Part shown: positions 1 to 64,000 of the stretch, in pieces
Numbering within the stretch: position 1 is the stretch's first letter
Layout: each line of letters starts with the position of its first letter
Source: Thalassococcus halodurans
GTDB lineage: Bacteria > Pseudomonadota > Alphaproteobacteria > Rhodobacterales > Rhodobacteraceae
Direction: 5' to 3'
NCBI RefSeq assembly: GCF_900108225.1
Contig: NZ_FNUZ01000001.1
Coordinates: forward strand, 806,001-870,000
Length of the DNA stretch: 64,000 nucleotides
Program-made: the position numbers and the translations under genes
Notes under the pieces: model-generated
What the model was told of the DNA's origin: nothing
Database searches by the model: none
The model's input: the letters and a program-made list of their open reading frames with translations, nothing else

Positions 1-625
1 TGCCGGAAAACACCAGCGCTTCGTTGATGGCACGGGCCAGAGGCGCCTGGGCACCGGCACGGGCGCCCGTGATCCCGAGGATATGGCCGCGCGACCCGTC
101 ATCATAGGTCACGCCCGCAAGATACGCCTTGCGCGCCAGACCGGTGGCGGTGCTGAGTTTCGTGTCCAGCGCCGTGATCAGGATTTCGGGTAGGCCTTGC
201 GGCGCGCTGAATTCAGACGGGCGTGCCTCGGCCTCTTGCGGGCCTTCGGTCAGGGTTTCGGCCAACCAAGCGACACCTTCGGGCGGGATCAAATGCGACG
301 ATGGCGCGACCTCAAGGTTCAGGCCAAGGCCAACCCCCTGCCCCGCCAAAACGCCCGCGATGACGCGGCCGGATAGGGCCGCATAGGGCGCGATCTTACC
401 CACGAATTCGGCCAGCCGTTCTTCACGGTCGAATACCAGCACGAAACTCGCGTCGGTCAGTTCAAACACCTCGGGGTCCAGCACTTCGCCCTCGGCTTCT
501 TTCTTCAACAGCAGAAACAGCTCTGAATCCGCCAGTCGTTCATAGAACCGCAAGCGCGCAGCGTCGTCTTGCGGCGCGGCCTCCATGGCGGCGAATGCAT
601 CATCAAGGGGTGTCGTCTCGGCCAT
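1..625 (-). CDS. SseB N-terminal-domain protein (3' end cut by window edge)
   Basis: The start codon (minus strand, 625) is inside the window, preceded by GGAGGTTCTG, and the frame stays open to base 1, so about 208 N-terminal residues are seen and the C-terminus is missing. The sequence begins MAETTPLDDAFAAMEAAP and continues with the LRFYERLADSELFLLL and FVLVFDREERLAEFV segments typical of the SseB/enhanced-serine-sensitivity domain. The molecular function of this family is unclear. The gene overlaps the 3' end of the upstream glycosylase gene by 23 bases, so the two are probably co-transcribed. The family call rests on the sequence pattern alone. Confidence 0.75.
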   Translation of the reverse strand, partial: MAETTPLDDAFAAMEAAPQDDAARLRFYERLADSELFLLLKKEAEGEVLDPEVFELTDASFVLVFDREERLAEFVGKIAPYAALSGRVIAGVLAGQGVGLGLNLEVAPSSHLIPPEGVAWLAETLTEGPQEAEARPSEFSAPQGLPEILITALDTKLSTATGLARKAYLAGVTYDDGSRGHILGITGARAGAQAPLARAINEALVFSG

Positions 626-1205
626 TCAGAACCTCCTTCACGCGGGTCTGTAGAGCGGGCAGCGCATCGGTTTCGAACCACGGGTTTCGTTTCAACCATG
701 CGGTATTCCGCCAGGACGGATGGGGCAAGGGCATCTTTTCCGGCATTTGGTCACGCCACGCGAAAACGCGGTCGGTCACAGGCTGTGTGCCACCCAAATG
801 ATAGCGGTGCGCATAGCCGCCGACGATGACCTGAAATTGCAGATCGGTCAGGGTTTTGAACACCCGATCGTGCCATGTTTCGCCACAGATCGTCGGGGGC
901 GGCAGATCGGCCCCTTTCGCGTCATAGCCCGGAAAACAGAACGCCATAGGCACGATGGCAATCACGTCCCGGTCATAAAACGTGGCGCGATCAATGCCCA
1001 ACCAGTCGCGCAACCTGTCGCCGGATCGGTCGTCAAAAGGCTTGCCGCTTTCATGCACCCGCAGCCCTGGCGCCTGCCCCGCGATCAGCAAACGCGCGGT
1101 CGGCCGGAACCACGCGACAGGGCGCGGGACGTGGCGCGATGCGGTCACGCGGAAGCGATCAGCGCACAAACGGCAAGTGGTGATTTGATGCAGCAGGTCA
1201 TCCAT
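603..1205 (-). CDS. uracil-DNA glycosylase superfamily protein
   Basis: A 200-residue protein of the uracil-DNA glycosylase fold, which removes uracil or other damaged bases from DNA. The first active-site motif is seen as GQAPG at residues 43-47 and the second as HPSWRN from residue 162. A Cys pair, CRLC, lies at 11-14. I chose the ATG at 1205 (MDDLLHQ) because the frame above it encodes low-complexity residues with no family character; an in-frame extension to 1292 is formally open and would run into the operator of the divergent arsR gene. It overlaps the SseB-like gene downstream. The exact UDG family cannot be assigned by eye. Confidence 0.8.
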   Translation of the reverse strand: MDDLLHQITTCRLCADRFRVTASRHVPRPVAWFRPTARLLIAGQAPGLRVHESGKPFDDRSGDRLRDWLGIDRATFYDRDVIAIVPMAFCFPGYDAKGADLPPPTICGETWHDRVFKTLTDLQFQVIVGGYAHRYHLGGTQPVTDRVFAWRDQMPEKMPLPHPSWRNTAWLKRNPWFETDALPALQTRVKEVLNGRDDTP

Positions 1206-1292
1206 GGGCCAAGATGTAGGGCATCCGCGCCCGAGCCAAAAGCCACGTTCATTTCGATAACTTTCAAAATAAATCTTGGCAGATGCCATCAT

Positions 1293-1316
1293 TTCGACAA
1301 TTCTAGAAATATCGAA
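1293..1316. promoter_or_regulatory. operator-like inverted repeat upstream of arsR
   Basis: A 24-base inverted repeat with the perfect core TTCTAGAA (1301-1308), flanked by TTCGACAA on the left and ATATCGAA on the right. Ten of the twelve base pairs match. It ends 16 bases before the ArsR start codon. ArsR-family repressors bind such dyads in their own promoters, so this is the likely autoregulatory site for the arsR-permease pair. Its place between divergent genes could also affect the glycosylase gene. Confidence 0.65.
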
Positions 1317-1332
1317 TCATCAGAGGTGATCC

Positions 1333-1671
1333 ATGACGCTGGCACATGACCCCGACATCGGGCTGGAAATCGCGGCTTCGACCTTTGCGGCGCTTGGGTC
1401 GGAACAACGCCTGAACGTGCTGCGCACCCTGGTGCGGGCGGGGCCTGAGGGGTTGTCGATTGGCATGTTGGGCGACCGGACGGGTGTGGCGGGATCAACC
1501 CTGACCCATCACCTGAAAATTCTGGCGCAGGCGGGGCTGGTCAAACAAACCCGTTCCGGCCGCAGCATTATCTGCGCCGCCGTCGCCTATGACGAGGTGC
1601 GCGCCTTATCCGAGTTCCTGCTGAAAGAATGCTGCGCCGATTGCGCAGACGGAGGCCACAGCCATGACTGA
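1333..1671 (+). CDS. ArsR-family metal-responsive repressor
   Basis: A 112-residue winged-helix repressor. The recognition helix region GDRTGVAGSTLTHHLKILAQ spans about residues 47-66, the typical ArsR pattern. Cysteines at 81, 100, 101 and 104 and a C-terminal HSHD make a thiol-rich site that could sense arsenic or a soft metal. The stop codon overlaps the start of the permease gene by 8 bases, so the pair is translationally coupled and the repressor most likely controls that transporter. The start follows AGAGGTGATCC. The inducer cannot be told from sequence. Confidence 0.88.
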   Translation: MTLAHDPDIGLEIAASTFAALGSEQRLNVLRTLVRAGPEGLSIGMLGDRTGVAGSTLTHHLKILAQAGLVKQTRSGRSIICAAVAYDEVRALSEFLLKECCADCADGGHSHD

Positions 1672-2692
1672 TCTAACCGCCCAAATCGCCCGACTGCCCC
1701 GTCCGGGCAAGGCATGGATCGCGAGTCTGGGCTTGCTTTTGATCGTCGGCATTCTGGACCCATCTAACCTGTGGCCGACCGTCGAATTCGCCGCCGGCGC
1801 GATCTGGCATACCCTGCCGTTCATCCTGTTTGCCGTGCTGGCAGTGGCCTACCTGAAGGCAACAGGCTCGGAAACTTTGTTGGCCAAGGCCTTTGAGGGC
1901 CGCGAAACGCGCATGATCTTTATGGCGGCACTTCTAGGGGGCCTTTCACCCTTTTGCTCGTGCGAGGTTATCCCCTTTATCGCCGCCCTTCTGGCCGTCG
2001 GTGCGCCACTTAGTGCGGTTATGGCCTTCTGGCTGGCGTCGCCCTTGATGGACCCTGCGATGTTTCTAATAACCTCGGGCACATTGGGCTGGGATTTTGC
2101 CATCGCCAAAACCATTGCGGCAGTGGGTTTGGGCCTGCTGGGCGGGTTCGGCGTGATGGTCTTTGCGCAATCGGTCGTGTTCCGTGATCCACTTCGGGAA
2201 AAGCCGCAGGTGGGTGGCTGTTGCAGCGCCAAGAAACCGTTCCAAGGCCCACCTGTCTGGAAATTCTGGCCACATGAGGACCGCCGCGACACGTTCCGTG
2301 AAACGGCAGTTGAAAACGGGCTATTCCTGCTGAAATGGCTGACGCTGGCCTATGTGATCGAAGCGCTGATGATCCACTACGTCCCCGCCGACATGATCGC
2401 AGGTATTCTGGGGGGCACCGGCGTCTGGCCCATCGTTATGGGCGCTGTGATCGGCGCGCCAGCCTATCTGAACGGCTACGCCGCTGTGCCGCTGGTCGAC
2501 GCGCTGCTGACCCAAGGCATGGCACCGGGCGCGGCAATGAGCTTTGTTCTGGCCGGTGGCGTCAGCTGTATTCCCGCCGCAATTGCGGTCTGGGCGCTGG
2601 TGAAACCGCGTGTGTTCGGGGCCTACCTTGGCTTTGCGTTCGCAGGCTCTCTGATTGCCGGGCTGGCTTGGGGCGCCTGGGTTTGGGCGTAA
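1664..2692 (+). CDS. ArsP/DUF318-family permease
   Basis: A 342-residue multi-spanning inner-membrane permease. Residues 91-110 hold the family signature LGGLSPFCSCEVIPFIAALL, with the FCSC motif at 97-100. A cytosolic linker around 180-192 carries a second Cys pair (GGCCSAKKP), as in the ArsP/SO_0444 group of organoarsenical or soft-metal exporters. Family members expel trivalent organoarsenicals or metal cations; the substrate here is inferred only from the family and the ArsR neighbour. It is translated from within the end of arsR and converges on the L,D-transpeptidase gene 4 bases later, with no obvious terminator between them. Confidence 0.85.
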   Translation: MTDLTAQIARLPRPGKAWIASLGLLLIVGILDPSNLWPTVEFAAGAIWHTLPFILFAVLAVAYLKATGSETLLAKAFEGRETRMIFMAALLGGLSPFCSCEVIPFIAALLAVGAPLSAVMAFWLASPLMDPAMFLITSGTLGWDFAIAKTIAAVGLGLLGGFGVMVFAQSVVFRDPLREKPQVGGCCSAKKPFQGPPVWKFWPHEDRRDTFRETAVENGLFLLKWLTLAYVIEALMIHYVPADMIAGILGGTGVWPIVMGAVIGAPAYLNGYAAVPLVDALLTQGMAPGAAMSFVLAGGVSCIPAAIAVWALVKPRVFGAYLGFAFAGSLIAGLAWGAWVWA

Positions 2693-2696
2693 CGCC

Positions 2697-3209
2697 TTAG
2701 TCCACCGCCAGCCCCTCTGGCACGATCAGACGGGTTTCGTACCGGATCAGCCGCGCGATCTGGCGCAGGTGATCGCGACGGAAAGCCACGCAGCCTTCGG
2801 TCGGGTAACCGGCACGGCGGCGTTGGTGCAGGAAAATCGCCGATCCACGCCCCTTTTCTGCGTAGGGCCAGTTCCAGTCGGTCAGGATCACGATGTCATA
2901 AAGCGGATCGGCGCGGCGCAGTTTTTCGTGGCTGTAGGGATAAGGCGCGCGGACCATCTGGTTGTAATCCTCGTGCCCCACATCGTCCGACCACAGATCA
3001 GACGGCCCGATGGGCACCGCCCAATCCGCAGGGCGCGCAATGCGGTCGGGACGATACAGCATGCCGACAATCCGGTGTTCTCCCGCAGGGGTCGCGCCGT
3101 CGCCTTCGCGCTTGTCGCGTTTGACGGCCCCCTTGCCGATGGAACAGGGCCACAGACGCCCGCAAAACCGCAGCCCCTGCCGCGTCAGAACCATATCGGT
3201 GGGCTTCAT
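2697..3209 (-). CDS. L,D-transpeptidase (YkuD) domain protein
   Basis: A 170-residue protein with the YkuD active-site pattern: His128 in IFLHQ and catalytic Cys140 in PTEGCVAF, spaced as in the family. L,D-transpeptidases cross-link peptidoglycan at meso-diaminopimelate or attach lipoprotein. No signal peptide is evident at the N-terminus ([13 protein letters not shown]), which is usual for this short alphaproteobacterial subgroup. It starts inside the end of the flavin monooxygenase gene (4-base overlap), so the two form an operon. Confidence 0.85.
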
Positions 3210-4207
3210 GCGGCGTCTTTCTGCGTTAGGTGCGCCATCACATCGGCGGCGATTTCGTAGCTGTGCACGCGGGCTTTGTGATCGTGGATATGGCCCGACA
3301 GGATAACCTCATCCGGCTGGTAGGTATCGATAAACGCCTTGATCTGCGCCTCGACCTGATCGGGTGTGCCCACCGCCGACACGCGCTGCGCATCGTTCAC
3401 GCCCGCCAGATATTGGGGTGGCACCACGTCTTCGATCCGGTCCACCGGATAGGGCAGCTTGCCGGGTTGGCCGCTGCGCAGACGGTAGAACGCCTGCTGC
3501 ATCGAGGTGCGGATGCGGATCGCCTCGGCCTCGGTATCGGCGGCGATCACGTTGATCGCCATCATCGCGTGCGGCTTCGACAGGGTGTCGCTGGGTTTGA
3601 ATTTGTCACGATAAACACGGAACGCCTGATCCAAGGCGGCGGGCGCGAAGTGCGAGGCAAAAGCGTAGGGCAAACCGAAATGCGCCGCGACCTGCGCGCC
3701 GTATAGGGACGACCCCAAAATCCACAAAGGCACCTCGGTCCCCGCGCCGGGATGGGCGTTGACGGCAGCCGCAGGATTGAGCGGGCCGAGCAGACGCTGA
3801 AGTTCGGCCACCTCGTCAGGGAAGCGATCAGCGCGTTCATGGGTCACGCCCATCGCCTGCATCACCGCGTGGTCACCCCCCGGCGCACGGCCAAGGCCCA
3901 GATCAATGCGGTTCGGGTAAAGCGTGGCCAATGTGCCGAACGCCTCGGCCACAGCCAAAGGCGCATGGTTGGGTAGCATGATGCCACCAGCGCCTACGCG
4001 GATCGACTTGGTCAAACCGGCCACATGGCCGATCAGAACGGCCGTCGCCGCCGAAGCGATGCCCGGCATGTTGTGATGTTCCGCCAGCCAATAGCGGTGA
4101 TAGCCCCAGCGTTCGGCGTGCTGCGCCAGATCACCGGTGTTGCGCAGCGCGTCAGCGGCGTCTGAACCTTCGGGAACTGGGGCCAGATCAAGCAGCGAAT
4201 ACTTCAT
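3206..4207 (-). CDS. LLM-class flavin-dependent oxidoreductase
   Basis: A 333-residue luciferase-like monooxygenase. It starts [16 protein letters not shown] and shows the family segments [23 protein letters not shown] and [13 protein letters not shown], typical of the YhbW/luxA-like single-component group that uses reduced FMN. I chose the ATG at 4207 because AAAGGAGA lies at the right distance upstream; the frame extends ten more codons without support. Substrate unknown. It overlaps the L,D-transpeptidase gene by 4 bases. Confidence 0.88.
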
Positions 4208-4285
4208 CGCGATCTCCTTTGTCCTGAAGCTATGCATGAACGCGCAAGACGCAAGGCCGCATCAACGCAGCCCCAGCGTTGCGTG

Positions 4286-5377
4286 TTACAGCATGTGGCC
4301 CGACTTGGCCGCTTTCGTCGCCAGATAGCGGGTGTTGTGTTCGTTTTCGCCTACTTTCAACGGCACACGTTCGGCAACCTTGATCCCGCAGTCTTCCATA
4401 CGCGCGATCTTGGCCGGATTGTTTGTCAGTAGCCGCACCTGCGACACGCCGAGCTTGCCCAAAATCTGCGCGCCAAGGCGGAAATCGCGTTCGTCATCTT
4501 CAAAGCCCAGACGGTGATTGGCCTCGACCGTGTCGAATCCCTGATCCTGAAGCGCATAGGCACGCATTTTGTTCGCCAGACCGATGCCGCGACCTTCCTG
4601 ATTCAGGTATAGCAGAATGCCTGCGCCCTCAGACCCCATCGCATTCAGCGCGGCGTTCAACTGGGGCCCGCAATCACATTTCAACGATCCCAGCAGATCG
4701 CCCGTGAAACACGCCGAATGAAGACGGGCCAGAACAGGCTTTTCCCGATCGGGGCGACCGATTTCGATGGCGTAATGTTCCTCAGACCCATCCTCGGGCC
4801 GGAAAATATGCAGGCGGGCGTTTTCGGCGGCACGAAGCGGCACGCGGGCCGAGACGACATGATCCAACGGGCTGAGCGCCTCAAGATGCGGGGCGGCGGC
4901 AGTGGCATCGACCAAAGACAACGCATTATCGGCGGCAAAGGCCACGCCATCGGCGACAGGGACGACAACCGCGGCAGGCAACAGACGCGAGGATTTGCAC
5001 AGGGTAATCGCAAAACGGTGCAGAGCTGCATCGCCCTCACGGCGCGAATTCAACGGCCCCTTCATCGGCGTGGCCAGATCATCCGCTGGATCAGCAATGC
5101 TATGCACCCAACGAAGGCTGGCATCCGCTGGCAGAACGACACGCGCGATGTCGCCATCATAGGCTCGCGCCTTTAACGTCTGCGCACGGCGGCCCGTGAT
5201 AGCCAGATCGGCAGGCAGCCCCAAGGCCAGAACATCGGCCAACCGCGCAGGCGCAATGGTTTCCGCCGACAGCACCAAAGCAGCGCCACTTTCCCCTATC
5301 AGAACGATCCCCACCCCCATGCGAAGATCAGCACGCGCACGGGCAAGTGTTTCAGTCAGGTCAGGAGAGAGCGTCAT
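4286..5377 (-). CDS. ribA: GTP cyclohydrolase II
   Basis: A 363-residue protein whose C-terminal half is GTP cyclohydrolase II, the first step of riboflavin synthesis (GTP to a diaminopyrimidinone phosphate, formate and pyrophosphate). Zinc ligands are Cys223, Cys234 and Cys236 in [25 protein letters not shown] and LLTNNPAK are the other conserved catalytic segments. The first 170 or so residues do not match cyclohydrolase II and look like a diverged extension, possibly a degenerate dihydroxybutanone-phosphate synthase fold, which I cannot confirm. It is divergent from the response regulator gene. Confidence 0.92.
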
Positions 5378-5517
5378 ATCGGGCCTTCTAATTTGCGGAA
5401 GCCGCCTGCATTTGTAACAATTGGCCTTCGTTTACACGAGGACGTGAAAGACTTGCAGCAAAACTTGCGCAACCGCCACAGCGATCACATTTTCGTTTGA
5501 AACCACGGAGGACCACA

Positions 5518-6204
5518 ATGGCCCAACTGAAAAATATTCTGCTGGTCGATGACGACGAAGACCTGCGCGAGGCGCTGGCCGAGCAACTTATTCTGACCGA
5601 AGACTTCGAAGTATTCGAGGCCGAAGACGGTGCCAGCGCGCTGGGACGCGTCAAGGAACAGCACTACGACCTGATCATTCTGGACGTCGGCCTGCCCGAC
5701 ACGGATGGTCGCGAGCTGTGCAAACTGATGCGCAAGCAGGGCGTGAAATCGCCGATCCTGATGCTGACGGGGCATGACTCGGACGCGGACACGATCCTTG
5801 GTCTGGATTCCGGCGCGAATGATTACGTGACCAAGCCGTTCAAGTTCCCTGTGCTTCTGGCCCGCATCCGCGCGCAACTGCGTCAGCACGAACAGTCCGA
5901 AGACGCGGTGTTCCAGTTGGGGCCGTATTCCTTCCGGCCAGCGATGAAGCTTCTGGTGACAGAAGACGACCGCAAGGTGCGCCTGACGGAAAAGGAAACC
6001 AATATCCTGAAATTCCTGTACCGCGCGCCCGACGGCATTGTGGCACGGGATGTGCTTTTGCATGAGGTGTGGGGTTACAACGCGGGCGTCACAACGCACA
6101 CGCTGGAAACCCACATCTACCGCCTGCGGCAGAAAATCGAGCCCGATCCGTCGAACGCGCGTCTTCTGGTTACCGAAAGCGGCGGTTACCGCCTTGTGTC
6201 ATAG
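5518..6204 (+). CDS. OmpR-family DNA-binding response regulator (orphan)
   Basis: A 228-residue two-domain regulator. The receiver domain (about 1-120) has the acidic pair D11-D12, phospho-acceptor D56 in LIILDVGLPD, and the conserved Lys in VTKPF. The C-terminal winged helix includes LTEKETNILKFLYRAPDGIVARDVL and HTLETHIYRLRQKIE. The ATG at 5518 is preceded by ACGGAGGA; seven more in-frame codons upstream are unsupported. No histidine kinase gene is adjacent, so the partner and targets are unknown. A hairpin and an intrinsic terminator follow. Confidence 0.9.
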   Translation: MAQLKNILLVDDDEDLREALAEQLILTEDFEVFEAEDGASALGRVKEQHYDLIILDVGLPDTDGRELCKLMRKQGVKSPILMLTGHDSDADTILGLDSGANDYVTKPFKFPVLLARIRAQLRQHEQSEDAVFQLGPYSFRPAMKLLVTEDDRKVRLTEKETNILKFLYRAPDGIVARDVLLHEVWGYNAGVTTHTLETHIYRLRQKIEPDPSNARLLVTESGGYRLVS

Positions 6205-6272
6205 GACACAGATTTTTGGGGTGATTAATGGAACTTTTAAAGTGTCCGTTGGTTACCCTGACAGTTCCCTTC

Positions 6273-6294
6273 GCATGTGAGGGTCATCACATGC
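6273..6294. repeat. perfect hairpin-forming inverted repeat
   Basis: GCATGTGA (6273-6280) and TCACATGC (6287-6294) form perfect 8-base arms around the loop GGGTCA. It lies 69 bases after the response regulator stop and 18 bases before a strong terminator. It is too far from the T-run to be the terminator itself, so it is either a second 3'-UTR structure or the first stem of a small RNA. Confidence 0.6.
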
Positions 6295-6312
6295 ACCCCT
6301 CCCTGTTGGACT

Positions 6313-6340
6313 GACCCGGGCAAGCCCCGGGTCTTTTTTT
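6313..6340 (+). terminator. intrinsic terminator after the response regulator
   Basis: GACCCGGG (6313-6320) and CCCGGGTC (6326-6333) make a perfect 8-base stem with loop CAAGC, followed directly by seven T residues. This is a textbook rho-independent terminator in plus orientation. It closes the response regulator transcript and isolates it from the KAP gene. Confidence 0.92.
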
Positions 6341-6456
6341 CCGGAGAACTAATCCCACACGTCAAAATTGCAGAAATCGGCTGTTCCCTCTTGAATAGGA
6401 GCAGTTCCCAGACTCTAATCCGTTGGATACTCGATTATTCAATTATTGGATTATTT

Positions 6457-7823
6457 ATGGCCAATTCTTCGCCTTGGAACGATGACCTTCTTGAGTTTTC
6501 AAAGATCGGCTCAACTTTCACGAACCTCATCAAGTCTCTGGACACCGAAAAGTTATCTCAATTGAGGCTGGGTTTGGTCGCGGGAAGACGTTTTTTCGAA
6601 AGGCATGGGCCCAGCAACTTAGAGATGCAGGTGAAAATGTAGTTGAAGTTGATGTCCAACTTTCAGACCACTCCGGCGACCCGATCGTCACATTGCTTGG
6701 CGCATTGGTCGACGCGATCCCTAAGAAAGATGCATCATCGGCTCAAAAGGCTTTTGCCTCAGCAAAACACATCGCAGCGCTCGGTGCCAAAAGTGCAACT
6801 CGGATAGTGTTGCGTTCTGCCGCCGACGAAGTAATTGATGCTTTCACAGATAGTGCGACTGATGCCCTAGGCGATTTTGATCATTTGAACGATGTCATCC
6901 AAGATTTCGGAGACAGTCTATCCAAAGCCGCCGGAAACCTGATCGCGTCCCAAATGGCCGCAGAAAAAATTCGGAAAATTGAACTTCCCGAACACATACA
7001 AACCCTAAGAACTGCCATCTGCGAAGGGTCTGATAGCGAACAGGTGGTTGTCATAATAGACGAACTGGACCGCTGTCACCCTGATTACGCATTGGCATTC
7101 CTTGAAGCCACAAAGTTGATTTTTTCTCAATCAGGCTTTGTGTTCTGTTTAATGGTAAACACTGAACACTTGGAAAACTTGGCCAATCATCGCTTTGGGC
7201 AAACGGAAGGCGATGAAGCATACCTTGAGAAATTTGTTGATATTCGACTCAAACTTGAGCCATCCAAAGAAGCACTAGCATCAGCGGTATCTCAACTTGT
7301 TCACAAGCTACCGGCAAAAAGACTATTTTCAGAACAAGCCGCGTTTTCATTGGAAAGCGCCGCTAAACTAGCAGTTAACCTGACGCAAAAAACCGGGATT
7401 GGAATGCGAAAAATCGAGCGCATTCTTCTCAGAGTCGAAATGGCATTGCGGTGTTACCCTGACCAATACTTCGACATACCACTGCTTATATATCTAGCAT
7501 TCGAGAACACATTAGATTCGAAGATTTCTACCGATGATCTTCCGAGAGCATCACTTACACCAGAACGCGCCCAAAACTTTCTATTGGATCGATCATTAGC
7601 TTCTGAAAATCCATTAAGTGAAAGGCCAGAGTCGCAGATGATGAGAGTAATTCGCGACGATTTTCCTGAGCTTCTCGAAATTCCGAGAGAGCGCTTCAAA
7701 TTCCCAGACGATAGGGACTACTTCGACTGGGCAAAAGTGTTTGCATTTTTGGCTCCTCACTACATTCCCAGTCACCAACATGCGCTAAACGCGGTGGCAG
7801 AACTTTTGGTCGAAGCTGAGTAA
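6457..7823 (+). pseudogene. KAP-family P-loop NTPase gene, split by a -1 frameshift
   Basis: An AT-rich gene unlike its neighbours in base composition. The first 31 or so codons from ATG 6457 (MANSSPWNDDLLEF...LDTEK) are in one frame. From about 6549 the family sequence continues in the -1 frame as VISIEAGFGRGKTFFRKAWA, with the Walker A-like GRGKT, then DVQLSDHSGDPIVTLLGALVDAI and the Walker B segment VVVIIDELDRCHPDYALAFLEA near 7047-7109, characteristic of KAP NTPases, and runs to the stop at 7823. Adding one A to the short A-run at 6548-6551 would restore a single frame of about 455 codons. KAP NTPases are membrane-linked or defence-associated ATPases. It may be a true pseudogene, a sequence error, or a recoded gene. 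No strong ribosome site is seen at 6457. Confidence 0.72.
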
Positions 7824-7825
7824 AA

Positions 7826-7856
7826 AAGCCCCCGCAAAACTGCGAGGGCTTCTTTT
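7826..7856. terminator. bidirectional terminator between the KAP gene and pnp
   Basis: AAGCCCCCGC (7826-7835) pairs with GCGAGGGCTT (7842-7851) with one mismatch, followed by CTTTT on the plus strand and by a run of six T on the minus strand. It sits between two convergent genes and can end both the KAP and the pnp transcripts. Confidence 0.85.
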
Positions 7857-7874
7857 GAGCGTTGGAAGGGCGGA

Positions 7875-10016
7875 TTATTCCGCGTCTTCTTTTTTCTCTT
7901 CTTTTGCGGCTTCTTCGCCGGTCTCTTGGTCAACGACCTTCATCGACAGGCGAACCTTGCCGCGATCGTCGAAGCCCAGCAGCTTGACCCACACTTCCTG
8001 ACCTTCTTTCAGAACGTCGGACGGGTGGTTCAGGCGGCGGTTTTCGATCTGGGATACGTGTACCAGACCGTCGCGCTTGCCAAAGAAGTTCACGAAGGCG
8101 CCGAAGTCGACGATCTTCACAACTTTACCTTTGTAGATGCCGCCTTCTTCCGGCTCTGCCACGATCGAATAGATCATGTCATAGGCCTTTTTGATGGCCT
8201 CGCCGTTCGGGCTTGCGATCTTGATCACGCCGTCGTCGTTGATGTCGACTTTCGCGCCGGAGGTTTCCACGATCTCGCGGATGACCTTGCCGCCGGAACC
8301 GATCACTTCACGGATCTTGTCGGTCGGGATCTGCATGGTTTCGATGCGCGGCGCGTGGACCGAGAATTCGGACGCTTCTGTCAGCGACTTGGCCATCTCA
8401 CCCAGGATGTGCATACGGCCCGCTTTGGCCTGAGCCAGAGCTTTCTTCATGATCTCAGGCGTGATGCCTGCAACCTTGATGTCCATCTGCAGCGAGGTGA
8501 TGCCGTTTTCGGTACCAGCCACTTTGAAGTCCATGTCGCCGAGGTGATCTTCGTCACCCAGAATGTCTGTCAGAACGGCGTAGGAACCGTCATCTTCCAG
8601 AACCAGACCCATGGCCACACCGGCAACCGGTGCCTTCAGCGGAACGCCTGCGTCCATCATGGACAGCGAGCCACCACAAACCGACGCCATCGAGGACGAA
8701 CCGTTGGATTCGGTGATCTCGGATACAACGCGGATTGTGTAGGGGAAGTCTGTCGCCGCCGGCAGAACCGCCTGAAGCGCGCGCCATGCCAGTTTACCGT
8801 GACCGATTTCACGACGACCCGGCGAACCAACGCGACCCACTTCACCAACCGAATACGGAGGGAAGTTATAGTGCAGCAGGAAGTTCGAACGGAAGTTGCC
8901 GTGCAGCGCGTCGATGATCTGTTCGTCATCGCCGGTACCCAGAGTGGTCACAACCAGACCTTGGGTTTCGCCACGTGTGAACAGCGCGGAACCGTGTGTA
9001 CGGGGCAGCAGGCCTGTTTCACAAACGATGTCACGCACTTCGTCCAGCGCGCGGCCGTCGATACGCTTGCCTTCTTTCACAACTGTCGAACGCAGAACTG
9101 TGGATTCCAGCTTTTTCAGCGCAGAGCTGAGGTTCGCATCGGCCAGTTCTTCTTCGGACAGCTCAGCCTTGATCGCTTCTTTGGCAGCGGCAACAGCGGC
9201 AACGCGCTCTTGCTTGTCCAGAATGCTGTAGGCGGCTTTCATCTGGTCTGCACCCAGCGCGCTGACGCGCTCGTACAGGGCAGAGTAATCCGGCGGTGTG
9301 AATTCGAACGGCTCTTTCGCGGCATCTTCGGCCAGATCGATGATCAGGTCGATAACCGGCTGGATCTGTTCGTGCGCGAATGTCACGGCGCCCAGCATTT
9401 CGTCTTCGGTCAGTTCGTACGCTTCGGATTCAACCATCATCACGGCGTCTTTGGTACCGGCAACGACAAGGTCCAAACGCTGTTCAGGGTTGTTGCGCAG
9501 CTGATCCATATCCTCAACCTCAGGGTTCAGGATGTATTCGCCGTCAACATAGCCCACGCGGCAGCCCGCGATCGGGCCCATGAACGGTGCGCCCGAGATG
9601 GTGAGGGCAGCAGAGGCCGCGATCATCGCAACAACGTCGGGGTCGTTGACCAGGTCGTGGCTCAGAACGGTACACATCACCAGAACTTCGTTTTTGAAGC
9701 CGGGAACGAACAGCGGACGGATCGGACGGTCGATCAGACGCGCAGTCAGCGTCTCTTTTTCCGTCGGACGCGCTTCGCGCTTGAAGAAGCCACCCGGTAC
9801 TTTACCGGCAGCATAGTATTTCTCTTGGTAGTGAACGGTCAGCGGGAAGAAATCCTGACCTTCTTTTTGCGTCTTGGCAAAGGTCACGTTCGCCATGACC
9901 GAGGTTTCGCCAAGCGTCGCGATGACTGTGCCATCGGCCTGACGGGCAACCTTACCCGTTTCCAGTGTGAGCGTTTCCTCGCCCCACTGCATTGTTTTCT
10001 TCGTAACGTTAAACAT
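7875..10016 (-). CDS. pnp: polyribonucleotide nucleotidyltransferase
   Basis: A 713-residue PNPase: two RNase PH-like domains in the first 540 or so residues, then a KH domain ([20 protein letters not shown], about 555-575) and an S1 domain ([21 protein letters not shown], about 623-643) and an acidic/lysine-rich tail. It degrades RNA 3' to 5' by phosphorolysis in the RNA degradosome. I chose the ATG at 10016 (MFNVTKK) rather than an in-frame extension that would run 30 codons upstream. It lies downstream of rpsO, the standard rpsO-pnp order, with an intrinsic terminator between them. Confidence 0.96.
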
Positions 10017-10197
10017 CAGCGTTTCCTGTATGGGAGCGCTCCCGGCCCTCCGGGTCTCCCGTTTGAATGGCGGCCCCATTGCCGCCGACCCCTTCAATCT
10101 TTTCATGCGCCGGGGTCAAAGCGTCACGTCTCAGATGGGCGCCACATACACGACTTTGCGGCATATTGAAAGCCATTGCGCGTTTGGTGGGCGACCC

Positions 10198-10230
10198 AAA
10201 AAAACGCCCGCCTGAAACCAGACGGGCGTC
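10198..10230 (-). terminator. intrinsic terminator between rpsO and pnp
   Basis: On the minus strand ACGCCCG and CGGGCGT arms (10223-10229 and 10204-10210) form a stem followed by a run of seven T. It ends most rpsO transcripts, leaving partial read-through or a separate promoter to serve pnp. Confidence 0.85.
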
Positions 10231-10256
10231 CTGAATTCCGATCAGATCGGATTGGC

Positions 10257-10526
10257 TTAGCGGCGGATGCCGAGTTTGCCGATCAGGTCTGTGTAGCGAG
10301 CTTCTTCTTTGCCCTTCAGGTAGTCCAGCAGCTTACGGCGCTGAGCAACCAGTTTCAGAAGACCACGACGCGAGTGGTTGTCTTTCTTGTGGGTTTTGAA
10401 GTGCTCTGTCAGCGTTGTGATACGGCTGGTGAGGATCGCAATCTGTACTTCCGGCGAACCTGTGTCGCCTTCTTTGGTTGCGAATTCTTTCATCAGACGC
10501 TGTTTTTCTTCAGCTGTAATCGACAT
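10257..10526 (-). CDS. rpsO: 30S ribosomal protein S15
   Basis: An 89-residue protein with the S15 sequence throughout: [27 protein letters not shown] at the start, then [29 protein letters not shown] and a C-terminal [14 protein letters not shown]15 binds the central domain of 16S rRNA early in small-subunit assembly. The start is preceded by AAGGAGACCCCG. pnp follows on the same strand after a terminator, as in most proteobacteria. Confidence 0.97.
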
Positions 10527-10627
10527 CGGGGTCTCCTTCAGAGTTAAGGGTTATGGCGCAAGCCGGGATGTCGTCCAGCATGGCCCGTGGAGCACAACGG
10601 GTCCCAAGAACCCGAAGCGATGCGCGC

Positions 10628-10647
10628 GTATAGGTCGATTCCTATAC
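10628..10647. repeat. perfect inverted repeat upstream of rpsO
   Basis: GTATAGG (10628-10634) and CCTATAC (10641-10647) flank TCGATT. It lies about 100 bases upstream of the rpsO start and 29 bases downstream of the RTX-protein stop. It could be an operator or part of the rpsO promoter region. No T-run follows, so it is not a terminator. Confidence 0.45.
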
Positions 10648-10675
10648 AAATGAAAGGAAAATGTGGGTTGCGACG

Positions 10676-11626
10676 CTAGACCCCGAAATCGCCCGCCAGC
10701 GTTTCAGGTGCCAGAACGATGTCGCTGACAAGGGGGGCCTGATCGGTCGGCACGGTACAGGCGATATCCCCGTTCAAAAGGATATTGGTGATCGCCGGAT
10801 TGTTCGCATCCTGTTCGATGCTCAGTTCGGGTTCGACGCCTGCGGTGTCGTCAAACAGAACGATGATCTGGTCTTCGGTACTATCGTAATCCATGAAATG
10901 CGCCGCTGCTCCGGTATCTGTGGCGTCCATGACAAAGCTGTCCGCCCCGTCGCCACCGGACACATAATCGCCCTGCCCGGCGACCAGCGTATCCGCGCCG
11001 TCACCGCCATTCAGAAAGTCGGTATCCGCATCATCGTTGCCATAGAGCACGTCATTGCCCCATGCGCCGAACAGCGTATCGATGCCTTCGCCGCCGGACA
11101 TCGTGTCATCGCCTTCGCGACCCATCAGCGCGTCATTCCCCGTGTCACCATTCAACACATCATTACCCAGACCACCGGTCAGGCTGTCATCACCCGCACC
11201 ACCTGAAAGACTGTCATCACCAGCGCATCCCTGCAGGTCGTCATTTCCATCGCCGCCTTCGATCCAGTCGCCGTCATCCTGACCTGCCATGGTGTCATTG
11301 CCATCGCCACCCGTCAGAAGGTCGCCGCCCGCGCCACCGCGTAGGACATCGTCGCCCGCGTCGCCATCTATCGCGTCCGCACCGTCGCCGCCATCCATAT
11401 GATCGGTTTCCGAACTACCGGTCAGATCATCTGCGCCGTTGCCCCCGCCGATGATCCATCCACCTGCGCCAGTGGCCTGAACGTCGCCGTCTTTCTTATC
11501 GTCAGACAGGTCATCGGCCAGCAGATCATCATCGGCGTCGCTGTCTTCATCAGGCATAGGCAGCGTGGCCAACATCGCTGTCGACCCCAACACCATCAAA
11601 CCCAAGAGACCCGATAAAAGAAGCAT
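10676..11626 (-). CDS. RTX-type calcium-binding repeat protein
   Basis: A 316-residue protein from ATG 11626. Residues 1-20 ([20 protein letters not shown]) form a hydrophobic anchor or signal segment, followed by an Asp-rich stretch and a Trp-Ile-Ile-Gly segment. About twelve GGxGxDxLxG nonapeptide repeats then follow, the parallel beta-roll that folds around calcium. The C-terminal 90 residues ([14 protein letters not shown]...) resemble the capping region of secreted RTX proteins. No type I secretion genes are near. A longer in-frame start exists but gives a low-complexity extension. Function unknown; surface or secreted location is an inference. Confidence 0.8.
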
Positions 11627-11700
11627 GTCCAATCCGCCACTGTTCAACCCGAACCAACACCAATCCGGTGAGTTAAGGCAAACACCTTCGGATTCCGTGG

Positions 11701-12183
11701 TTAATGATTTCCTGCATAGCGCGTGCCAACGGGCCAATCCTCGGGACGGGTTTTGTAGGACACATAAAGCGGGTGCCGCGGATGGCCGTCTTTGGTCAGG
11801 CCAAGGTGGGTCATTGGCCCCAATTTTGCGGCCAGATCGACGGCACGCCCCAGATGCGCACCATGCACACCCCACGCGGCGATCGTGGTGCCTGCAAGGT
11901 CATGCCACTGCAACAAAATCTGGTCATTGGCAGGGCCAACCGGATCTTTCGCCTTTTTCAGGTCCTCCGGTTTGGTGGCACGGAAGGCAAACAGATTAGC
12001 AATCATCACGCCGCCGAATCCCATGTCACGCGCACGGGTTTCGCAGCGATGGATTGTGGGGTCATTCTTTAGCTCGGTCGCCGTGGACGGGTTGAGCATA
12101 ATGAATAAAACTTGAGGGTTCTCGGCATTCCAGACGCGGCGGAGGCCATAGCGGTACCGTTCGCATCCGCTGTAAACCGCCAT
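11701..12183 (-). CDS. DUF1643 domain protein
   Basis: A 160-residue protein with the DUF1643 pattern: [18 protein letters not shown] at the N-terminus, then [20 protein letters not shown] and [21 protein letters not shown]. The function of the family is not known. The ATG at 12183 is the only ATG near the domain start, but the conserved sequence DGTES lies just before it in frame, so a non-ATG start up to 14 codons earlier (CTG at 12225) is possible. It sits directly downstream of truB on the same strand. Confidence 0.78.
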
Positions 12184-12263
12184 CGATTCGGTGCCGTCTT
12201 GGGCCTGATGGTGGCGTTCGATCAGTTCGGATTTTGCCCCGCGTCGTGCCAGCGCCCCGCCCC

Positions 12264-13175
12264 TTAGTCTGCTTCGACAAACACCCGCGACGGATGCAGT
12301 TCGCCCGCTTTGAACCGCCCAACCGCGATGGGCGTGCCATTCAAAGATGCCCAGCATTCTTCGCCGTATTCGACATCCGATGCAATCACGACCGCCGGAT
12401 TGCCATTGCGAAGGCGCGTGGCGGACTCGGGCGGACAGGTCACTTCGGGCAGATCGGCCAGACCGACCTCGATCGGCAGCAGTTTGGCATCCAGTTCGGG
12501 CGTTTTTGCCAATGCGTCGATCTCTTCAATCGACAGACCGTCTTCGACCTCGAACGGGCCGGACCAGATACGGCGCAATTCGCGCACGTGACCAAAGCAG
12601 CCCAAAGCCTGCCCCAGATCGCGGGCAATCGAGCGAACGTAGCCGCCCTTGCCACAGGTCATTTCCAGCGTGACGTGGTCCGCATCCGGGCGTTCCAGCA
12701 TGATCAGTTCTTCGACCCACAAGGGGCGCGCGGCCAGCTCCATCTCTTCGCCATCGCGGGCGCGTTTGTAGGCGCGTTCACCGTCGATCTTTACGGCAGA
12801 GAACTGCGGCGGCACCTGCATGATGTCGCCGACAAACTGATGAAGCGCCTCTTTGATCTGATCGTCCGAGGGGCGTTCATCAGAGGATGCGATCACTTCG
12901 CCTTCGGCATCATCTGTGTTGGTCGCTTGGCCCAGACGCACGGTGAACCGGTAGGCCTTCATCGCGTCGGTGATGTAGGGAACCGTTTTGGTCGCCTCGC
13001 CCAGCGCCACCGCCAGAACGCCCGTCGCTTCGGGGTCAAGCGTGCCTGCGTGGCCCGCCTTTTTCGCGGCCAGCGCCCAGCGCACCTTGTTCACAACAGC
13101 GGTCGAGGTGATGCCAGCGGGCTTGTCCACCACCAGCCATCCAGAAATATCGCGACCTTTGCGTTTCCGTCCCAT
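12264..13175 (-). CDS. truB: tRNA pseudouridine(55) synthase
   Basis: A 303-residue TruB, which isomerises U55 in the T-loop of tRNAs. The catalytic Asp47 is in [23 protein letters not shown], and the N-terminal [15 protein letters not shown] and the C-terminal PUA-like region are present. It is usually part of the ribosome-maturation set near rpsO, and here lies 1.6 kb away on the same strand with the RTX and DUF1643 genes between. Confidence 0.96.
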
Positions 13176-13269
13176 ACGACCTGCCTTTGAAAGATACGGG
13201 CAAAAGATAAGGGCGCCCGCCTAGCCCAGCGAATGCGCCCTGTCAATTCATCCCGAAAGGACCAAAGGT

Positions 13270-13455
13270 TCAGTCGAGAACGCGCGCCTCGTCCCGCAGC
13301 ATGACGGGAATTCCGTCGCGGATCGGGAAGGCCAGATTGGCGGCCTTGCTGACCAGTTCCTGCTTTTCCGCGTCATATTCCAGACGGGTGTGGGTTTCAG
13401 GGCAAACAAGTGATTCAAGCATACGGCGGTCAAAGACCTGTGGCGCGTCAGTCAT
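13270..13455 (-). CDS. Trm112-like small zinc-ribbon-fold protein
   Basis: A 61-residue protein with [46 protein letters not shown], the Trm112/UPF0434 pattern. Bacterial members have unclear roles; eukaryotic Trm112 activates methyltransferases. One Cys is retained (CPETH) where others have a full Cys set. The start overlaps the end of the Lon-domain gene by 4 bases, so they are coupled. Confidence 0.88.
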
Positions 13456-14093
13456 TGCAGTATTCCTTCTGTCGCGCCGCCACGCAGCGCGTATTCGATC
13501 AGGGTCACCAGAGTTTCGCGCCGTTGTGTCAGCGATTTCGCCTCAAGCAAAGCCTGTTTGTCTTCGGGATCGAACTCCAGCAGCATCGAAAGCGAGTTGA
13601 TCAGCAGTTCGTCCTCGGCATCTTTCAACGTATCCCAGTCGGCAGACAGGTCCATCGCATCGAAATACCGATCCAAGAGATCAAGGAAAGACGACCGATC
13701 AAAACTGACATCACGTTCGGTGCCATCCAGATCGGGCGAGTAATTGTCCCAAGACACCTCGCAGCGTCGATAGGGTGTGAACCCTTCGACTTCATCACGC
13801 ACTTCGAACCGCGACACACCTGCCAGTGTGATCATGTAGCGGCCATCTTCGGTTTCCGAGAATTGCGTCACACGACCCGCACAACCGATGTGCTGCAGGC
13901 CGAACTTATTGCCCGAAGCATCGCAGGGCTGAACCATGCCGATCAGGCGCGACGGCGTTTTCAGCGCGTCATCCAGCATCGCCAGATAACGGGGTTCAAA
14001 TAGATGTAAGGGAAGTCGGGCGCGCGGCAGCAGCAGCGCACCTGGCAAAGGGAAAACCGGGATGATGTCCGGCAGGTCTTTGATCCGTGTCAT
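13452..14093 (-). CDS. LON peptidase substrate-binding domain protein
   Basis: A 213-residue protein that matches the N-terminal domain of Lon protease alone: [34 protein letters not shown] at residues 10-43, with no ATPase or protease domain. Such stand-alone proteins are common in alphaproteobacteria; role unknown. I prefer the ATG at 14093; a TTG at 14129, overlapping the thioredoxin gene stop, is the alternative. It is coupled to the Trm112-like gene downstream. Confidence 0.88.
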
Positions 14094-14121
14094 ATAAGAC
14101 GAGGTTAGCCCAAAAGCCGGT

Positions 14122-15033
14122 TTAGGCAAATATCATCGAACTGAGTTTCCGACGTCCGTTCAGCACGATAGGATCGTTCGGTTTCAGAGCGTCGAAAATG
14201 GTGAAAAGCTGTTCTTTTGCGGCACCATTATTCCACTCGCGATCCTTGCGGAACAGTTCAAGCAGGGTTTCCACCGCCTCTTCTGTCTGACCGTTGGCAT
14301 TTTGCGCCTGCGCCAGATCAAGACGGGCCTGAAGGTTGTCCGGCTCAGCTTCGACCTGCGCCATCAGTTCGGCCACGGGGCCCGCGTTGGCGGCCTGCTT
14401 GGCCAGCGTCAGTTGGGCGTGCGCAGCTTCCAGTTCGGGGCTTTGCGAAATCTCGGCAGGGGCGCCGTTCAGGATGGCTTCGGCCTGTTCGACCTCGCCC
14501 ACCGCCAGATAGGCGCGCACCATGCCGCCGTAGGCCGCTGCGTTGTTCGGGTCTTCGCCAAGAACCGCTTGGAACACCTGAACCGCGTCGGTGGCGGCAC
14601 CCTGTTCCAGCATTTCCTCGGCAGCCGCGATTGCGTCATCCAGACCGCCAGAGGCATCGCCACCGGACGCCTTGACCAGACGTTCGATGAAGGCCTTGAT
14701 TTCGGACTGTGGCACCGCGCCTTGGAAGCCGTCCATCGGCTGGCCCTGATAGAAGGCGTAAACCGTCGGGATCGACTGGATTTGCAGCTGGCCCGCGATG
14801 GCCTGCGCCTCGTCGACGTTGACCTTGGCCATCTTCACGGCACCTTTGGCGTCGCGTACGGCCTGTTCCAGCATCGGACCAAGCGTTTTGCACGGGCCAC
14901 ACCACGGCGCCCAGAAATCAACGATGACGGGAACGTCGCGGCTGGCTTCGATCACGTCTTTCATGAAGTCGCGCTCTGCGACGTCTTTGATCAGGTCCTG
15001 ATCCTGAGGTTGCGCTCCGCCCAGTTCAATCAT
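14122..15033 (-). CDS. thioredoxin-TPR protein (CnoX/YbbN-like)
   Basis: A 303-residue protein with a thioredoxin domain (about 20-120, active site WAPWCGPCK) followed by TPR-like helices rich in Ala and Glu (AEEMLEQGAATDAVQVFQAVLGEDPNNAAAYGGMVRAYLAVGEVEQAEAIL). This architecture is that of CnoX, a holdase that passes clients to GroEL under oxidative stress. Unlike E. coli CnoX, the CxxC active site is intact, as in the alphaproteobacterial form. The ATG at 15033 follows GAAAGGGCGCGTG. Confidence 0.9.
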   Translation of the reverse strand: MIELGGAQPQDQDLIKDVAERDFMKDVIEASRDVPVIVDFWAPWCGPCKTLGPMLEQAVRDAKGAVKMAKVNVDEAQAIAGQLQIQSIPTVYAFYQGQPMDGFQGAVPQSEIKAFIERLVKASGGDASGGLDDAIAAAEEMLEQGAATDAVQVFQAVLGEDPNNAAAYGGMVRAYLAVGEVEQAEAILNGAPAEISQSPELEAAHAQLTLAKQAANAGPVAELMAQVEAEPDNLQARLDLAQAQNANGQTEEAVETLLELFRKDREWNNGAAKEQLFTIFDALKPNDPIVLNGRRKLSSMIFA

Positions 15034-15117
15034 CACGCGCCCTTTCGCGAATATCCCAAAGTTACTGCCTTACATGGCCGTCCTGCCCCTATCATGCAAG
15101 GGGCAGCACTGTCGCGC

Positions 15118-15906
15118 TTACACGTCGAAGGTTGCAAAGACCGGTGCGTGGTCAGACGGTTTTTCCCAGCCGCGCACATGGCGCAGGATTTTGCTGGAAT
15201 GGCCTGCGCTGGCGATATCAGACGTGGCCCAGACGTGATCCAGACGGCGGCCCTTATCCGCTGCATCCCAGTCGCGGGCGCGGTAAGACCACCAGCTATA
15301 CAGCAAACCTTTGGGAATATCGGCGCGGGTCACGTCGACCCAGTTGCCTGCATCCTGCACCTGAGCGAGGTGTTCGACCTCGACCGGGGTGTGGGACACG
15401 ATCTTCAACAGCTTCTTGTGATCCCACACATCATCTTCGCGCGGGGCGATGTTCAGATCGCCGACCAGAATGGATTTCTCGGGCTTTTCGCTATGAAACC
15501 AGTCGCGCATGCCGGTCAGGTAATCCAGCTTCTGGCCGAACTTTTCGTTCTTTTCACGGTCCGGTTCATCACCACCCGCAGGCACATAGAAGTTGTGGAT
15601 CGTCACACCGTTTTCCAGACGCCCCGCTACGTGGCGGGCATGGCCGAGGTTGGCGAAATCCTGATCGCCTGCATCCTCGATCGGCAGCTTCGACAGGATC
15701 GCAACGCCGTTGTAGCCCTTCTGACCACGCGCAACCATGTGGTTGTAGCCAAGGGCACGGAACTGCTCCATCGGGATCTTTTCGACGGGGCTTTTGCATT
15801 CCTGCAGGCACAACACGTCCGGTGCTTCTTCGGACATCAGTTGCGCCACGATGCCTTCGCGCAGACGGACCGAGTTGATGTTCCATGTCGCAAGGGTAAA
15901 GGGCAT
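15118..15906 (-). CDS. xth: exodeoxyribonuclease III
   Basis: A 262-residue AP endonuclease of the ExoIII/Xth group, acting on abasic sites in base-excision repair. Seen are the N-terminal FTLATWNINSVRLRE, the metal-binding LQECKSP, the VGDLNIAPREDDVWDH segment and the C-terminal SDHAPVFATFDV with the catalytic His. ATG 15906 (MPFTLATWN) follows AGGAGAACTCGG; an in-frame extension upstream is unsupported. Confidence 0.95.
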   Translation of the reverse strand: MPFTLATWNINSVRLREGIVAQLMSEEAPDVLCLQECKSPVEKIPMEQFRALGYNHMVARGQKGYNGVAILSKLPIEDAGDQDFANLGHARHVAGRLENGVTIHNFYVPAGGDEPDREKNEKFGQKLDYLTGMRDWFHSEKPEKSILVGDLNIAPREDDVWDHKKLLKIVSHTPVEVEHLAQVQDAGNWVDVTRADIPKGLLYSWWSYRARDWDAADKGRRLDHVWATSDIASAGHSSKILRHVRGWEKPSDHAPVFATFDV

Positions 15907-15966
15907 CCGAGTTCTCCTGAATTTGTCGGGCGGAGAATGCCCAGATCGGCGCGGTTTCCTCAACCC

Positions 15967-16010
15967 GAAAACAAACAAAACCCGCCAGACACGTTTGCGT
16001 CCGACGGGTT
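15967..16010 (-). terminator. intrinsic terminator after the peroxiredoxin gene
   Basis: On the minus strand an AACCCGTCGGAC arm pairs with GTGTCTGGCGGGTT (two mismatches) and is followed by TTGTTTGTTTT. It lies 23 bases after the peroxiredoxin stop and ends that transcript before xth. Confidence 0.75.
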
Positions 16011-16032
16011 CTTATCAATCAAGCCAGCAGTC

Positions 16033-16686
16033 TTACGACGGCAGCTTGGCTGTGCGCAGATACGGCAGAACGGTTGTGAATTCGCCGAACTTTTCTTTGG
16101 CGTCCTCGGCCGAGACGGTCGCCGGAATGACAACGTCCTGACCAACCTGCCAGTTTGCCGGTGTGGCGACGGTGTATTTGGCCGCAGTCTGCAGACCGTC
16201 CAGCGCGCGCAACACCTCGGCAAAGTTGCGGCCGACGTTCATCGGGTAGGTCATGGACAGTTTCAGTTTCTTGTCCGGACCGATGATAAAGACGGAACGC
16301 ACGGTCGCGCTGTCGTTCGGTGTGCGGCCATCGGGCAGATAGGCTTCGGCGGGCAGCATGTCGAAGGCTTTGGACAGTTCCAGACCATCGTCCGCGATGA
16401 TCGGGAAGCCAGCGGCGGTGCCAGCAACTTTCTCGATATCGCCTTTCCACTTTTTGTGGTCTTCGACGCCATCAACGGACACGCCGATCACCTTGGTGTC
16501 GCGCTTTGCCCATTCGTCCGCCAGCTGGGCCACTGCGCCGAATTCGGTTGTGCAGATCGGCGTGAAATCCTTGGGGTGCGAGAACAGGATCGTCCAGTTG
16601 TCGCCAATGAACTCATGCAGAGTGAATGTGCCGAGGTCGGTTTCGACCTTCAGATCAGGTACGGTGTCGTTAATGCGCAAGGACAT
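16033..16686 (-). CDS. 1-Cys peroxiredoxin (Prx6 type)
   Basis: A 217-residue peroxiredoxin that reduces peroxides with a peroxidatic Cys45 in HPKDFTPICTTEFG. The long C-terminal domain and the PDGRTPNDSATVRSVFIIGPDKKLKLSMTYP segment place it with the Prx6 group, which usually lacks a resolving Cys. ATG 16686 follows AGGGAGACTCAC. It is divergent from the aldehyde dehydrogenase gene. Confidence 0.93.
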   Translation of the reverse strand: MSLRINDTVPDLKVETDLGTFTLHEFIGDNWTILFSHPKDFTPICTTEFGAVAQLADEWAKRDTKVIGVSVDGVEDHKKWKGDIEKVAGTAAGFPIIADDGLELSKAFDMLPAEAYLPDGRTPNDSATVRSVFIIGPDKKLKLSMTYPMNVGRNFAEVLRALDGLQTAAKYTVATPANWQVGQDVVIPATVSAEDAKEKFGEFTTVLPYLRTAKLPS

Positions 16687-16796
16687 GTGAGTCTCCCTAA
16701 AAAATCTGCGTTGTGTCTTACCTAAGGGTTTCAATTTGGGAAAGAACCCCCAATGTTGCCGCAGGGGACTTGCAATAGCTGCAAGGCAGAGGCAAG

Positions 16797-16810
16797 AATT
16801 TGATCAAATT
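16797..16810. promoter_or_regulatory. perfect palindrome upstream of the aldehyde dehydrogenase
   Basis: AATTTGATCAAATT is a perfect 14-base palindrome 36 bases ahead of the ATG at 16847. Its place in the 160-base divergent promoter region suggests an operator. The regulator is not identifiable from the sequence. Confidence 0.45.
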
Positions 16811-16846
16811 CACATAGCGCACCGGTTGCGCAGGGAGGTTTCAGGC

Positions 16847-18289
16847 ATGGACCATAAGAAATTCTACATCGACGGCGCATGGGTAGACCCGATTGAAGGC
16901 CGCGATCTGGATGTCATCAACCCGACGACAGAAGAGCCTTTCGCAACGATTTCACTGGGTGGTCAGGCCGATACAGATGCAGCCGTTGCCGCCGCCAAGC
17001 GTGCCCTGCCCGGTTGGATGGCAACCCCGCCGGAAGAGCGGATCGCAGCGGTAGAACGCCTGCTGGCCGCCTATAAGGCAAAGGCCGAAGACTTGGCGCA
17101 GGCCATGAGCCAGGAAATGGGTGCACCACTGGATCTGGCGCGGCGCAATCAGGTTGGCGCAGGCATCTGGCATCTGAGCGGCTTTCTGAAAGCCGCCAAG
17201 GATTTCAAATTCGAAGAGCCTCTGGGCGATCACGCCCCGAATGACCGCATCATTCACGAAGCCGTCGGTGTTGCCGCGCTGATCACGCCGTGGAACTGGC
17301 CGATGAACCAGATCACGCTGAAAGTGGGCGCGGCGGCTGTGGCGGGTTGCACGATGGTTCTGAAACCTTCTGAGGAAAGCCCGATTTCCGCGATGGTCTT
17401 TGCAGAAGCGATGCACGAGGCAGGCTTCCCCGCCGGTGTGTTCAACCTTGTAAACGGTGACGGTGTCGGCGTCGGGTCGCAACTTTCGGCGCATCCGGAT
17501 GTGGATATGGTCAGCTTCACGGGCTCGACCCGCGCAGGCAAACTGATTTCAAAGGCCGCGGCGGATACGTTGAAGCGCGTGCATCTGGAACTGGGCGGCA
17601 AAGGCGCGAACCTGATCTTCGCCGATGCGGACGAGAAGGCCGTCAAACGTGGCGTCCTGCATATGATGCAGAACTCGGGTCAAAGCTGTAACGCGCCGTC
17701 GCGTATGATGGTCGAAGCGCCTGTATATGATCGCGTGGTAGCCGAGGCTGCCGAAGTGGCCGCGAAGGTCACTGTTGGTCCCGCATCCGAGGAAGGCCGC
17801 CACATCGGCCCTGTCGTGAACCGCACGCAGTGGGACAAGATTCAGGGGTTGATCCAGACAGGCATCGACGAAGGTGCGCGTCTGGTCGCCGGTGGTCCCG
17901 GATTGCCCGAAGGCATGAACAAGGGCTTCTTTGTGCGCCCGACAGTTTTTGCCGATGTCACACCTGACATGACCATCGCGCGCGAAGAGATTTTTGGCCC
18001 CGTTCTGTCGATCATGAAGTTCGACAGCGAAGAGGAAGCTTTGGAAGTTGCCAACGACACGCCCTATGGCCTGACGAACTATGTGCAAACCGCTGACGGC
18101 GCGCGGCGCAACCGTCTGGCGCGGCGTTTGCGGTCGGGCATGGTGGAAATGAACGGTCAGGACCGCGCGCAGGGATCGCCCTTTGGCGGGATGAAGCAAT
18201 CGGGCAATGGCCGTGAAGGTGGTTACTACGGTCTGATCGACTTCCTTGAGGTCAAAGCTGTGTCCGGTTGGGACAGCGACGAAGCCTGA
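16847..18289 (+). CDS. aldehyde dehydrogenase family protein
   Basis: A 480-residue NAD(P)-dependent aldehyde dehydrogenase. The general base Glu248 is in HLELGGKGANLIF, the catalytic Cys281 in NSGQSCNAPSRM, and the nucleotide-binding FTGSTRAGK is present. The NGQDRAQGSPFGGMKQSGNGREGG end is typical of the family. Substrate is not evident. ATG 16847 follows CAGGGAGGTTTCAGGC. Hairpins with perfect arms at 18299-18320 and 18363-18386 follow, but neither has a T-run. Confidence 0.92.
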   Translation: MDHKKFYIDGAWVDPIEGRDLDVINPTTEEPFATISLGGQADTDAAVAAAKRALPGWMATPPEERIAAVERLLAAYKAKAEDLAQAMSQEMGAPLDLARRNQVGAGIWHLSGFLKAAKDFKFEEPLGDHAPNDRIIHEAVGVAALITPWNWPMNQITLKVGAAAVAGCTMVLKPSEESPISAMVFAEAMHEAGFPAGVFNLVNGDGVGVGSQLSAHPDVDMVSFTGSTRAGKLISKAAADTLKRVHLELGGKGANLIFADADEKAVKRGVLHMMQNSGQSCNAPSRMMVEAPVYDRVVAEAAEVAAKVTVGPASEEGRHIGPVVNRTQWDKIQGLIQTGIDEGARLVAGGPGLPEGMNKGFFVRPTVFADVTPDMTIAREEIFGPVLSIMKFDSEEEALEVANDTPYGLTNYVQTADGARRNRLARRLRSGMVEMNGQDRAQGSPFGGMKQSGNGREGGYYGLIDFLEVKAVSGWDSDEA

Positions 18290-18370
18290 TCCGGCGGAGT
18301 GCTGCGGCGTACCGCAGCACACAGTTTAGCCTCGGCCAGAAGGCCTCGGGCGGTTCCCCTTTCAAGGCCC

Positions 18371-19021
18371 CTAGAACGGGGCCTTGACGCGGAACGTGTG
18401 GCCCTTGCCCCCATCGGGGTGACTGATGCGCAATTCTTCGGCGTGCAACATCATGCGCGGGTAATCCTGATATGTGTCGGGCGTATAAAGCGGGTCGCCC
18501 AGAATGGGGTGGCCGATGAATTTGGTGTGCACCCGAAGTTGGTGGCTGCGACCGGTTTTCGGGAAAAGGCGCAGGCGGCTTTCGGTGTCGCTTGACTTCA
18601 TCACCCGCCAGTCGGTTTGCGCCGCGCGCCCGTTTTCGTAGTCGATCATCTGCAAGGGGCGGTTCGGCCAGTCGACGCCGATAGGCTGGTCCACTGTGCC
18701 GGTCTTTTCCTCGACCTTGCCGTGGACGCGGGCCACATAGGTTTTCTTGGTCGTGCGTTTTTCAAATTGCTTACCGAGGTGACGCTGCGCATGAGGTGTC
18801 AGGCCGAACACCATCGCGCCGGATGTGTCGCGATCCAGACGGTGGACCAGCAACACCTCGGGGTAGATCGCTTGCAGACGTGTGATCAGGCAATCCGCCA
18901 GTTCGGGGCCCTTCCCCGGTACCGACAAAAGGCCCGAGGGTTTGTTGACCACCAGAATTTCGTGATCGGCATGGACGATCTCAATGTCGTCCTGCGGAGG
19001 GTTATAGGGGGTGATCGACAT
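18371..19021 (-). CDS. RluA-family pseudouridine synthase
   Basis: A 216-residue pseudouridine synthase. The catalytic Asp63 is in LLVHRLDRDTSGAMVFG, and VVNKPSGLLSVPGKG (about 24-38) is the other family segment. Its short length, without an S4 domain, resembles RluA, which modifies 23S rRNA U746 and tRNA U32. The stop lies within a perfect CAAGGCCCC/GGGGCCTTG hairpin. The start shares one base with the upstream gene stop (TGATG), so they are coupled. Confidence 0.9.
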   Translation of the reverse strand: MSITPYNPPQDDIEIVHADHEILVVNKPSGLLSVPGKGPELADCLITRLQAIYPEVLLVHRLDRDTSGAMVFGLTPHAQRHLGKQFEKRTTKKTYVARVHGKVEEKTGTVDQPIGVDWPNRPLQMIDYENGRAAQTDWRVMKSSDTESRLRLFPKTGRSHQLRVHTKFIGHPILGDPLYTPDTYQDYPRMMLHAEELRISHPDGGKGHTFRVKAPF

Positions 19022-19908
19022 CAGACGATTTCATGTCCTGCGGCCCGCAGACGCTCTGCCACCGCCGCGATGTGGGCCGGACCTGTTTCGCAGCACCCGC
19101 CGATAATTGTCGCGCCGCGGTTCACCCAATCCATGGCAAAATCGGCGTAGCGTTCGGGCGTTATGTCATCGCGTGGATGAAGCGCGTCGACCGTGGGGCT
19201 GTCTGTCAGGAACTCTTTGGTGATCTGGGTGAACGCATTTGCAAAGGCGCCGACAGGCAAACCAGATGGCAGGAGTTCGTCGATGGCTGCTGCCATCGCC
19301 TCGGGCGCGGAACAGTTGGCCAGTAATGCGTCTGCGCCGGACAGTTTGGCGATCTCGGATACAGGTTCGCCCGAGCGGAGCAGACTGCCGTCTTCGTCAT
19401 CCACCGTCACTGCCAGCCAGACGGGTTTGCCGCAGCCCAGAGCCGCCTCAAGCGCGGCTTTCGCGTGGGCGACCGATGCGACCGTTTCGAACAGGATCAA
19501 GTCGACATGCGGGGCCAGAGCCGCCACCACGGGTGCATATTCGGCAACGCCGGTGGCATGATCCGGGAAAATGTCAGGCTGATAGGACGCGCCGAGCGGT
19601 CCGATGGCACCAGCAATCCGGCCGGAGCCGTGCTCATCACGGGCGGCCTTGGTCTCGGCCAATGCGGTGGCGCGCAATGGGCCCTCTTGATCGGCAATAC
19701 CGGCCTTGACCAAACGATCCCGCAGCAGGGCGTAGGTGTTTGTCGTCGCAATCGTTGCGCCCGCCGCAAAGTAATCGGCGTGGATTTCCTGGACCAGGCC
19801 GGGGTGATCCACCATCACCTGCGTGGCCCAAAGGGGGGTGGGCGTGTCGCCTGTGCGGTGCAGCAACTCTTGCCCCATGCCGCCGTCTAAAAGCGTGATT
19901 TTTGCCAT
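19021..19908 (-). CDS. homocysteine S-methyltransferase family protein
   Basis: A 295-residue zinc methyltransferase. It starts AKITLLDGGMGQELLHR and shows TNTYALLRDRL, LLANCSAPEAM and the C-terminal GGCCETGPAHI, whose Cys residues with the earlier NCS form the zinc site. Members transfer a methyl group to homocysteine from S-methylmethionine, betaine or similar donors; the donor here is unknown. It heads a coupled pair with the RluA gene and lies 27 bases from a LysE gene upstream. Confidence 0.88.
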   Translation of the reverse strand: MAKITLLDGGMGQELLHRTGDTPTPLWATQVMVDHPGLVQEIHADYFAAGATIATTNTYALLRDRLVKAGIADQEGPLRATALAETKAARDEHGSGRIAGAIGPLGASYQPDIFPDHATGVAEYAPVVAALAPHVDLILFETVASVAHAKAALEAALGCGKPVWLAVTVDDEDGSLLRSGEPVSEIAKLSGADALLANCSAPEAMAAAIDELLPSGLPVGAFANAFTQITKEFLTDSPTVDALHPRDDITPERYADFAMDWVNRGATIIGGCCETGPAHIAAVAERLRAAGHEIV

Positions 19909-19935
19909 GTCAGACCTCAGTGAACCTGTCGCGCC

Positions 19936-20541
19936 CTACCCTTTCACCAGACGTAGCGCAAGCATGGCAAAAACCACAGAGGCAATGCGGTTCAGAACAA
20001 TCGCACGGCGCGTCATCGCGCTGGCAAACCAGCCGCCCAGCGCGCCGTAGGCCGAAGTGACGAAAAACCCTGTTGTGATGAACATCGCGCCTAGTATGAG
20101 CATCTGCGCCCAAACAGAGCCGCGTGCGGGGTCTGCAAACTGCGGCAGGAAGGCCAATACGAACAGCGCAACTTTCGGGTTCAGCAGATTGGTGATCGCG
20201 CCTTGGCGGACGGCCCCCAGAAGGCTGGCCCTGCCTTGCGCTTTCTTTGTTTGGGGGTCAGCAGTCCAGGCTTGCCATGCCAGCCACAAAAGGTAAGCCG
20301 CGCCTGCATATCGCAGAATGTCGAACCCCAAGGGATACGCCGCCAACAAGGCCGCCACGCCGAAGGTCGCCAACAGAACATGGCCCATCGCGCCTAAGGC
20401 AACACCGGCGGAAGCCGCAACACCTGCGCGCCAGCCACCACGGGTGCCCGAGGCGATGGCGAACATCACATCCGCTCCCGGTGTCAGGTTCAACGCGATG
20501 CCAGCGGTCAGAAAGGTAAGGATGGTTGGCAGATCTAGCAT
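19936..20541 (-). CDS. LysE-family exporter
   Basis: A 201-residue membrane protein with the LysE/RhtB signature near the N-terminus (GIALNLTPGADVMFAIASGTRGGWRAGVAASAG) and about six hydrophobic segments. These exporters expel amino acids or related solutes. This is one of three in 3.2 kb. It starts 2 bases after the GFA-family stop, so it is in the same operon. Confidence 0.9.
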   Translation of the reverse strand: MLDLPTILTFLTAGIALNLTPGADVMFAIASGTRGGWRAGVAASAGVALGAMGHVLLATFGVAALLAAYPLGFDILRYAGAAYLLWLAWQAWTADPQTKKAQGRASLLGAVRQGAITNLLNPKVALFVLAFLPQFADPARGSVWAQMLILGAMFITTGFFVTSAYGALGGWFASAMTRRAIVLNRIASVVFAMLALRLVKG

Positions 20542-20543
20542 GG

Positions 20544-20915
20544 TCAGTCCTTTTGCGGCAAACCGTCGGCGATGTCGTAGTAGTCGCCCTTGTCAGCAAC
20601 GAAGATGTGCTTTTCCAGCGTGACACCCGAGGGCCCGTCTACGGCGCCCAAGGCAAAACTGATCGTGTCTTCGTCATGCGCCTTCCAGAACAGGAACGAT
20701 CCACACCGCGGGCAGATGCCGCGTTTGGCGATATCTGATGCCTCGAACCACGTGACCGGCCCTGTGATGGACAGGTCGCCGTCCGAAACCTGCGCCGAGG
20801 ACCACGCATAGCCCGACATTTTGCGGCATTGGGTGCAGTGGCAGACCGACATGCCCTTGGGCGTTCCGGTTACGTCAAACGTGACATCTCCGCAGCAGCA
20901 GCTTCCCTTAATCAT
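20544..20915 (-). CDS. GFA-family (Mss4-like fold) zinc protein
   Basis: A 123-residue protein with the Cys pattern CCCGDVTFDV, SVCHCTQCRKMSGYAW and GICPRCGSFLFW, the GFA/CENP-V zinc fold. Named for glutathione-dependent formaldehyde activation, but most members have no tested role. It sits between two LysE exporter genes, 3 bases after the upstream one, in an apparent operon. Confidence 0.9.
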   Translation of the reverse strand: MIKGSCCCGDVTFDVTGTPKGMSVCHCTQCRKMSGYAWSSAQVSDGDLSITGPVTWFEASDIAKRGICPRCGSFLFWKAHDEDTISFALGAVDGPSGVTLEKHIFVADKGDYYDIADGLPQKD

Positions 20916-20918
20916 GCC

Positions 20919-21536
20919 TTATCCCCAATTGAAAATCGTGGCCGCCAAAGCGACGCCATATAAAATGAAACAGGACGCCAGAACGCGGCGCACCACTGTG
21001 TTCGCAACCGCACCCATGGCCGCGCGTCCCAACACTGCGCCCAAGGCGGTGTAGCCGCAATAGCTGAGTGCAGTGATGACCAGCGCCGTCGGCACAATCG
21101 CCGACATCTGCGCCATGATCGGCACGTCCGGCTGTACGAATTGCGAAAAGGCGGCAAGGTACCCCGCTACGCTTTTCGGGTTGATCGTGGCGATCATAAA
21201 GGCACGGACATAGATTGATCCAGCGGCAGGGGCTTGGGTGGCCAAGGGTTTGTCCGCCGCGCGCCAGTTGCGGACACCCAGCCAGATCAGCACTGCCGCG
21301 CCGAGCAGCTTGGCGATCAGAAAGCCTGTCGGTGAGTGGGTCAGCAGCGCGGTGATACCAGCTGCTGACAAGATCAGGAACAGCAGCGCTTGGGTCAGAA
21401 TACCCAACACGCCCCAAAGCGCGCGGCGGAACCCGAGGTTCATACCGTTCTGGATGCAGTTGACCGCATTTGGACCGGGCGAGGTGACAAAGACGACCCA
21501 GAAGGCCGCAAATATCAGCCAGCCCTCAAGACTCAT
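20919..21536 (-). CDS. LysE-family exporter
   Basis: A 205-residue inner-membrane protein. It shows the LysE-family signature FVTSPGPNAVNCIQNGMNLGFRRALWGVLG at about residues 16-45 and alternating hydrophobic segments. Its substrate is unknown. The start overlaps the end of the free-methionine sulfoxide reductase gene by 4 bases (ATGA), so it is translationally coupled to it. Confidence 0.9.
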   Translation of the reverse strand: MSLEGWLIFAAFWVVFVTSPGPNAVNCIQNGMNLGFRRALWGVLGILTQALLFLILSAAGITALLTHSPTGFLIAKLLGAAVLIWLGVRNWRAADKPLATQAPAAGSIYVRAFMIATINPKSVAGYLAAFSQFVQPDVPIMAQMSAIVPTALVITALSYCGYTALGAVLGRAAMGAVANTVVRRVLASCFILYGVALAATIFNWG

Positions 21537-21991
21537 GTCGCATTCGCAAAGGTTGCGGCCAGAATGTCGGTCAGGGCATCTGCGTCATCTTGGGTAAAGG
21601 CGGCGGGTTGGTCGCTGTCGATGTCCAAAACGCCCAGCAACGTGCCCGCAGAGTTCCAGACCGGCAGAACGATTTCGGACCGCGTCGACGATGCGCAGGC
21701 GATGTGGCCGGGGAAGTTATCGACGTCATCGACCAGTTGCACCTGCCCTGTCCGCGCCGCCGCGCCGCAGACACCACGCGAAAACGGGATCACAAGACAG
21801 CCGTGGCCACCCTGATAAGGCCCGATCTTCAGAACTTCAGGCTCGGTCACGCGATAGAACCCAGTCCAGTCGAACCGGTCGTCCGCATGATGCAGCTCAC
21901 AGGCCACCGTTGCCATCAGGGCGACTGTGTCGGTTTCGCCTTCGGCCAAAGCAGCAATGGTTTTCGACAGTTCGGAATAATCAGCGCGCAT
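21533..21991 (-). CDS. free methionine-(R)-sulfoxide reductase (GAF)
   Basis: A 152-residue GAF-domain protein. Cys65, Cys75 and Cys99 have the same spacing (10 and 24 residues) as the three Cys of the E. coli fRMsr active site, and GGHGCLVIPFSRGVCGAAA is the family motif. It reduces free L-methionine-(R)-sulfoxide. I chose ATG 21991 (MRADYSEL), preceded by AAGGACTTCCC; 13 more in-frame codons upstream are not supported. Coupled to a LysE exporter downstream. Confidence 0.9.
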   Translation of the reverse strand: MRADYSELSKTIAALAEGETDTVALMATVACELHHADDRFDWTGFYRVTEPEVLKIGPYQGGHGCLVIPFSRGVCGAAARTGQVQLVDDVDNFPGHIACASSTRSEIVLPVWNSAGTLLGVLDIDSDQPAAFTQDDADALTDILAATFANAT

Positions 21992-22045
21992 GGGAAGTCC
22001 TTCTACTTGGCCAAGGCGTAGACCCGCCATCGGCCAAGTGCAAGA

Positions 22046-22489
22046 TCACGCGCGGTCGTCTTTCGGCGATCCCATCACCACATAGGATGTGATCGTATTG
22101 ATCTGCGGAAGCGTGCCCAGAATATCGGTGTGGAACACCTTGTAGGCGGCCAGATCCGGCACCTCGACCCGCAGCAGGTATTCGACCGATCCGGTGATGT
22201 TGTGACACTCCCGCACCTCGGGCGCACGTATCAGCGCACGCTCAAACGCCTCTTGGCTGGCCTTGGTGTGGCTGTTCAGACCGACAGTGATATAGGCGAC
22301 AAAACCGACGCCCATCTTTTCCGCAGATAGCGTTGCACGGTAACCCGTGATGGTGCCGTTCTTCTCAAGCGCGGCAACGCGGCGAAGGCAGGCCGAAGGC
22401 GACAGCCCCACCCGTTCGGCCAGCGCCAGATTGCTCAGCCGACCGTCGCGACGCAATTCTTGCAATATATTTTCGTCGATTCTGTCCAT
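22046..22489 (-). CDS. Lrp/AsnC-family regulator
   Basis: A 147-residue regulator with an N-terminal helix-turn-helix (DENILQELRRDGRLSNLALAERVGLSPSACLRRVAALEKNGTI, about 4-46) and the RAM ligand-binding domain. Lrp proteins bind amino acids and form octamers on promoters. It is divergent from a LysE exporter gene 82 bases away, the common arrangement for a regulator and its amino-acid exporter. Confidence 0.92.
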   Translation of the reverse strand: MDRIDENILQELRRDGRLSNLALAERVGLSPSACLRRVAALEKNGTITGYRATLSAEKMGVGFVAYITVGLNSHTKASQEAFERALIRAPEVRECHNITGSVEYLLRVEVPDLAAYKVFHTDILGTLPQINTITSYVVMGSPKDDRA

Positions 22490-22571
22490 TATCGATATTT
22501 ATTGCAAAACTTTTTACCAAACCGCAATCAACGCAATTCAATGCCACAAAATCTAGGGCAATCATTGCGCC

Positions 22572-23171
22572 ATGAACTACGATCTTCTTCCCGCCCTCTT
22601 CGCCTTTGCCCTTGTGACCGTGATCACACCGGGGCCGAACAACCTGATGCTGATGGCGTCCGGTACAAATTTCGGCTTTCGCCGCACGATCCCGCATATG
22701 CTGGGTGTTGGCTTGGGCTTTCCGACGATGTGCTTTCTCGTCGGGTTGGGCGTGATGAAACTGTTTGATCTGTGGCCCATGTCCTACACGGTTCTGACCG
22801 TCGTTTCGGTGCTTTATATGCTGTATCTGGCATGGAAGATCGCCAACGCCGCCCCGATGGGCGACGGCACGACCGAGGGCAAACCTCTGACCTTCCTTCA
22901 GGCCGCGTCGTTCCAGTGGGTCAATCCCAAGGCATGGTCCATGGCGCTCTCTGCAATCACGCTTTACGCCAGCGGCCGCGATATGATCTCGGTCCTTTGG
23001 GTGGCGGGGATGTATGTGCTGTGTTCCTGCATATCGACCACCAGTTGGACGGTTCTCGGCACCGGCATCCGCCATCTGCTGGCCAATCCCATGCGGTTGC
23101 GCATTTTCAACTGGTCGATGGCCGCGCTTCTGGTGCTTTCGCTGGTGCCAGTGTTGCTGAACCAATCCTGA
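22572..23171 (+). CDS. LysE-family exporter
   Basis: A 199-residue membrane protein with the LysE signature TVITPGPNNLMLMASGTNFGFRRTIPHMLGVG at residues 16-47 and a NPKAW segment at about 116. It is the likely target of the divergent Lrp regulator. The intergenic region contains several TTGC/GCAA pairs, such as ATTGC (22501) and GCAAT (22524), that could be Lrp sites. Confidence 0.9.
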   Translation: MNYDLLPALFAFALVTVITPGPNNLMLMASGTNFGFRRTIPHMLGVGLGFPTMCFLVGLGVMKLFDLWPMSYTVLTVVSVLYMLYLAWKIANAAPMGDGTTEGKPLTFLQAASFQWVNPKAWSMALSAITLYASGRDMISVLWVAGMYVLCSCISTTSWTVLGTGIRHLLANPMRLRIFNWSMAALLVLSLVPVLLNQS

Positions 23172-23231
23172 ACGGTTGCAAAGTAGGCGACGCAGGGTCA
23201 TATAGCCGCAAGACCAAGATGGGGCCTATAC

Positions 23232-24191
23232 ATGCATTACCTCGACTTTGAAAAACCGCTGGCAGAAATTGAAGGCAAGGCTGAAGAGCTGCGCGCAATG
23301 GCCAAGGTCAATGAGGAAATGGATATCGAAGCCGAGGCAAAGGCGCTGGACGCCAAAGCCGACGGGCTTCTGAAAGACCTGTATTCCAAACTGACACCGT
23401 GGCGGAAATGTCAGGTGGCGCGCCACCCCGAACGCCCCCATTGTCAGGACTATATCGAAGCCCTGTTCACCGAATACACGCCGCTGGCAGGTGACCGGAA
23501 CTTTGCCGACGATCTGGCCGTCATGGGCGGCTTGGCGCGGTTTAACGACCGCCCCGTGGTGGTGATCGGCCATGAAAAAGGCAAAGACACCAATTCCCGC
23601 CTGAAGCACAACTTCGGCATGGCCCGTCCCGAAGGCTACCGCAAAGCGATCCGTCTGATGGATATGGCCGACCGTTTCCGCCTGCCGGTTGTGACGCTGG
23701 TCGACACCCCCGGCGCCTATCCGGGCAAAGGCGCAGAAGAGCGCGGCCAGTCCGAGGCCATCGCCCGCTGCACGGAAAAATGCCTGCAAATCGGCGTGCC
23801 CAGCGTGACTGTGATCACCGGTGAAGGCGGGTCCGGCGGTGCTGTCGCCTTTGCCACCGCGAACCGCGTCGCGATGCTGGAGCATTCCGTCTATTCGGTG
23901 ATCTCGCCCGAAGGCTGCGCCTCGATCCTGTGGAAGGATGCCGAGAAGATGCGCGAAGCCGCCGAAGCGCTGCGCCTGACCGCGCAAGACCTGCACAAGC
24001 TGGCTGTGATCGACCGCATCATCAAAGAACCAATGGGCGGCGCCCACCGCGACAGCGAAAGCACGATTGCCGCTGTTGGCGCGACGATCGCCGCGATGCT
24101 GGCCGATCTGGAAGACAAAAAGCCGGCGGACCTGATCAAGCAACGCCGCAAAAAGTTCCTGGATATGGGCAGCCGCGGTCTGGCCGCCTAA
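23232..24191 (+). CDS. accA: acetyl-CoA carboxylase carboxyltransferase subunit alpha
   Basis: A 319-residue AccA. It forms the carboxyltransferase with AccD and makes malonyl-CoA for fatty-acid synthesis. Seen are the N-terminal coil [20 protein letters not shown], the [12 protein letters not shown] and [22 protein letters not shown] segments and the oxyanion-hole region [22 protein letters not shown] strong terminator follows 26 bases after the stop. Confidence 0.96.
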
Positions 24192-24216
24192 GCAAAGTTC
24201 ACCAGACTACAAAACA

Positions 24217-24245
24217 AAAGGGCTGCACGATGGGCAGCCCTTTTT
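24217..24245. terminator. intrinsic terminator after accA
   Basis: AAAGGGCTGC (24217-24226) and GCAGCCCTTT (24234-24243) make a perfect 10-base stem with a 7-base loop and a T-run. The A-run on the left arm also gives the convergent lipoprotein transcript a possible end. Confidence 0.92.
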
Positions 24246-24264
24246 CGTATCGATGTCGCGGTGA

Positions 24265-24447
24265 TTATTCCTCACCGGCAACGCCTCGATAGACCAGTTT
24301 TCCTGCACCAACGGCACCTTTCGCGGCAAGCTTGGTCGCACCGGATGCCACATCAACGGTGTTGTCGATCACCTGGTTTGTCGAACAGGCCGACAGGCCC
24401 AGAACCAATGCGACAGCGATAGCTTTGCGTGCGGAAAATACAGTCAT
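24265..24447 (-). CDS. small lipoprotein
   Basis: A 60-residue predicted lipoprotein: basic N-terminus MTVFSARKA, hydrophobic core and the lipobox LSAC with Cys21, then STNQVIDNTVDVASGATKLAAKGAVGAGKLV. It is likely a small membrane-anchored envelope protein of unknown role. ATG 24447 follows AGGAGTGAAATTG; a 7-codon extension is not supported. It is divergent from the LysR gene. Confidence 0.8.
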   Translation of the reverse strand: MTVFSARKAIAVALVLGLSACSTNQVIDNTVDVASGATKLAAKGAVGAGKLVYRGVAGEE

Positions 24448-24554
24448 CAATTTCACTCCTTCACCCAACGTGGGTTTCTCTGGCGCGGCGCGTTTCGATC
24501 TGCACCTTGGCCGTTGAGAGATAGATAGGCGCTTTCATCACAACAGAAAAACGA

Positions 24555-24587
24555 ATAAGAAATATGCTTAACCAGACTATTTCTTAT
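24555..24587. promoter_or_regulatory. perfect operator-like inverted repeat ahead of the LysR gene
   Basis: ATAAGAAATA (24555-24564) and TATTTCTTAT (24578-24587) are perfect 10-base arms separated by 13 bases. The site ends 11 bases before the LysR start codon and lies in the 151-base divergent region with the lipoprotein gene. LysR proteins usually bind such dyads in the shared promoter, so autoregulation is likely. Confidence 0.7.
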
Positions 24588-24598
24588 GGATATGCGAT

Positions 24599-25543
24599 AT
24601 GGACATCCAGCTGATCCGAACCTTCCTTGAAGTCGCCGCAACAGGGTCTTTCGTGAACGCCAGCGACCGGCTGTATGTCACCCAGTCCGCCGTCAGCCTG
24701 CGGATCCAGCGCCTTGAGGATTCGCTTGGCAAACAGCTGTTCATCAGATCCAAGGCCGGTGCGGAACTCACCTCAGCAGGCCGCGAATTCGAACGCTACG
24801 CCCTGTCGCTGATCAAAATCTGGGAAGAGGCCCGCCAGCAGATCGGCGTGCCTGAGGGGTACACCAAGTCCCTGACCATCGGCGCGCAATATTCGCTGTG
24901 GCCCCGCCTGGGCTTCCGCTGGATCGACCAGATGCAGGCCACCATGCCTACCCTGAATATCCGCGCAGAACTTGGGATGCCCGATCGCATCACCCGCTTT
25001 CTTGTTGAAGGCGTGGTTCAGATCGGCCTGATGTATAACCCCCAATTACGCCCCGGCCTGTCTGCCAGCAAGGTTCTGGAAGAAGAGCTGGTTCTGGTCG
25101 CATCCTGGCCCGCCACGCTGGATGAAATCCCTGAAAACTATGTCTTCGTCGATTGGGGCCCCGAGTTCCTGCACGCCCACGCGCTGGAATTGCCCGATCT
25201 GACCAACCCCGGTTTGACCCTGTCACTGGGCGCGATGGCTGCGGATTATATCGTGAACCGGCGCGCGGCCGCCTACCTGCCAGCGCGCTATGTCAAACGC
25301 TATCTGGACGAAGGGCGTCTGCACCTTGTTCCGGACGCACCGATGTTTCCCTATCCAATCTGGTCCGTCTGGCGGGATGATCTGGACGAAGAAATCCGCA
25401 CCACCGCAGAGCTGACGCTTACCACGGTCCAGTCTCAGATGGACGAACTTCAAAACGCGGTTCTGGATGATTTGAACGACATCAGCAGCGGCGACAGCAT
25501 CGAAGTGCTTGGGCATTCGGACGAATTTCGCAAACATAAGTAA
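24599..25543 (+). CDS. LysR-family regulator
   Basis: A 314-residue LysR-type regulator. The winged helix-turn-helix is at about 1-65 (IQLIRTFLEVAATGSFVNASDRLYVTQSAVSLRIQRLEDSLGKQLF), followed by a substrate-binding-fold effector domain. The pattern resembles the HdfR group. It lies divergent from a small lipoprotein gene and upstream of a DUF481 gene. The effector and targets are unknown. It appears autoregulated through the repeat at 24555-24587. Confidence 0.9.
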   Translation: MDIQLIRTFLEVAATGSFVNASDRLYVTQSAVSLRIQRLEDSLGKQLFIRSKAGAELTSAGREFERYALSLIKIWEEARQQIGVPEGYTKSLTIGAQYSLWPRLGFRWIDQMQATMPTLNIRAELGMPDRITRFLVEGVVQIGLMYNPQLRPGLSASKVLEEELVLVASWPATLDEIPENYVFVDWGPEFLHAHALELPDLTNPGLTLSLGAMAADYIVNRRAAAYLPARYVKRYLDEGRLHLVPDAPMFPYPIWSVWRDDLDEEIRTTAELTLTTVQSQMDELQNAVLDDLNDISSGDSIEVLGHSDEFRKHK

Positions 25544-25666
25544 AACTCGGATTATACCTAATTATTTTGAATTTTTCTTGGCGAAAGTCTTTTCCTACAT
25601 CAGTCCCAGCAGAAATGCTCCCGGCCGATCCGGTCGGGGCAAGCTTTTGTTGGGAAAGGAAAACCA

Positions 25667-26509
25667 ATGAAAAACAAAGCGACATTCACCACAAGCGCCA
25701 TCGCGCTCATCGCCGCCATGTCGGCCACAGCCGCAAGCGCTCAAACACTGATCGGCCGCGACACAGTTGCGGAAGACCGCAACGAAGACCTCATCGAAGC
25801 CATCGAAGATGATGCCGAGCGCACACTGGACCGTTTCGGCAACGAAGGCCGCCCGCAAGGCTTCAACGGCTCGTTCGCCCTGCGCGGCATTGCCGAAAGC
25901 GGCAACAACGAAAGCGTCAACCTCGGCATCGGTTCGGACATCAACTATGTCTGGGGCCAGAACGGCATCGAGCTGCAGCTGAACTACGCCTACACCGATG
26001 ACGATGACTCTGATCCGGAAGAAAGCCTGTACTATGGTCTGGAATACACACGCGATTTCAACCCCGTCACATTCGGCTTTGCCAAAGTTCAGGGCTCGGT
26101 TGACAGCGCAACAGACGCACAGTTCGAAACAGACACATTCGTCAGCTTCGGCGCCGGTTACCGCATCTTCAACGAAGCCGACCGTCAGTGGTCTGTTCAG
26201 GCCGGCCCGGGCTACCGCTTTGCCGAACTGAACGACGTGACAAAAGGCGACGTCAGCGAAGGCGCGTTTGGCCTATCCTCTGACTTCGCCCAGAAACTGA
26301 CCGAAACTGTCGCGCTCACTGCGGACACAGACGTGATCTGGTCTGAATCGGACACCGTGGTCTTCAACGATCTGGCGATCAGCGTCGCTATGACAGACGC
26401 TCTGTCGCTGCGCACAAGCTTGCTGACCGAATACCACACCGAGCCCGGCACAGCGAAACACACCGACAACACCTTCGGCGTCTCGCTGGTCTACTCGTTC
26501 AACCAATAA
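25667..26509 (+). CDS. DUF481-type outer-membrane beta-barrel protein
   Basis: A 280-residue protein with a signal peptide ending ATAASAQ (residues 20-26). The rest shows alternating polar/aromatic strands ending in a Phe-rich C-terminal strand (GVSLVYSFNQ), as in DUF481/YdiY-like barrels, which are induced salt or acid-responsive outer-membrane proteins in some bacteria. It is preceded by GGGAAAGGAAAACC. A GCCGGAGGCAG/CTGCCCCCGGC hairpin follows at 26527-26553 but lacks a T-run. Confidence 0.8.
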   Translation: MKNKATFTTSAIALIAAMSATAASAQTLIGRDTVAEDRNEDLIEAIEDDAERTLDRFGNEGRPQGFNGSFALRGIAESGNNESVNLGIGSDINYVWGQNGIELQLNYAYTDDDDSDPEESLYYGLEYTRDFNPVTFGFAKVQGSVDSATDAQFETDTFVSFGAGYRIFNEADRQWSVQAGPGYRFAELNDVTKGDVSEGAFGLSSDFAQKLTETVALTADTDVIWSESDTVVFNDLAISVAMTDALSLRTSLLTEYHTEPGTAKHTDNTFGVSLVYSFNQ

Positions 26510-26526
26510 CCCCAACCCTTATGAAA

Positions 26527-26553
26527 GCCGGAGGCAGAAACACTGCCCCCGGC
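26527..26553. repeat. hairpin after the DUF481 gene
   Basis: GCCGGAGGCAG (26527-26537) pairs with CTGCCCCCGGC (26543-26553) with one mismatch. No T-run follows. The 217-base gap up to the MarR gene also holds a GC-rich CCGGGGC/GCCCCGG hairpin near 26600 and a diverged copy of the AAATAC-type repeat near 26575-26590. It is otherwise empty of recognisable features. Confidence 0.4.
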
Positions 26554-26726
26554 ACACTCCCGAGCAGCTGTTTCATCTGTCATGAAATACTCCGGGGTCC
26601 GGGGCGGAGCCCCGGTCAGGCACCCGTCACACCAGACGCGCACCACAAGGTCATTGCACCTGCTACGAAATTGCGGGATTTTGAGCCTATCGCCGACATT
26701 CCCCCGCGCGGCTGAAAGGACCCAGA

Positions 26727-27173
26727 ATGACCGATACGCCGCCCCTGCCGGACTTCGACCTTTACGGTTTCACACCCTACAGGCTGGCCGTCGCGGCGAA
26801 ACACACCAGCGAACAACTTGCCCGCCAGTACCGCGACCGCTTCGGCATCTCGATCCCCGAATGGCGCGTTCTCGTGCACCTTGCCCACTCAGGCAACACA
26901 TCCGTGCGCGACATCGAAGCCCGCGTCGCGATGGAAAAATACGAAGTCAGCCGCGCCGCCAAACGCCTGCGGGAAGCGGGCCTGATCGAACGCAAGGAAA
27001 ACCCCGAAGACCGCCGCCTGATCATCCTGTCCCTCACAGTTGAAGGCCAAAAAATGATGGCTGAATTGCTCCCCATGGCCAAAGCCCATCAGGCCGAATT
27101 GGAAAAACGTCTGGGGGATGCGTTCAAGCAGTTGGAAGCAGGGCTAGAGGCGCTTTTGAATGAAACGAAATGA
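26727..27173 (+). CDS. MarR-family regulator
   Basis: A 148-residue winged-helix regulator. The recognition region is VRDIEARVAMEKYEVSRAAKRLREAGLIERKENPEDRRLI at about 66-105, with the DxR motif EDRR in the wing. MarR proteins often repress a neighbouring gene and sense phenolics or oxidants. No transporter or enzyme gene sits next to it on this strand, so its target is open. The start follows GAAAGGACCC. Confidence 0.9.
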   Translation: MTDTPPLPDFDLYGFTPYRLAVAAKHTSEQLARQYRDRFGISIPEWRVLVHLAHSGNTSVRDIEARVAMEKYEVSRAAKRLREAGLIERKENPEDRRLIILSLTVEGQKMMAELLPMAKAHQAELEKRLGDAFKQLEAGLEALLNETK

Positions 27174-27272
27174 GCGCTGCCTTATTTCGGTCAATCACCA
27201 TTTTATGCGCTAATTGACGGCACTGTGCGATGCAGCCAAAGTCAGCTTTTAATTTACACTGAAAGTTCTTCG

Positions 27273-28217
27273 ATGCGCCTGATCCTTTGCCACAAAAATT
27301 TTAGCTTTCCCAAAAGCGTTCAGATCCCCGAGGAGACTTTCACTTTTCTATGCTGGGAAGACTTTTCCGTTGGGCCACTCGGCGATTGGATAGATCTGAC
27401 CGAGTTCAGAAGATCAAGGGAAGCATTCTGGAGCAAATCAACTGGCTCTGTTCTGCCTGACGGCAGTGCAATGCCCTACTTCGTTTGGACACAAATCCTT
27501 CCAAAATTCGATTTGGTCGAGATGCATAAGAACGGGATTGATATCGACGATGCAGCTCTGCCTCTTGAGTTTGACGATGCAGCGCCCGTCGCGACGGAAA
27601 TTGAAGTTTGGCGGGATCAATCCGTAAATGGCGTAATATTTCAATGGTACTTGAGCGCTCTCCTCCCAACGATGGGAATTGATCTGAGCAATGTTTCAAT
27701 TTGTCTGTTCCCACAGGCTAATTCTGAAAAGTTTACGGAAAAGTTCTGGTCGGAAATGCTTTGCGACATGCCAAATCGCGCCTATCCTGCGAGGGCAATA
27801 AGTTTGTCGGATTGGCAGAAAATGTTGCAGTGCTGGGAGGCTATTGCAAATTTACCTGATCCAATTGACGCATCCTTGCATAAGACCTCGGATAAACATG
27901 CGCTTCAGGTATTTGAGGTCATGAGAGGTCGTCAACCTGACGCTTTGACCGGATTGAATAACATACAAACCCGCATTTTGCGGGCCACATCGGTTGATTG
28001 GAAGAAAATGGCACGGTCGATAGGCGATGCCATGGTCGCGGGCGGCAATGTCGACGATCACGTGCCGGTCAACACATTAGAGGCGACGTTAAACGAAATG
28101 GCAAAGATGCCCCACCCGCTGATCGAGAAAAGAGGTGTGGGTCCAATGCACAAATGTGATGTGCGTCTAACCGCTCAAGGGCAACGAAAACTAAGGCAGA
28201 TAGGCGAAAATATCTGA
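27273..28217 (+). CDS. unrecognised protein, AT-rich gene
   Basis: A 314-residue protein of no family that I can name with confidence. Its N-terminus (MRLILCHKNFSF...TFTFLCWEDFSVGPLGDW) faintly resembles the DUF1835 opening, a short strand followed by a W-x-D-x-x-S-x-GP motif; the rest does not help. It is soluble, without signal peptide or membrane segments. Base composition is clearly lower in GC than the neighbours, and tRNA-Ala lies 90 bases downstream, suggesting a laterally acquired gene at a tRNA-linked site. I chose ATG 27273. Confidence 0.6.
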   Translation: MRLILCHKNFSFPKSVQIPEETFTFLCWEDFSVGPLGDWIDLTEFRRSREAFWSKSTGSVLPDGSAMPYFVWTQILPKFDLVEMHKNGIDIDDAALPLEFDDAAPVATEIEVWRDQSVNGVIFQWYLSALLPTMGIDLSNVSICLFPQANSEKFTEKFWSEMLCDMPNRAYPARAISLSDWQKMLQCWEAIANLPDPIDASLHKTSDKHALQVFEVMRGRQPDALTGLNNIQTRILRATSVDWKKMARSIGDAMVAGGNVDDHVPVNTLEATLNEMAKMPHPLIEKRGVGPMHKCDVRLTAQGQRKLRQIGENI

Positions 28218-28304
28218 ACGGCAGTTAAGGCCCGAGACTGCTGATATAAAGCGGCCATCACTCCAAAAGAGGAGAACGCTGGTTTCTACAAAAAAAGGGA
28301 AGAT

Positions 28305-28380
<76 letters not shown>

Positions 28381-28418
28381 ATCATGTCAGTGCGTCGCAC
28401 TGTGCGGCGTCACTTACG

Positions 28419-28459
28419 AAAAGCCACGGGCAGGATCAAGCGTAAATCGCCTGCCCGTG
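28419..28459 (-). terminator. intrinsic terminator after the FYDLN protein gene
   Basis: On the minus strand CACGGGCAGG (28459-28450) and CCTGCCCGTG (28434-28425) are perfect 10-base arms with a 15-base loop, followed by GCTTTT. It lies 11 bases after the gene stop and separates it from the tRNA. Confidence 0.8.
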
Positions 28460-28469
28460 ACGAAAATCT

Positions 28470-28787
28470 TTAGTCTTCGTTGTCGTCCGCGACGTCAGCG
28501 ATTTCGTCCAGCGAGACGTTATCGTCGTCATCGTCGTCCAGTACATCCTCGTCATCGAGGTCCAGATCGACATCATCTTCCAGTACATCAACATCATCTT
28601 CGTTGTTGATGTCAGCTTTCATCTTCGCGCCATCGGCGGCGTCGGCTGCAATCATGCTGCGCTTGCCGGTGTCGATTTCCACGACTTCACCGGTATAGGG
28701 GCTGACGATTGGGTTGCGGTTCAGGTCGTAGAACCGTTTACCTGTCGTTGGGCAGACGCGCTTAACGCCCCATTCTTCCTTGGGCAT
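28470..28787 (-). CDS. FYDLN-type acidic protein (TIGR02300 family)
   Basis: A 105-residue protein. The first 50 residues contain EWGVKRVCPTTGKRFYDLNRNPIVSPYTGEVV, the defining FYDLN segment with one Cys. The C-terminal 50 residues are almost all Asp, Glu and hydrophobic residues. The family is restricted mainly to alphaproteobacteria and its role is unknown. It is divergent from the metallopeptidase gene. Confidence 0.92.
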   Translation of the reverse strand: MPKEEWGVKRVCPTTGKRFYDLNRNPIVSPYTGEVVEIDTGKRSMIAADAADGAKMKADINNEDDVDVLEDDVDLDLDDEDVLDDDDDDNVSLDEIADVADDNED

Positions 28788-28905
28788 GGGAAGTCCCTTT
28801 CAATCCTGTAAGTCTTGAGACAATCAGGGCCACCTGCCATAAGGTGACAGCCGTGTCAAAGGCTTTGACAGCATCACGGGCCCTGTGCCTGTTTCGGAGA
28901 CCGAT

Positions 28906-29598
28906 ATGGGCCTGATTGCGCTTGAGGGCAACCCACCAATTCCCGTTATTTTGCGGCGTTCGGCGCGGGCCAAGCGAATCTCGTTGCGGCTGTCTTCGCT
29001 GGACGGGCGCGTGACGCTGACACTGCCCCGTTCTGTCCCCGAAGCCGAGGGAATCGCCTTTTTGCGGGCGAAAGAGGACTGGCTGCGCGGGCATCTGGCG
29101 AAACAGGTGTCGCATGTTGCCATTTCCGCCGGCTCCGTGCTGCCTGTCGAAGGGCGCGACTTAACACTGCACCCTGCGCAGGGACGCAGGATAGCGGTGG
29201 AAGACGACAGGCTTTTGATTCCCGGTGAACCGGATCGCATGGCCACACGGGCGCGCACCTTTCTGAAGACACTGGCGCGCGAGCGGCTGGTCACCGCATC
29301 GGACCACTACGCGGGCCTTCTGGGCAAGCCCTATAGCCGCATCACGCTGCGCGATACGCGGTCGCGGTGGGGGTCGTGCAGCAGCACCGGCGGGCTGTCT
29401 TATTCGTGGCGACTGATCCTCGCTCCACCTGATGTCCTGCGGTATGTGGCCGCGCATGAGGTGGCGCATCTTGCTGAAATGAACCACTCGGATAGGTTCT
29501 GGCGCGTGGTAGAAGAGCTGTACGGTCCATGGAAGGAACAACGCAACTGGTTGCGCCAAAACGGGCCGCGTTTGCACGGCTACCGTTTTGACGATTGA
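28906..29598 (+). CDS. YgjP-like M48-type metallopeptidase
   Basis: A 230-residue protein with the zinc motif HEVAHLAEMNHSDRFW (HExxH plus a distal His) and the preceding SYSWRLILAPPDVLRYVAAHE, which mark the YgjP/DUF45 family. The RSARAKRISLRLSSLDGRVTLTLP opening is the usual N-terminus. The function is not established. I chose ATG 28906, with CGGAGA 5 bases upstream; a GTG at 28885 is the alternative. Confidence 0.88.
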   Translation: MGLIALEGNPPIPVILRRSARAKRISLRLSSLDGRVTLTLPRSVPEAEGIAFLRAKEDWLRGHLAKQVSHVAISAGSVLPVEGRDLTLHPAQGRRIAVEDDRLLIPGEPDRMATRARTFLKTLARERLVTASDHYAGLLGKPYSRITLRDTRSRWGSCSSTGGLSYSWRLILAPPDVLRYVAAHEVAHLAEMNHSDRFWRVVEELYGPWKEQRNWLRQNGPRLHGYRFDD

Positions 29599-29609
29599 CC
29601 TTGTTCTAA

Positions 29610-29623
29610 TTTGTGATCACAAA
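29610..29623. promoter_or_regulatory. GntR-type operator palindrome
   Basis: TTTGTGATCACAAA is a perfect 14-base palindrome that ends 7 bases before the GntR start codon. It fits the T-N-GT-N(x)-AC-N-A form of FadR/GntR sites. The site would block transcription or translation start of the regulator itself. Confidence 0.65.
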
Positions 29624-29630
29624 ATAGCCG

Positions 29631-30308
29631 ATGCTGCCACCTGTGTCCGATCCTATCCGCCAACCGGCCCGTCAATCCGACGCTGCAACGTCGGCGCATG
29701 ACCGCGTGTATCGCGGCCTGCGGTCGCGCATCATGTTCGGACAGATGGCACCGGGTGAATCTTTAACCCTGCGCGGCATTGGTCGTGATTTCCATTGTTC
29801 CATGACGCCTGCACGCGAAGCGGTCCATCGGCTGGTGGCCGAGGGCGCATTGCAGATGTCGTCATCGGGCCGCGTCGCCACGCCCGAACTATCAGGTGAA
29901 CGGATCGAAGAGCTGGCATCGTTGCGCGCGCTTCTGGAAGTGGAACTGGCCAGCCGCGCCCTGCCCCGCGCCCACATGGCGCTGATTGAGCGTCTGCAAA
30001 GCATCAACAACGCGATCACCGAGGTCGTGTCGAACCGCGATGCGATGGGCTATATCCGCGCCAATCTGGAATTCCACCGCACGCTTTACCTGCGTGCGCA
30101 GGCCCCAGCGATGTTGGCAATGACGGAAACGGTCTGGCTTCAGCTGGGGCCCACAATGCGCGCGCTTTATTCGCGTCTGCGTCGGTCCGAGGCCCCCTAT
30201 CAGCACCGCCTGATCATCGCAGCCCTGAAAGCAGGCGATGAACCGGGCCTGCGGTTGGCGGTACGTTCGGATGTGACCAACGGGCTTAAGATGCTCGCTG
30301 ATCCCTAG
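29631..30308 (+). CDS. GntR-family regulator (FCD type)
   Basis: A 225-residue GntR regulator. The winged helix-turn-helix (VYRGLRSRIMFGQMAPGESLTLRGIGRDFHCSMTPAREAVHRLVAEGAL) spans about 26-75, followed by an all-helical FCD domain with LEFHRTLYLRAQAPAM. It probably controls a nearby catabolic or transport function. No Shine-Dalgarno sequence is clear, and the operator overlaps this region. It is preceded by the perfect palindrome at 29610. Confidence 0.9.
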   Translation: MLPPVSDPIRQPARQSDAATSAHDRVYRGLRSRIMFGQMAPGESLTLRGIGRDFHCSMTPAREAVHRLVAEGALQMSSSGRVATPELSGERIEELASLRALLEVELASRALPRAHMALIERLQSINNAITEVVSNRDAMGYIRANLEFHRTLYLRAQAPAMLAMTETVWLQLGPTMRALYSRLRRSEAPYQHRLIIAALKAGDEPGLRLAVRSDVTNGLKMLADP

Positions 30309-30480
30309 GCTGGCACCTGATCTGGCCGGGTCCACACCAAACAATCATCATCGACATATACAGAAATCTGGAACCTTTCCGGATTTTCTGCGTTAACGTC
30401 TGATCACACATCCGGTCGCCTTGCCTGCGAAACCGGAACAAACACAAGGGGCGACGGCCCCGACAACCAGAGGCACACTA

Positions 30481-32892
30481 ATGATCCGCAGCCGCATGCG
30501 CGCATTGCACCCCGTTCGCTTTTTCCTGATTTCCGCTTTTGTCACGATCTTCTCGGTGCTCGCTGGGACGGCACAGGCACAAGGCCTGTCTCTTGGCATG
30601 GATACGTCATCATCCTCGAATGAAAGCAGTTCCGAGGGCGGTTCGGAAAACGGAGCCCTTCAAAGCCTGCTGGACGTGTTGCAAGACGATGCAGCACGCG
30701 CTGAGCTGATCGAGAAACTGGAAACGGTGGTTAATGATGGTGCGCAGGCCGCAGATGACGCTGCAGACACTGTCGCAGACGCCGTAGAAAATCAGGAATC
30801 CATCGGCACCCGAATCGCGCAGTTCACGCAGGCCACGGCCGAGACAATCGCCGCCCGCGTGACCTCACTTTATGACACGCTGACGGGGTCTTCCGGCGTT
30901 CTGCGCGGCCTGACGCGCGTTGATACCGATGTGCTTTGGCAAGCGGTCCAATCGCTGTTTCTGGTCATCATCATCACAGTCGCCGTCTTTATGGTGCTGC
31001 GTCGCCTGATGATGCCCTTCTTCCGGTCCATGGGCGAACGCGCCGAACACCGGAACATTCTGCACCGTGCTTTCCTGTTCCTTGGGTCGACCTTTATCGA
31101 TGCGATGATTGTCGTTGTGGCGTGGGGCATCGGCTATGCCATTACGCTGTTGGCACTGGGTGAAACCGCCCAGATCGGTTTCCGCCAGACATTGTACCTG
31201 AACGCCTTCCTGATTGTTGAGCTGATCAAGGTGGCGATCCGTTCGGTGATCTCACCCTCTGCTGGCGGCTTGCGCCCTGTGAACCTGTCGAATGTCGCAG
31301 CCAAGCGGATCAACCTGCACAGCAATATCGTGGTCTCAATCCTGGGCTATGGCCAGTTGCTGGTGATCCCGATCATCAACCGCAATGTGGGCTACACAGC
31401 CGGTCTTGCGGTGTCAGCGCTGCTGTCGTTGATCGTGCTGTTCTATGTCGTTTTCCTTGTCATCTATCACCGCGACACAGTGGCCAACTGGATCGCGCGC
31501 CGGATGCTGACGGAAACCTACGAAGAAGAAACCGACGACGCGCCGAAGCAGTCCGAAAAGTACCGCCTGCGCGGCGTGTTCGGCACGCTTGTCCGCAGCT
31601 GGCACTGGTTCGCCCTGATCTATCTGGCCGTGATGTTTACCGTCATCGTGTCCAGCCCGTCTGACGTGGTGGTCAGCTATCTTGCCGCCAGCGGTAAGGT
31701 CCTTCTGGCCGTGCTGGTCGGTTCGATGATTGTCAGCGTAATCGGTCAGGCAATGCTGCGTGGTATCAGCCTGCCGGATGACATCAAAAGCATGCTGCCG
31801 ACACTAGAGCCGCGCCTGAATTCGATCGTACCGAAAATTCTGCTGGGCCTGCGCATCATCGTCACGATTGCTGTTTTGGCCTACGCGCTGAACATCATGG
31901 GCCTGACGTTCATCGGATCATGGCTGTCGTCGGCATCCGGTCTGCAGTTCTCGGGCGCACTGGTGTCGGTGGGTATGATCCTTCTGGTCGCAGCGGCCAT
32001 CTGGCTCGCGTTCAACTCTTGGCTGGAATACAAACTGAACCCCGATTACGGCCGCGCGCCGACGGTGCGTGAGAAAACACTACTGTCCCTGCTGAAAAAC
32101 GCGTTCTCGATCGCGCTGTTCGTTCTGACCGCGATGTTCTGCTTGTCCGAAATCGGCCTGAACATCGGGCCGCTGATCGCCTCTGCCGGTGTTCTCGGTC
32201 TGGCGATTGGTTTCGGTGCGCAAAAGCTGGTTCAGGACATCATCACAGGTGTCTTCATCCAGTTCGAAAACGCCATGAACGTTGGTGACGTTGTAACAGT
32301 AGGTGGCACCACCGGTACGGTTGAGAAGCTGACTGTCCGCTCTGTCAGCCTGCGTGACGTACAGGGTGTGTTCCATATCATCCCGTTCTCGTCGGTGGAC
32401 ATGGTGTCGAACTATATGCGCGAGTTCTCATACTTTGTCTGCGACATGGGCGTGGCCTACCGCGAGAACGTCAGCGACGTGAAGAAGGCGATGTTCGATG
32501 CCTTTGAAGAGCTGAAGTCGGATCAGGAAATCGCCAACGTCCTGCTGGGCGATCTGGAATGGTTTGGCCTGAACAGCTTTGGCGACAGCGCCATCGTTTT
32601 GCGCGCACGGATCAAAACGATCCCTGGCTCGCAGTGGTCCACAGGCCGTGCCTACAACGAAATCCTGAAGCGTATCTTCGACGAACAGGGCATCGAGATT
32701 CCGTACCCGTACCAGACAATAGTGTTTGGCGAGACGAAAGAAGGCGAAACCCAGCCAATCCGCCTGTCGCCCCCGTCCGAGGACAAGGACGAAGGCGCCA
32801 AAGTGGAGCGCAAGGAGCAGCTCGATGCACCCTTGGCGGAAGATGCCGGAGATACAAACGGAGACAATCCAGACGGCGGCGTCGACCGCTAA
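30481..32892 (+). CDS. YbiO-like mechanosensitive channel (MscS family)
   Basis: An 803-residue large MscS-type channel. It has a signal peptide (ends TAQAQG), a serine-rich and acidic periplasmic N-terminal stretch, about ten hydrophobic segments from residue 160 on, and the MscS core LGLAIGFGAQKLVQDIITGVFIQFENAMNVGDVV at roughly residues 575-608, followed by the beta domain and an acidic tail. It opens under hypo-osmotic stress. ATG 30481 (MIRSRMRA) is chosen over an upstream in-frame start. A strong terminator follows. Confidence 0.9.
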   Translation: MIRSRMRALHPVRFFLISAFVTIFSVLAGTAQAQGLSLGMDTSSSSNESSSEGGSENGALQSLLDVLQDDAARAELIEKLETVVNDGAQAADDAADTVADAVENQESIGTRIAQFTQATAETIAARVTSLYDTLTGSSGVLRGLTRVDTDVLWQAVQSLFLVIIITVAVFMVLRRLMMPFFRSMGERAEHRNILHRAFLFLGSTFIDAMIVVVAWGIGYAITLLALGETAQIGFRQTLYLNAFLIVELIKVAIRSVISPSAGGLRPVNLSNVAAKRINLHSNIVVSILGYGQLLVIPIINRNVGYTAGLAVSALLSLIVLFYVVFLVIYHRDTVANWIARRMLTETYEEETDDAPKQSEKYRLRGVFGTLVRSWHWFALIYLAVMFTVIVSSPSDVVVSYLAASGKVLLAVLVGSMIVSVIGQAMLRGISLPDDIKSMLPTLEPRLNSIVPKILLGLRIIVTIAVLAYALNIMGLTFIGSWLSSASGLQFSGALVSVGMILLVAAAIWLAFNSWLEYKLNPDYGRAPTVREKTLLSLLKNAFSIALFVLTAMFCLSEIGLNIGPLIASAGVLGLAIGFGAQKLVQDIITGVFIQFENAMNVGDVVTVGGTTGTVEKLTVRSVSLRDVQGVFHIIPFSSVDMVSNYMREFSYFVCDMGVAYRENVSDVKKAMFDAFEELKSDQEIANVLLGDLEWFGLNSFGDSAIVLRARIKTIPGSQWSTGRAYNEILKRIFDEQGIEIPYPYQTIVFGETKEGETQPIRLSPPSEDKDEGAKVERKEQLDAPLAEDAGDTNGDNPDGGVDR

Positions 32893-32912
32893 CGGATCCC
32901 TTTAAAAAAGCG

Positions 32913-32946
32913 GAACGCGAGGCTTTCACCTCGCGTTCTTTTTTGT
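32913..32946 (+). terminator. intrinsic terminator after the MscS channel gene
   Basis: GAACGCGAGG (32913-32922) and CCTCGCGTTC (32929-32938) make a perfect 10-base stem with loop CTTTCA, followed by TTTTTTTT. It lies 20 bases after the stop. Confidence 0.93.
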
Positions 32947-32995
32947 CTCGTCCTTCGCCTCCGGCTACGTCCTCGGGCTGGCGCTGACCCCCATG

Positions 32996-33016
32996 GTATT
33001 TTCTGCCCGGAAATAC
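32996..33016. repeat. dispersed AAATAC/GTATTT palindromic element, copy 1
   Basis: GTATTT-TCTGCCCGG-AAATAC, with perfect 6-base arms, lies between the convergent MscS and dimethylglycine dehydrogenase genes, followed by CTCGGGGG. The near-identical copy 2 is at 48016-48036, again in a spacer. It may be a small interspersed repeat used in transcript ends. Confidence 0.55.
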
Positions 33017-33065
33017 CTCGGGGGAATTGGCCGCAGGCCAAGGGGGCAGAGCCCCCTAGCCCTTA

Positions 33066-35570
33066 TCAGCCGTCGACGCGGATCGTTGCGTTCTTCGGAT
33101 CGTACGGGCTGTCCTCGGTCACTTCGGCATCCCAAAGCTCTTTGAACAACCGCACCTTCAGCTTGGTGCCCGGCTCTGCCAGTTCCGGTTTAACATAGCC
33201 CATACCGATGGACTTGCCGAAGGCCGCAGACCAGCCACCGGATGTCAGACGACCCACACGTGTTCCGTCCTCTGTGTACAGCGCCTCGCGGCCCCATGGA
33301 TCCGCGTCCTCGGGTCCATCGATCAGAAGCGTCACACATTTGGAGCGGATGCCGGTTTTGACCATCGCGTCCTTGCCGTAGAAATCCTTGTCCAGATCGA
33401 CAAAGCGGTCCAGTCCGGCCTCGAGCGGGGTCGCATCGCGGCCCAATTCGGTGCCGAAGGCGCGGTAGGATTTTTCCTGACGCAGCCAGTTCTGAGCGCG
33501 GGCACCGACCAGTTTCAGGCCATGCTTTTCGCCCTCTTTCAGCAGCAGGTCCCAAAGGTAGTTCTGCATTTCGATGGGGTGGTGCAATTCCCAGCCAAGC
33601 TCACCGGTGTACGCCACACGGATCGCGTTGACGGGGCACATACCCAGTTCGATCTGACGGTAGGACAGCCACGGGAAGCGTTTGTTGGACAGGGCCGTTT
33701 CCGGATCAGCGTCCTTGATCAGACCTTTCAGCAGATCCCGCGCTTTCGGGCCCGCAAGGGCGAAGACACCGTATTGCGATGTCACGTCCTGAAGATTGAT
33801 GCGGCCGAACTCGGGCTCTTTGTCTTCAATCGCCTTCTTCAGATAGTCCTGATCGTAGGCGTGCCATGCACCTGCCGAGACAAGGTAATAGTCGTCCTCG
33901 CCTTCGCGCACGATGGTGTATTCGGTGCGCGTGGTGCCTGCGCTGGTCAGAGCGTAGGTCAGGTTGATGCGGCCAACCTTGGGCAGCTTGTTGGTGGTGA
34001 ACCAGTCAAGGAACGCTGTCGCACCCGGACCGCTGAGGCGGTGCTTGGTGAAGGCCGTTGCGTCGATCAGGCCCACGCCTTCGCGGATCGCCTTGGCCTC
34101 GTCTGCCGCATACTGCCACCAGCCACCACGGCGGAACGAACGTGCGTCGTGGTCAAAGTTGTCGTCTGCATCCAGCGGACCGTAGTAGTTGGGGCGTTCC
34201 CAACCGTTGACCACGCCAAACTGGGCGCCCTTTGCTTTCTGACGATCATAGGCCGGGCCTGTGCGCAACGGGCGGCAGGCGGGGCGTTCTTCGTCGGGGT
34301 GGTGCAGGATGTAGACGTGTTCATATGCTTCTTCGTTTTTACGAGCAGCATATTCGGTCGTCATCCAGGACCCGTAGCGTTTCGGATCAAGCGATGCCAT
34401 GTCGATCTCGGCTTCGCCTTCGACCATCAGCTGGGCAAGGTAGTGACCTGCGCCGCCAGCAGCCGTGATCCCAAACGAAAAGCCTTCGGCCAGCCACATG
34501 TTGCGCAGACCCGGTGCCGGACCGATCAGCGGGTTGCCATCAGGGGTGTAGCAGATCGGGCCGTTGAAATCGTCCTTCAGACCCACCGTTTCCGACGATG
34601 GAATACGGTGGATCATAGACATGTATTCTTCTTCGATCCGGTCCAGATCAAGCGGGAACAGATCGGCGCGGAAGCTGTCGGGGACGCCGTATTCAAAGCA
34701 CGCCGGTGCATTCAGTTCGTAGGGGCCAAGGATCCAGCCGCCGCGTTCTTCACGCACGTACCATTTCGCGTCGGCATCGCGCAGAACGGGGTGCTGTTCG
34801 TTGCCCGCTTCGCGATAGGCCAACAGGGCCGGATCGGGTTCCGTCACGATGAACTGGTGTTCGACCGGAATCGCGGGGATCTTGATGCCAAGCATTTTGG
34901 CCGTGCGTTGTGCGTGGTTGCCTGTGGCCGTGACCACATGTTCTGCACTGATGACGGTTTGTTCGTCGGACGGCACAAGGTTGCCGCCCTTTTCGACCAT
35001 CTTGGTAACTGTCACGTCCCAGTGGTCACCTTTCCACTCATAGCCATCAACCTGCCACTTGCGTTCGATGGTCACGCCACGCTGGCGCGCGCCCTTGGCC
35101 ATCGCCATGGTGACGTCGGCAGGGTTAATATAGCCATCGGTCGGGTGATAGATCGCGCCCTTCAGGTCTTCTGTGTTGACCAGCGGCCACCGTTCTTTGA
35201 TTTGATCGGGCGTCATCCATTCGTACGGAACCCCAACGGTTTCTGCCGTTGTTGCATAGACCATGTATTCGTCCATGCGTTCGTCTGTCTGCGCCATACG
35301 CAGGTTACCAACCACAAAGAAGCCAGCGTTCAGGCCGGTTTCTTCCTCAAGCGTTTTGTAGAACTTGATCGAGTAATCGTGGATGTGGGTCGTCGCGTAG
35401 GACATGTTGAAATAGGGCAAAAGGCCCGCAGCATGCCACGTCGAGCCTGAGGTCAGCTCGTCGCGTTCCAGCAACATTACATCAGACCAGCCCGCTCGGG
35501 CCAAATGATATGCGATGGACGTGCCGACCGCACCGCCCCCGACAACAAGCGCTTTGACGTTGGTTTTCAT
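33066..35570 (-). CDS. dimethylglycine/sarcosine dehydrogenase-type FAD enzyme
   Basis: An 834-residue two-part enzyme. The N-terminal DAO-type FAD domain (ALVVGGGAVGTSIAYHLARAGW at about 6-27) includes SGSTWHAAGLLPYF, where the His is the usual site of covalent FAD in dimethylglycine dehydrogenases. The C-terminal GcvT-like half (AYDQDYLKKAIEDKE, YTGELGWELHHP, GLDRFVDLDKDFYGK) takes up the one-carbon unit on tetrahydrofolate. It demethylates dimethylglycine or a related N-methyl amine, a common osmolyte-catabolism step in roseobacters. ATG 35570 is preferred. It is divergent from mreB over 312 bases. Confidence 0.87.
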   Translation of the reverse strand: MKTNVKALVVGGGAVGTSIAYHLARAGWSDVMLLERDELTSGSTWHAAGLLPYFNMSYATTHIHDYSIKFYKTLEEETGLNAGFFVVGNLRMAQTDERMDEYMVYATTAETVGVPYEWMTPDQIKERWPLVNTEDLKGAIYHPTDGYINPADVTMAMAKGARQRGVTIERKWQVDGYEWKGDHWDVTVTKMVEKGGNLVPSDEQTVISAEHVVTATGNHAQRTAKMLGIKIPAIPVEHQFIVTEPDPALLAYREAGNEQHPVLRDADAKWYVREERGGWILGPYELNAPACFEYGVPDSFRADLFPLDLDRIEEEYMSMIHRIPSSETVGLKDDFNGPICYTPDGNPLIGPAPGLRNMWLAEGFSFGITAAGGAGHYLAQLMVEGEAEIDMASLDPKRYGSWMTTEYAARKNEEAYEHVYILHHPDEERPACRPLRTGPAYDRQKAKGAQFGVVNGWERPNYYGPLDADDNFDHDARSFRRGGWWQYAADEAKAIREGVGLIDATAFTKHRLSGPGATAFLDWFTTNKLPKVGRINLTYALTSAGTTRTEYTIVREGEDDYYLVSAGAWHAYDQDYLKKAIEDKEPEFGRINLQDVTSQYGVFALAGPKARDLLKGLIKDADPETALSNKRFPWLSYRQIELGMCPVNAIRVAYTGELGWELHHPIEMQNYLWDLLLKEGEKHGLKLVGARAQNWLRQEKSYRAFGTELGRDATPLEAGLDRFVDLDKDFYGKDAMVKTGIRSKCVTLLIDGPEDADPWGREALYTEDGTRVGRLTSGGWSAAFGKSIGMGYVKPELAEPGTKLKVRLFKELWDAEVTEDSPYDPKNATIRVDG

Positions 35571-36929
<1,359 letters not shown>

Positions 36930-36956
36930 CGCGGCAACCATCAAAGGGGCGCTGTA

Positions 36957-37868
36957 TTGGCTAGGGACCGCAATTCAGAAGATTACACAGGACCGCTCAA
37001 GCGGCTTTTGCTGGCGCTGTTCGTCCTGTTTCTGATCGCGCTGTTTCTGTTCTGGCGCATCGATTCCCCGCGCGTGGAACGGTTCCGCGCGCAGATTGTC
37101 GATGCTGTCGTTCCCAACATGGACTGGGCCATGGCTCCTGTCACGGCGGTGGTGAAAATCGCCCGTGATTTCCGCAGCTATCAGCAAATTTACGATCAAA
37201 ATCAGGAACTTCGCCGCGAACTGCGCCAGATGACGGCGTGGAAAGAGGCCGCAGTCCAACTGGAACAGGAAAACGCCCGCCTGCGCGATCTGAACAACGT
37301 GCGGCTTGATCCACGGCTGACCTATATCACCGGTGTTGTGATTGCGGACTCCGGCTCTCCCTTCCGTCAGAGTGTGCTGATCAACGTAGGCTCCCGCGAC
37401 GGGATCGTGGATGGTTGGGCGGCGATGGACGGCATCGGCCTTGTCGGGCGCATATCGGGTGTGGGCGCGAACACAAGCCGCGTGATCCTTTTGACCGACG
37501 CGACCAGCCGCATCCCTGCGATCATCCAGCCCTCGGGCCAGCGCGCCATCGTGACCGGCGACAACAGCTCGGCCCCGCCCATCGACTTTCTGGAAAATCC
37601 CGATCTGGTGCGCCCCGGCGACCGTATCGTGACGTCCGGCGATGGCGAGGTCTTTCCCCCCGGCTTGCTGATCGGTCAGGTCGCAAAAGACCCCGGCGGC
37701 CGTCTGCGCGCGCGTCTTGCGGCAGACTATGAGCGGCTCGAATTCCTGCGCATCCTGCGGGACCACGGCGCGCGGCGCGTGCGCGAACCATCGGCCCTGA
37801 TCCTGCCCGAAGGCGACATCAGCGCCCCCATCGAGCCGACCGACCCTGCCGAGGGTGACGGACAATGA
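36957..37868 (+). CDS. mreC: rod-shape determining protein MreC
   Basis: A 303-residue MreC with a single N-terminal membrane segment (LLLALFVLFLIALFLFWRI, about 17-35), a coiled coil (YQQIYDQNQELRRELRQMTAWKEAAVQLEQENARLRDL, about 77-114) and the beta-rich periplasmic domain with VLINVGSRDGIVDGWAAMDGIGLVGRI. It links MreB to PBP2 and RodA. The start is TTG at 36957, preceded by AAAGGGGCGCTGTA; no ATG lies near, so a rare start codon is used. It overlaps mreD by 4 bases. Confidence 0.93.
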   Translation: MARDRNSEDYTGPLKRLLLALFVLFLIALFLFWRIDSPRVERFRAQIVDAVVPNMDWAMAPVTAVVKIARDFRSYQQIYDQNQELRRELRQMTAWKEAAVQLEQENARLRDLNNVRLDPRLTYITGVVIADSGSPFRQSVLINVGSRDGIVDGWAAMDGIGLVGRISGVGANTSRVILLTDATSRIPAIIQPSGQRAIVTGDNSSAPPIDFLENPDLVRPGDRIVTSGDGEVFPPGLLIGQVAKDPGGRLRARLAADYERLEFLRILRDHGARRVREPSALILPEGDISAPIEPTDPAEGDGQ

Positions 37869-38404
37869 TCGACACGGCGACATTGCGTCTGTGGTGGATG
37901 CGGTTTCTCTATGTCGCGATTTGCCTGATGGTCATGTTCTTTGACCTGCTGCCATTAAACTCGCAGCCTGACCGCATCTCGGGGCCTGATCTGATCACGG
38001 CCGTGACCTTTGCATGGGCCATCCGCAGGCCAGAGTATGTGCCGGGTCTTTTGGTGGGTTTTGTCGCCTTGCTGGCGGACTTTGTGTTGCAACGCCCCCC
38101 CGGTCTGTGGGCCGCGCTGTTGGTGGTTATGACCGAAAGCCTGAAACGTCAGGATCGCAGCCAGCGCGAACCGCTGTTTTCGATCGAGTGGCTAACTATT
38201 GCCGTCAGCGTAATCGTGATGTTGGTCATCTACCAAATTGTCCGTCTGGTGTTTATTATCGAACCAGCGGGATGGACGCTGATCACCACTCAGGCAGTGA
38301 TGACAATCGCCGTTTATCCCGTTGTCGTGCTTCTGTCCCACTTCTTATTCGGGGTCAGACGCGGGAACCCGAGGGATTCAGATAAACTGTCACACGCCCG
38401 ATGA
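37865..38404 (+). CDS. mreD: rod-shape determining protein MreD
   Basis: A 179-residue, highly hydrophobic protein with about five membrane segments and the early LYVAICLMVMFFDLLPLNSQPDRISGPDLI. MreD completes the MreBCD complex and stabilises the elongasome in the inner membrane. Start and stop overlap mreC and mrdA by 4 bases each (ATGA), so translation is coupled on both sides. Confidence 0.92.
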   Translation: MIDTATLRLWWMRFLYVAICLMVMFFDLLPLNSQPDRISGPDLITAVTFAWAIRRPEYVPGLLVGFVALLADFVLQRPPGLWAALLVVMTESLKRQDRSQREPLFSIEWLTIAVSVIVMLVIYQIVRLVFIIEPAGWTLITTQAVMTIAVYPVVVLLSHFLFGVRRGNPRDSDKLSHAR

Positions 38405-40344
38405 GACGAACGCCAAAGGATACAGCGGCCAGCTTCCGCAAGATTTCCCGCAGGGGCATGATCCTTGGCGGGCTACAGGTGGGCTTTGCCGGTTTGCTTG
38501 CGCTGCGTATGCGGCATTTGCAGGTGGATCAGGCGGATGAGTTCCGTCTGCTGGCCGAAGAAAACCGCATCAACCTGCGTCTTTTGCCTCCGTCACGCGG
38601 ACAAATCTTTGATCGTAATGGCCGCGTTATTGCTGCAAACGAACCGTCCTACCGGATCACCTTGGTTCAGGAAGATGCCGGAGACGTCGACGCCGTTATC
38701 GCACGCCTGTCGATGCTGGTTGAACTGGACGAAGACGAATTGAACCGTGCTTTGACCGAAATGAAGCGGTCCGCGCCGTTCCTGCCGGTCACCATTGCGG
38801 ATCGCGTAGGCTGGGACGCGATAAGCCGCGTTGCCGTCAATGCACCCGCCCTGCCCGGCGTCACGCCCGAGGTCGGTCTAAGCCGGATTTATCCCAACGC
38901 TGATATCTATGCACATATTGCGGGCTATGTGGGCCCCGTGTCTGAACGCGACCTGAACCGCTACGAAGACCCTGATCCCGTGCTGCGCATTCCGCGCTTC
39001 CAGATCGGCAAGGTCGGTGTCGAGGCAAAATACGAAGACATGCTGCGTGGCCGCGCCGGTGCCAAGCGGGTTGAGGTGAATGCCGTTGGCCGCGTGATGC
39101 GCGAACTGGATCGTCGCGAGGGCGAAGCAGGTTCTGATCTTCAACTGACCATCGACACGGATTTGCAGGACTATGTGCAGGCCCGCTTGGGCGAGGAAAG
39201 CGCATCGGTCGTGGTGATGGATGTGGAAACCGGCGACGTGCTGGCCTGTGCATCGGCACCGACGTATGACCCGAACAAATTCGTGCGCGGTATTTCGGTT
39301 GCGGATTACGCCGTCTACCGCGACAACGAAAAGCGCCCGCTTGCGTCGAAAACCGTGCAGGACGCCTATCCGCCCGGGTCCACCTTTAAAATGATCACCG
39401 CGCTTGCGGCGTTGGAAGCAGGGGTCATCACCCCATCCGAGACTGTTTATTGCCCGGGTCACCTTGAGGTCGGCGGACGCAAGTTCCACTGCTGGAAACG
39501 TGCGGGCCACGGTCACATGAACCTTGAACAGTCGCTGCGCGAAAGCTGTGACGTCTATTATTACGATCTGGCGCTGAAGGTCGGCATCGAAAAAATCGCC
39601 GACATGGCCCGTCGTTTGGGACTTGGCGAAACCTTTGATTTCCCAATGTCGGCAGTGACCAGCGGCCTTGTTCCGGACAAGGCGTGGAAACTGCGTGAAC
39701 GGGACAGCGAATGGGTGATCGGTGATACGGTCAACGCGTCTATCGGTCAGGGCTTTGTCCTGTCGTCACCTCTGCAGCAGGCCGTCATGACAGCGCGCAT
39801 CGCCACGGGCCGTGCGGTCGAGCCTCGGCTGATCAAATCGGTGGACAGCGTTGAGTTGCCGTCGAAAGGCGGCGCATCGCTCGGGATCAACGAAAACGAT
39901 CTGAAACAGGTGCGCAAGGCCATGTATGCCGTATCGAACAACCGGCGCGGCACGGCCTATAAATCGCGGATCATCGACGACACTGTCCGCATGGCGGGGA
40001 AAACCGGTACATCGCAGGTGCGCAACATCACCGCTGCCGAACGGGCGCGCGGCGTGACACGCAACGAAGACTTGCCATGGGAACGGCGCGACCATGCGTT
40101 GTTTGTGGATTTCGCCCCCTACGACAAACCCAAGATCGCGGTTGCTGTCGTGGTCGAACACGGCGGCGGCGGATCGACCGCTGCGGCACCGATTGCCCGC
40201 GACGTGACCTTGCAGGCGCTGTTCAAAGGCACCCCCCCGCTTGAGGCCTACCCGCAAGGCGACCGCAGCCGGATCAAGGCCCAGCAGGAACGTCTGGAAC
40301 GCGAACGCCGCGCACGGCAAGAAAGCAATCCGGGCCGCGCATGA
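38401..40344 (+). CDS. mrdA: penicillin-binding protein 2
   Basis: A 647-residue class B PBP, the elongation transpeptidase. One N-terminal membrane segment is followed by the dimerisation domain (ENRINLRLLPPSRGQIFDRNG, about 51-71) and the transpeptidase domain. The active-site serine is S327 in STFK (with K330), and the third motif KTGT begins at K534. It acts with RodA and MreC in side-wall growth. ATG overlaps the mreD stop. Confidence 0.95.
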   Translation: MRRTPKDTAASFRKISRRGMILGGLQVGFAGLLALRMRHLQVDQADEFRLLAEENRINLRLLPPSRGQIFDRNGRVIAANEPSYRITLVQEDAGDVDAVIARLSMLVELDEDELNRALTEMKRSAPFLPVTIADRVGWDAISRVAVNAPALPGVTPEVGLSRIYPNADIYAHIAGYVGPVSERDLNRYEDPDPVLRIPRFQIGKVGVEAKYEDMLRGRAGAKRVEVNAVGRVMRELDRREGEAGSDLQLTIDTDLQDYVQARLGEESASVVVMDVETGDVLACASAPTYDPNKFVRGISVADYAVYRDNEKRPLASKTVQDAYPPGSTFKMITALAALEAGVITPSETVYCPGHLEVGGRKFHCWKRAGHGHMNLEQSLRESCDVYYYDLALKVGIEKIADMARRLGLGETFDFPMSAVTSGLVPDKAWKLRERDSEWVIGDTVNASIGQGFVLSSPLQQAVMTARIATGRAVEPRLIKSVDSVELPSKGGASLGINENDLKQVRKAMYAVSNNRRGTAYKSRIIDDTVRMAGKTGTSQVRNITAAERARGVTRNEDLPWERRDHALFVDFAPYDKPKIAVAVVVEHGGGGSTAAAPIARDVTLQALFKGTPPLEAYPQGDRSRIKAQQERLERERRARQESNPGRA

Positions 40345-41480
40345 GCTATTTAGAGTATTCCGTCAAAACCACCCCAAGCGGTTGGCGCAAGGTTCTTTAC
40401 CTGAACTGGCCGATCGTGATCCTGCTGACAGCCATCGCCTGCGTTGGGTTCCTGATGCTTTATTCCGTGGCCGGCGGGTCGTTTTCACCTTGGGCCGAGC
40501 CGCAGATGAAACGCTATCTGCTTGGCCTCGCGGTGATGTTTATCGTGGCGCTGGTGCCGATCTGGTTCTGGCGAAACATGGCTGTGGTGGCCTATCTGGT
40601 GTCCCTGGCCCTGTTGCTGGCGGTGGAATTCTTTGGAACCGTCGGTATGGGCGCCCAGCGCTGGATCGACATCGGTTTTATGCGGTTGCAGCCATCGGAA
40701 TTGATGAAGATTGCCTTGGTGATGGTGCTGGCCGCCTACTATGACTGGCTGCCCATCAAGAAGACGTCCCATCCTTTCTGGGTCCTGTTGCCCGTTTTGA
40801 TCATCCTGTTACCAACCGGCATGGTTCTGACCCAACCCGACCTCGGGACAGCGCTTTTGCTGATGATTTCGGGCGGGTTGATGATGTTTTTGGCGGGTGT
40901 CCACTGGGCCTATTTCGGCGGCGTCATTGCGGCGGGGATCGGCACGGTCGCCGCTGTTTTTGAAAGCCGCGGGACCGATTGGCAGCTGCTGAAAGACTAT
41001 CAGTACAAACGGATCGATACCTTTCTAGACCCGTCACAGGACCCGCTTGGCGCGGGCTATCACATCACGCAAGCCAAGATTGCGATGGGGTCCGGTGGCT
41101 GGACGGGGCGCGGGTTTATGCAAGGCACACAGTCGCGCCTGAACTTCCTTCCGGAAAAGCATACCGACTTTATCTTCAACACGCTGGCCGAGGAATTCGG
41201 CTTTATCGGCGGGTTTTCCCTACTGGTTCTGTACGTGCTGATCCTTGTGTTCTGCGTCATCTCGGCCCTTCAGAACAAAGACCGGTTTTCGTCCTTGCTG
41301 ATCCTGGGCGTTGGCCTGACCCTATTCCTGTTCTTTGCGGTGAACATGTCGATGGTTATGGGCCTTGCGCCGGTTGTGGGTGTGCCCTTACCGCTGGTCA
41401 GCTACGGTGGCTCGGCCATGCTTGTTCTGATGCTGGCCTTTGGCCTTGTTCAAAGCGCCCATATCCACCGCCCGAGGTAA
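40341..41480 (+). CDS. rodA: rod-shape peptidoglycan polymerase RodA
   Basis: A 379-residue SEDS-family glycosyltransferase with about ten membrane helices. The family signatures include RWIDIGFMRLQPSELMKIALVMVLAAYYDW, LTQPDLGTALLLMISG, and NFLPEKHTDFIFNTLAEEFGFIGG. It polymerises lipid II glycan strands together with PBP2. Start overlaps the mrdA stop by 4 bases; the next gene starts 3 bases after its stop. Confidence 0.95.
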   Translation: MSYLEYSVKTTPSGWRKVLYLNWPIVILLTAIACVGFLMLYSVAGGSFSPWAEPQMKRYLLGLAVMFIVALVPIWFWRNMAVVAYLVSLALLLAVEFFGTVGMGAQRWIDIGFMRLQPSELMKIALVMVLAAYYDWLPIKKTSHPFWVLLPVLIILLPTGMVLTQPDLGTALLLMISGGLMMFLAGVHWAYFGGVIAAGIGTVAAVFESRGTDWQLLKDYQYKRIDTFLDPSQDPLGAGYHITQAKIAMGSGGWTGRGFMQGTQSRLNFLPEKHTDFIFNTLAEEFGFIGGFSLLVLYVLILVFCVISALQNKDRFSSLLILGVGLTLFLFFAVNMSMVMGLAPVVGVPLPLVSYGGSAMLVLMLAFGLVQSAHIHRPR

Positions 41481-41483
41481 TCC

Positions 41484-42419
41484 ATGACATTGACGATCCA
41501 GTTCGCCGCAAATTCCGCCCAATGGGAGGAATACGAACCACTTTTGCGTGACGCACTGGATGCTCGGGGACTCGACTATACACTTTCCACCGACGTTCCG
41601 CCGGATCAGGTGGACTACATCGTGTATTCGCCGGATTCCAAGGTGAAGGACTTTACCCCATTCACGCGGCTGAAGGCTGTTCTGAACCTATGGGCGGGTG
41701 TTGAAAAGGTTGTCGGAAACCAGACGTTGACCGTTCCCCTTTGCCGGATGGTCGATGACGCGGGCCTGACCCAAGGCATGGTCGAATGGGTCACGGGCCA
41801 CGCTCTGCGCCACCATTTGGGGATGGATGCGCATATTCAGAACCCCGATCATAAGTGGACGCCCAAGCCCCCGCCTCTGGCGCGCGAACGGAAGGTTGCG
41901 ATGCTTGGCCTGGGCGAGTTGGGACAGGCCTGCGCGGCGCAACTGGTGGCGCTTGGGTTCGACGTGCACGGTTGGAGCCGTACCGAGAAATCGGTCAACG
42001 GTGTCACCTGCCACCATGGCAATGACGGGCTGATAGATGCCCTGACCGATGCTCAGATCATCGTGTTATTGCTGCCGGACACGCCCGCCACGACCAATGT
42101 GATCAATTCGAACACGCTGGACCTGACAGCCAAGGGCGCGTTCCTGATCAACCCCGGTCGCGGCCCCCTGATCGATGACGATGCGCTGATCGCTGCCTTG
42201 GATAGCGGGCAGATTGCCCACGCCACGCTGGATGTGTTCCGTATAGAGCCGTTGCCGCAGGACCATCCGTTCTGGGCACATCCGCAGGTGACGATCACAC
42301 CGCATATCGCGTCGGCGACACGTCCTAAAACAGCGGCACAGGTCGTGGCCATGAACATTCATCGTAACGAAACGGGCGAGGGTCTGCTCCATGTGGTGGA
42401 CCGCACCGCCGGTTACTGA
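41484..42419 (+). CDS. glyoxylate/hydroxypyruvate reductase-type dehydrogenase
   Basis: A 311-residue D-2-hydroxyacid dehydrogenase. The NAD(P) fold is marked by VAMLGLGELGQACAAQL at about 138-154; catalytic segments include GRGPLIDDDALIAAL and the DVFRIEPLPQDHPFWAHPQVTITPHIAS region with the catalytic Glu and His. It resembles the GhrA group, which reduces glyoxylate and hydroxypyruvate, and would clear glyoxylate arising in C2 metabolism. It starts 3 bases after rodA and is probably in the same transcript. Confidence 0.88.
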   Translation: MTLTIQFAANSAQWEEYEPLLRDALDARGLDYTLSTDVPPDQVDYIVYSPDSKVKDFTPFTRLKAVLNLWAGVEKVVGNQTLTVPLCRMVDDAGLTQGMVEWVTGHALRHHLGMDAHIQNPDHKWTPKPPPLARERKVAMLGLGELGQACAAQLVALGFDVHGWSRTEKSVNGVTCHHGNDGLIDALTDAQIIVLLLPDTPATTNVINSNTLDLTAKGAFLINPGRGPLIDDDALIAALDSGQIAHATLDVFRIEPLPQDHPFWAHPQVTITPHIASATRPKTAAQVVAMNIHRNETGEGLLHVVDRTAGY

Positions 42420-42449
42420 TAGCAGCGCGCCAAGCCAATGGAGAATCCC

Positions 42450-43136
42450 ATGACCTTCGACCGTTCCATCAAAATCGCCCCGTCCATCCTTGCCGCCGAT
42501 TTCGCCAACTTCGGCGCAGAAATCGATGCCATCGAAGCGCAGGGCGCTGACTGGATCCACGTTGACGTCATGGACGGTCACTTTGTGCCGAACATCAGCT
42601 TTGGCCCGACCACTTGCGCCGCGATCCGCCCGCACATCAAAACCGTCATGGACGTGCACCTGATGATTGCTCCGGTTGATCCCTATATCGACGCCTTCGC
42701 ACAGGCCGGTGCTGACATCATCACCGCCCACGTCGAAGCAGGCCCCCACATCCACCGCACGCTGCAAGCGATCCGTGCGGCGGGTTGCAAGGCTGGCGTC
42801 GCACTGAACCCCGGCACCCCTGCCGAGGCGGTTGAACACCTGCTCGACCTGACCGATCTGGTCTGTGTGATGACAGTGAACCCCGGTTTCGGCGGTCAGA
42901 AGTTCATCGACATGACCAACAAAGTACGCAAGCTGCGCAGCATGATTGGCGATCGCGAAATCCACATCGAAATCGACGGTGGTGTTGATCCGACCACAGC
43001 ACCTTTGGTGGCCGCTGCCGGTGCCGATGTTCTGGTTGCAGGCTCTGCCGCATTCCGTGGCGGGTCGGTCAGCAACCCTGCGCCTTATGGCGACAACATC
43101 CGCGCCATCCGCGCGGCGGCAGAAGGCGCGCTGTAA
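42450..43136 (+). CDS. rpe: ribulose-phosphate 3-epimerase
   Basis: A 228-residue TIM-barrel epimerase interconverting ribulose-5-phosphate and xylulose-5-phosphate. Seen are KIAPSILAADFANFG, IHVDVMDGHFVPNISFGP and the phosphate-binding NPGFGGQKFI and VAGSAAF. The ATG at 42450 is preceded by GGAGAATCCC; an in-frame ATG at 42438 is the alternative and would bury that ribosome site. It ends the plus-strand run; paaI-type gene converges 9 bases later. Confidence 0.94.
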   Translation: MTFDRSIKIAPSILAADFANFGAEIDAIEAQGADWIHVDVMDGHFVPNISFGPTTCAAIRPHIKTVMDVHLMIAPVDPYIDAFAQAGADIITAHVEAGPHIHRTLQAIRAAGCKAGVALNPGTPAEAVEHLLDLTDLVCVMTVNPGFGGQKFIDMTNKVRKLRSMIGDREIHIEIDGGVDPTTAPLVAAAGADVLVAGSAAFRGGSVSNPAPYGDNIRAIRAAAEGAL

Positions 43137-43145
43137 GCCGCGCCT

Positions 43146-43553
43146 TTACCGTTTGCGGTAGCGGAAAACACCTGTTCCCTTGGCGATCAATTCGCCTGTT
43201 TCATCCTTGACGGTGGCTTCGGCGAAAAAGGTGGATTTGCCCCCACCTGTACGCCAGCCTTCGCCGATGAACGTCTTGCCCAGCGGGCGGGACAGGTACT
43301 GCACGTTCAACGACAGCGTCAGCGCCATTTGCTGCACGTCGGGATCGCCCGTCCAGCAACCGGCATAGCCCATGACTGTATCCAGAAGCGACGCATGCAC
43401 GCCGCCGTGCGGGTTGCCGTGGCGGTTCGAATGCACATCTTCCAGATCAATCTCGAACCGCGCATAGTCTTCTTTCCAGTCCACCATGCGCATCCCCAGA
43501 TGGGCGGCGAAGTTATAGGGCGGTTCGTGAAAACGCGGGTCGAGTTCTGTCAT
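43146..43553 (-). CDS. PaaI-family hotdog thioesterase
   Basis: A 135-residue hotdog thioesterase with NRHGNPHGGVHASLLDTVMGYAG at about 43-65, the PaaI/acyl-CoA thioesterase pattern, and the late GKSTFFAEATVKDETGELIAKGTGVF. It hydrolyses acyl-CoA, here likely to release CoA in the operon. Its start overlaps the phosphotransferase stop (TGATG), and it ends the acyl-CoA operon. Confidence 0.88.
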   Translation of the reverse strand: MTELDPRFHEPPYNFAAHLGMRMVDWKEDYARFEIDLEDVHSNRHGNPHGGVHASLLDTVMGYAGCWTGDPDVQQMALTLSLNVQYLSRPLGKTFIGEGWRTGGGKSTFFAEATVKDETGELIAKGTGVFRYRKR

Positions 43554-44566
43554 CAGGCGCGGGCCTCCAGCCCCATTTCGGCAAAACGGGGCACATAAGC
43601 CCCCAGTCGTAATGCCTTTTCGGGGTTGGACGCATTGCCGTCAAGCGCACGTTTCTTCACGCCTTGCAGGATCGCCGCCATACGGAAGAAAGCAAAGGCA
43701 ACGTAGTAGCCGAAACGCTCGGGCCGGTTGATGCCGCGCATCTGGCAGTACAAGTCCACGAACGCATCATCCGACGGCAGGCCCAGCGCGGCCCGATCCA
43801 CACCGGCAAGGCCGCGGCCCTCAGGTCCGACAGGCATCTGCCACTGCATGATGACACCTGCGAGATCGGCAAAGGGATGGCCCAAGGTGGACAGTTCCCA
43901 ATCCAGAACAGCAAGGCAATCGGTACCGTCCTTCGCGAACAGCATGTTGTCGATGCGGTAATCCCCATGGACAAGCGTGCGCTGGCCGTCGTCTTCGGGC
44001 ATCTCGGCACCCAGCCAGTCGATCAACGTCTCCATCGCGGGAATGCTGTCGGTTTCCGACGCACGGTATTGCTTGGTCCAGCGGGCCAGTTGGCGTTCGT
44101 AATAGTTTCCCGGCGGGCCGTAGTCAGACAGGCCGACCCCCTCCAGATCGACAGAATGGATCGCCGCCAGTACGCGGGCCATTTCCGTAATGATGGCCTC
44201 TCGTTCGGCGTTGGTCGCCTCCGGCATCGACGGGTCGTCGATATTGCGGCCCTTCACGTGCTCCATCACGTAGAACATCGATCCGGTGACAGCGTCGTCT
44301 TCACATAGCGCCAGCATCTGCGGCACCGGCACATCTGTATGCGCCAGCGCGCTTTGGACGCGGAATTCACGGTCCACCGCGTGCGCCGATTTAAGCAACA
44401 CACCCGGCGGTTTGCGGCGCAGAACGTATGACCCCTTAGGCCCTTCCAATAGGAACGTCGGGTTGGACTGGCCCACGTCGAACTTTGTCGCCGCCAGCGG
44501 GCCTTCAAAGCCCGCGACGTTATCGGACATCCACGCAGCGACGCTGCTTAGATCAATGTCCGCCAT
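43553..44566 (-). CDS. phosphotransferase-family protein (ACAD10/11 N-domain-like)
   Basis: A 337-residue aminoglycoside-phosphotransferase/choline-kinase-fold protein. The catalytic loop is LVHGDYRIDNMLF and the metal-binding DWELSTLGHPFADLAG follows. Homologous domains are fused to acyl-CoA dehydrogenase in animal ACAD10/ACAD11, where they phosphorylate 4-hydroxyacyl-CoAs; here the two are separate, adjacent genes. ATG 44566 (MADIDLSSV) is preferred. It overlaps genes on both sides, so it is coupled. Confidence 0.88.
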   Translation of the reverse strand: MADIDLSSVAAWMSDNVAGFEGPLAATKFDVGQSNPTFLLEGPKGSYVLRRKPPGVLLKSAHAVDREFRVQSALAHTDVPVPQMLALCEDDAVTGSMFYVMEHVKGRNIDDPSMPEATNAEREAIITEMARVLAAIHSVDLEGVGLSDYGPPGNYYERQLARWTKQYRASETDSIPAMETLIDWLGAEMPEDDGQRTLVHGDYRIDNMLFAKDGTDCLAVLDWELSTLGHPFADLAGVIMQWQMPVGPEGRGLAGVDRAALGLPSDDAFVDLYCQMRGINRPERFGYYVAFAFFRMAAILQGVKKRALDGNASNPEKALRLGAYVPRFAEMGLEARA

Positions 44567-45801
44567 CAGACGTTGGCCTGCGTGTATTTCCGCAGCTCCG
44601 CCCGCGCGACCTGACGACGGTGGACCGCATCGGGGCCATCGGCGAAGCGCAGCGTGCGTACGTGGGTCCACATATGGGCCAACGTCATATCCTGCGAAAT
44701 ACCCTTGGCCCCGTGAAGCTGCATTGCTTCATCAATCACCTTACCGGCCATCAAGGGTGCGATGACCTTGATCTTGGAAATCCACGGCTGGGCCGCGCGC
44801 ACACCAGCGCTGTCCATCATCCACGCCGCTTTCAGGCAGAGCAGACGGGCCATTTCGATCTCCATCCGTGCGTTGGCGATGATGTCATAGTTCGCACCAA
44901 GCTCGGCAATCGGTTTGCCGAAGGCTTCACGCGACAGGCCACGGGTACACATCAGTTCCAACGCCTTTTCGGCCTGACCAATGGCACGCATACAGTGGTG
45001 GATACGGCCCGGCCCCAGACGGCCCTGAGCAACCTCGAACCCGCGCCCTTCGCCCAGAACGATGTTCTTGGCAGGAATGCGCACGTTGGTGAACCGCAGG
45101 TGCATGTGACCGTGCGGGGCGTCATCCGCTCCGAACACCTGCATGGCGCGCAGCACTTCGATGCCCGGCGTGTCAGCATCCATCACAAACATGGTGTGAC
45201 GCTGGTGTTTCGGCGCATCTGGGTCGGTGCAGGCCATCACGATGTACAGCCCGCAGCGCGGATCGCCCGCGCCGGAAATCCACCATTTGTCACCGTTCAG
45301 CACGTAGTCATCGCCATCGCGACGTGCCTCGAACGCCAGTTGGGCTGCATCGGACGACGCCACATCGGGTTCCGTCATCACATAGGCCGACCGGATATCG
45401 CCGTTCAAAAGCGGCACCAGCCAGCGGTCTTTCATCCACTCTTCGCCGTAGCGTTCCAGCACTTCCATATTACCGGTGTCCGGCGCGTTGCAGTTGAAGA
45501 CCTCGGCCGCGATGGTGACCTTGCCCATTTCCTCGGCCAGATAGGCGTATTCAACTGTGCTCAGGCCATAGCCACGGTCACTGTCTGTCAGCCAGAAATT
45601 CCACAGCCCGCGTTCCTTGGCCTTCGCCTTCAGCCCGTCCAGAATTTCCAACTGACGGTCTGTATGTTTGAACCGGTCGCCCGACGGGTGTGTTCCGACC
45701 TCGGCGTGGAATTCAGCATCCAGCGGGGCGATTTCGTTTTCCACCATATCGCGCACCGCTTCAATCAGCGGGCGTACCCGATCCGTGATCCCTAGATCCA
45801 T
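44566..45801 (-). CDS. acyl-CoA dehydrogenase family protein
   Basis: A 411-residue flavin acyl-CoA dehydrogenase of the ACAD10/11-like group. Seen are YVMTEPDVASSDAAQL and GDKWWISGAGDPRCGLYIVM of the middle domain, LGEGRGFEVAQGRLGPGRIHHCMRAIG, and QLHGAKGISQDM with the conserved C-terminal region. It oxidises acyl-CoA to enoyl-CoA, presumably with the neighbouring phosphotransferase in 4-hydroxy acid breakdown. ATG 45801 is preferred. Confidence 0.93.
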   Translation of the reverse strand: MDLGITDRVRPLIEAVRDMVENEIAPLDAEFHAEVGTHPSGDRFKHTDRQLEILDGLKAKAKERGLWNFWLTDSDRGYGLSTVEYAYLAEEMGKVTIAAEVFNCNAPDTGNMEVLERYGEEWMKDRWLVPLLNGDIRSAYVMTEPDVASSDAAQLAFEARRDGDDYVLNGDKWWISGAGDPRCGLYIVMACTDPDAPKHQRHTMFVMDADTPGIEVLRAMQVFGADDAPHGHMHLRFTNVRIPAKNIVLGEGRGFEVAQGRLGPGRIHHCMRAIGQAEKALELMCTRGLSREAFGKPIAELGANYDIIANARMEIEMARLLCLKAAWMMDSAGVRAAQPWISKIKVIAPLMAGKVIDEAMQLHGAKGISQDMTLAHMWTHVRTLRFADGPDAVHRRQVARAELRKYTQANV

Positions 45802-46244
45802 CACACATCCTTCCTTTTGAAATAGGTCAGCCAATCGGCGACCACTGACGGCTTTTCACTGCCTTCGCACGTGATGCTGACATCCCAGCGCACGCGGGCA
45901 GAGCCTTCGTTCTCTTCGATTTCCGACATTTGAAAGCGCCCTTGAACGCGGGCGCCCACAGGGACCGGCGCGATAAACCGCACACGGTCAAATCCATAGT
46001 TCACCGAAACGCAGTCAGCGGGCAGATCGGGCAGCACATCGTACGACATAGCCGACAGCATCGACAGCGCCAGATAGCCATGCACAACGGCCCCATCAAA
46101 GCCCGCCGCGCGGCCCACGTCAGGGTCCAGGTGAATGGCCTGCCAGTCCTCGGTCACATCCGCAAAGGCGCGCACGCGGTCCTCGGACATTTCGTACCAG
46201 CGGCTTAATTTCGGTTCGGGGCTTGCGAATAATTCAGCGAACAT
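45801..46244 (-). CDS. MaoC-like hydratase
   Basis: A 147-residue hotdog protein with FADVTEDWQAIHLDPDVGRAAGFDGAVVHGYLALSML, the R-specific enoyl-CoA hydratase (MaoC) signature including the catalytic Asp and His. It would hydrate enoyl-CoA produced by the acyl-CoA dehydrogenase. The start overlaps the acyl-CoA ligase stop by 11 bases and its stop overlaps the dehydrogenase start. Confidence 0.9.
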   Translation of the reverse strand: MFAELFASPEPKLSRWYEMSEDRVRAFADVTEDWQAIHLDPDVGRAAGFDGAVVHGYLALSMLSAMSYDVLPDLPADCVSVNYGFDRVRFIAPVPVGARVQGRFQMSEIEENEGSARVRWDVSITCEGSEKPSVVADWLTYFKRKDV

Positions 46245-47865
46245 CAGGCAGCACGTAATCCGTAAATTGTTGGCGCAGGGTCAGTTTGGAAATCTTGCCC
46301 GTCGCGGTCAAAGGCAGACTGTCGACGAACACCATGTCATCGGGCAACTGCCACTTGGCGACATGCTGCAACATCATGTCGTGGATTTCGGAAAGCTCGG
46401 GCTTTTCATCGCCCGCAGGAACCACAACCAGCAAAGGCCGTTCGTCCCATTTCGGATGGGCAATGGCGATCACCGCGCAGTTGGCGACCTTGGGATGCGC
46501 CATGGCGATGTTTTCCAGATCGATTGACGAAATCCATTCGCCCCCCGATTTGATCAGGTCCTTGGACCGGTCCTGAATGGTCAGGAAGCCCTGCTCATCA
46601 ATGCTGGCCACGTCGCCAGTGCCGAACCAACCCTCGGCATCAATGGCTGCTGCCGTCGCCTCGGGATTGTTGAAATAGCCGGACACAATGGTGTTGCCGC
46701 GTACGAACAATTCGCCAACGGCCTTGCCATCATGGGGAAGCCGGTTGCCGTTATCGTCGACGATTTTCAGTTCGACCCCAAAGACGCGACGCCCCTGTTT
46801 GGATTTCAGGTCCATCTGCGCCTCGAAGGGAAGGTCTTTCATCGACTCAGACAACAGCCCCTGCGTACCAACAGGGCTCATTTCCGTCATGCCCCACGCA
46901 TGGCACACCTCGACGCCGGATTTCTCGAACCCTTCAATCATCGAGCGCGGCGCGGCAGAGCCGCCGACCACAACCTGCGAGAAACCTTCTGGATTGCGGC
47001 CGCGTTTGTCGATTTCGGCGCGCAGGCCCAGCCAGACGGTCGGGACGCCCCATGCCGATGTGACCTTCTCTGCGTCCATCAGATCAAACAAAGACGGCCC
47101 ATCAAGGTTCGGCCCCGGCATCACCAACGACGCGCCCGTCATCGGCGCCGAATAGGGCAAGCCCCACGCATTGACGTGGAACAGCGGTACAACCGGCAGA
47201 ATGCGCCCGCCTTCCGTCAACGATTTGCTGAGCGCGATCGAGATCGAAAATGCATGAAGAACCGTCGAACGATGGGAAAACAGCGCGCCTTTCGGGTTGC
47301 CTGTGGTGCCGGATGTATAGCACAGACCCGCCGCCGTATCCTCGGGCAGTTCAGGCCAATCGAAGTCCGCAGATTCATCCGCGATCAGGTCTTCGTAACA
47401 CAGCAAATCCAGTGTGCTGTCCGGCATATGGGCCGCATCGGTCATCGCCACCAGCTTCATCCCCGAAGGCAGCTTATCTTTTAGCGCCTCCAAGATCGGC
47501 GTGAAGGTTACGTCAAAGAACAACACCTGATCATCTGCGTGGTCGATGATATACAGCATCTGTTCTGCGGACAGACGCGGGTTGATCGTGTGGCAGACCG
47601 CCCCCATGCCCGAAATCGCGTAGTACAATTCGAAATGGCGATACCCGTTCCACGCCAAAGTCGCGACGCGGTCGCCAAGTTTGACCCCCAGACGCGCCAT
47701 CGCATGGGCCAACTGCCCTGCGCGCGCATAGGCTTCGGCATAGGTTTCGCGGTGGATGTCACCCTCGGTTCTGGCCGAAACGATCCCTGCGCCCGGATGC
47801 GCGCCCGCCGCATAGCGCAAAATCTCGATAATCGAGAGCGGCTGATTCATCATCATTGCCTGCAT
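46234..47865 (-). CDS. long-chain acyl-CoA ligase (AMP-binding)
   Basis: A 543-residue adenylate-forming ligase, which activates a carboxylic acid to its CoA ester. The phosphate-binding loop is CYTSGTTGNPKGALFSHRS, with GWFGTGDVASIDEQGFLTIQDRSKDLIKSGGEWIS in the C-terminal part and a final conserved Lys in LTATGKISKLTL. It heads the operon. ATG 47865 (MQAMMMNQ) follows GGGGAGGGCCAG, a strong ribosome site; a longer frame upstream is unlikely. Confidence 0.93.
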   Translation of the reverse strand: MQAMMMNQPLSIIEILRYAAGAHPGAGIVSARTEGDIHRETYAEAYARAGQLAHAMARLGVKLGDRVATLAWNGYRHFELYYAISGMGAVCHTINPRLSAEQMLYIIDHADDQVLFFDVTFTPILEALKDKLPSGMKLVAMTDAAHMPDSTLDLLCYEDLIADESADFDWPELPEDTAAGLCYTSGTTGNPKGALFSHRSTVLHAFSISIALSKSLTEGGRILPVVPLFHVNAWGLPYSAPMTGASLVMPGPNLDGPSLFDLMDAEKVTSAWGVPTVWLGLRAEIDKRGRNPEGFSQVVVGGSAAPRSMIEGFEKSGVEVCHAWGMTEMSPVGTQGLLSESMKDLPFEAQMDLKSKQGRRVFGVELKIVDDNGNRLPHDGKAVGELFVRGNTIVSGYFNNPEATAAAIDAEGWFGTGDVASIDEQGFLTIQDRSKDLIKSGGEWISSIDLENIAMAHPKVANCAVIAIAHPKWDERPLLVVVPAGDEKPELSEIHDMMLQHVAKWQLPDDMVFVDSLPLTATGKISKLTLRQQFTDYVLPDVR

Positions 47866-48015
47866 CTGGCCCTCCCCTGCCTTCTGCAAATCTTCGTATA
47901 CAATCTGAACGCGGCTTTCGCCGCCGTGCAACAGCAAAGCTGCCGTGACGTAACGAAAGACACGAAAGAAACGTCTGTATCCGCGACCAATGGCCTAACG
48001 GCGCACAACAATTTT

Positions 48016-48036
48016 GTATTTTCTGTCCACAAATAC
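48016..48036. repeat. dispersed AAATAC/GTATTT palindromic element, copy 2
   Basis: GTATTT-TCTGTCCAC-AAATAC with perfect 6-base arms, followed by CTCCGCCGGAGGC, itself a short palindrome. It lies in the spacer between the SDR stop and the ligase start. Arms and most of the centre match the copy at 32996-33016. Confidence 0.55.
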
Positions 48037-48066
48037 CTCCGCCGGAGGCATCCCGCCCACGGGGCC

Positions 48067-48798
48067 TTAGCCGCGGCCGATATAGGGCATCTTGGTTGCC
48101 ATCACGGTCATAAACTGAACGTTGGCATTCAGGGGCAGGTCCGCCATCAACGCCACGGATTTCACCGCTTCGGCCACGTCCATCGTGGCAGGTTCGGCAA
48201 TGCCCTTGGCACGGTTGGTTTCAATGATCCCTTCCAGCAGATCGGTGCGCGCATTGCCGATGTCAATCTGACCGCAAGCAATGTTGTATTCGCGTCCATC
48301 CAGACTCAGGGATTTTGTCAGGCCCGTGATCGCGTGTTTGGTCGTGGTGTAGCAGACCGAATTTTCGCGCGGCACATGGGCCGAAATCGACCCGTTGTTA
48401 ATGATCCGTCCCCCCATTGGCGATTGCGCCCGCATCAGACCGAACGCCTCACGCGCGCAGACGAACATGCCGTGTAGATTCACGCGCAGCACCTGATCCC
48501 AGTCATCCAGTGACACTTCGTCGATCGGTGCGGCAGGGCCGAACAGACCAGCGTTGTTAAACAGAACATCGAAACGCCCAGCGCTTCGGGCGAAGGTGCC
48601 GAATTTCAGATGAATAGCGCGGGCATCGGTGACGTCCGCAGGCAAGACGACCGCATTGTCCCGACCGCGCGCCACTTTTTCCAGTTCTTCCTCGCGCCGC
48701 GCCAAGAGCCCGACAACCCATCCCTGAGCCAGAAAATGTTCAGCCACCGCGCGCCCGATACCGGAACTTGCCCCCGTCACGAGAATGGATTTTGTCAT
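48067..48798 (-). CDS. short-chain dehydrogenase/reductase
   Basis: A 243-residue SDR. The NAD(P)-binding motif is TGASSGIGRAVAEHF at residues 8-22, NNAG lies near 85, and the catalytic pair is in CYTTTKHAITGL (YxxxK). Substrate unknown; the family includes serine/3-hydroxyacid dehydrogenases. It starts inside the end of the helicase gene (4-base overlap). Confidence 0.9.
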   Translation of the reverse strand: MTKSILVTGASSGIGRAVAEHFLAQGWVVGLLARREEELEKVARGRDNAVVLPADVTDARAIHLKFGTFARSAGRFDVLFNNAGLFGPAAPIDEVSLDDWDQVLRVNLHGMFVCAREAFGLMRAQSPMGGRIINNGSISAHVPRENSVCYTTTKHAITGLTKSLSLDGREYNIACGQIDIGNARTDLLEGIIETNRAKGIAEPATMDVAEAVKSVALMADLPLNANVQFMTVMATKMPYIGRG

Positions 48799-50330
48799 AT
48801 CAAATCAGTTTCCTGCTCAAGCGTCAGTGCCGCTGCTGGAGCACCGCGCAAATCATCGACACTCAGACCTTGGGACGGGCGCGACAGCCTGTTGCGCACC
48901 ACCCAATAAAGCCGCCCCGAGGCCCGCGTGATTGCCACATACGCCAGACGTTTCCACAATGGCTGACCTGCTTCTGCCCGCCCCATGCGGGCGGCGGCAT
49001 AGAGGTCGGGCGCAAACACCTGCACCTCTTCCCACTGTGACCCTTGCGCCTTGTGGATCGTCACGGCTGCCCCGTGCAAAAACGTGGCCCCCATACGGGC
49101 AGCGTAGGGAATAAACGGTTCTTCTTCATCAGGTTTTTCGATCTTCACGATCGAGGCGGCGGAAACTTGCGGGTCTTCTGCGCCCATCACATGCAATCGC
49201 GAAAATCCCGGCTTGCGACCAGGCCCGAGGTAGACGACCTGCGCACCCTTGATCAGGCCGCGGGCCTCAAGATCCAGTCGCTTTTTGCGATGCTTCAGGG
49301 GCAGTTCGATGCCGTCGCAGATCAGTGGCTCGCCTTCCAGCAGTTCGGTTTCAGGCGCACCATAGACCGACCGGAACGCATTGATCAGGCGAATGCGCGT
49401 GGCGTTGCGCCAGACCAGCACCGGAGAGCGGGCCATTAGATCAACCTCGACCCTCTGGCCCCAGACAACGCGATCGTCCTTGCGGGCGGTGTCTTCGACC
49501 ATCCGTTCGAAATCTTCGAAACTCAACTGCGGATCGGCCAAAGCATGGGCCAGATCAAGGATCGGGTTATCGGCATCCTGCCGGTGGATGCGCTTTAACT
49601 CGGTCTTCTGAACATCCGCCAGTTTGTCGAACACCATCGTGCCCGACTGATTAACCGGCGCCAACTGGGCCGGATCACCGAACAGAACAAGGTTTGGAAA
49701 GATATCACGCAAATCGTCGAACTGCCGGTCATCCAGCATCGATGCTTCGTCGATAAAGCCGATGTCCAACGGGTCTTCGCGCCGCTTCCAGCCGGTGATG
49801 AAATCAGAACCCCGCAGACCGGCAGCCGCCAATGCAGCAGGCACCGATTTGTGCAGTTCATAAGACGCCTTGGCGCGCTCCAGCGCCTCGTCCGAAAGCT
49901 CTTCCAGTTCAGGGCGTTCGTCATTGCCCATCAGCCATTCGGCGATGCGTTCGTATTCGGGGTCATACACGGGCGTGTAGAGAATGCGGTGGATCGTTGT
50001 CGCGGGCACGCCGCGCATGCGCAAAACACTTGCCGCCTTGTTGGTTGGGGCCAGAATGGCCAGTGTGCGCTTTTCCTTGCGGCGGCGGCTTTCGTAATCG
50101 CCCGACACGACCTCGATCCCTGTCGCCTCAAGCGCCTTGTACAGCTCTGCCAGCAAAAGCGTCTTACCCGATCCGGCCTTTCCCATAATCGCGCGGATCT
50201 GGTTCTTGCCCTCGGGCGCAGGCAGAACCATGCCGTCGACCAGATCAATACCCGCCCCCCGCAGCATGGCTGCGATGGCATCATAGGCATCTGCCTGATC
50301 GTCGGAAAAGGATACGGAAGTCAGTGTCAT
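48795..50330 (-). CDS. RecD-like ATP-dependent DNA helicase
   Basis: A 511-residue superfamily 1B-type helicase. Walker A is AIMGKAGSGKTLLLAELY at about 48-65, Walker B IGFIDEASMLD, followed by the VLFGDPAQLAPVNQSG motif and the C-terminal AVTIHKAQGSQWEEVQVF and YVAITRASGRLYW. No N-terminal RecBC-type partner genes are near. It probably works in recombination or repair alone, as in the RecD2 or Dda-like groups. It is coupled to the SDR gene. Confidence 0.92.
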   Translation of the reverse strand: MTLTSVSFSDDQADAYDAIAAMLRGAGIDLVDGMVLPAPEGKNQIRAIMGKAGSGKTLLLAELYKALEATGIEVVSGDYESRRRKEKRTLAILAPTNKAASVLRMRGVPATTIHRILYTPVYDPEYERIAEWLMGNDERPELEELSDEALERAKASYELHKSVPAALAAAGLRGSDFITGWKRREDPLDIGFIDEASMLDDRQFDDLRDIFPNLVLFGDPAQLAPVNQSGTMVFDKLADVQKTELKRIHRQDADNPILDLAHALADPQLSFEDFERMVEDTARKDDRVVWGQRVEVDLMARSPVLVWRNATRIRLINAFRSVYGAPETELLEGEPLICDGIELPLKHRKKRLDLEARGLIKGAQVVYLGPGRKPGFSRLHVMGAEDPQVSAASIVKIEKPDEEEPFIPYAARMGATFLHGAAVTIHKAQGSQWEEVQVFAPDLYAAARMGRAEAGQPLWKRLAYVAITRASGRLYWVVRNRLSRPSQGLSVDDLRGAPAAALTLEQETDLI

Positions 50331-50370
50331 GGCGGCACCCTATCCGCTGGGATTCAGCGCCGCCAGTAGG

Positions 50371-50404
50371 ACAGCCGGAACAATCGCTGCTCCGGCTGTT
50401 TTTT
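50371..50404 (+). terminator. hairpin with T-run next to the OMP gene end
   Basis: ACAGCCGGA (50371-50379) and TCCGGCTGT (50391-50399) form a perfect 9-base stem with a T-run on the plus strand. The flanking genes are both on the minus strand, so it would end plus-strand transcripts; in minus orientation it lies just after the beta-barrel gene stop but has no T-run. Confidence 0.5.
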
Positions 50405-50405
50405 A

Positions 50406-51119
50406 TCAGAAGTTGATGCGCAGACCTGTGCGGAATTCTGTCCCTTTCAGGATCAGAGTGTAGTTGCCAGCATCACCGCCAAAGAAGTTTTCGATATCCA
50501 CGTCAGCCTTACCAAAATCAACGTAGCGCGCTTGCGAATACAGTTCGAAACGCTGGTTTACGGCATAGCTTACGCCAACGCCCACGTTATAGGCCGAATT
50601 GCGCACATCTTTGGAGCCATTGACCACCCCATCATCCACGGAAACTTCATACTGTGTCGTACCGAAGCCTAAACCGCCGAAAAGGGTAATTTGGTCTGTT
50701 GCCTGAAAATCGACATAGGCGTTCAGGAAGGCCGCTTTTTGGTTTTCAATCGCCAAATCATAGAAGAATTCCGGGTTAGGGCCGCCCGGGAAGCTGCCGG
50801 TTACGAAATCGGCGTCGTTGTATTTGGTCAATTCAAATTCGACGCGAACTGTATTGCGTTCAGACAAACGCGCGACTTCTGACAAGCCAAAAGTCAGGCT
50901 GCCCGTTGTACGGCTGTCTTTGTTGGAGCAAATACCTGCGGTCTCACAATTTTCGTTTTTGAAACCGCCTTCAATATTGAAGCCACCGCTTTCCACCGAA
51001 CTCGTCGCCGAGCCAAGCGCCAAGCCCGCATACATATTGGAGAAATTCAGACCTTCAGCAAAAGCTGCAGTCGAACCTGCGATCAGTGCCGCGACGGAAA
51101 TTCCGAGAACCGATTTCAT
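50406..51119 (-). CDS. outer-membrane beta-barrel protein
   Basis: A 237-residue protein with a signal peptide (MKSVLGISVAALIAGSTAAFA) and an OmpA/OmpW-type barrel: alternating residues, GLGFGTTQYEVSV, VGVGVSYAVNQRFELYSQARYVDF and a final aromatic strand FRTGLRINF. It has two Cys (ENCETAGIC) that could form a disulfide. Function unknown. It is directly upstream of nothing on its strand apart from a 159-base spacer to luxI, which shares its strand. Confidence 0.82.
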   Translation of the reverse strand: MKSVLGISVAALIAGSTAAFAEGLNFSNMYAGLALGSATSSVESGGFNIEGGFKNENCETAGICSNKDSRTTGSLTFGLSEVARLSERNTVRVEFELTKYNDADFVTGSFPGGPNPEFFYDLAIENQKAAFLNAYVDFQATDQITLFGGLGFGTTQYEVSVDDGVVNGSKDVRNSAYNVGVGVSYAVNQRFELYSQARYVDFGKADVDIENFFGGDAGNYTLILKGTEFRTGLRINF

Positions 51120-51278
51120 TGGTAAGCATCCTTAAAAGCCAGATAAGCCCCTTAAAAATCATACCAATTCCGTTTTACCGGCGCAGTACGCATCCCCATT
51201 CGCAAACTAAAGATAAGCAGTTTTATCATTACCGCACCGACATATTTACGATGCGGCAATCTATGGATGTGAAACCGA

Positions 51279-51914
51279 TCACCCGACCATCCGCAAAGCT
51301 GTAGGCGCCGAGCCGAACGAATGTTCGAACCATTTACGAATCGTATAGGGCGAAATCCCTGCGCTTGCCGCCACCTTTGCCTGCGCCTCGGGCGTGAACT
51401 CCCACAATCCAACGCTAATCCGGCTGCGACCTTCACCCATGCTGCCCAAAACCTCGGGCGATGATCCGATGCGTTTGTAGATGCGGACCATGCGGGCGTC
51501 GAACACGCCGACATAGTGGCTGACGTTCATGTTTTTCATGATCTCGCCGCCTGCCAGCATCAGCGCGGCCGCTGTGCCCGGACAGGTTTCGCGCGCTAGG
51601 CAGAACCGCGTACATTCCCAAATCAGGGGGCTTTCGATCGTGCCGCCGCCGATGATGTCGGTGAAATGTTCGTTCACCATCGTCCGGCCCGTCGTTGGCA
51701 GCAGACGCATGGAGCCACCGTGCGTTCCGTCGGGGCGTTCCCAGATTACATAGAGCGGGTTCAGATCGTCGTATTCATCGCGCTCTTCGCCGTTTTCATC
51801 GACCGTCACTTCCCAGCCAAGGCGGGTGTGAAACTGGTCGGCGCGATCCTTGAACATGGTCGCCAGAAGCTTCGGATAATCTGCAAGTTGGTCTGCGTAT
51901 AGAAATCGTATCAT
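51279..51914 (-). CDS. luxI: acyl-homoserine-lactone synthase
   Basis: A 211-residue LuxI-family synthase, which makes acyl-homoserine lactone from S-adenosylmethionine and acyl-ACP. The invariant residues R24, F28 and W34 (KDRADQFHTRLGWEV), D46, D49 and R70 are all present. The product side chain cannot be told. It lies 69 bases downstream of luxR on the same strand, the usual paired order, with a GACCG/CGGTC repeat in the spacer. The gene symbol is used for the family. Confidence 0.93.
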   Translation of the reverse strand: MIRFLYADQLADYPKLLATMFKDRADQFHTRLGWEVTVDENGEERDEYDDLNPLYVIWERPDGTHGGSMRLLPTTGRTMVNEHFTDIIGGGTIESPLIWECTRFCLARETCPGTAAALMLAGGEIMKNMNVSHYVGVFDARMVRIYKRIGSSPEVLGSMGEGRSRISVGLWEFTPEAQAKVAASAGISPYTIRKWFEHSFGSAPTALRMVG

Positions 51915-51973
51915 CTGCGTTCTCCCGTTGGATGAATGCAGGCTGATATGCAGAGACTAATAAGGGTTAACGC

Positions 51974-51985
51974 GACCGAACGGTC
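51974..51985. promoter_or_regulatory. possible lux-box-like dyad upstream of luxI
   Basis: GACCGAACGGTC has perfect 5-base arms (GACCG/CGGTC) with an AA centre. It overlaps the luxR stop and is 60 bases ahead of the luxI start. The flanks do not match a full 20-base lux box, so this is a weak candidate. Confidence 0.3.
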
Positions 51986-52712
51986 AGATAACGATCAGTC
52001 CACGATGCAACGCACGCGCAACCGCATGGGTCGTGTTCAAGGCGCGCAATTTGAACCGCGCGCTTTCGATGTAGGCACGTAAGGTGTGCTCGGAAATCTG
52101 AAGGGTGTTCGCCACCTGACTGCGGGAATGGCCCGTGGCCAACAGTGTCAAAACATCGGTTTCCCGTGGCGACAGGTTTGGCACGGCCTCTGGCTGCCTG
52201 TCGGGTTCGAGCGTTAATGCGGACTGGTTAAAGAAATGCGCGATCAGGATCAGGTCACGCCGGTATTGTTCGGTGAAATCGGACCATTCTGTATCGCTGC
52301 AATTGTGGCTAAGCGTGAAAACCGCAAACTGGCCGTTCGGGCCACGGATCGGAATGGAAAAGCCCTGATTGCCGATCCCGTGTTCAACAGCATCGCGATA
52401 AAAGGATCGCGCGGCCTTGGATGACCAATCCAGTTGCTTCCAGTCGGTCGGATGAAACCGTTGCGAACACCCCTGCACCACCGGATCAATGCGCAGGTAG
52501 TTTTTCTGAAGATAGCGCGACACCCAATCTTCGCTGTAGGTGCCGACACCGTATTGTTCACCGTTGGAATTCACCCAGTGATAAACGATGTGGTCGACCC
52601 CGAATTGGTCGCGCAAAGTTTCGATGATTGATTGCAGATCCTCAGCCGAGGCGGCTAGTTCCAACCTCGACAGGGTTGTATCCGAAAATGGCGTCAGTAC
52701 TGCGTGGCCCAC
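51984..52712 (-). CDS. luxR: LuxR-family autoinducer-binding regulator
   Basis: A 242-residue quorum-sensing regulator. The N-terminal autoinducer domain has W63, Y67, D76-P77 and W91; the C-terminal GerE helix-turn-helix is LSPRETDVLTLLATGHSRSQVANTLQISEHTLRAYIESARFKLRAL at about 176-221. The most likely start is GTG at 52712, preceded by AAAGGGACCCACA; the frame remains open to 52838 without other signals. This start overlaps the 3' part of the small gene upstream by 71 bases. Confidence 0.9.
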   Translation of the reverse strand: MGHAVLTPFSDTTLSRLELAASAEDLQSIIETLRDQFGVDHIVYHWVNSNGEQYGVGTYSEDWVSRYLQKNYLRIDPVVQGCSQRFHPTDWKQLDWSSKAARSFYRDAVEHGIGNQGFSIPIRGPNGQFAVFTLSHNCSDTEWSDFTEQYRRDLILIAHFFNQSALTLEPDRQPEAVPNLSPRETDVLTLLATGHSRSQVANTLQISEHTLRAYIESARFKLRALNTTHAVARALHRGLIVI

Positions 52713-52857
52713 TGTGGGTCCCTTTTCCCTTTGACGCCATTTCGACATGCGCAACCATTTTCGCGTCTTCCAGCTGCTCTGCCAGCAACTGAAGGGCGTT
52801 GGTTCGTGCGAACGTTTGCAGGTCCGTGAGAACGTCAATTATCCAATCATTCTTCAT
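52642..52857 (-). CDS. small protein gene upstream of and overlapping luxR
   Basis: A 71-residue open frame from ATG 52857 (GGGGATGACTCTTTC before it). Its N-terminal half, WIIDVLTDLQTFARTNALQLLAEQLEDAKMVAHVEMAS, is an amphipathic-helix type sequence of good gene character; its C-terminal half overlaps luxR and is less convincing. It could be a regulatory partner of the LuxR system. Whether it is translated is open. Confidence 0.55.
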   Translation of the reverse strand: MKNDWIIDVLTDLQTFARTNALQLLAEQLEDAKMVAHVEMASKGKGTHSGPRSTDAIFGYNPVEVGTSRLG

Positions 52858-52996
52858 GAAAGAGTCATCCCCAATTAGTTAACAGTTCGTTAATAACAAC
52901 TATAACACGAACCGAAAAATCACATAATTCGCGAATTCTATCCCCCCAGAAATAGCGGGACTGCGATTTCCTTACCTTTGAAAAGTAAAAAAACAG

Positions 52997-53033
52997 AAAA
53001 AAGCCCCCGCCACCTTGATGGGTGACGGGGGCT
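52997..53033 (-). terminator. intrinsic terminator after ccr
   Basis: On the minus strand AGCCCCCGTCACC pairs with GGTGGCGGGGGCT (one mismatch, loop of about 6), followed by TTTTTTC. It lies 28 bases after the ccr stop. Confidence 0.9.
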
Positions 53034-53060
53034 GTCGTGTCAGACGGGGAGAGCGCTGAC

Positions 53061-54347
53061 TTACGAGCGAGCCTCGAGAGCTTCTTCAAACGTGCGAAGA
53101 CCTGTCTTCGGAGCCTGAACAAGAACGGCCATGTTGCCCGGCTTGTGTTCGTTGTTCATCATCTTCATGTGCGCATCCGGAATTTCGGCCCACGGGAAAA
53201 CTTCGGACATGCAGGGGTCCAGACGGCGCTCGCACATCAGGCGGTTTGCCGAAGCGGCCTGCATCAGGTTGGCAAAGTGCGAACCCTGAAGACGCTTCTG
53301 GTGCATCCACATGTAGCGAACGTCGAAGGTACAGTTAAAGCCGGATGTACCCGCGCAGATCACAACCATACCGCCCTTTTTCACGACCAGAGTAGACACC
53401 GGGAAGGTTGCTTCGCCGGGGTGTTCGAACACCATGTCAACGTTGTTGCCTTTGCCGGTGATTTCCCAGATCGCTTTGCCGAACTTACGGGCTTCTTTCA
53501 GCCACGTGTTATATTCGGGGCTGTTCACTGTGGGCAGCTGACCCCAGCAGTCAAAGTCCTTACGGTTGATAACGCCCTTGGCGCCCTGATCCATAACGAA
53601 CTGACGCTTGCTTTCGTCCGAAATCACGCCGATCGCGTTCGCGCCAACTGTGTTCGCCAGCTGGATCGCATAGGAACCCAGACCACCGGACGCACCCCAA
53701 ACCAGAACGTTCTGACCCGGCTTCAGTTCGTGCGGGTGGTGACCGAACAGCATGCGGTATGCTGTTGCCAGTGTCAGCGTGTAGCAGGCGGACTCTTCCC
53801 AAGTCAGGTGCTTGGGACGCGGCATCAGCTGCTGCGCCTGAACTTTGGTGAACTGAGCAAAGGAACCGTCGCCAGTCTCGTAGCCCCAGATACGCTGGGA
53901 ATCAGAGAACATCGGGTCGCCGCCGTTACAATGTTCGTCGTCGCCATCATCCTGGTTACAGTGGATGACAACCTCGTCGCCAACCTTCCAGTTCTTGACC
54001 TTGTCACCTACGGCCCAAACGATGCCGGACGCGTCGGAACCAGCGATGTGGTAATCTTGACCGTGCACGTCGAAGGGGCTGATCGGAACACCGCGGCCGG
54101 CCCAGACGCCGTTGTAGTTAACGCCAGCGGCCATAACCAGAACCAGCACTTCGTGGCTGTCCAGCTTCCATGTGTCGACAACTTCTACCTGGAAGCTTGT
54201 CTTGGGGTCGCCATGGCGTTCGCGACGGATGGCCCATGCGTACATCTTTTTCGGCACGTAGCCGAGCGGGGGCATTTCGCCGATTTCGTACAGATCTTTT
54301 TCCGGCGCGTCGTAGTCCGCGATGCTGGTTTGCGTATCCAGAGCCAT
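53061..54347 (-). CDS. ccr: crotonyl-CoA carboxylase/reductase
   Basis: A 428-residue medium-chain reductase that carboxylates and reduces crotonyl-CoA to ethylmalonyl-CoA with NADPH. Seen are the N-terminal DYDAPEKDLYEIGEMPPLGYVPKKMYAWAIRRERHG, the VNYNGVWAGRGVPISPFDVHGQDYHIAGSDASGIV, and the nucleotide-binding VLVWGASGGLGSYAIQLAN. This is the defining enzyme of the ethylmalonyl-CoA pathway for acetate assimilation without isocitrate lyase; ecm lies 1.7 kb away. Strong ribosome site GGAGGTTCCT. Confidence 0.96.
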   Translation of the reverse strand: MALDTQTSIADYDAPEKDLYEIGEMPPLGYVPKKMYAWAIRRERHGDPKTSFQVEVVDTWKLDSHEVLVLVMAAGVNYNGVWAGRGVPISPFDVHGQDYHIAGSDASGIVWAVGDKVKNWKVGDEVVIHCNQDDGDDEHCNGGDPMFSDSQRIWGYETGDGSFAQFTKVQAQQLMPRPKHLTWEESACYTLTLATAYRMLFGHHPHELKPGQNVLVWGASGGLGSYAIQLANTVGANAIGVISDESKRQFVMDQGAKGVINRKDFDCWGQLPTVNSPEYNTWLKEARKFGKAIWEITGKGNNVDMVFEHPGEATFPVSTLVVKKGGMVVICAGTSGFNCTFDVRYMWMHQKRLQGSHFANLMQAASANRLMCERRLDPCMSEVFPWAEIPDAHMKMMNNEHKPGNMAVLVQAPKTGLRTFEEALEARS

Positions 54348-54521
54348 AGGAACCTCCGTCTAGTTGGTTATGTCCACATATGCCGCGATGCAGAATCGCA
54401 GCTGATACAGGGGAAATATCGACCGCCGCGCAACATTTCAACAAGATTTAAGGCTATATTGTAATTTTATGACCCCGCGGATGCAGAAATTTATGCTGCG
54501 ACCGCAAACGCCCCGGCAACT

Positions 54522-55841
54522 TCAACCATCACTTATCGGGATGGAATTTCCATAAAATTCAGCAAGTTGCACCTTATCAGGTTCGATCAAATAGCCGTTT
54601 TCGGTGGAGGCGATCACTTTTCGACGCAATAATATTTCAATCCCGCCGCGAACAAATGACGCAACGTTGCCCAGCTGCGACCCAAGCTGCATCTCAGCCG
54701 CTTGGATCAGTTCGTCTTCCGTCAGTATTTCGGATTTCAGAAGTTGCTGGCACACAAACGGCACCGGAAGGACGGGCAGTGCCTCTTTTATGCGATCCAT
54801 CAAAAGCGCGCTCAGGTCTTCGACCGATTTGTCCGGACAGGTATTCAACGCCAAAGGATCGCCGAAACGCACGGCCACACGGCCGAACCTTTTGTAACGG
54901 CCAGTCAATTTCAGCCAGACCTGATTCACCACGAATCCAAGTCCCTTAAAGACAGACGACCGGAACCGGCGGTGGCCTTCGGATGCAGCATTGATCAGAA
55001 TCGTATCTTCAAGCACCCGATCATAGTTCAAAGCGACCGGCACAAAGACGACGGGCGTTCCCGTTTCGCGAGCCCCTTCGCTGATGTACTTGAGCAGACC
55101 AAGCTTCGGCGGGGCCAGTTTGCCATCCAGTGACAGGCCGCCTTCGGGATAGATGCCTTGCGCAACGCCCCCTTCGATCGCCAGTTGCACGTACCGTTCC
55201 AGCACCTTGCGATACAAAGCCGTGCGCGACTTGCGCCGGATAAAGTAGGCACCCATCGCGCGGATCAACCCCGAAAGCGGCCAGATCCGCGCCCATTCCC
55301 CCACCGCATAGGACAAAGCCGAACGATCCGCGGCCAGATAGGTCATCAACACATAATCCATGTTCGACCGGTGGTTCATGACAAAAACCACGGTGGCATC
55401 GCGGTTCACATCACGCAGATGACTTTCGTCCCGATAGCTGACTTCGACGTCATACAGAAAATGCGACAACGCCCGCGCCGCACGGATCGCCACTCCGAAA
55501 TAGGCGCTGGCTGAAAAGGCTGGCACGATTTCACGGGCATAGCTGCGGGCCTTTTCAAAGGCCACGTCCTCACGCACGCCTTCCTCGTCAGCATACTCAA
55601 GGATCGCACGGTTGACCGCAGGATCATAAAGCAAGCGCTGGATCAGGTCATAGCGGCGCGTCAGTTTGAACGGCTGGATCGGTGTCTCAAGCCGTTCATT
55701 CAGCCGCGCAACAACGCGCTCCATTCGGCGCCGGAAAAACCAGCGCACCGATGGGAACAGGAAATGAGAGGCAAACGTCACCCCGGCAAAAACAACGATC
55801 AGAAAAAAGAGCCAAAAAGGAATCGTAACAGGATCTGTCAT
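54522..55841 (-). CDS. glycerol-phosphate acyltransferase (PlsB-like)
   Basis: A 439-residue acyltransferase with one N-terminal membrane segment (IPFWLFFLIVVFAGVTFASHFLF, about 7-29). The catalytic H157-x4-D162 motif is in FVMNHRSNMDYVL, with a second block GIYPEGGLSLDG. Its place between ccr and ecm is unusual. It probably acylates glycerol-3-phosphate or a lyso-phospholipid; exact substrate uncertain. ATG 55841 follows GGAATCGTAACAGGATCT. Confidence 0.82.
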   Translation of the reverse strand: MTDPVTIPFWLFFLIVVFAGVTFASHFLFPSVRWFFRRRMERVVARLNERLETPIQPFKLTRRYDLIQRLLYDPAVNRAILEYADEEGVREDVAFEKARSYAREIVPAFSASAYFGVAIRAARALSHFLYDVEVSYRDESHLRDVNRDATVVFVMNHRSNMDYVLMTYLAADRSALSYAVGEWARIWPLSGLIRAMGAYFIRRKSRTALYRKVLERYVQLAIEGGVAQGIYPEGGLSLDGKLAPPKLGLLKYISEGARETGTPVVFVPVALNYDRVLEDTILINAASEGHRRFRSSVFKGLGFVVNQVWLKLTGRYKRFGRVAVRFGDPLALNTCPDKSVEDLSALLMDRIKEALPVLPVPFVCQQLLKSEILTEDELIQAAEMQLGSQLGNVASFVRGGIEILLRRKVIASTENGYLIEPDKVQLAEFYGNSIPISDG

Positions 55842-56091
55842 GCCGGAACCTTGGCAGCGCCCGAAATACCGGACAAGACCTATAAAGACGGAACGGCATT
55901 TCCGAAAATACCGCCGAAAGGCGAATTGCCTTTGGGGCAGTTAAACCCGAAACTATTCTGGTCGGCGCTGCTCTGCGGCAAAAAACCCCAACTTGCCGCG
56001 ATGCAGCGAATTGACACCGCCACATTCTTTCGAATATCCACGATTGTGCGCAATTTTGTTGCTGACCCGATTCACGTCCTAAAGGTGCCCT

Positions 56092-58071
56092 ATGACTGAC
56101 ACGCCCGCCGCTCAGACCAAAGACAAACCTTGGCTGATCCGTACCTATGCTGGTCATTCGACTGCAAAGGCATCCAACGCGCTGTATCGCGGCAACCTTG
56201 CCAAGGGTCAGACCGGCCTTTCGGTGGCCTTCGATCTGCCGACACAGACAGGCTATGACAGCGACCACATTCTGGCGCGTGGCGAAGTCGGTAAAGTAGG
56301 CGTGCCTGTCTGCCATCTGGGCGACATGCGCACCCTGTTCGACCAGATCCCGCTGGAACAGATGAACACCTCGATGACGATCAACGCGACAGCCCCGTGG
56401 CTGCTCGCGCTCTATATCGCTGTGGCCGAAGAACAGGGCGCGGACGTGTCCAAGCTGCAAGGCACGGTTCAGAACGACCTGATTAAGGAATACCTGTCGC
56501 GCGGCACCTATATTTGCCCGCCGAAACCGTCACTTAAGATGATCGGCGACGTGGCCGAGTACTGCTATAAAAACGTTCCCAAGTGGAACCCGATGAACGT
56601 CTGCTCGTACCACCTGCAAGAGGCTGGCGCGACACCGGAACAGGAACTGGCCTTTGCCTTGGCCACCGCCATTGCCGTTCTGGACGAATTGAAACCGCGC
56701 GTACCCGCAGAAGATTTCCCACGCCTTGCGGGCCGTATTTCCTTCTTTGTGAACGCTGGCATCCGCTTTGTCACCGAGATGTGCAAAATGCGCGCGTTCG
56801 TCGATCTGTGGGATGAAATCCTGCAGGAACGTTATGGCGTCGAAGACCCGAAATTCCGCCGTTTCCGCTACGGCGTACAGGTGAACTCGCTCGGCCTGAC
56901 TGAACAGCAGCCTGAAAACAACGTCTATCGTATCCTGATCGAAATGCTGGCCGTGACCCTGTCGAAAAAGGCCCGCGCCCGTGCTGTCCAGCTTCCGGCA
57001 TGGAACGAAGCACTGGGTCTGCCGCGCCCGTGGGACCAGCAGTGGTCTATGCGCATGCAGCAAATCATGGCGTATGAAACCGACCTGCTGGAATACGACG
57101 ATCTGTTCGACAACAACCCCGCCGTTGACCGTAAAGTGGCCGAGCTGAAAGAAGGCGCACGCGCCGAGTTGGCCAACCTTGGCTCCATGGGCGGCGCGAT
57201 TGAATCGATTGAATACATGAAATCCCGTCTGGTTGATTCCAACGCAGACCGCCTGAACCGCATCGAAAAGCAGGAAACTGTCGTTGTGGGCGTAAACCGC
57301 TGGACCGAAGGCGAAGCATCGCCTCTGGTTGGCGAAGACGGCGGTATCATGGTGGTCGATCCGGCTGTTGAGCAGGAACAGATCGCCCGCCTGAACGAAT
57401 GGCGCGACGAACGCGACAGCGCGGCTGTCGAAGCGGCACTGGCCGGCCTGCGCGAAGCGGCGTCCAACGGCCAGAACGTGATGGAGGCGTCTATCGCTGC
57501 AGCCAAAGCAGGTGTCACCACCGGTGAATGGGCAGGCGAGATGCGCAAGATTTACGGCGAATACCGTGGCCCGACCGGCGTTTCAAAATCCGTTTCCAAC
57601 AAAACCGAAGGCCTGGACGATATCCGTGATGCGGTAAACGCAGTTTCGGATAAATTGGGCCGCCGCATGCGTTTCCTTGTCGGCAAACCTGGTTTGGACG
57701 GTCATTCGAATGGCGCTGAACAAATCGCCTTCCGTGCCCGCGATTGCGGAATGGAAATCGATTACGAAGGCATTCGTCTGACACCGACCGAATTGGTCCG
57801 CGCGGCGCAGGAAAACGAAGTGCATGTCGTTGGCCTGTCCATTCTGTCCGGTAGCCACATTCCGCTGGTCGAAGATATGATGGCGCAAATGCGCGATGCG
57901 GGTCTTGGCCACATTCCGGTAATTGTCGGCGGCATTATTCCGGATGAAGATGCAAAACGTCTCCTCGAAATGGGCGTTGCAAAGGTCTACACACCCAAAG
58001 ATTTCGAATTGAACACTATCATGATGGATATCGTCACGCTGGTTGATCCGAAGTCTATCGCAGCCGAATAA
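56092..58071 (+). CDS. ecm: ethylmalonyl-CoA mutase
   Basis: A 659-residue adenosylcobalamin-dependent mutase that converts (2R)-ethylmalonyl-CoA to methylsuccinyl-CoA. The catalytic barrel opens with IRTYAGHSTAKASNALYRGNLAKGQTGLSVAFDLPTQTGYDSDH; the B12 domain carries D536-x-H538-x-x-G in GLDGHSNGAEQIA. Both parts are in one chain, as usual for Ecm. The call over methylmalonyl-CoA mutase rests on ccr nearby and the family opening. The 250-base spacer to the divergent acyltransferase holds no clear feature. Confidence 0.92.
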   Translation: MTDTPAAQTKDKPWLIRTYAGHSTAKASNALYRGNLAKGQTGLSVAFDLPTQTGYDSDHILARGEVGKVGVPVCHLGDMRTLFDQIPLEQMNTSMTINATAPWLLALYIAVAEEQGADVSKLQGTVQNDLIKEYLSRGTYICPPKPSLKMIGDVAEYCYKNVPKWNPMNVCSYHLQEAGATPEQELAFALATAIAVLDELKPRVPAEDFPRLAGRISFFVNAGIRFVTEMCKMRAFVDLWDEILQERYGVEDPKFRRFRYGVQVNSLGLTEQQPENNVYRILIEMLAVTLSKKARARAVQLPAWNEALGLPRPWDQQWSMRMQQIMAYETDLLEYDDLFDNNPAVDRKVAELKEGARAELANLGSMGGAIESIEYMKSRLVDSNADRLNRIEKQETVVVGVNRWTEGEASPLVGEDGGIMVVDPAVEQEQIARLNEWRDERDSAAVEAALAGLREAASNGQNVMEASIAAAKAGVTTGEWAGEMRKIYGEYRGPTGVSKSVSNKTEGLDDIRDAVNAVSDKLGRRMRFLVGKPGLDGHSNGAEQIAFRARDCGMEIDYEGIRLTPTELVRAAQENEVHVVGLSILSGSHIPLVEDMMAQMRDAGLGHIPVIVGGIIPDEDAKRLLEMGVAKVYTPKDFELNTIMMDIVTLVDPKSIAAE

Positions 58072-58094
58072 TCACCTTTACGGTCCACATAATT

Positions 58095-58133
58095 CACCCC
58101 TGCAACTTAAAGGTGCGGGGGTGACACATAATT
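58095..58133 (+). terminator. probable terminator after ecm
   Basis: CACCCCTGCA (58095-58104) pairs with TGCGGGGGTG (58114-58123) as a 10-base stem with one G-U pair. A short AT-rich stretch with five T follows about 8 bases later, so the T-run is displaced. Confidence 0.5.
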
Positions 58134-58219
58134 TTTGCATTTGACACGAAATCAGTTTGTATTTGACCTTGCATTTCACCCAATCTTTCCGAATTTTGGC
58201 GGGGGAAATGGAGGCATTT

Positions 58220-58528
58220 ATGGATATTGACTTGGAATCCCTGTCCAAACAGGAATTACAAAAGCTTAAAACCGATGTCGAACGCGCATTAAAAACGATC
58301 GATAAACGTCGTAAAGCCGAAGCGAAACGTGCTGCAGAAACTGCGGCGAAAGAATACGGTTTCTCATTGGATGATTTGGTCGGCGCAGATGGCAAGTCTG
58401 TAAAAGGTGTTGCGAAATACGCAAACCCTGCTGACGCAAGCCAGACCTGGACAGGACGCGGTCGCAAACCCAACTGGGTGATCGAAGCGTTGGAAGCGGG
58501 TAAATCGCTCGACGATCTCGCTCTGTAA
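58220..58528 (+). CDS. HvrA-like H-NS-family DNA-binding protein
   Basis: A 102-residue H-NS-type protein: coiled N-terminal half ([43 protein letters not shown]) and the C-terminal AT-hook-like binding core [16 protein letters not shown]. HvrA of Rhodobacter is the closest known role, a trans-acting regulator of photosynthesis or nitrogen genes; whether this one acts the same way is unknown. ATG 58220 follows GGAGG; the frame runs further up without support. deoD starts 2 bases after its stop. Confidence 0.9.
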
Positions 58529-58529
58529 G

Positions 58530-59234
58530 ATGACTGTGCATATCGGCGCTGCGCCGGGCGACATAGCAGAAACCGTTCTGTTGCCCGGAGATCCCTATCG
58601 CGCAAAATGGGCAGCCGAGACTTTCTTGGAAAATCCGCAACTTGTGAACGAAGTGCGCGGAATGCTTGCCTATACGGGCGAATGGAAGGGCAATCGTGTT
58701 ACGATCCACGGGTCGGGCATGGGTATGCCTTCGCTGTCGATTTATGCGAATGAACTGATTCGCGACTACAACGCAAAGACGTTGATCAGGATCGGGTCTT
58801 GCGGCGGAATGCAGGACAAGGTGAAAATCCGCGATATCATTCTGGCAATGACAGCCTCCTCAATTTCGACACCGTCTTCTGGCATTTTCAAAGAATTCAA
58901 TTTCGCACCGCCTGCGGATTGGACTTTGTTGAAGAATGCTGTGGCCGCCGCAGAAACACGTAAATCGAACTACCATGTCGGCAGTATTTATTCCTCGGAC
59001 GTTTTTTACGATGAACGCCCCGATCTGAATAAAGAAATGACCCGCCACGGGATTCTGGGCGTCGAAATGGAAGCCGCCGAGCTTTATAACCTTGCCGCCC
59101 GCTATGGTGTTCGCGCGCTCGCTGTTCTGACCGTGTCTGACCACCTATTAACCGGCGAAGCGCTTCCCTCAGAGGACCGCGAGAAAAGCTTTGGCGATAT
59201 GGTGGAAATCGCGCTTGAGGCGGCTTTCACCTAA
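58530..59234 (+). CDS. deoD: purine-nucleoside phosphorylase DeoD-type
   Basis: A 234-residue PNP of the hexameric DeoD type, which splits purine nucleosides with phosphate. Seen are [33 protein letters not shown], and [34 protein letters not shown] with the base-binding Asp. It is translated directly after the H-NS-family gene, a coupling without evident metabolic reason. Confidence 0.94.
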
Positions 59235-59255
59235 ACCATCCGGAAAACGCTGATT

Positions 59256-60092
59256 TTATCGCCCGTGGCTTCGATCATACGAATTTACGGGCGGTTCCTT
59301 CCAGTTCTCGATAGTCCCGCTGAGTATATCAATCGCCAACGGATAGCAGGCCGCTGCGTCTGAACTATGCTCGGACGAACAATCCCCACCGGGGCAGGCG
59401 CTAATCGCGCCTAACAGGTCAATCTCGGCCAGAAACGTCAAAGTATCACCCGGCCGTACAGGGCTTGCCTTCATAAAGTATTGCCCGGTGTCCCGCGTAA
59501 ACCCGGTGCACATAAAGACGTTCAACACGTCATGCACCAAAGGTTCGGCGTCTTTCAGAGATAGGCCCGTGTGGTCCGCCAACGCGCGTGTCAGGTTCGA
59601 ATGGCAGCAATTGTGATACTGATCGCCGGACAAAAGATTGGCCGTGTAGGGATCGCACCGCGTTCCGATGACGTCGTGAACCGATCCGCCGAAATCATCA
59701 ATGCCGTACCAATCCAACGAATCCTGCACGACCGTCGCAATGGGGCGCAGAGCAGGAAAAGACGACCACAACCGGTCGCCTGTGGTGACATGCGTACCGT
59801 GCAGCGCGCGGGTTTTGCCGGAATAGAACCGTTCGGTCAGATCATGCAGGTTCCACAGGTTTAAATCACCCACCTGCGGACCATCGACGGATCTGATACG
59901 GAAAAACTGTCCTGCCTTGACCGTGAACGACGCCGCTTCGCGCGGCGCGGCAATCACGGTTTCAATCACCTCTGCCCCATCAAGCGCCTGAACCCATTCG
60001 TCGATGGGCACTTCGGGCAAGGTCGTGTTGGGATAACAGATAACCGGCTTAATCGCGCGGCGGGCGTTGGCGTCTTCGGGTGGGGTGGTCAC
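59256..60092 (-). CDS. DUF1989 (urea carboxylase-associated) family protein
   Basis: A 278-residue protein of the DUF1989 group. The core SFTVKAGQFFRIRSVDGPQVGDLNLWNLHDLTERFYSGKTRALHGTHVTTGDRLWS is typical, with the later DQYHNCCHSNLTRAL and SACPGGDCSSEH Cys/His clusters that probably bind a metal. Members accompany urea or guanidine carboxylase genes; no such gene is here. The start is GTG 60092, with AGGAG upstream. Confidence 0.88.
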   Translation of the reverse strand: MTTPPEDANARRAIKPVICYPNTTLPEVPIDEWVQALDGAEVIETVIAAPREAASFTVKAGQFFRIRSVDGPQVGDLNLWNLHDLTERFYSGKTRALHGTHVTTGDRLWSSFPALRPIATVVQDSLDWYGIDDFGGSVHDVIGTRCDPYTANLLSGDQYHNCCHSNLTRALADHTGLSLKDAEPLVHDVLNVFMCTGFTRDTGQYFMKASPVRPGDTLTFLAEIDLLGAISACPGGDCSSEHSSDAAACYPLAIDILSGTIENWKEPPVNSYDRSHGR

Positions 60093-60159
60093 GGGTGGCT
60101 CCTGTCAGAGCCACCACAGGACAACCATCCCACCGAAATTTCAAGACCGGATCAGAAGG

Positions 60160-61329
60160 TCAGATGACGACCACATCCAGCGGCGGGAAGCCGTTGAAGC
60201 CAACCGATGCATAGGTCGACGTGTAAGCACCGCAGTTGCGGATCGCGACCTTGTCGCCGGATTTCAGGCCAACAGGCAGTTCCACCGGACGGCGTTCATA
60301 CAGAACGTCAGCCGAGTCGCAGGACGGACCAGCCAGAACACACGGTGCGAACGCTTCGTGGTCACGCTGAGTTGCGAACTGATAGCGAATAGCTTCGCCT
60401 TCTGTTTCCGCCAGACCCGAGAAGCGGCCGATATCCAGATAGACCCAGCGGTGCAGGTCGTTTTCGGATTTCTTGGACACCAGAACGACCTCGGCTGCAA
60501 TTGCACCTGCTTCTGCAACCAGACCGCGGCCCGGCTCTGCCATAACGCGTGCAACGTCGCCAAAGCGTGCCTGAACCATCTCCATGACCTGACGGGCATA
60601 TGCCTCGGGTGCGTCGATGGCTTGGCCGTAGAACGCAGGGAAACCACCGCCGATGTTCAGCAGGTCCAGCGCGTGACCTTCGGATTTCAGGTTCGCCCAG
60701 ACAGAGGCAACCTGATCCAGAACATCACCCCACATTTCGGCGCGGCGTGTTTGCGAACCGACGTGGAAGGACAGGCCAACAGGCTTCAGGCCCAGTTCTT
60801 TGGCATAGGCGAACAGCGCAGGCGCTTTGTCACCGGCGCAGCCGAACTTGCGTGTCAGCGGCCAGTCTGCCTGACAGTTTTCAACGATCAGACGGATGTA
60901 AACCTGTGCGCCGGGCGCGTGCTCGGCCAGCTTTTCCAGTTCTTCTTCCGCGTCGGCCGCAAACAGGTTGATGCCAACCTCATGCGCCCATGCGATGTCG
61001 GATACTTTTTTGATGGTGTTGCCAAAGGACACCTGCTCGGGGCGTGCGCCTTGGGCCAAGCACATTTCGATTTCCACGCGGGACGCAGCATCGAAGTGCG
61101 AACCAAGACCAACCAGCGTGTGCAGGATTTCCGGCGCAGGGTTTGCTTTGACCGCATAATGGATATCGGCTTGACCCAGACCTGCGCGCAGGGCGCGGAA
61201 CTGACGGGCCACACGATCTGTGTCGATGACCAGTGTCGGACGATCAAAGCTGTTCGCGAAGATGTACTCTTCGACACGGGAACGGGAAATATCTTTCGGG
61301 GCCGAGAAATCGGCTACGTATGCGTTCAT
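60160..61329 (-). CDS. ornithine/lysine decarboxylase (group IV PLP, alanine-racemase fold)
   Basis: A 389-residue eukaryotic-type ornithine decarboxylase that makes putrescine (or cadaverine). PLP is bound by K61 in HYAVKANPAPEIL; other sites are LSFHVGSQTRR, GGGFPAFYG, and the catalytic Cys in GPSCDSADVL. I chose ATG 61329 (MNAYVADF) over ATG 61335 because the GGAG ribosome site then has the right 6-base spacing. A leader of more than 100 bases with an upstream ORF precedes it, suggesting translational or attenuation control by polyamine or ornithine. Confidence 0.9.
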   Translation of the reverse strand: MNAYVADFSAPKDISRSRVEEYIFANSFDRPTLVIDTDRVARQFRALRAGLGQADIHYAVKANPAPEILHTLVGLGSHFDAASRVEIEMCLAQGARPEQVSFGNTIKKVSDIAWAHEVGINLFAADAEEELEKLAEHAPGAQVYIRLIVENCQADWPLTRKFGCAGDKAPALFAYAKELGLKPVGLSFHVGSQTRRAEMWGDVLDQVASVWANLKSEGHALDLLNIGGGFPAFYGQAIDAPEAYARQVMEMVQARFGDVARVMAEPGRGLVAEAGAIAAEVVLVSKKSENDLHRWVYLDIGRFSGLAETEGEAIRYQFATQRDHEAFAPCVLAGPSCDSADVLYERRPVELPVGLKSGDKVAIRNCGAYTSTYASVGFNGFPPLDVVVI

Positions 61330-61480
61330 GGTCATCTCCAATAGACCCGGCTTTCCAGCCGACCAGTGCTTTCAGAGACGTTACCGTCGCTACGTAACCG
61401 TGGGCGTGCCCAGTGGGACAGAGGCGCGTGCGTTGGCGTCTTGAAACGCCATATCGTTCCTCTGCTGATTCATTTCAAGA
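61330..61480 (-). promoter_or_regulatory. structured leader of the decarboxylase gene (speF-leader-like position)
   Basis: The transcript upstream of the decarboxylase holds an upstream ORF (61390-61452), a hairpin GGCGT/ACGCC over its first codons (61434-61449), a GTTAC/GTAAC pair at its stop, and a CGGCT-GGAA-AGCCG stem-loop close to the ribosome site. Alphaproteobacterial ornithine decarboxylase genes carry a conserved leader RNA, the speF motif; this segment is in the same position. Identity with the motif is inferred, not checked. Confidence 0.45.
61390..61452 (-). CDS. 20-residue upstream ORF in the decarboxylase leader
   Basis: ATG 61452 is preceded by AGAGGAACGAT and encodes MAFQDANARASVPLGTPTVT before TAG at 61390, 60 bases ahead of the decarboxylase start. 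Short sensor peptides control ornithine decarboxylase expression in E. coli (SpeFL). This one shares an Asn-Ala-Arg triplet with it, which may be chance. It is a candidate leader peptide. Confidence 0.5.
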   Translation of the reverse strand: MAFQDANARASVPLGTPTVT

Positions 61481-61491
61481 AGTTTTTCGCA

Positions 61492-61710
61492 TCACGATGA
61501 ATTTTTATTTTGATCAAATTCACCCTTATTTTTAAGGCATTCCGTAGGTGTTTCCCCGCGCTTTCCTTCGACGACCGCCCCGCATTGCACACAGGACCAG
61601 CGGCTGCCGGTGTCATGGCGAAATTCACGCCACCGGCACTGTCGCGTGGACCGGTTGGAAAAGACCGCGATCAAGACAAAGGCTATGATCAGCCCGAGAA
61701 CGACCAGCAT
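61492..61710 (-). CDS. small membrane protein with a Cys-pair domain
   Basis: A 72-residue protein with one N-terminal membrane helix (LVVLGLIIAFVLIAVF, 2-17) and a cytosolic tail with CRWREF, WSCVQCGAVVEG and a late Cys, which could form a zinc ribbon. Its role is unknown. It lies directly upstream of the decarboxylase leader on the same strand. Confidence 0.7.
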   Translation of the reverse strand: MLVVLGLIIAFVLIAVFSNRSTRQCRWREFRHDTGSRWSCVQCGAVVEGKRGETPTECLKNKGEFDQNKNSS

Positions 61711-61738
61711 GGCACCTCAGCAGTGTGTTGCATAAATG

Positions 61739-63382
61739 CTAGACCGACCGCCCCGCCGCGCGGCCCGAAAACAGGCAGCCGCCAAGGAACGTGCCCTCTA
61801 GCGCGTTGTAGCCGTGATAGCCGCCTCCGCCGAAACCTGCCACCTCTCCGGCTGCGAAAAGCCCGTCGAACGGCGTGCCGTCGGCGCGTAGGACCTGAGC
61901 ATTCAGATCGGTGTGCAAACCACCTAGCGATTTACGCGTAAGGATATTCAGGCGTACCGCGATCAACGGGCCATGGGCGGGATCCAGAATGCGGTGCGGC
62001 TTGGCCGTGCGGATCAGTTTATCACCGCGATAGGCGCGCGCCTGTCGGATGGCGGTGATCTGCGCGTCTTTGGCGAACGGGTTTTCGATCTGTGCATCCC
62101 GCGCCTCGATCTGTCCACGCAGGTGCGCAGCATCCAGCGGCTGATCTGGCGTGATCCGGTTCATGCCCTCAACCAGTTGGTCCAGCGTTTCGGCCACGAC
62201 AAAATCGGCGCCGTTTTCCTTGAACGCCTCTACCGGTGCTGGCGCGCCTTTCGCCCCGAGCCGCGCCTTGATCACCTGCAACCACTTGCCCGATGTCAGA
62301 TCGGGGTTCTGTTCGGACCCCGACAGCGCGAATTCTTTTTTGATGATACTCTGGGTCAGGATGAACCACGAATGCCCGTGGCCCGTTTGCAGTATGCGCT
62401 TCAGCGTACCCAAGGTGTCAAAGCCGGGCATGAACGGTGCCTCCATCCGGTTGCCGAGCGCATCGAACCAAAGCGACGACGGACCAGGCAGAATACGTAT
62501 ACCGTGATTGGGCCAGATCGGATCCCAGTTTTGCAGGCCTTCGGTGTAATGCCACATCCGGTCTTCGTTGATGGCCCCTGCCCCGGCGGCCTTGGCGACC
62601 TCGGTCATCTGGCCATCCACATACTCCGGTACACCCGCCACCATCTTGGCTGGCGGTGTGCCAAGCCGATCCGTTGGCCAGCGTTTGCGCACCAGATCAT
62701 GGTTGCCACCAATCCCGCCCGACGTGACCACAATTGCGCCAGCCTTAAGCGAAAAGCCACCCACGATATCGCGGTTGGTCGACGCGCCGCGCACAGCGTT
62801 GTCATCGCGCAGCACGTCGCCCGTTACCCCCGTAGCCGCACCGTTGGTCACATCCAACGCCGTCGCGCGATAGCGATGTTTTAAAGTGATCCGGCCCGCC
62901 TTCACATGCTCTTGGACACGCGCAACGAACGGCGCGATGACGCCCGGCCCTGTGCCCCACGTGATGTGGAAACGGGGCACTGAATTGCCGTGCCCATGCG
63001 CCAACGCGCCGCCACGTTCCGCCCAACCAACCACGGGGAACCAACGCATCCCCAGCCCGCGCAGCCAAGGACGCATGTCACCTGCTGCGAACTCCAGATA
63101 GGCTTCGGACACCTTGCGGGGGTTTTCATCCTCGGGGCGGTCAAACTGGGCGCTGCCCATCCAGTCATTCCGCGCCAAGTCCAGACTGTCACGGATGCCC
63201 ATACGGCGTTGTTCGGGCGTGTCAATCATGAACAACCCGCCAAGCGACCAGAACGCCTGCCCGCCCAAAGACTGCGGCGCTTCCTGATCCAGAAGCAAAA
63301 CCTTGCGCCCGCGGTTCGCGGCCTCGTCCGCCGCGACCAAACCGGCCAGACCGGCCCCGATGACAATGACATCCGCGTCCAT
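61739..63382 (-). CDS. FAD-binding dehydrogenase (KstD-like)
   Basis: A 547-residue flavoprotein of the fumarate reductase/succinate dehydrogenase fold. The FAD motif is ADVIVIGAGLAGLVAADEAANRG at 3-25 and the C-terminal FAD segment is GEVAGFGGGGYHGYNALEGTFLGGCLFSGR. It resembles 3-ketosteroid dehydrogenase-like proteins, but the substrate is unknown. ATG 63382 follows GGGGAGAGGGCAGA; an in-frame extension is unlikely. Confidence 0.88.
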   Translation of the reverse strand: MDADVIVIGAGLAGLVAADEAANRGRKVLLLDQEAPQSLGGQAFWSLGGLFMIDTPEQRRMGIRDSLDLARNDWMGSAQFDRPEDENPRKVSEAYLEFAAGDMRPWLRGLGMRWFPVVGWAERGGALAHGHGNSVPRFHITWGTGPGVIAPFVARVQEHVKAGRITLKHRYRATALDVTNGAATGVTGDVLRDDNAVRGASTNRDIVGGFSLKAGAIVVTSGGIGGNHDLVRKRWPTDRLGTPPAKMVAGVPEYVDGQMTEVAKAAGAGAINEDRMWHYTEGLQNWDPIWPNHGIRILPGPSSLWFDALGNRMEAPFMPGFDTLGTLKRILQTGHGHSWFILTQSIIKKEFALSGSEQNPDLTSGKWLQVIKARLGAKGAPAPVEAFKENGADFVVAETLDQLVEGMNRITPDQPLDAAHLRGQIEARDAQIENPFAKDAQITAIRQARAYRGDKLIRTAKPHRILDPAHGPLIAVRLNILTRKSLGGLHTDLNAQVLRADGTPFDGLFAAGEVAGFGGGGYHGYNALEGTFLGGCLFSGRAAGRSV

Positions 63383-63436
63383 TCTGCCCTCTCCCCTTGG
63401 CATGGTCACAGCCTGCGCGGGGGAAAGGGGGGCTGT

Positions 63437-64000
63437 CTAGTCTGCCGTTGGGGCAGGCTCCTTGTCCTGGGGCTTCCTGGCGAACAAACCGGCCGAACGA
63501 TCCGGACCGTACCAGTCCTCGTTTCGGGTAAAGTACATGGTCGCCGCCAGCGCCCCGAAGGCCAGCGTGGCACCGGCCAGCAGCGCAAAATCAGCCGACC
63601 ACAGGATCAGGTAAAGAACGGCGTACAGCACAACCAACAACGCAAACAAAACCCAGCTACGCCGCCCCAACCCAAGGCCCGTCCAGCCAAAGAACGTCAG
63701 CAAGCCAATCGTCGCGGCCGAGGCAAGGATATAGGCAGGCGTAAAGCCCATCTGTTCGGCGTAGGCGACCATCAACAGCACAAAGATCGATTGCGCCAAG
63801 CCAATCAGCAGGTACTGCACCGGATGGGCAGGACGCTCGGTTCCCTTTTCGATCAGCAGAACTGACAAGAAGGTCAGCGCAATAAACAGAATGGCGTATT
63901 TCGCCGCGCGATAGGATTTTTGGTAGAAATCATTCACCTCGATCAACTGCACGCCAAAGCTCATCCTGTTGCGCAGGTTATGGGAATAATCCTCGCGCGT
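63437..64000 (-). CDS. creD: CreD-like inner-membrane protein (5' end beyond window)
   Basis: 188 C-terminal codons are in the window; the frame remains open at base 64000, so the N-terminal part is missing. The sequence AAKYAILFIALTFLSVLLIE, HPVQYLLIGLAQSIFVLLMVAYAEQMGF and five hydrophobic segments are typical of the CreD C-terminal membrane domain, an envelope-integrity protein of the CreBC regulon. Its stop lies 54 bases upstream of the FAD dehydrogenase start. Confidence 0.88.
   Translation of the reverse strand, partial: TREDYSHNLRNRMSFGVQLIEVNDFYQKSYRAAKYAILFIALTFLSVLLIEKGTERPAHPVQYLLIGLAQSIFVLLMVAYAEQMGFTPAYILASAATIGLLTFFGWTGLGLGRRSWVLFALLVVLYAVLYLILWSADFALLAGATLAFGALAATMYFTRNEDWYGPDRSAGLFARKPQDKEPAPTAD

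Follow-up and report, generated by a model that had tools for sequence, protein, structure and literature searches.

A stand-alone PDC-S20-type KAP ATPase gene of Thalassococcus halodurans, probably gained recently and then inactivated by a one-base deletion

PifA of the F plasmid, which excludes phage T7, belongs to the KAP family. The product of the KAP gene at positions 6457–7823 of the window (the whole 64,000-nucleotide stretch of DNA analyzed here, from the marine-type alphaproteobacterium Thalassococcus halodurans) is a KAP P-loop NTPase like PifA, but the match between the two was weak (6.2e-08), and the alignment to the 720-position PifA model was limited to the NTPase part. QatA of the Qat anti-phage system has the Walker B region in common with the window protein (about 6e-10), which scored 36.8 bits, far below the curated cut-off of 600; recurrent Qat-like operon partners were not seen beside the KAP relatives. 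Tmn combines a KAP-family NTPase with transmembrane domains and provides defense against a number of coliphages (PMC11846954). It shares with the window protein both the family and the single-protein layout, but carries a transmembrane segment that is absent from the window's subfamily. According to the title of Aravind 2004, as cited in PMC11846954, transmembrane segments are inserted in the NTPase domain of many KAP proteins. In 23 relatives of the window protein, no transmembrane-like segment was detected, as no 19-residue stretch exceeded a mean hydropathy of 1.52. Their absence lowers only the resemblance to the transmembrane branch of the KAP family; membership in the Pfam family does not require such segments.

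Whole-protein matches were obtained with PDC-S20 (1.9e-47) and phrog_8614 (1.9e-41), covering residues 1–325 and 1–303 of the second part of the broken protein, respectively. Both are likewise stand-alone genes of the same length class (models of 446–489 aa). PADLOC returned matches to four PDC-S20 models, the best at 1.9e-47, and the neighbors of the relatives included no fixed partner gene, as expected for a stand-alone system. Unlike the PDC-S20 and phrog_8614 models, the window copy is frame-broken: it has no complete ORF, one base having been lost before Walker A, and is a broken member of the group. A literature search retrieved no functional paper on PDC-S20 and no experiment on the subfamily, and PDC-S20 is a candidate label only. 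The PADLOC match strengthened the link to defense that an earlier note on this DNA had drawn from the family. Judged by the PDC-S20 label and by relatives such as PifA and Tmn, an intact relative would most likely act in ATP-driven phage sensing or growth arrest, and we infer a defense role for the KAP gene.

The larger part of the gene encodes 423 aa (6552–7823, + strand). This second-frame protein matched Pfam KAP_NTPase PF07693 with an E-value of 1.9e-28 and 100 bits against a cut-off of 20, over profile positions 22–287 of 293. Its translation contains Walker A (GFGRGKT, 6570–6590, +) and Walker B (VVVIIDELDR, 7044–7073, +), both in frame from 6552. Walker A is conserved in the relatives, and at Walker B their DELDRCHP is nearly invariant. 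The earlier note was therefore right in naming a KAP-family P-loop NTPase with these motifs. The structure predicted for an intact relative (mean pLDDT 82.8) has the N-terminal stretch as a helix packed directly before the Walker A strand and thus as part of the fold. A sequence search against solved structures gave no match, and Foldseek detected only generic AAA+/ORC and RdrA (RADAR) similarity, whose low TM-scores were not enough to assign a mechanism. No second KAP copy was found in the genome.

The 5′ part of the gene lies in the first frame. Opened by ATG 6457, it starts with MANSSPWNDDLLEFSKIGSTFTNLIKSLDTEK and, up to 6551, shows homology to intact relatives at their N-terminus (MANSS to DTE and two bases into the Lys codon; +). 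This frame falls out of register at 6550–6552, runs past the Lys codon as LSQLRLGLVAGRRFF... and stops at 6642. The second frame reads VISIEAGFGRGKTFFRKAWAQQLRDAGENVVEVD... from GTT 6552 and is open as far as TAA 7821–7823. Within the KAP gene, the change of frame leads from DTEK (ending at 6551/6552) to VISIEAGFGRGKT (from 6552). About 30 Rhodobacteraceae relatives (36–58% identical along the full length) read K and VISIEA in a single frame, so the window is one base short. The GTDB genome scan provided 29 close relatives, nearly all full length, and more were added by a family search. The segment [K/R]VISIEAGFGxGKTFF was uninterrupted in all alignable intact relatives, and every relative covering the junction was continuous there, the two-frame layout being absent. 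The stretch W..D.L.Y..IG..FT.L..S.D..K (in fuller form W..D.L.Y..IG..FTNLI.SID..K) is conserved before the junction. Since both sides of the join are homologous, the break is attributed to the loss of one base and not to chance.

The −1 frame break described earlier just ahead of Walker A is thus real, with about 30 relatives continuous through the junction, and the proposed check by alignment to intact KAP homologues showed that the residues on both sides of the join are conserved. The earlier placement of the change in the A-run at 6548–6551 held as regards the loss of one base, but not as regards the run as its sole site. At the codon level, the relatives use AAA GTN as well as AAG GTN at the junction, so the loss cannot be placed in the A-run. 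At the affected site (AAAAG before TTATC, 6548–6552, +), the lost base may equally be an A of the run or the G of AAG|GTT. The second frame is indeed open for 1.27 kb, as had been stated, but its first start codon is TTG 6693, beyond Walker A; no ATG, GTG, or TTG occurs in this frame between the upstream stop and the motif. Therefore, ordinary initiation cannot yield a working ATPase without a frame change.

Such a frame change could be supplied by programmed −1 frameshifting, in which a slip on A_AAG (6549–6552) makes the full-length ATPase at a low level. We consider this highly improbable. The slip from AAG to AAA yields exactly the homologous DTEKVISIEA, but this identity is no evidence for a programmed slip, since the same product is expected after any one-base loss at this point. 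The downstream stem folds somewhat better than shuffled sequences (z about −2), but the same holds for about 6% of ordinary window stretches of 88 nt, and a fold of similar strength was present in only 3 of 24 relatives, which do not share it consistently. The sequence C GAA AAG (then TTA) does not have the form X XXY YYZ, which leaves no slippery heptamer, and the two-frame arrangement was seen in no relative. The A_AAG tetramer, the only slip-prone element, could allow some weak, low-level ribosomal slip. A further variant, in which the defense ATPase is kept nearly silent and made in traces through rare −1 slips on A_AAG until slippage rises under phage attack, is more improbable still. Recoding was rejected on the basis of the codon comparison, the RNA folding, and the background of ordinary window stretches.

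Defense genes are costly, and they can be switched in some bacteria. A phase-variable switch at the A-run would draw on this behavior and on the coincidence of the frame change with a homopolymer, but it has hardly any probability in our assessment. With its four bases, the run is not a contingency tract; it is one of 24 runs of at least four bases in the gene, and four six-base runs in the same gene are unbroken. Moreover, the lost base possibly lay outside the run, and the broken relatives carry their lesions elsewhere, none at the site of the window. The phase-variable or recoded NTPase envisaged in the earlier note was consequently not supported: the short run, the intact six-base runs, and the breaks elsewhere in relatives argue against switching, and the absent heptamer, the fold not shared consistently, and the single-frame relatives argue against recoding. 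Each retains a chance that is slim at most.

A one-base gap beside a short homopolymer is also typical of sequencing error, and the KAP gene is otherwise undamaged and retains both Walker motifs; the missing base could accordingly be a sequencing or assembly error in a gene that is intact in the organism. This is unlikely, though not negligible. A four-base run is an improbable error site, and the KAP family is often broken. The window was compared with the genome of the sister species (G001), which is about 95% identical to it across the roughly 48 kb aligned. We found no frame-changing indel without compensation that lay clearly within another coding gene; the alignment was ragged in one stretch at the start of the ORF at 25667, and the other indels were compensating pairs or intergenic. 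The assembly, with its error rate estimated from the window alone, is therefore not error-rich, which makes a true mutation more likely; one isolated assembly error is possible. We infer a real mutation, and a recent one, because the window copy keeps 75 of the 80 near-invariant residues in addition to both Walker motifs. Recent decay had been among the options listed in the earlier note, and it is the right one in our reading.

The KAP gene occupies a segment with well-defined borders. To its left lies an OmpR-type response regulator gene (5497–6204, +; Response_reg and Trans_reg_C by Pfam), whose protein is identical in the sister species, followed by the SorX small RNA with its terminator (6266–6339, +; Rfam RF02784, 72.9 bits). 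A terminator-like site with a T-run is found within the SorX region (6313–6333). In Rhodobacter sphaeroides, SorX is cut from the ompR-1 3′ UTR (PMC8625941), and here it is likewise located in the 3′ UTR of the response regulator gene. The right neighbor is the convergent, intact pnp gene for polynucleotide phosphorylase (7875–10106, −; from the ORF list), of which 94–98% identical pieces stand beside the response regulator in the sister species and in the next relative with this pair of neighbors (G026). The inserted segment of 1,481 bp (6341–7821) is missing from the sister species, where 32 bp replaces it (site L071) between flanks that are 98% identical up to 6340 and 97% identical from 7822. 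In G026, the response regulator adjoins pnp without a KAP gene. On the strength of these two sites, the segment was most likely gained in the lineage of the window.

The left edge of the insert is one base past the SorX RNA; on the right, the insert is bounded by the A-run of the pnp terminator, and this run provides the last two bases of the KAP stop codon. Neither repeats nor an integrase were found at the edges. The insertion left SorX intact (region 6266–6341), so that the 3′ end of a UTR-derived small RNA forms an insertion edge. Phage and plasmid collections contained no close copy of the KAP gene, the best being 44% identical on two Tritonibacter plasmids. Phage matches to the protein stayed below 30% identity with the exception of one short match, and viral contigs held no close copy. 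A prophage origin of the segment was thus not supported.

The relatives form two branches. In the first, with about 21 Rhodobacteraceae genomes and 42–48% identity to the window, rpsA follows immediately on the gene and cmk usually precedes it. The other branch, to which the window belongs (53–58% identical), is scattered across unrelated sites. The housekeeping genes cmk and rpsA were the recurrent neighbors, in one branch only, and none recurred in the branch of the window. The position directly upstream of rpsA (L022, L023, L026–L029, L031–L035, L037, L041, L046–L049, L073, L074, and L077) is a stable place for a defense-candidate gene beside a core translation gene.

Broken copies made up 10 of the 38 close relatives, the window included, with unrelated lesions in different places; some of the broken relatives are metagenome assemblies, and a few of these breaks may be errors. 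Besides the one-base frameshift of the window, frameshifts were found in L030 and G242 (L074), and in-frame stops in L025 and G191 (L073). G002 (L072, L012) combines a TGA stop with an interruption across two contig ends. The KAP gene of L024 is interrupted by an IS4/5-type (IS5-type) transposase insertion and that of L039 (the same locus as G213) by an rve-transposase insertion, while L040 and G403 (L077) are truncated. Among distant KAP relatives, 3 of 28 were broken, a rough count made by eye. The difference from the close relatives was not significant (Fisher p = 0.13), and a lower frequency of breakage in the distant relatives is suggestive.

We therefore favor a recent gain followed by a recent inactivation: very probably, a stand-alone PDC-S20-type KAP ATPase gene entered this lineage and then lost its function through a one-base deletion. 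The sequence itself shows the loss of frame, homology across the join, an unoccupied site in the sister species, the family match, and repeated independent breakage in relatives. The segment that brought it in would have carried this gene alone and settled between the terminators of SorX and pnp. The intact protein, about 455 aa long, would open with the conserved helix that runs into the Walker A strand, continue with a P-loop core of the RecA/AAA-like type that lacks transmembrane segments, and close with a helical region at the C-terminus. If PifA, QatA, Tmn, and further P-loop defense ATPases are a guide, it would probably use ATP to sense phage infection or to act as an effector against it. 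The deletion immediately ahead of the P-loop would then have inactivated the gene: translation would give a dead peptide of 61 aa, and a restart at TTG 6693 would lack Walker A and so have no ATPase activity. Relaxed or fluctuating selection may have been the cause.

A single case of this kind amounts to one broken defense-candidate gene and has small weight alone. The locus is a clean example of the gain and inactivation of a single-gene defense candidate, with the sister site empty and about one quarter of the close relatives broken, a pattern that fits a gene sometimes useful and otherwise costly.

Elsewhere in the window, an ArsR/HTH_20-type regulator gene overlaps a gene for an ArsP_1-type permease (1333–2692, +), a pair likely to serve metal or organoarsenical efflux. 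Beside rpsO and truB, a probably secreted protein with four stretches of RTX calcium-binding repeats (Pfam HemolysinCabind) is encoded at 10676–11875 (−). A dispersed repeat of about 60–115 bp at 32930–33066 recurs at 17 places in the genome and at no fewer than a dozen in that of the sister species; it can fold into hairpins and matched no Rfam family. A short intergenic stretch at 48016–48056 recurs on several contigs of the sister genome at 90–100% identity and perhaps belongs to a similar dispersed repeat.
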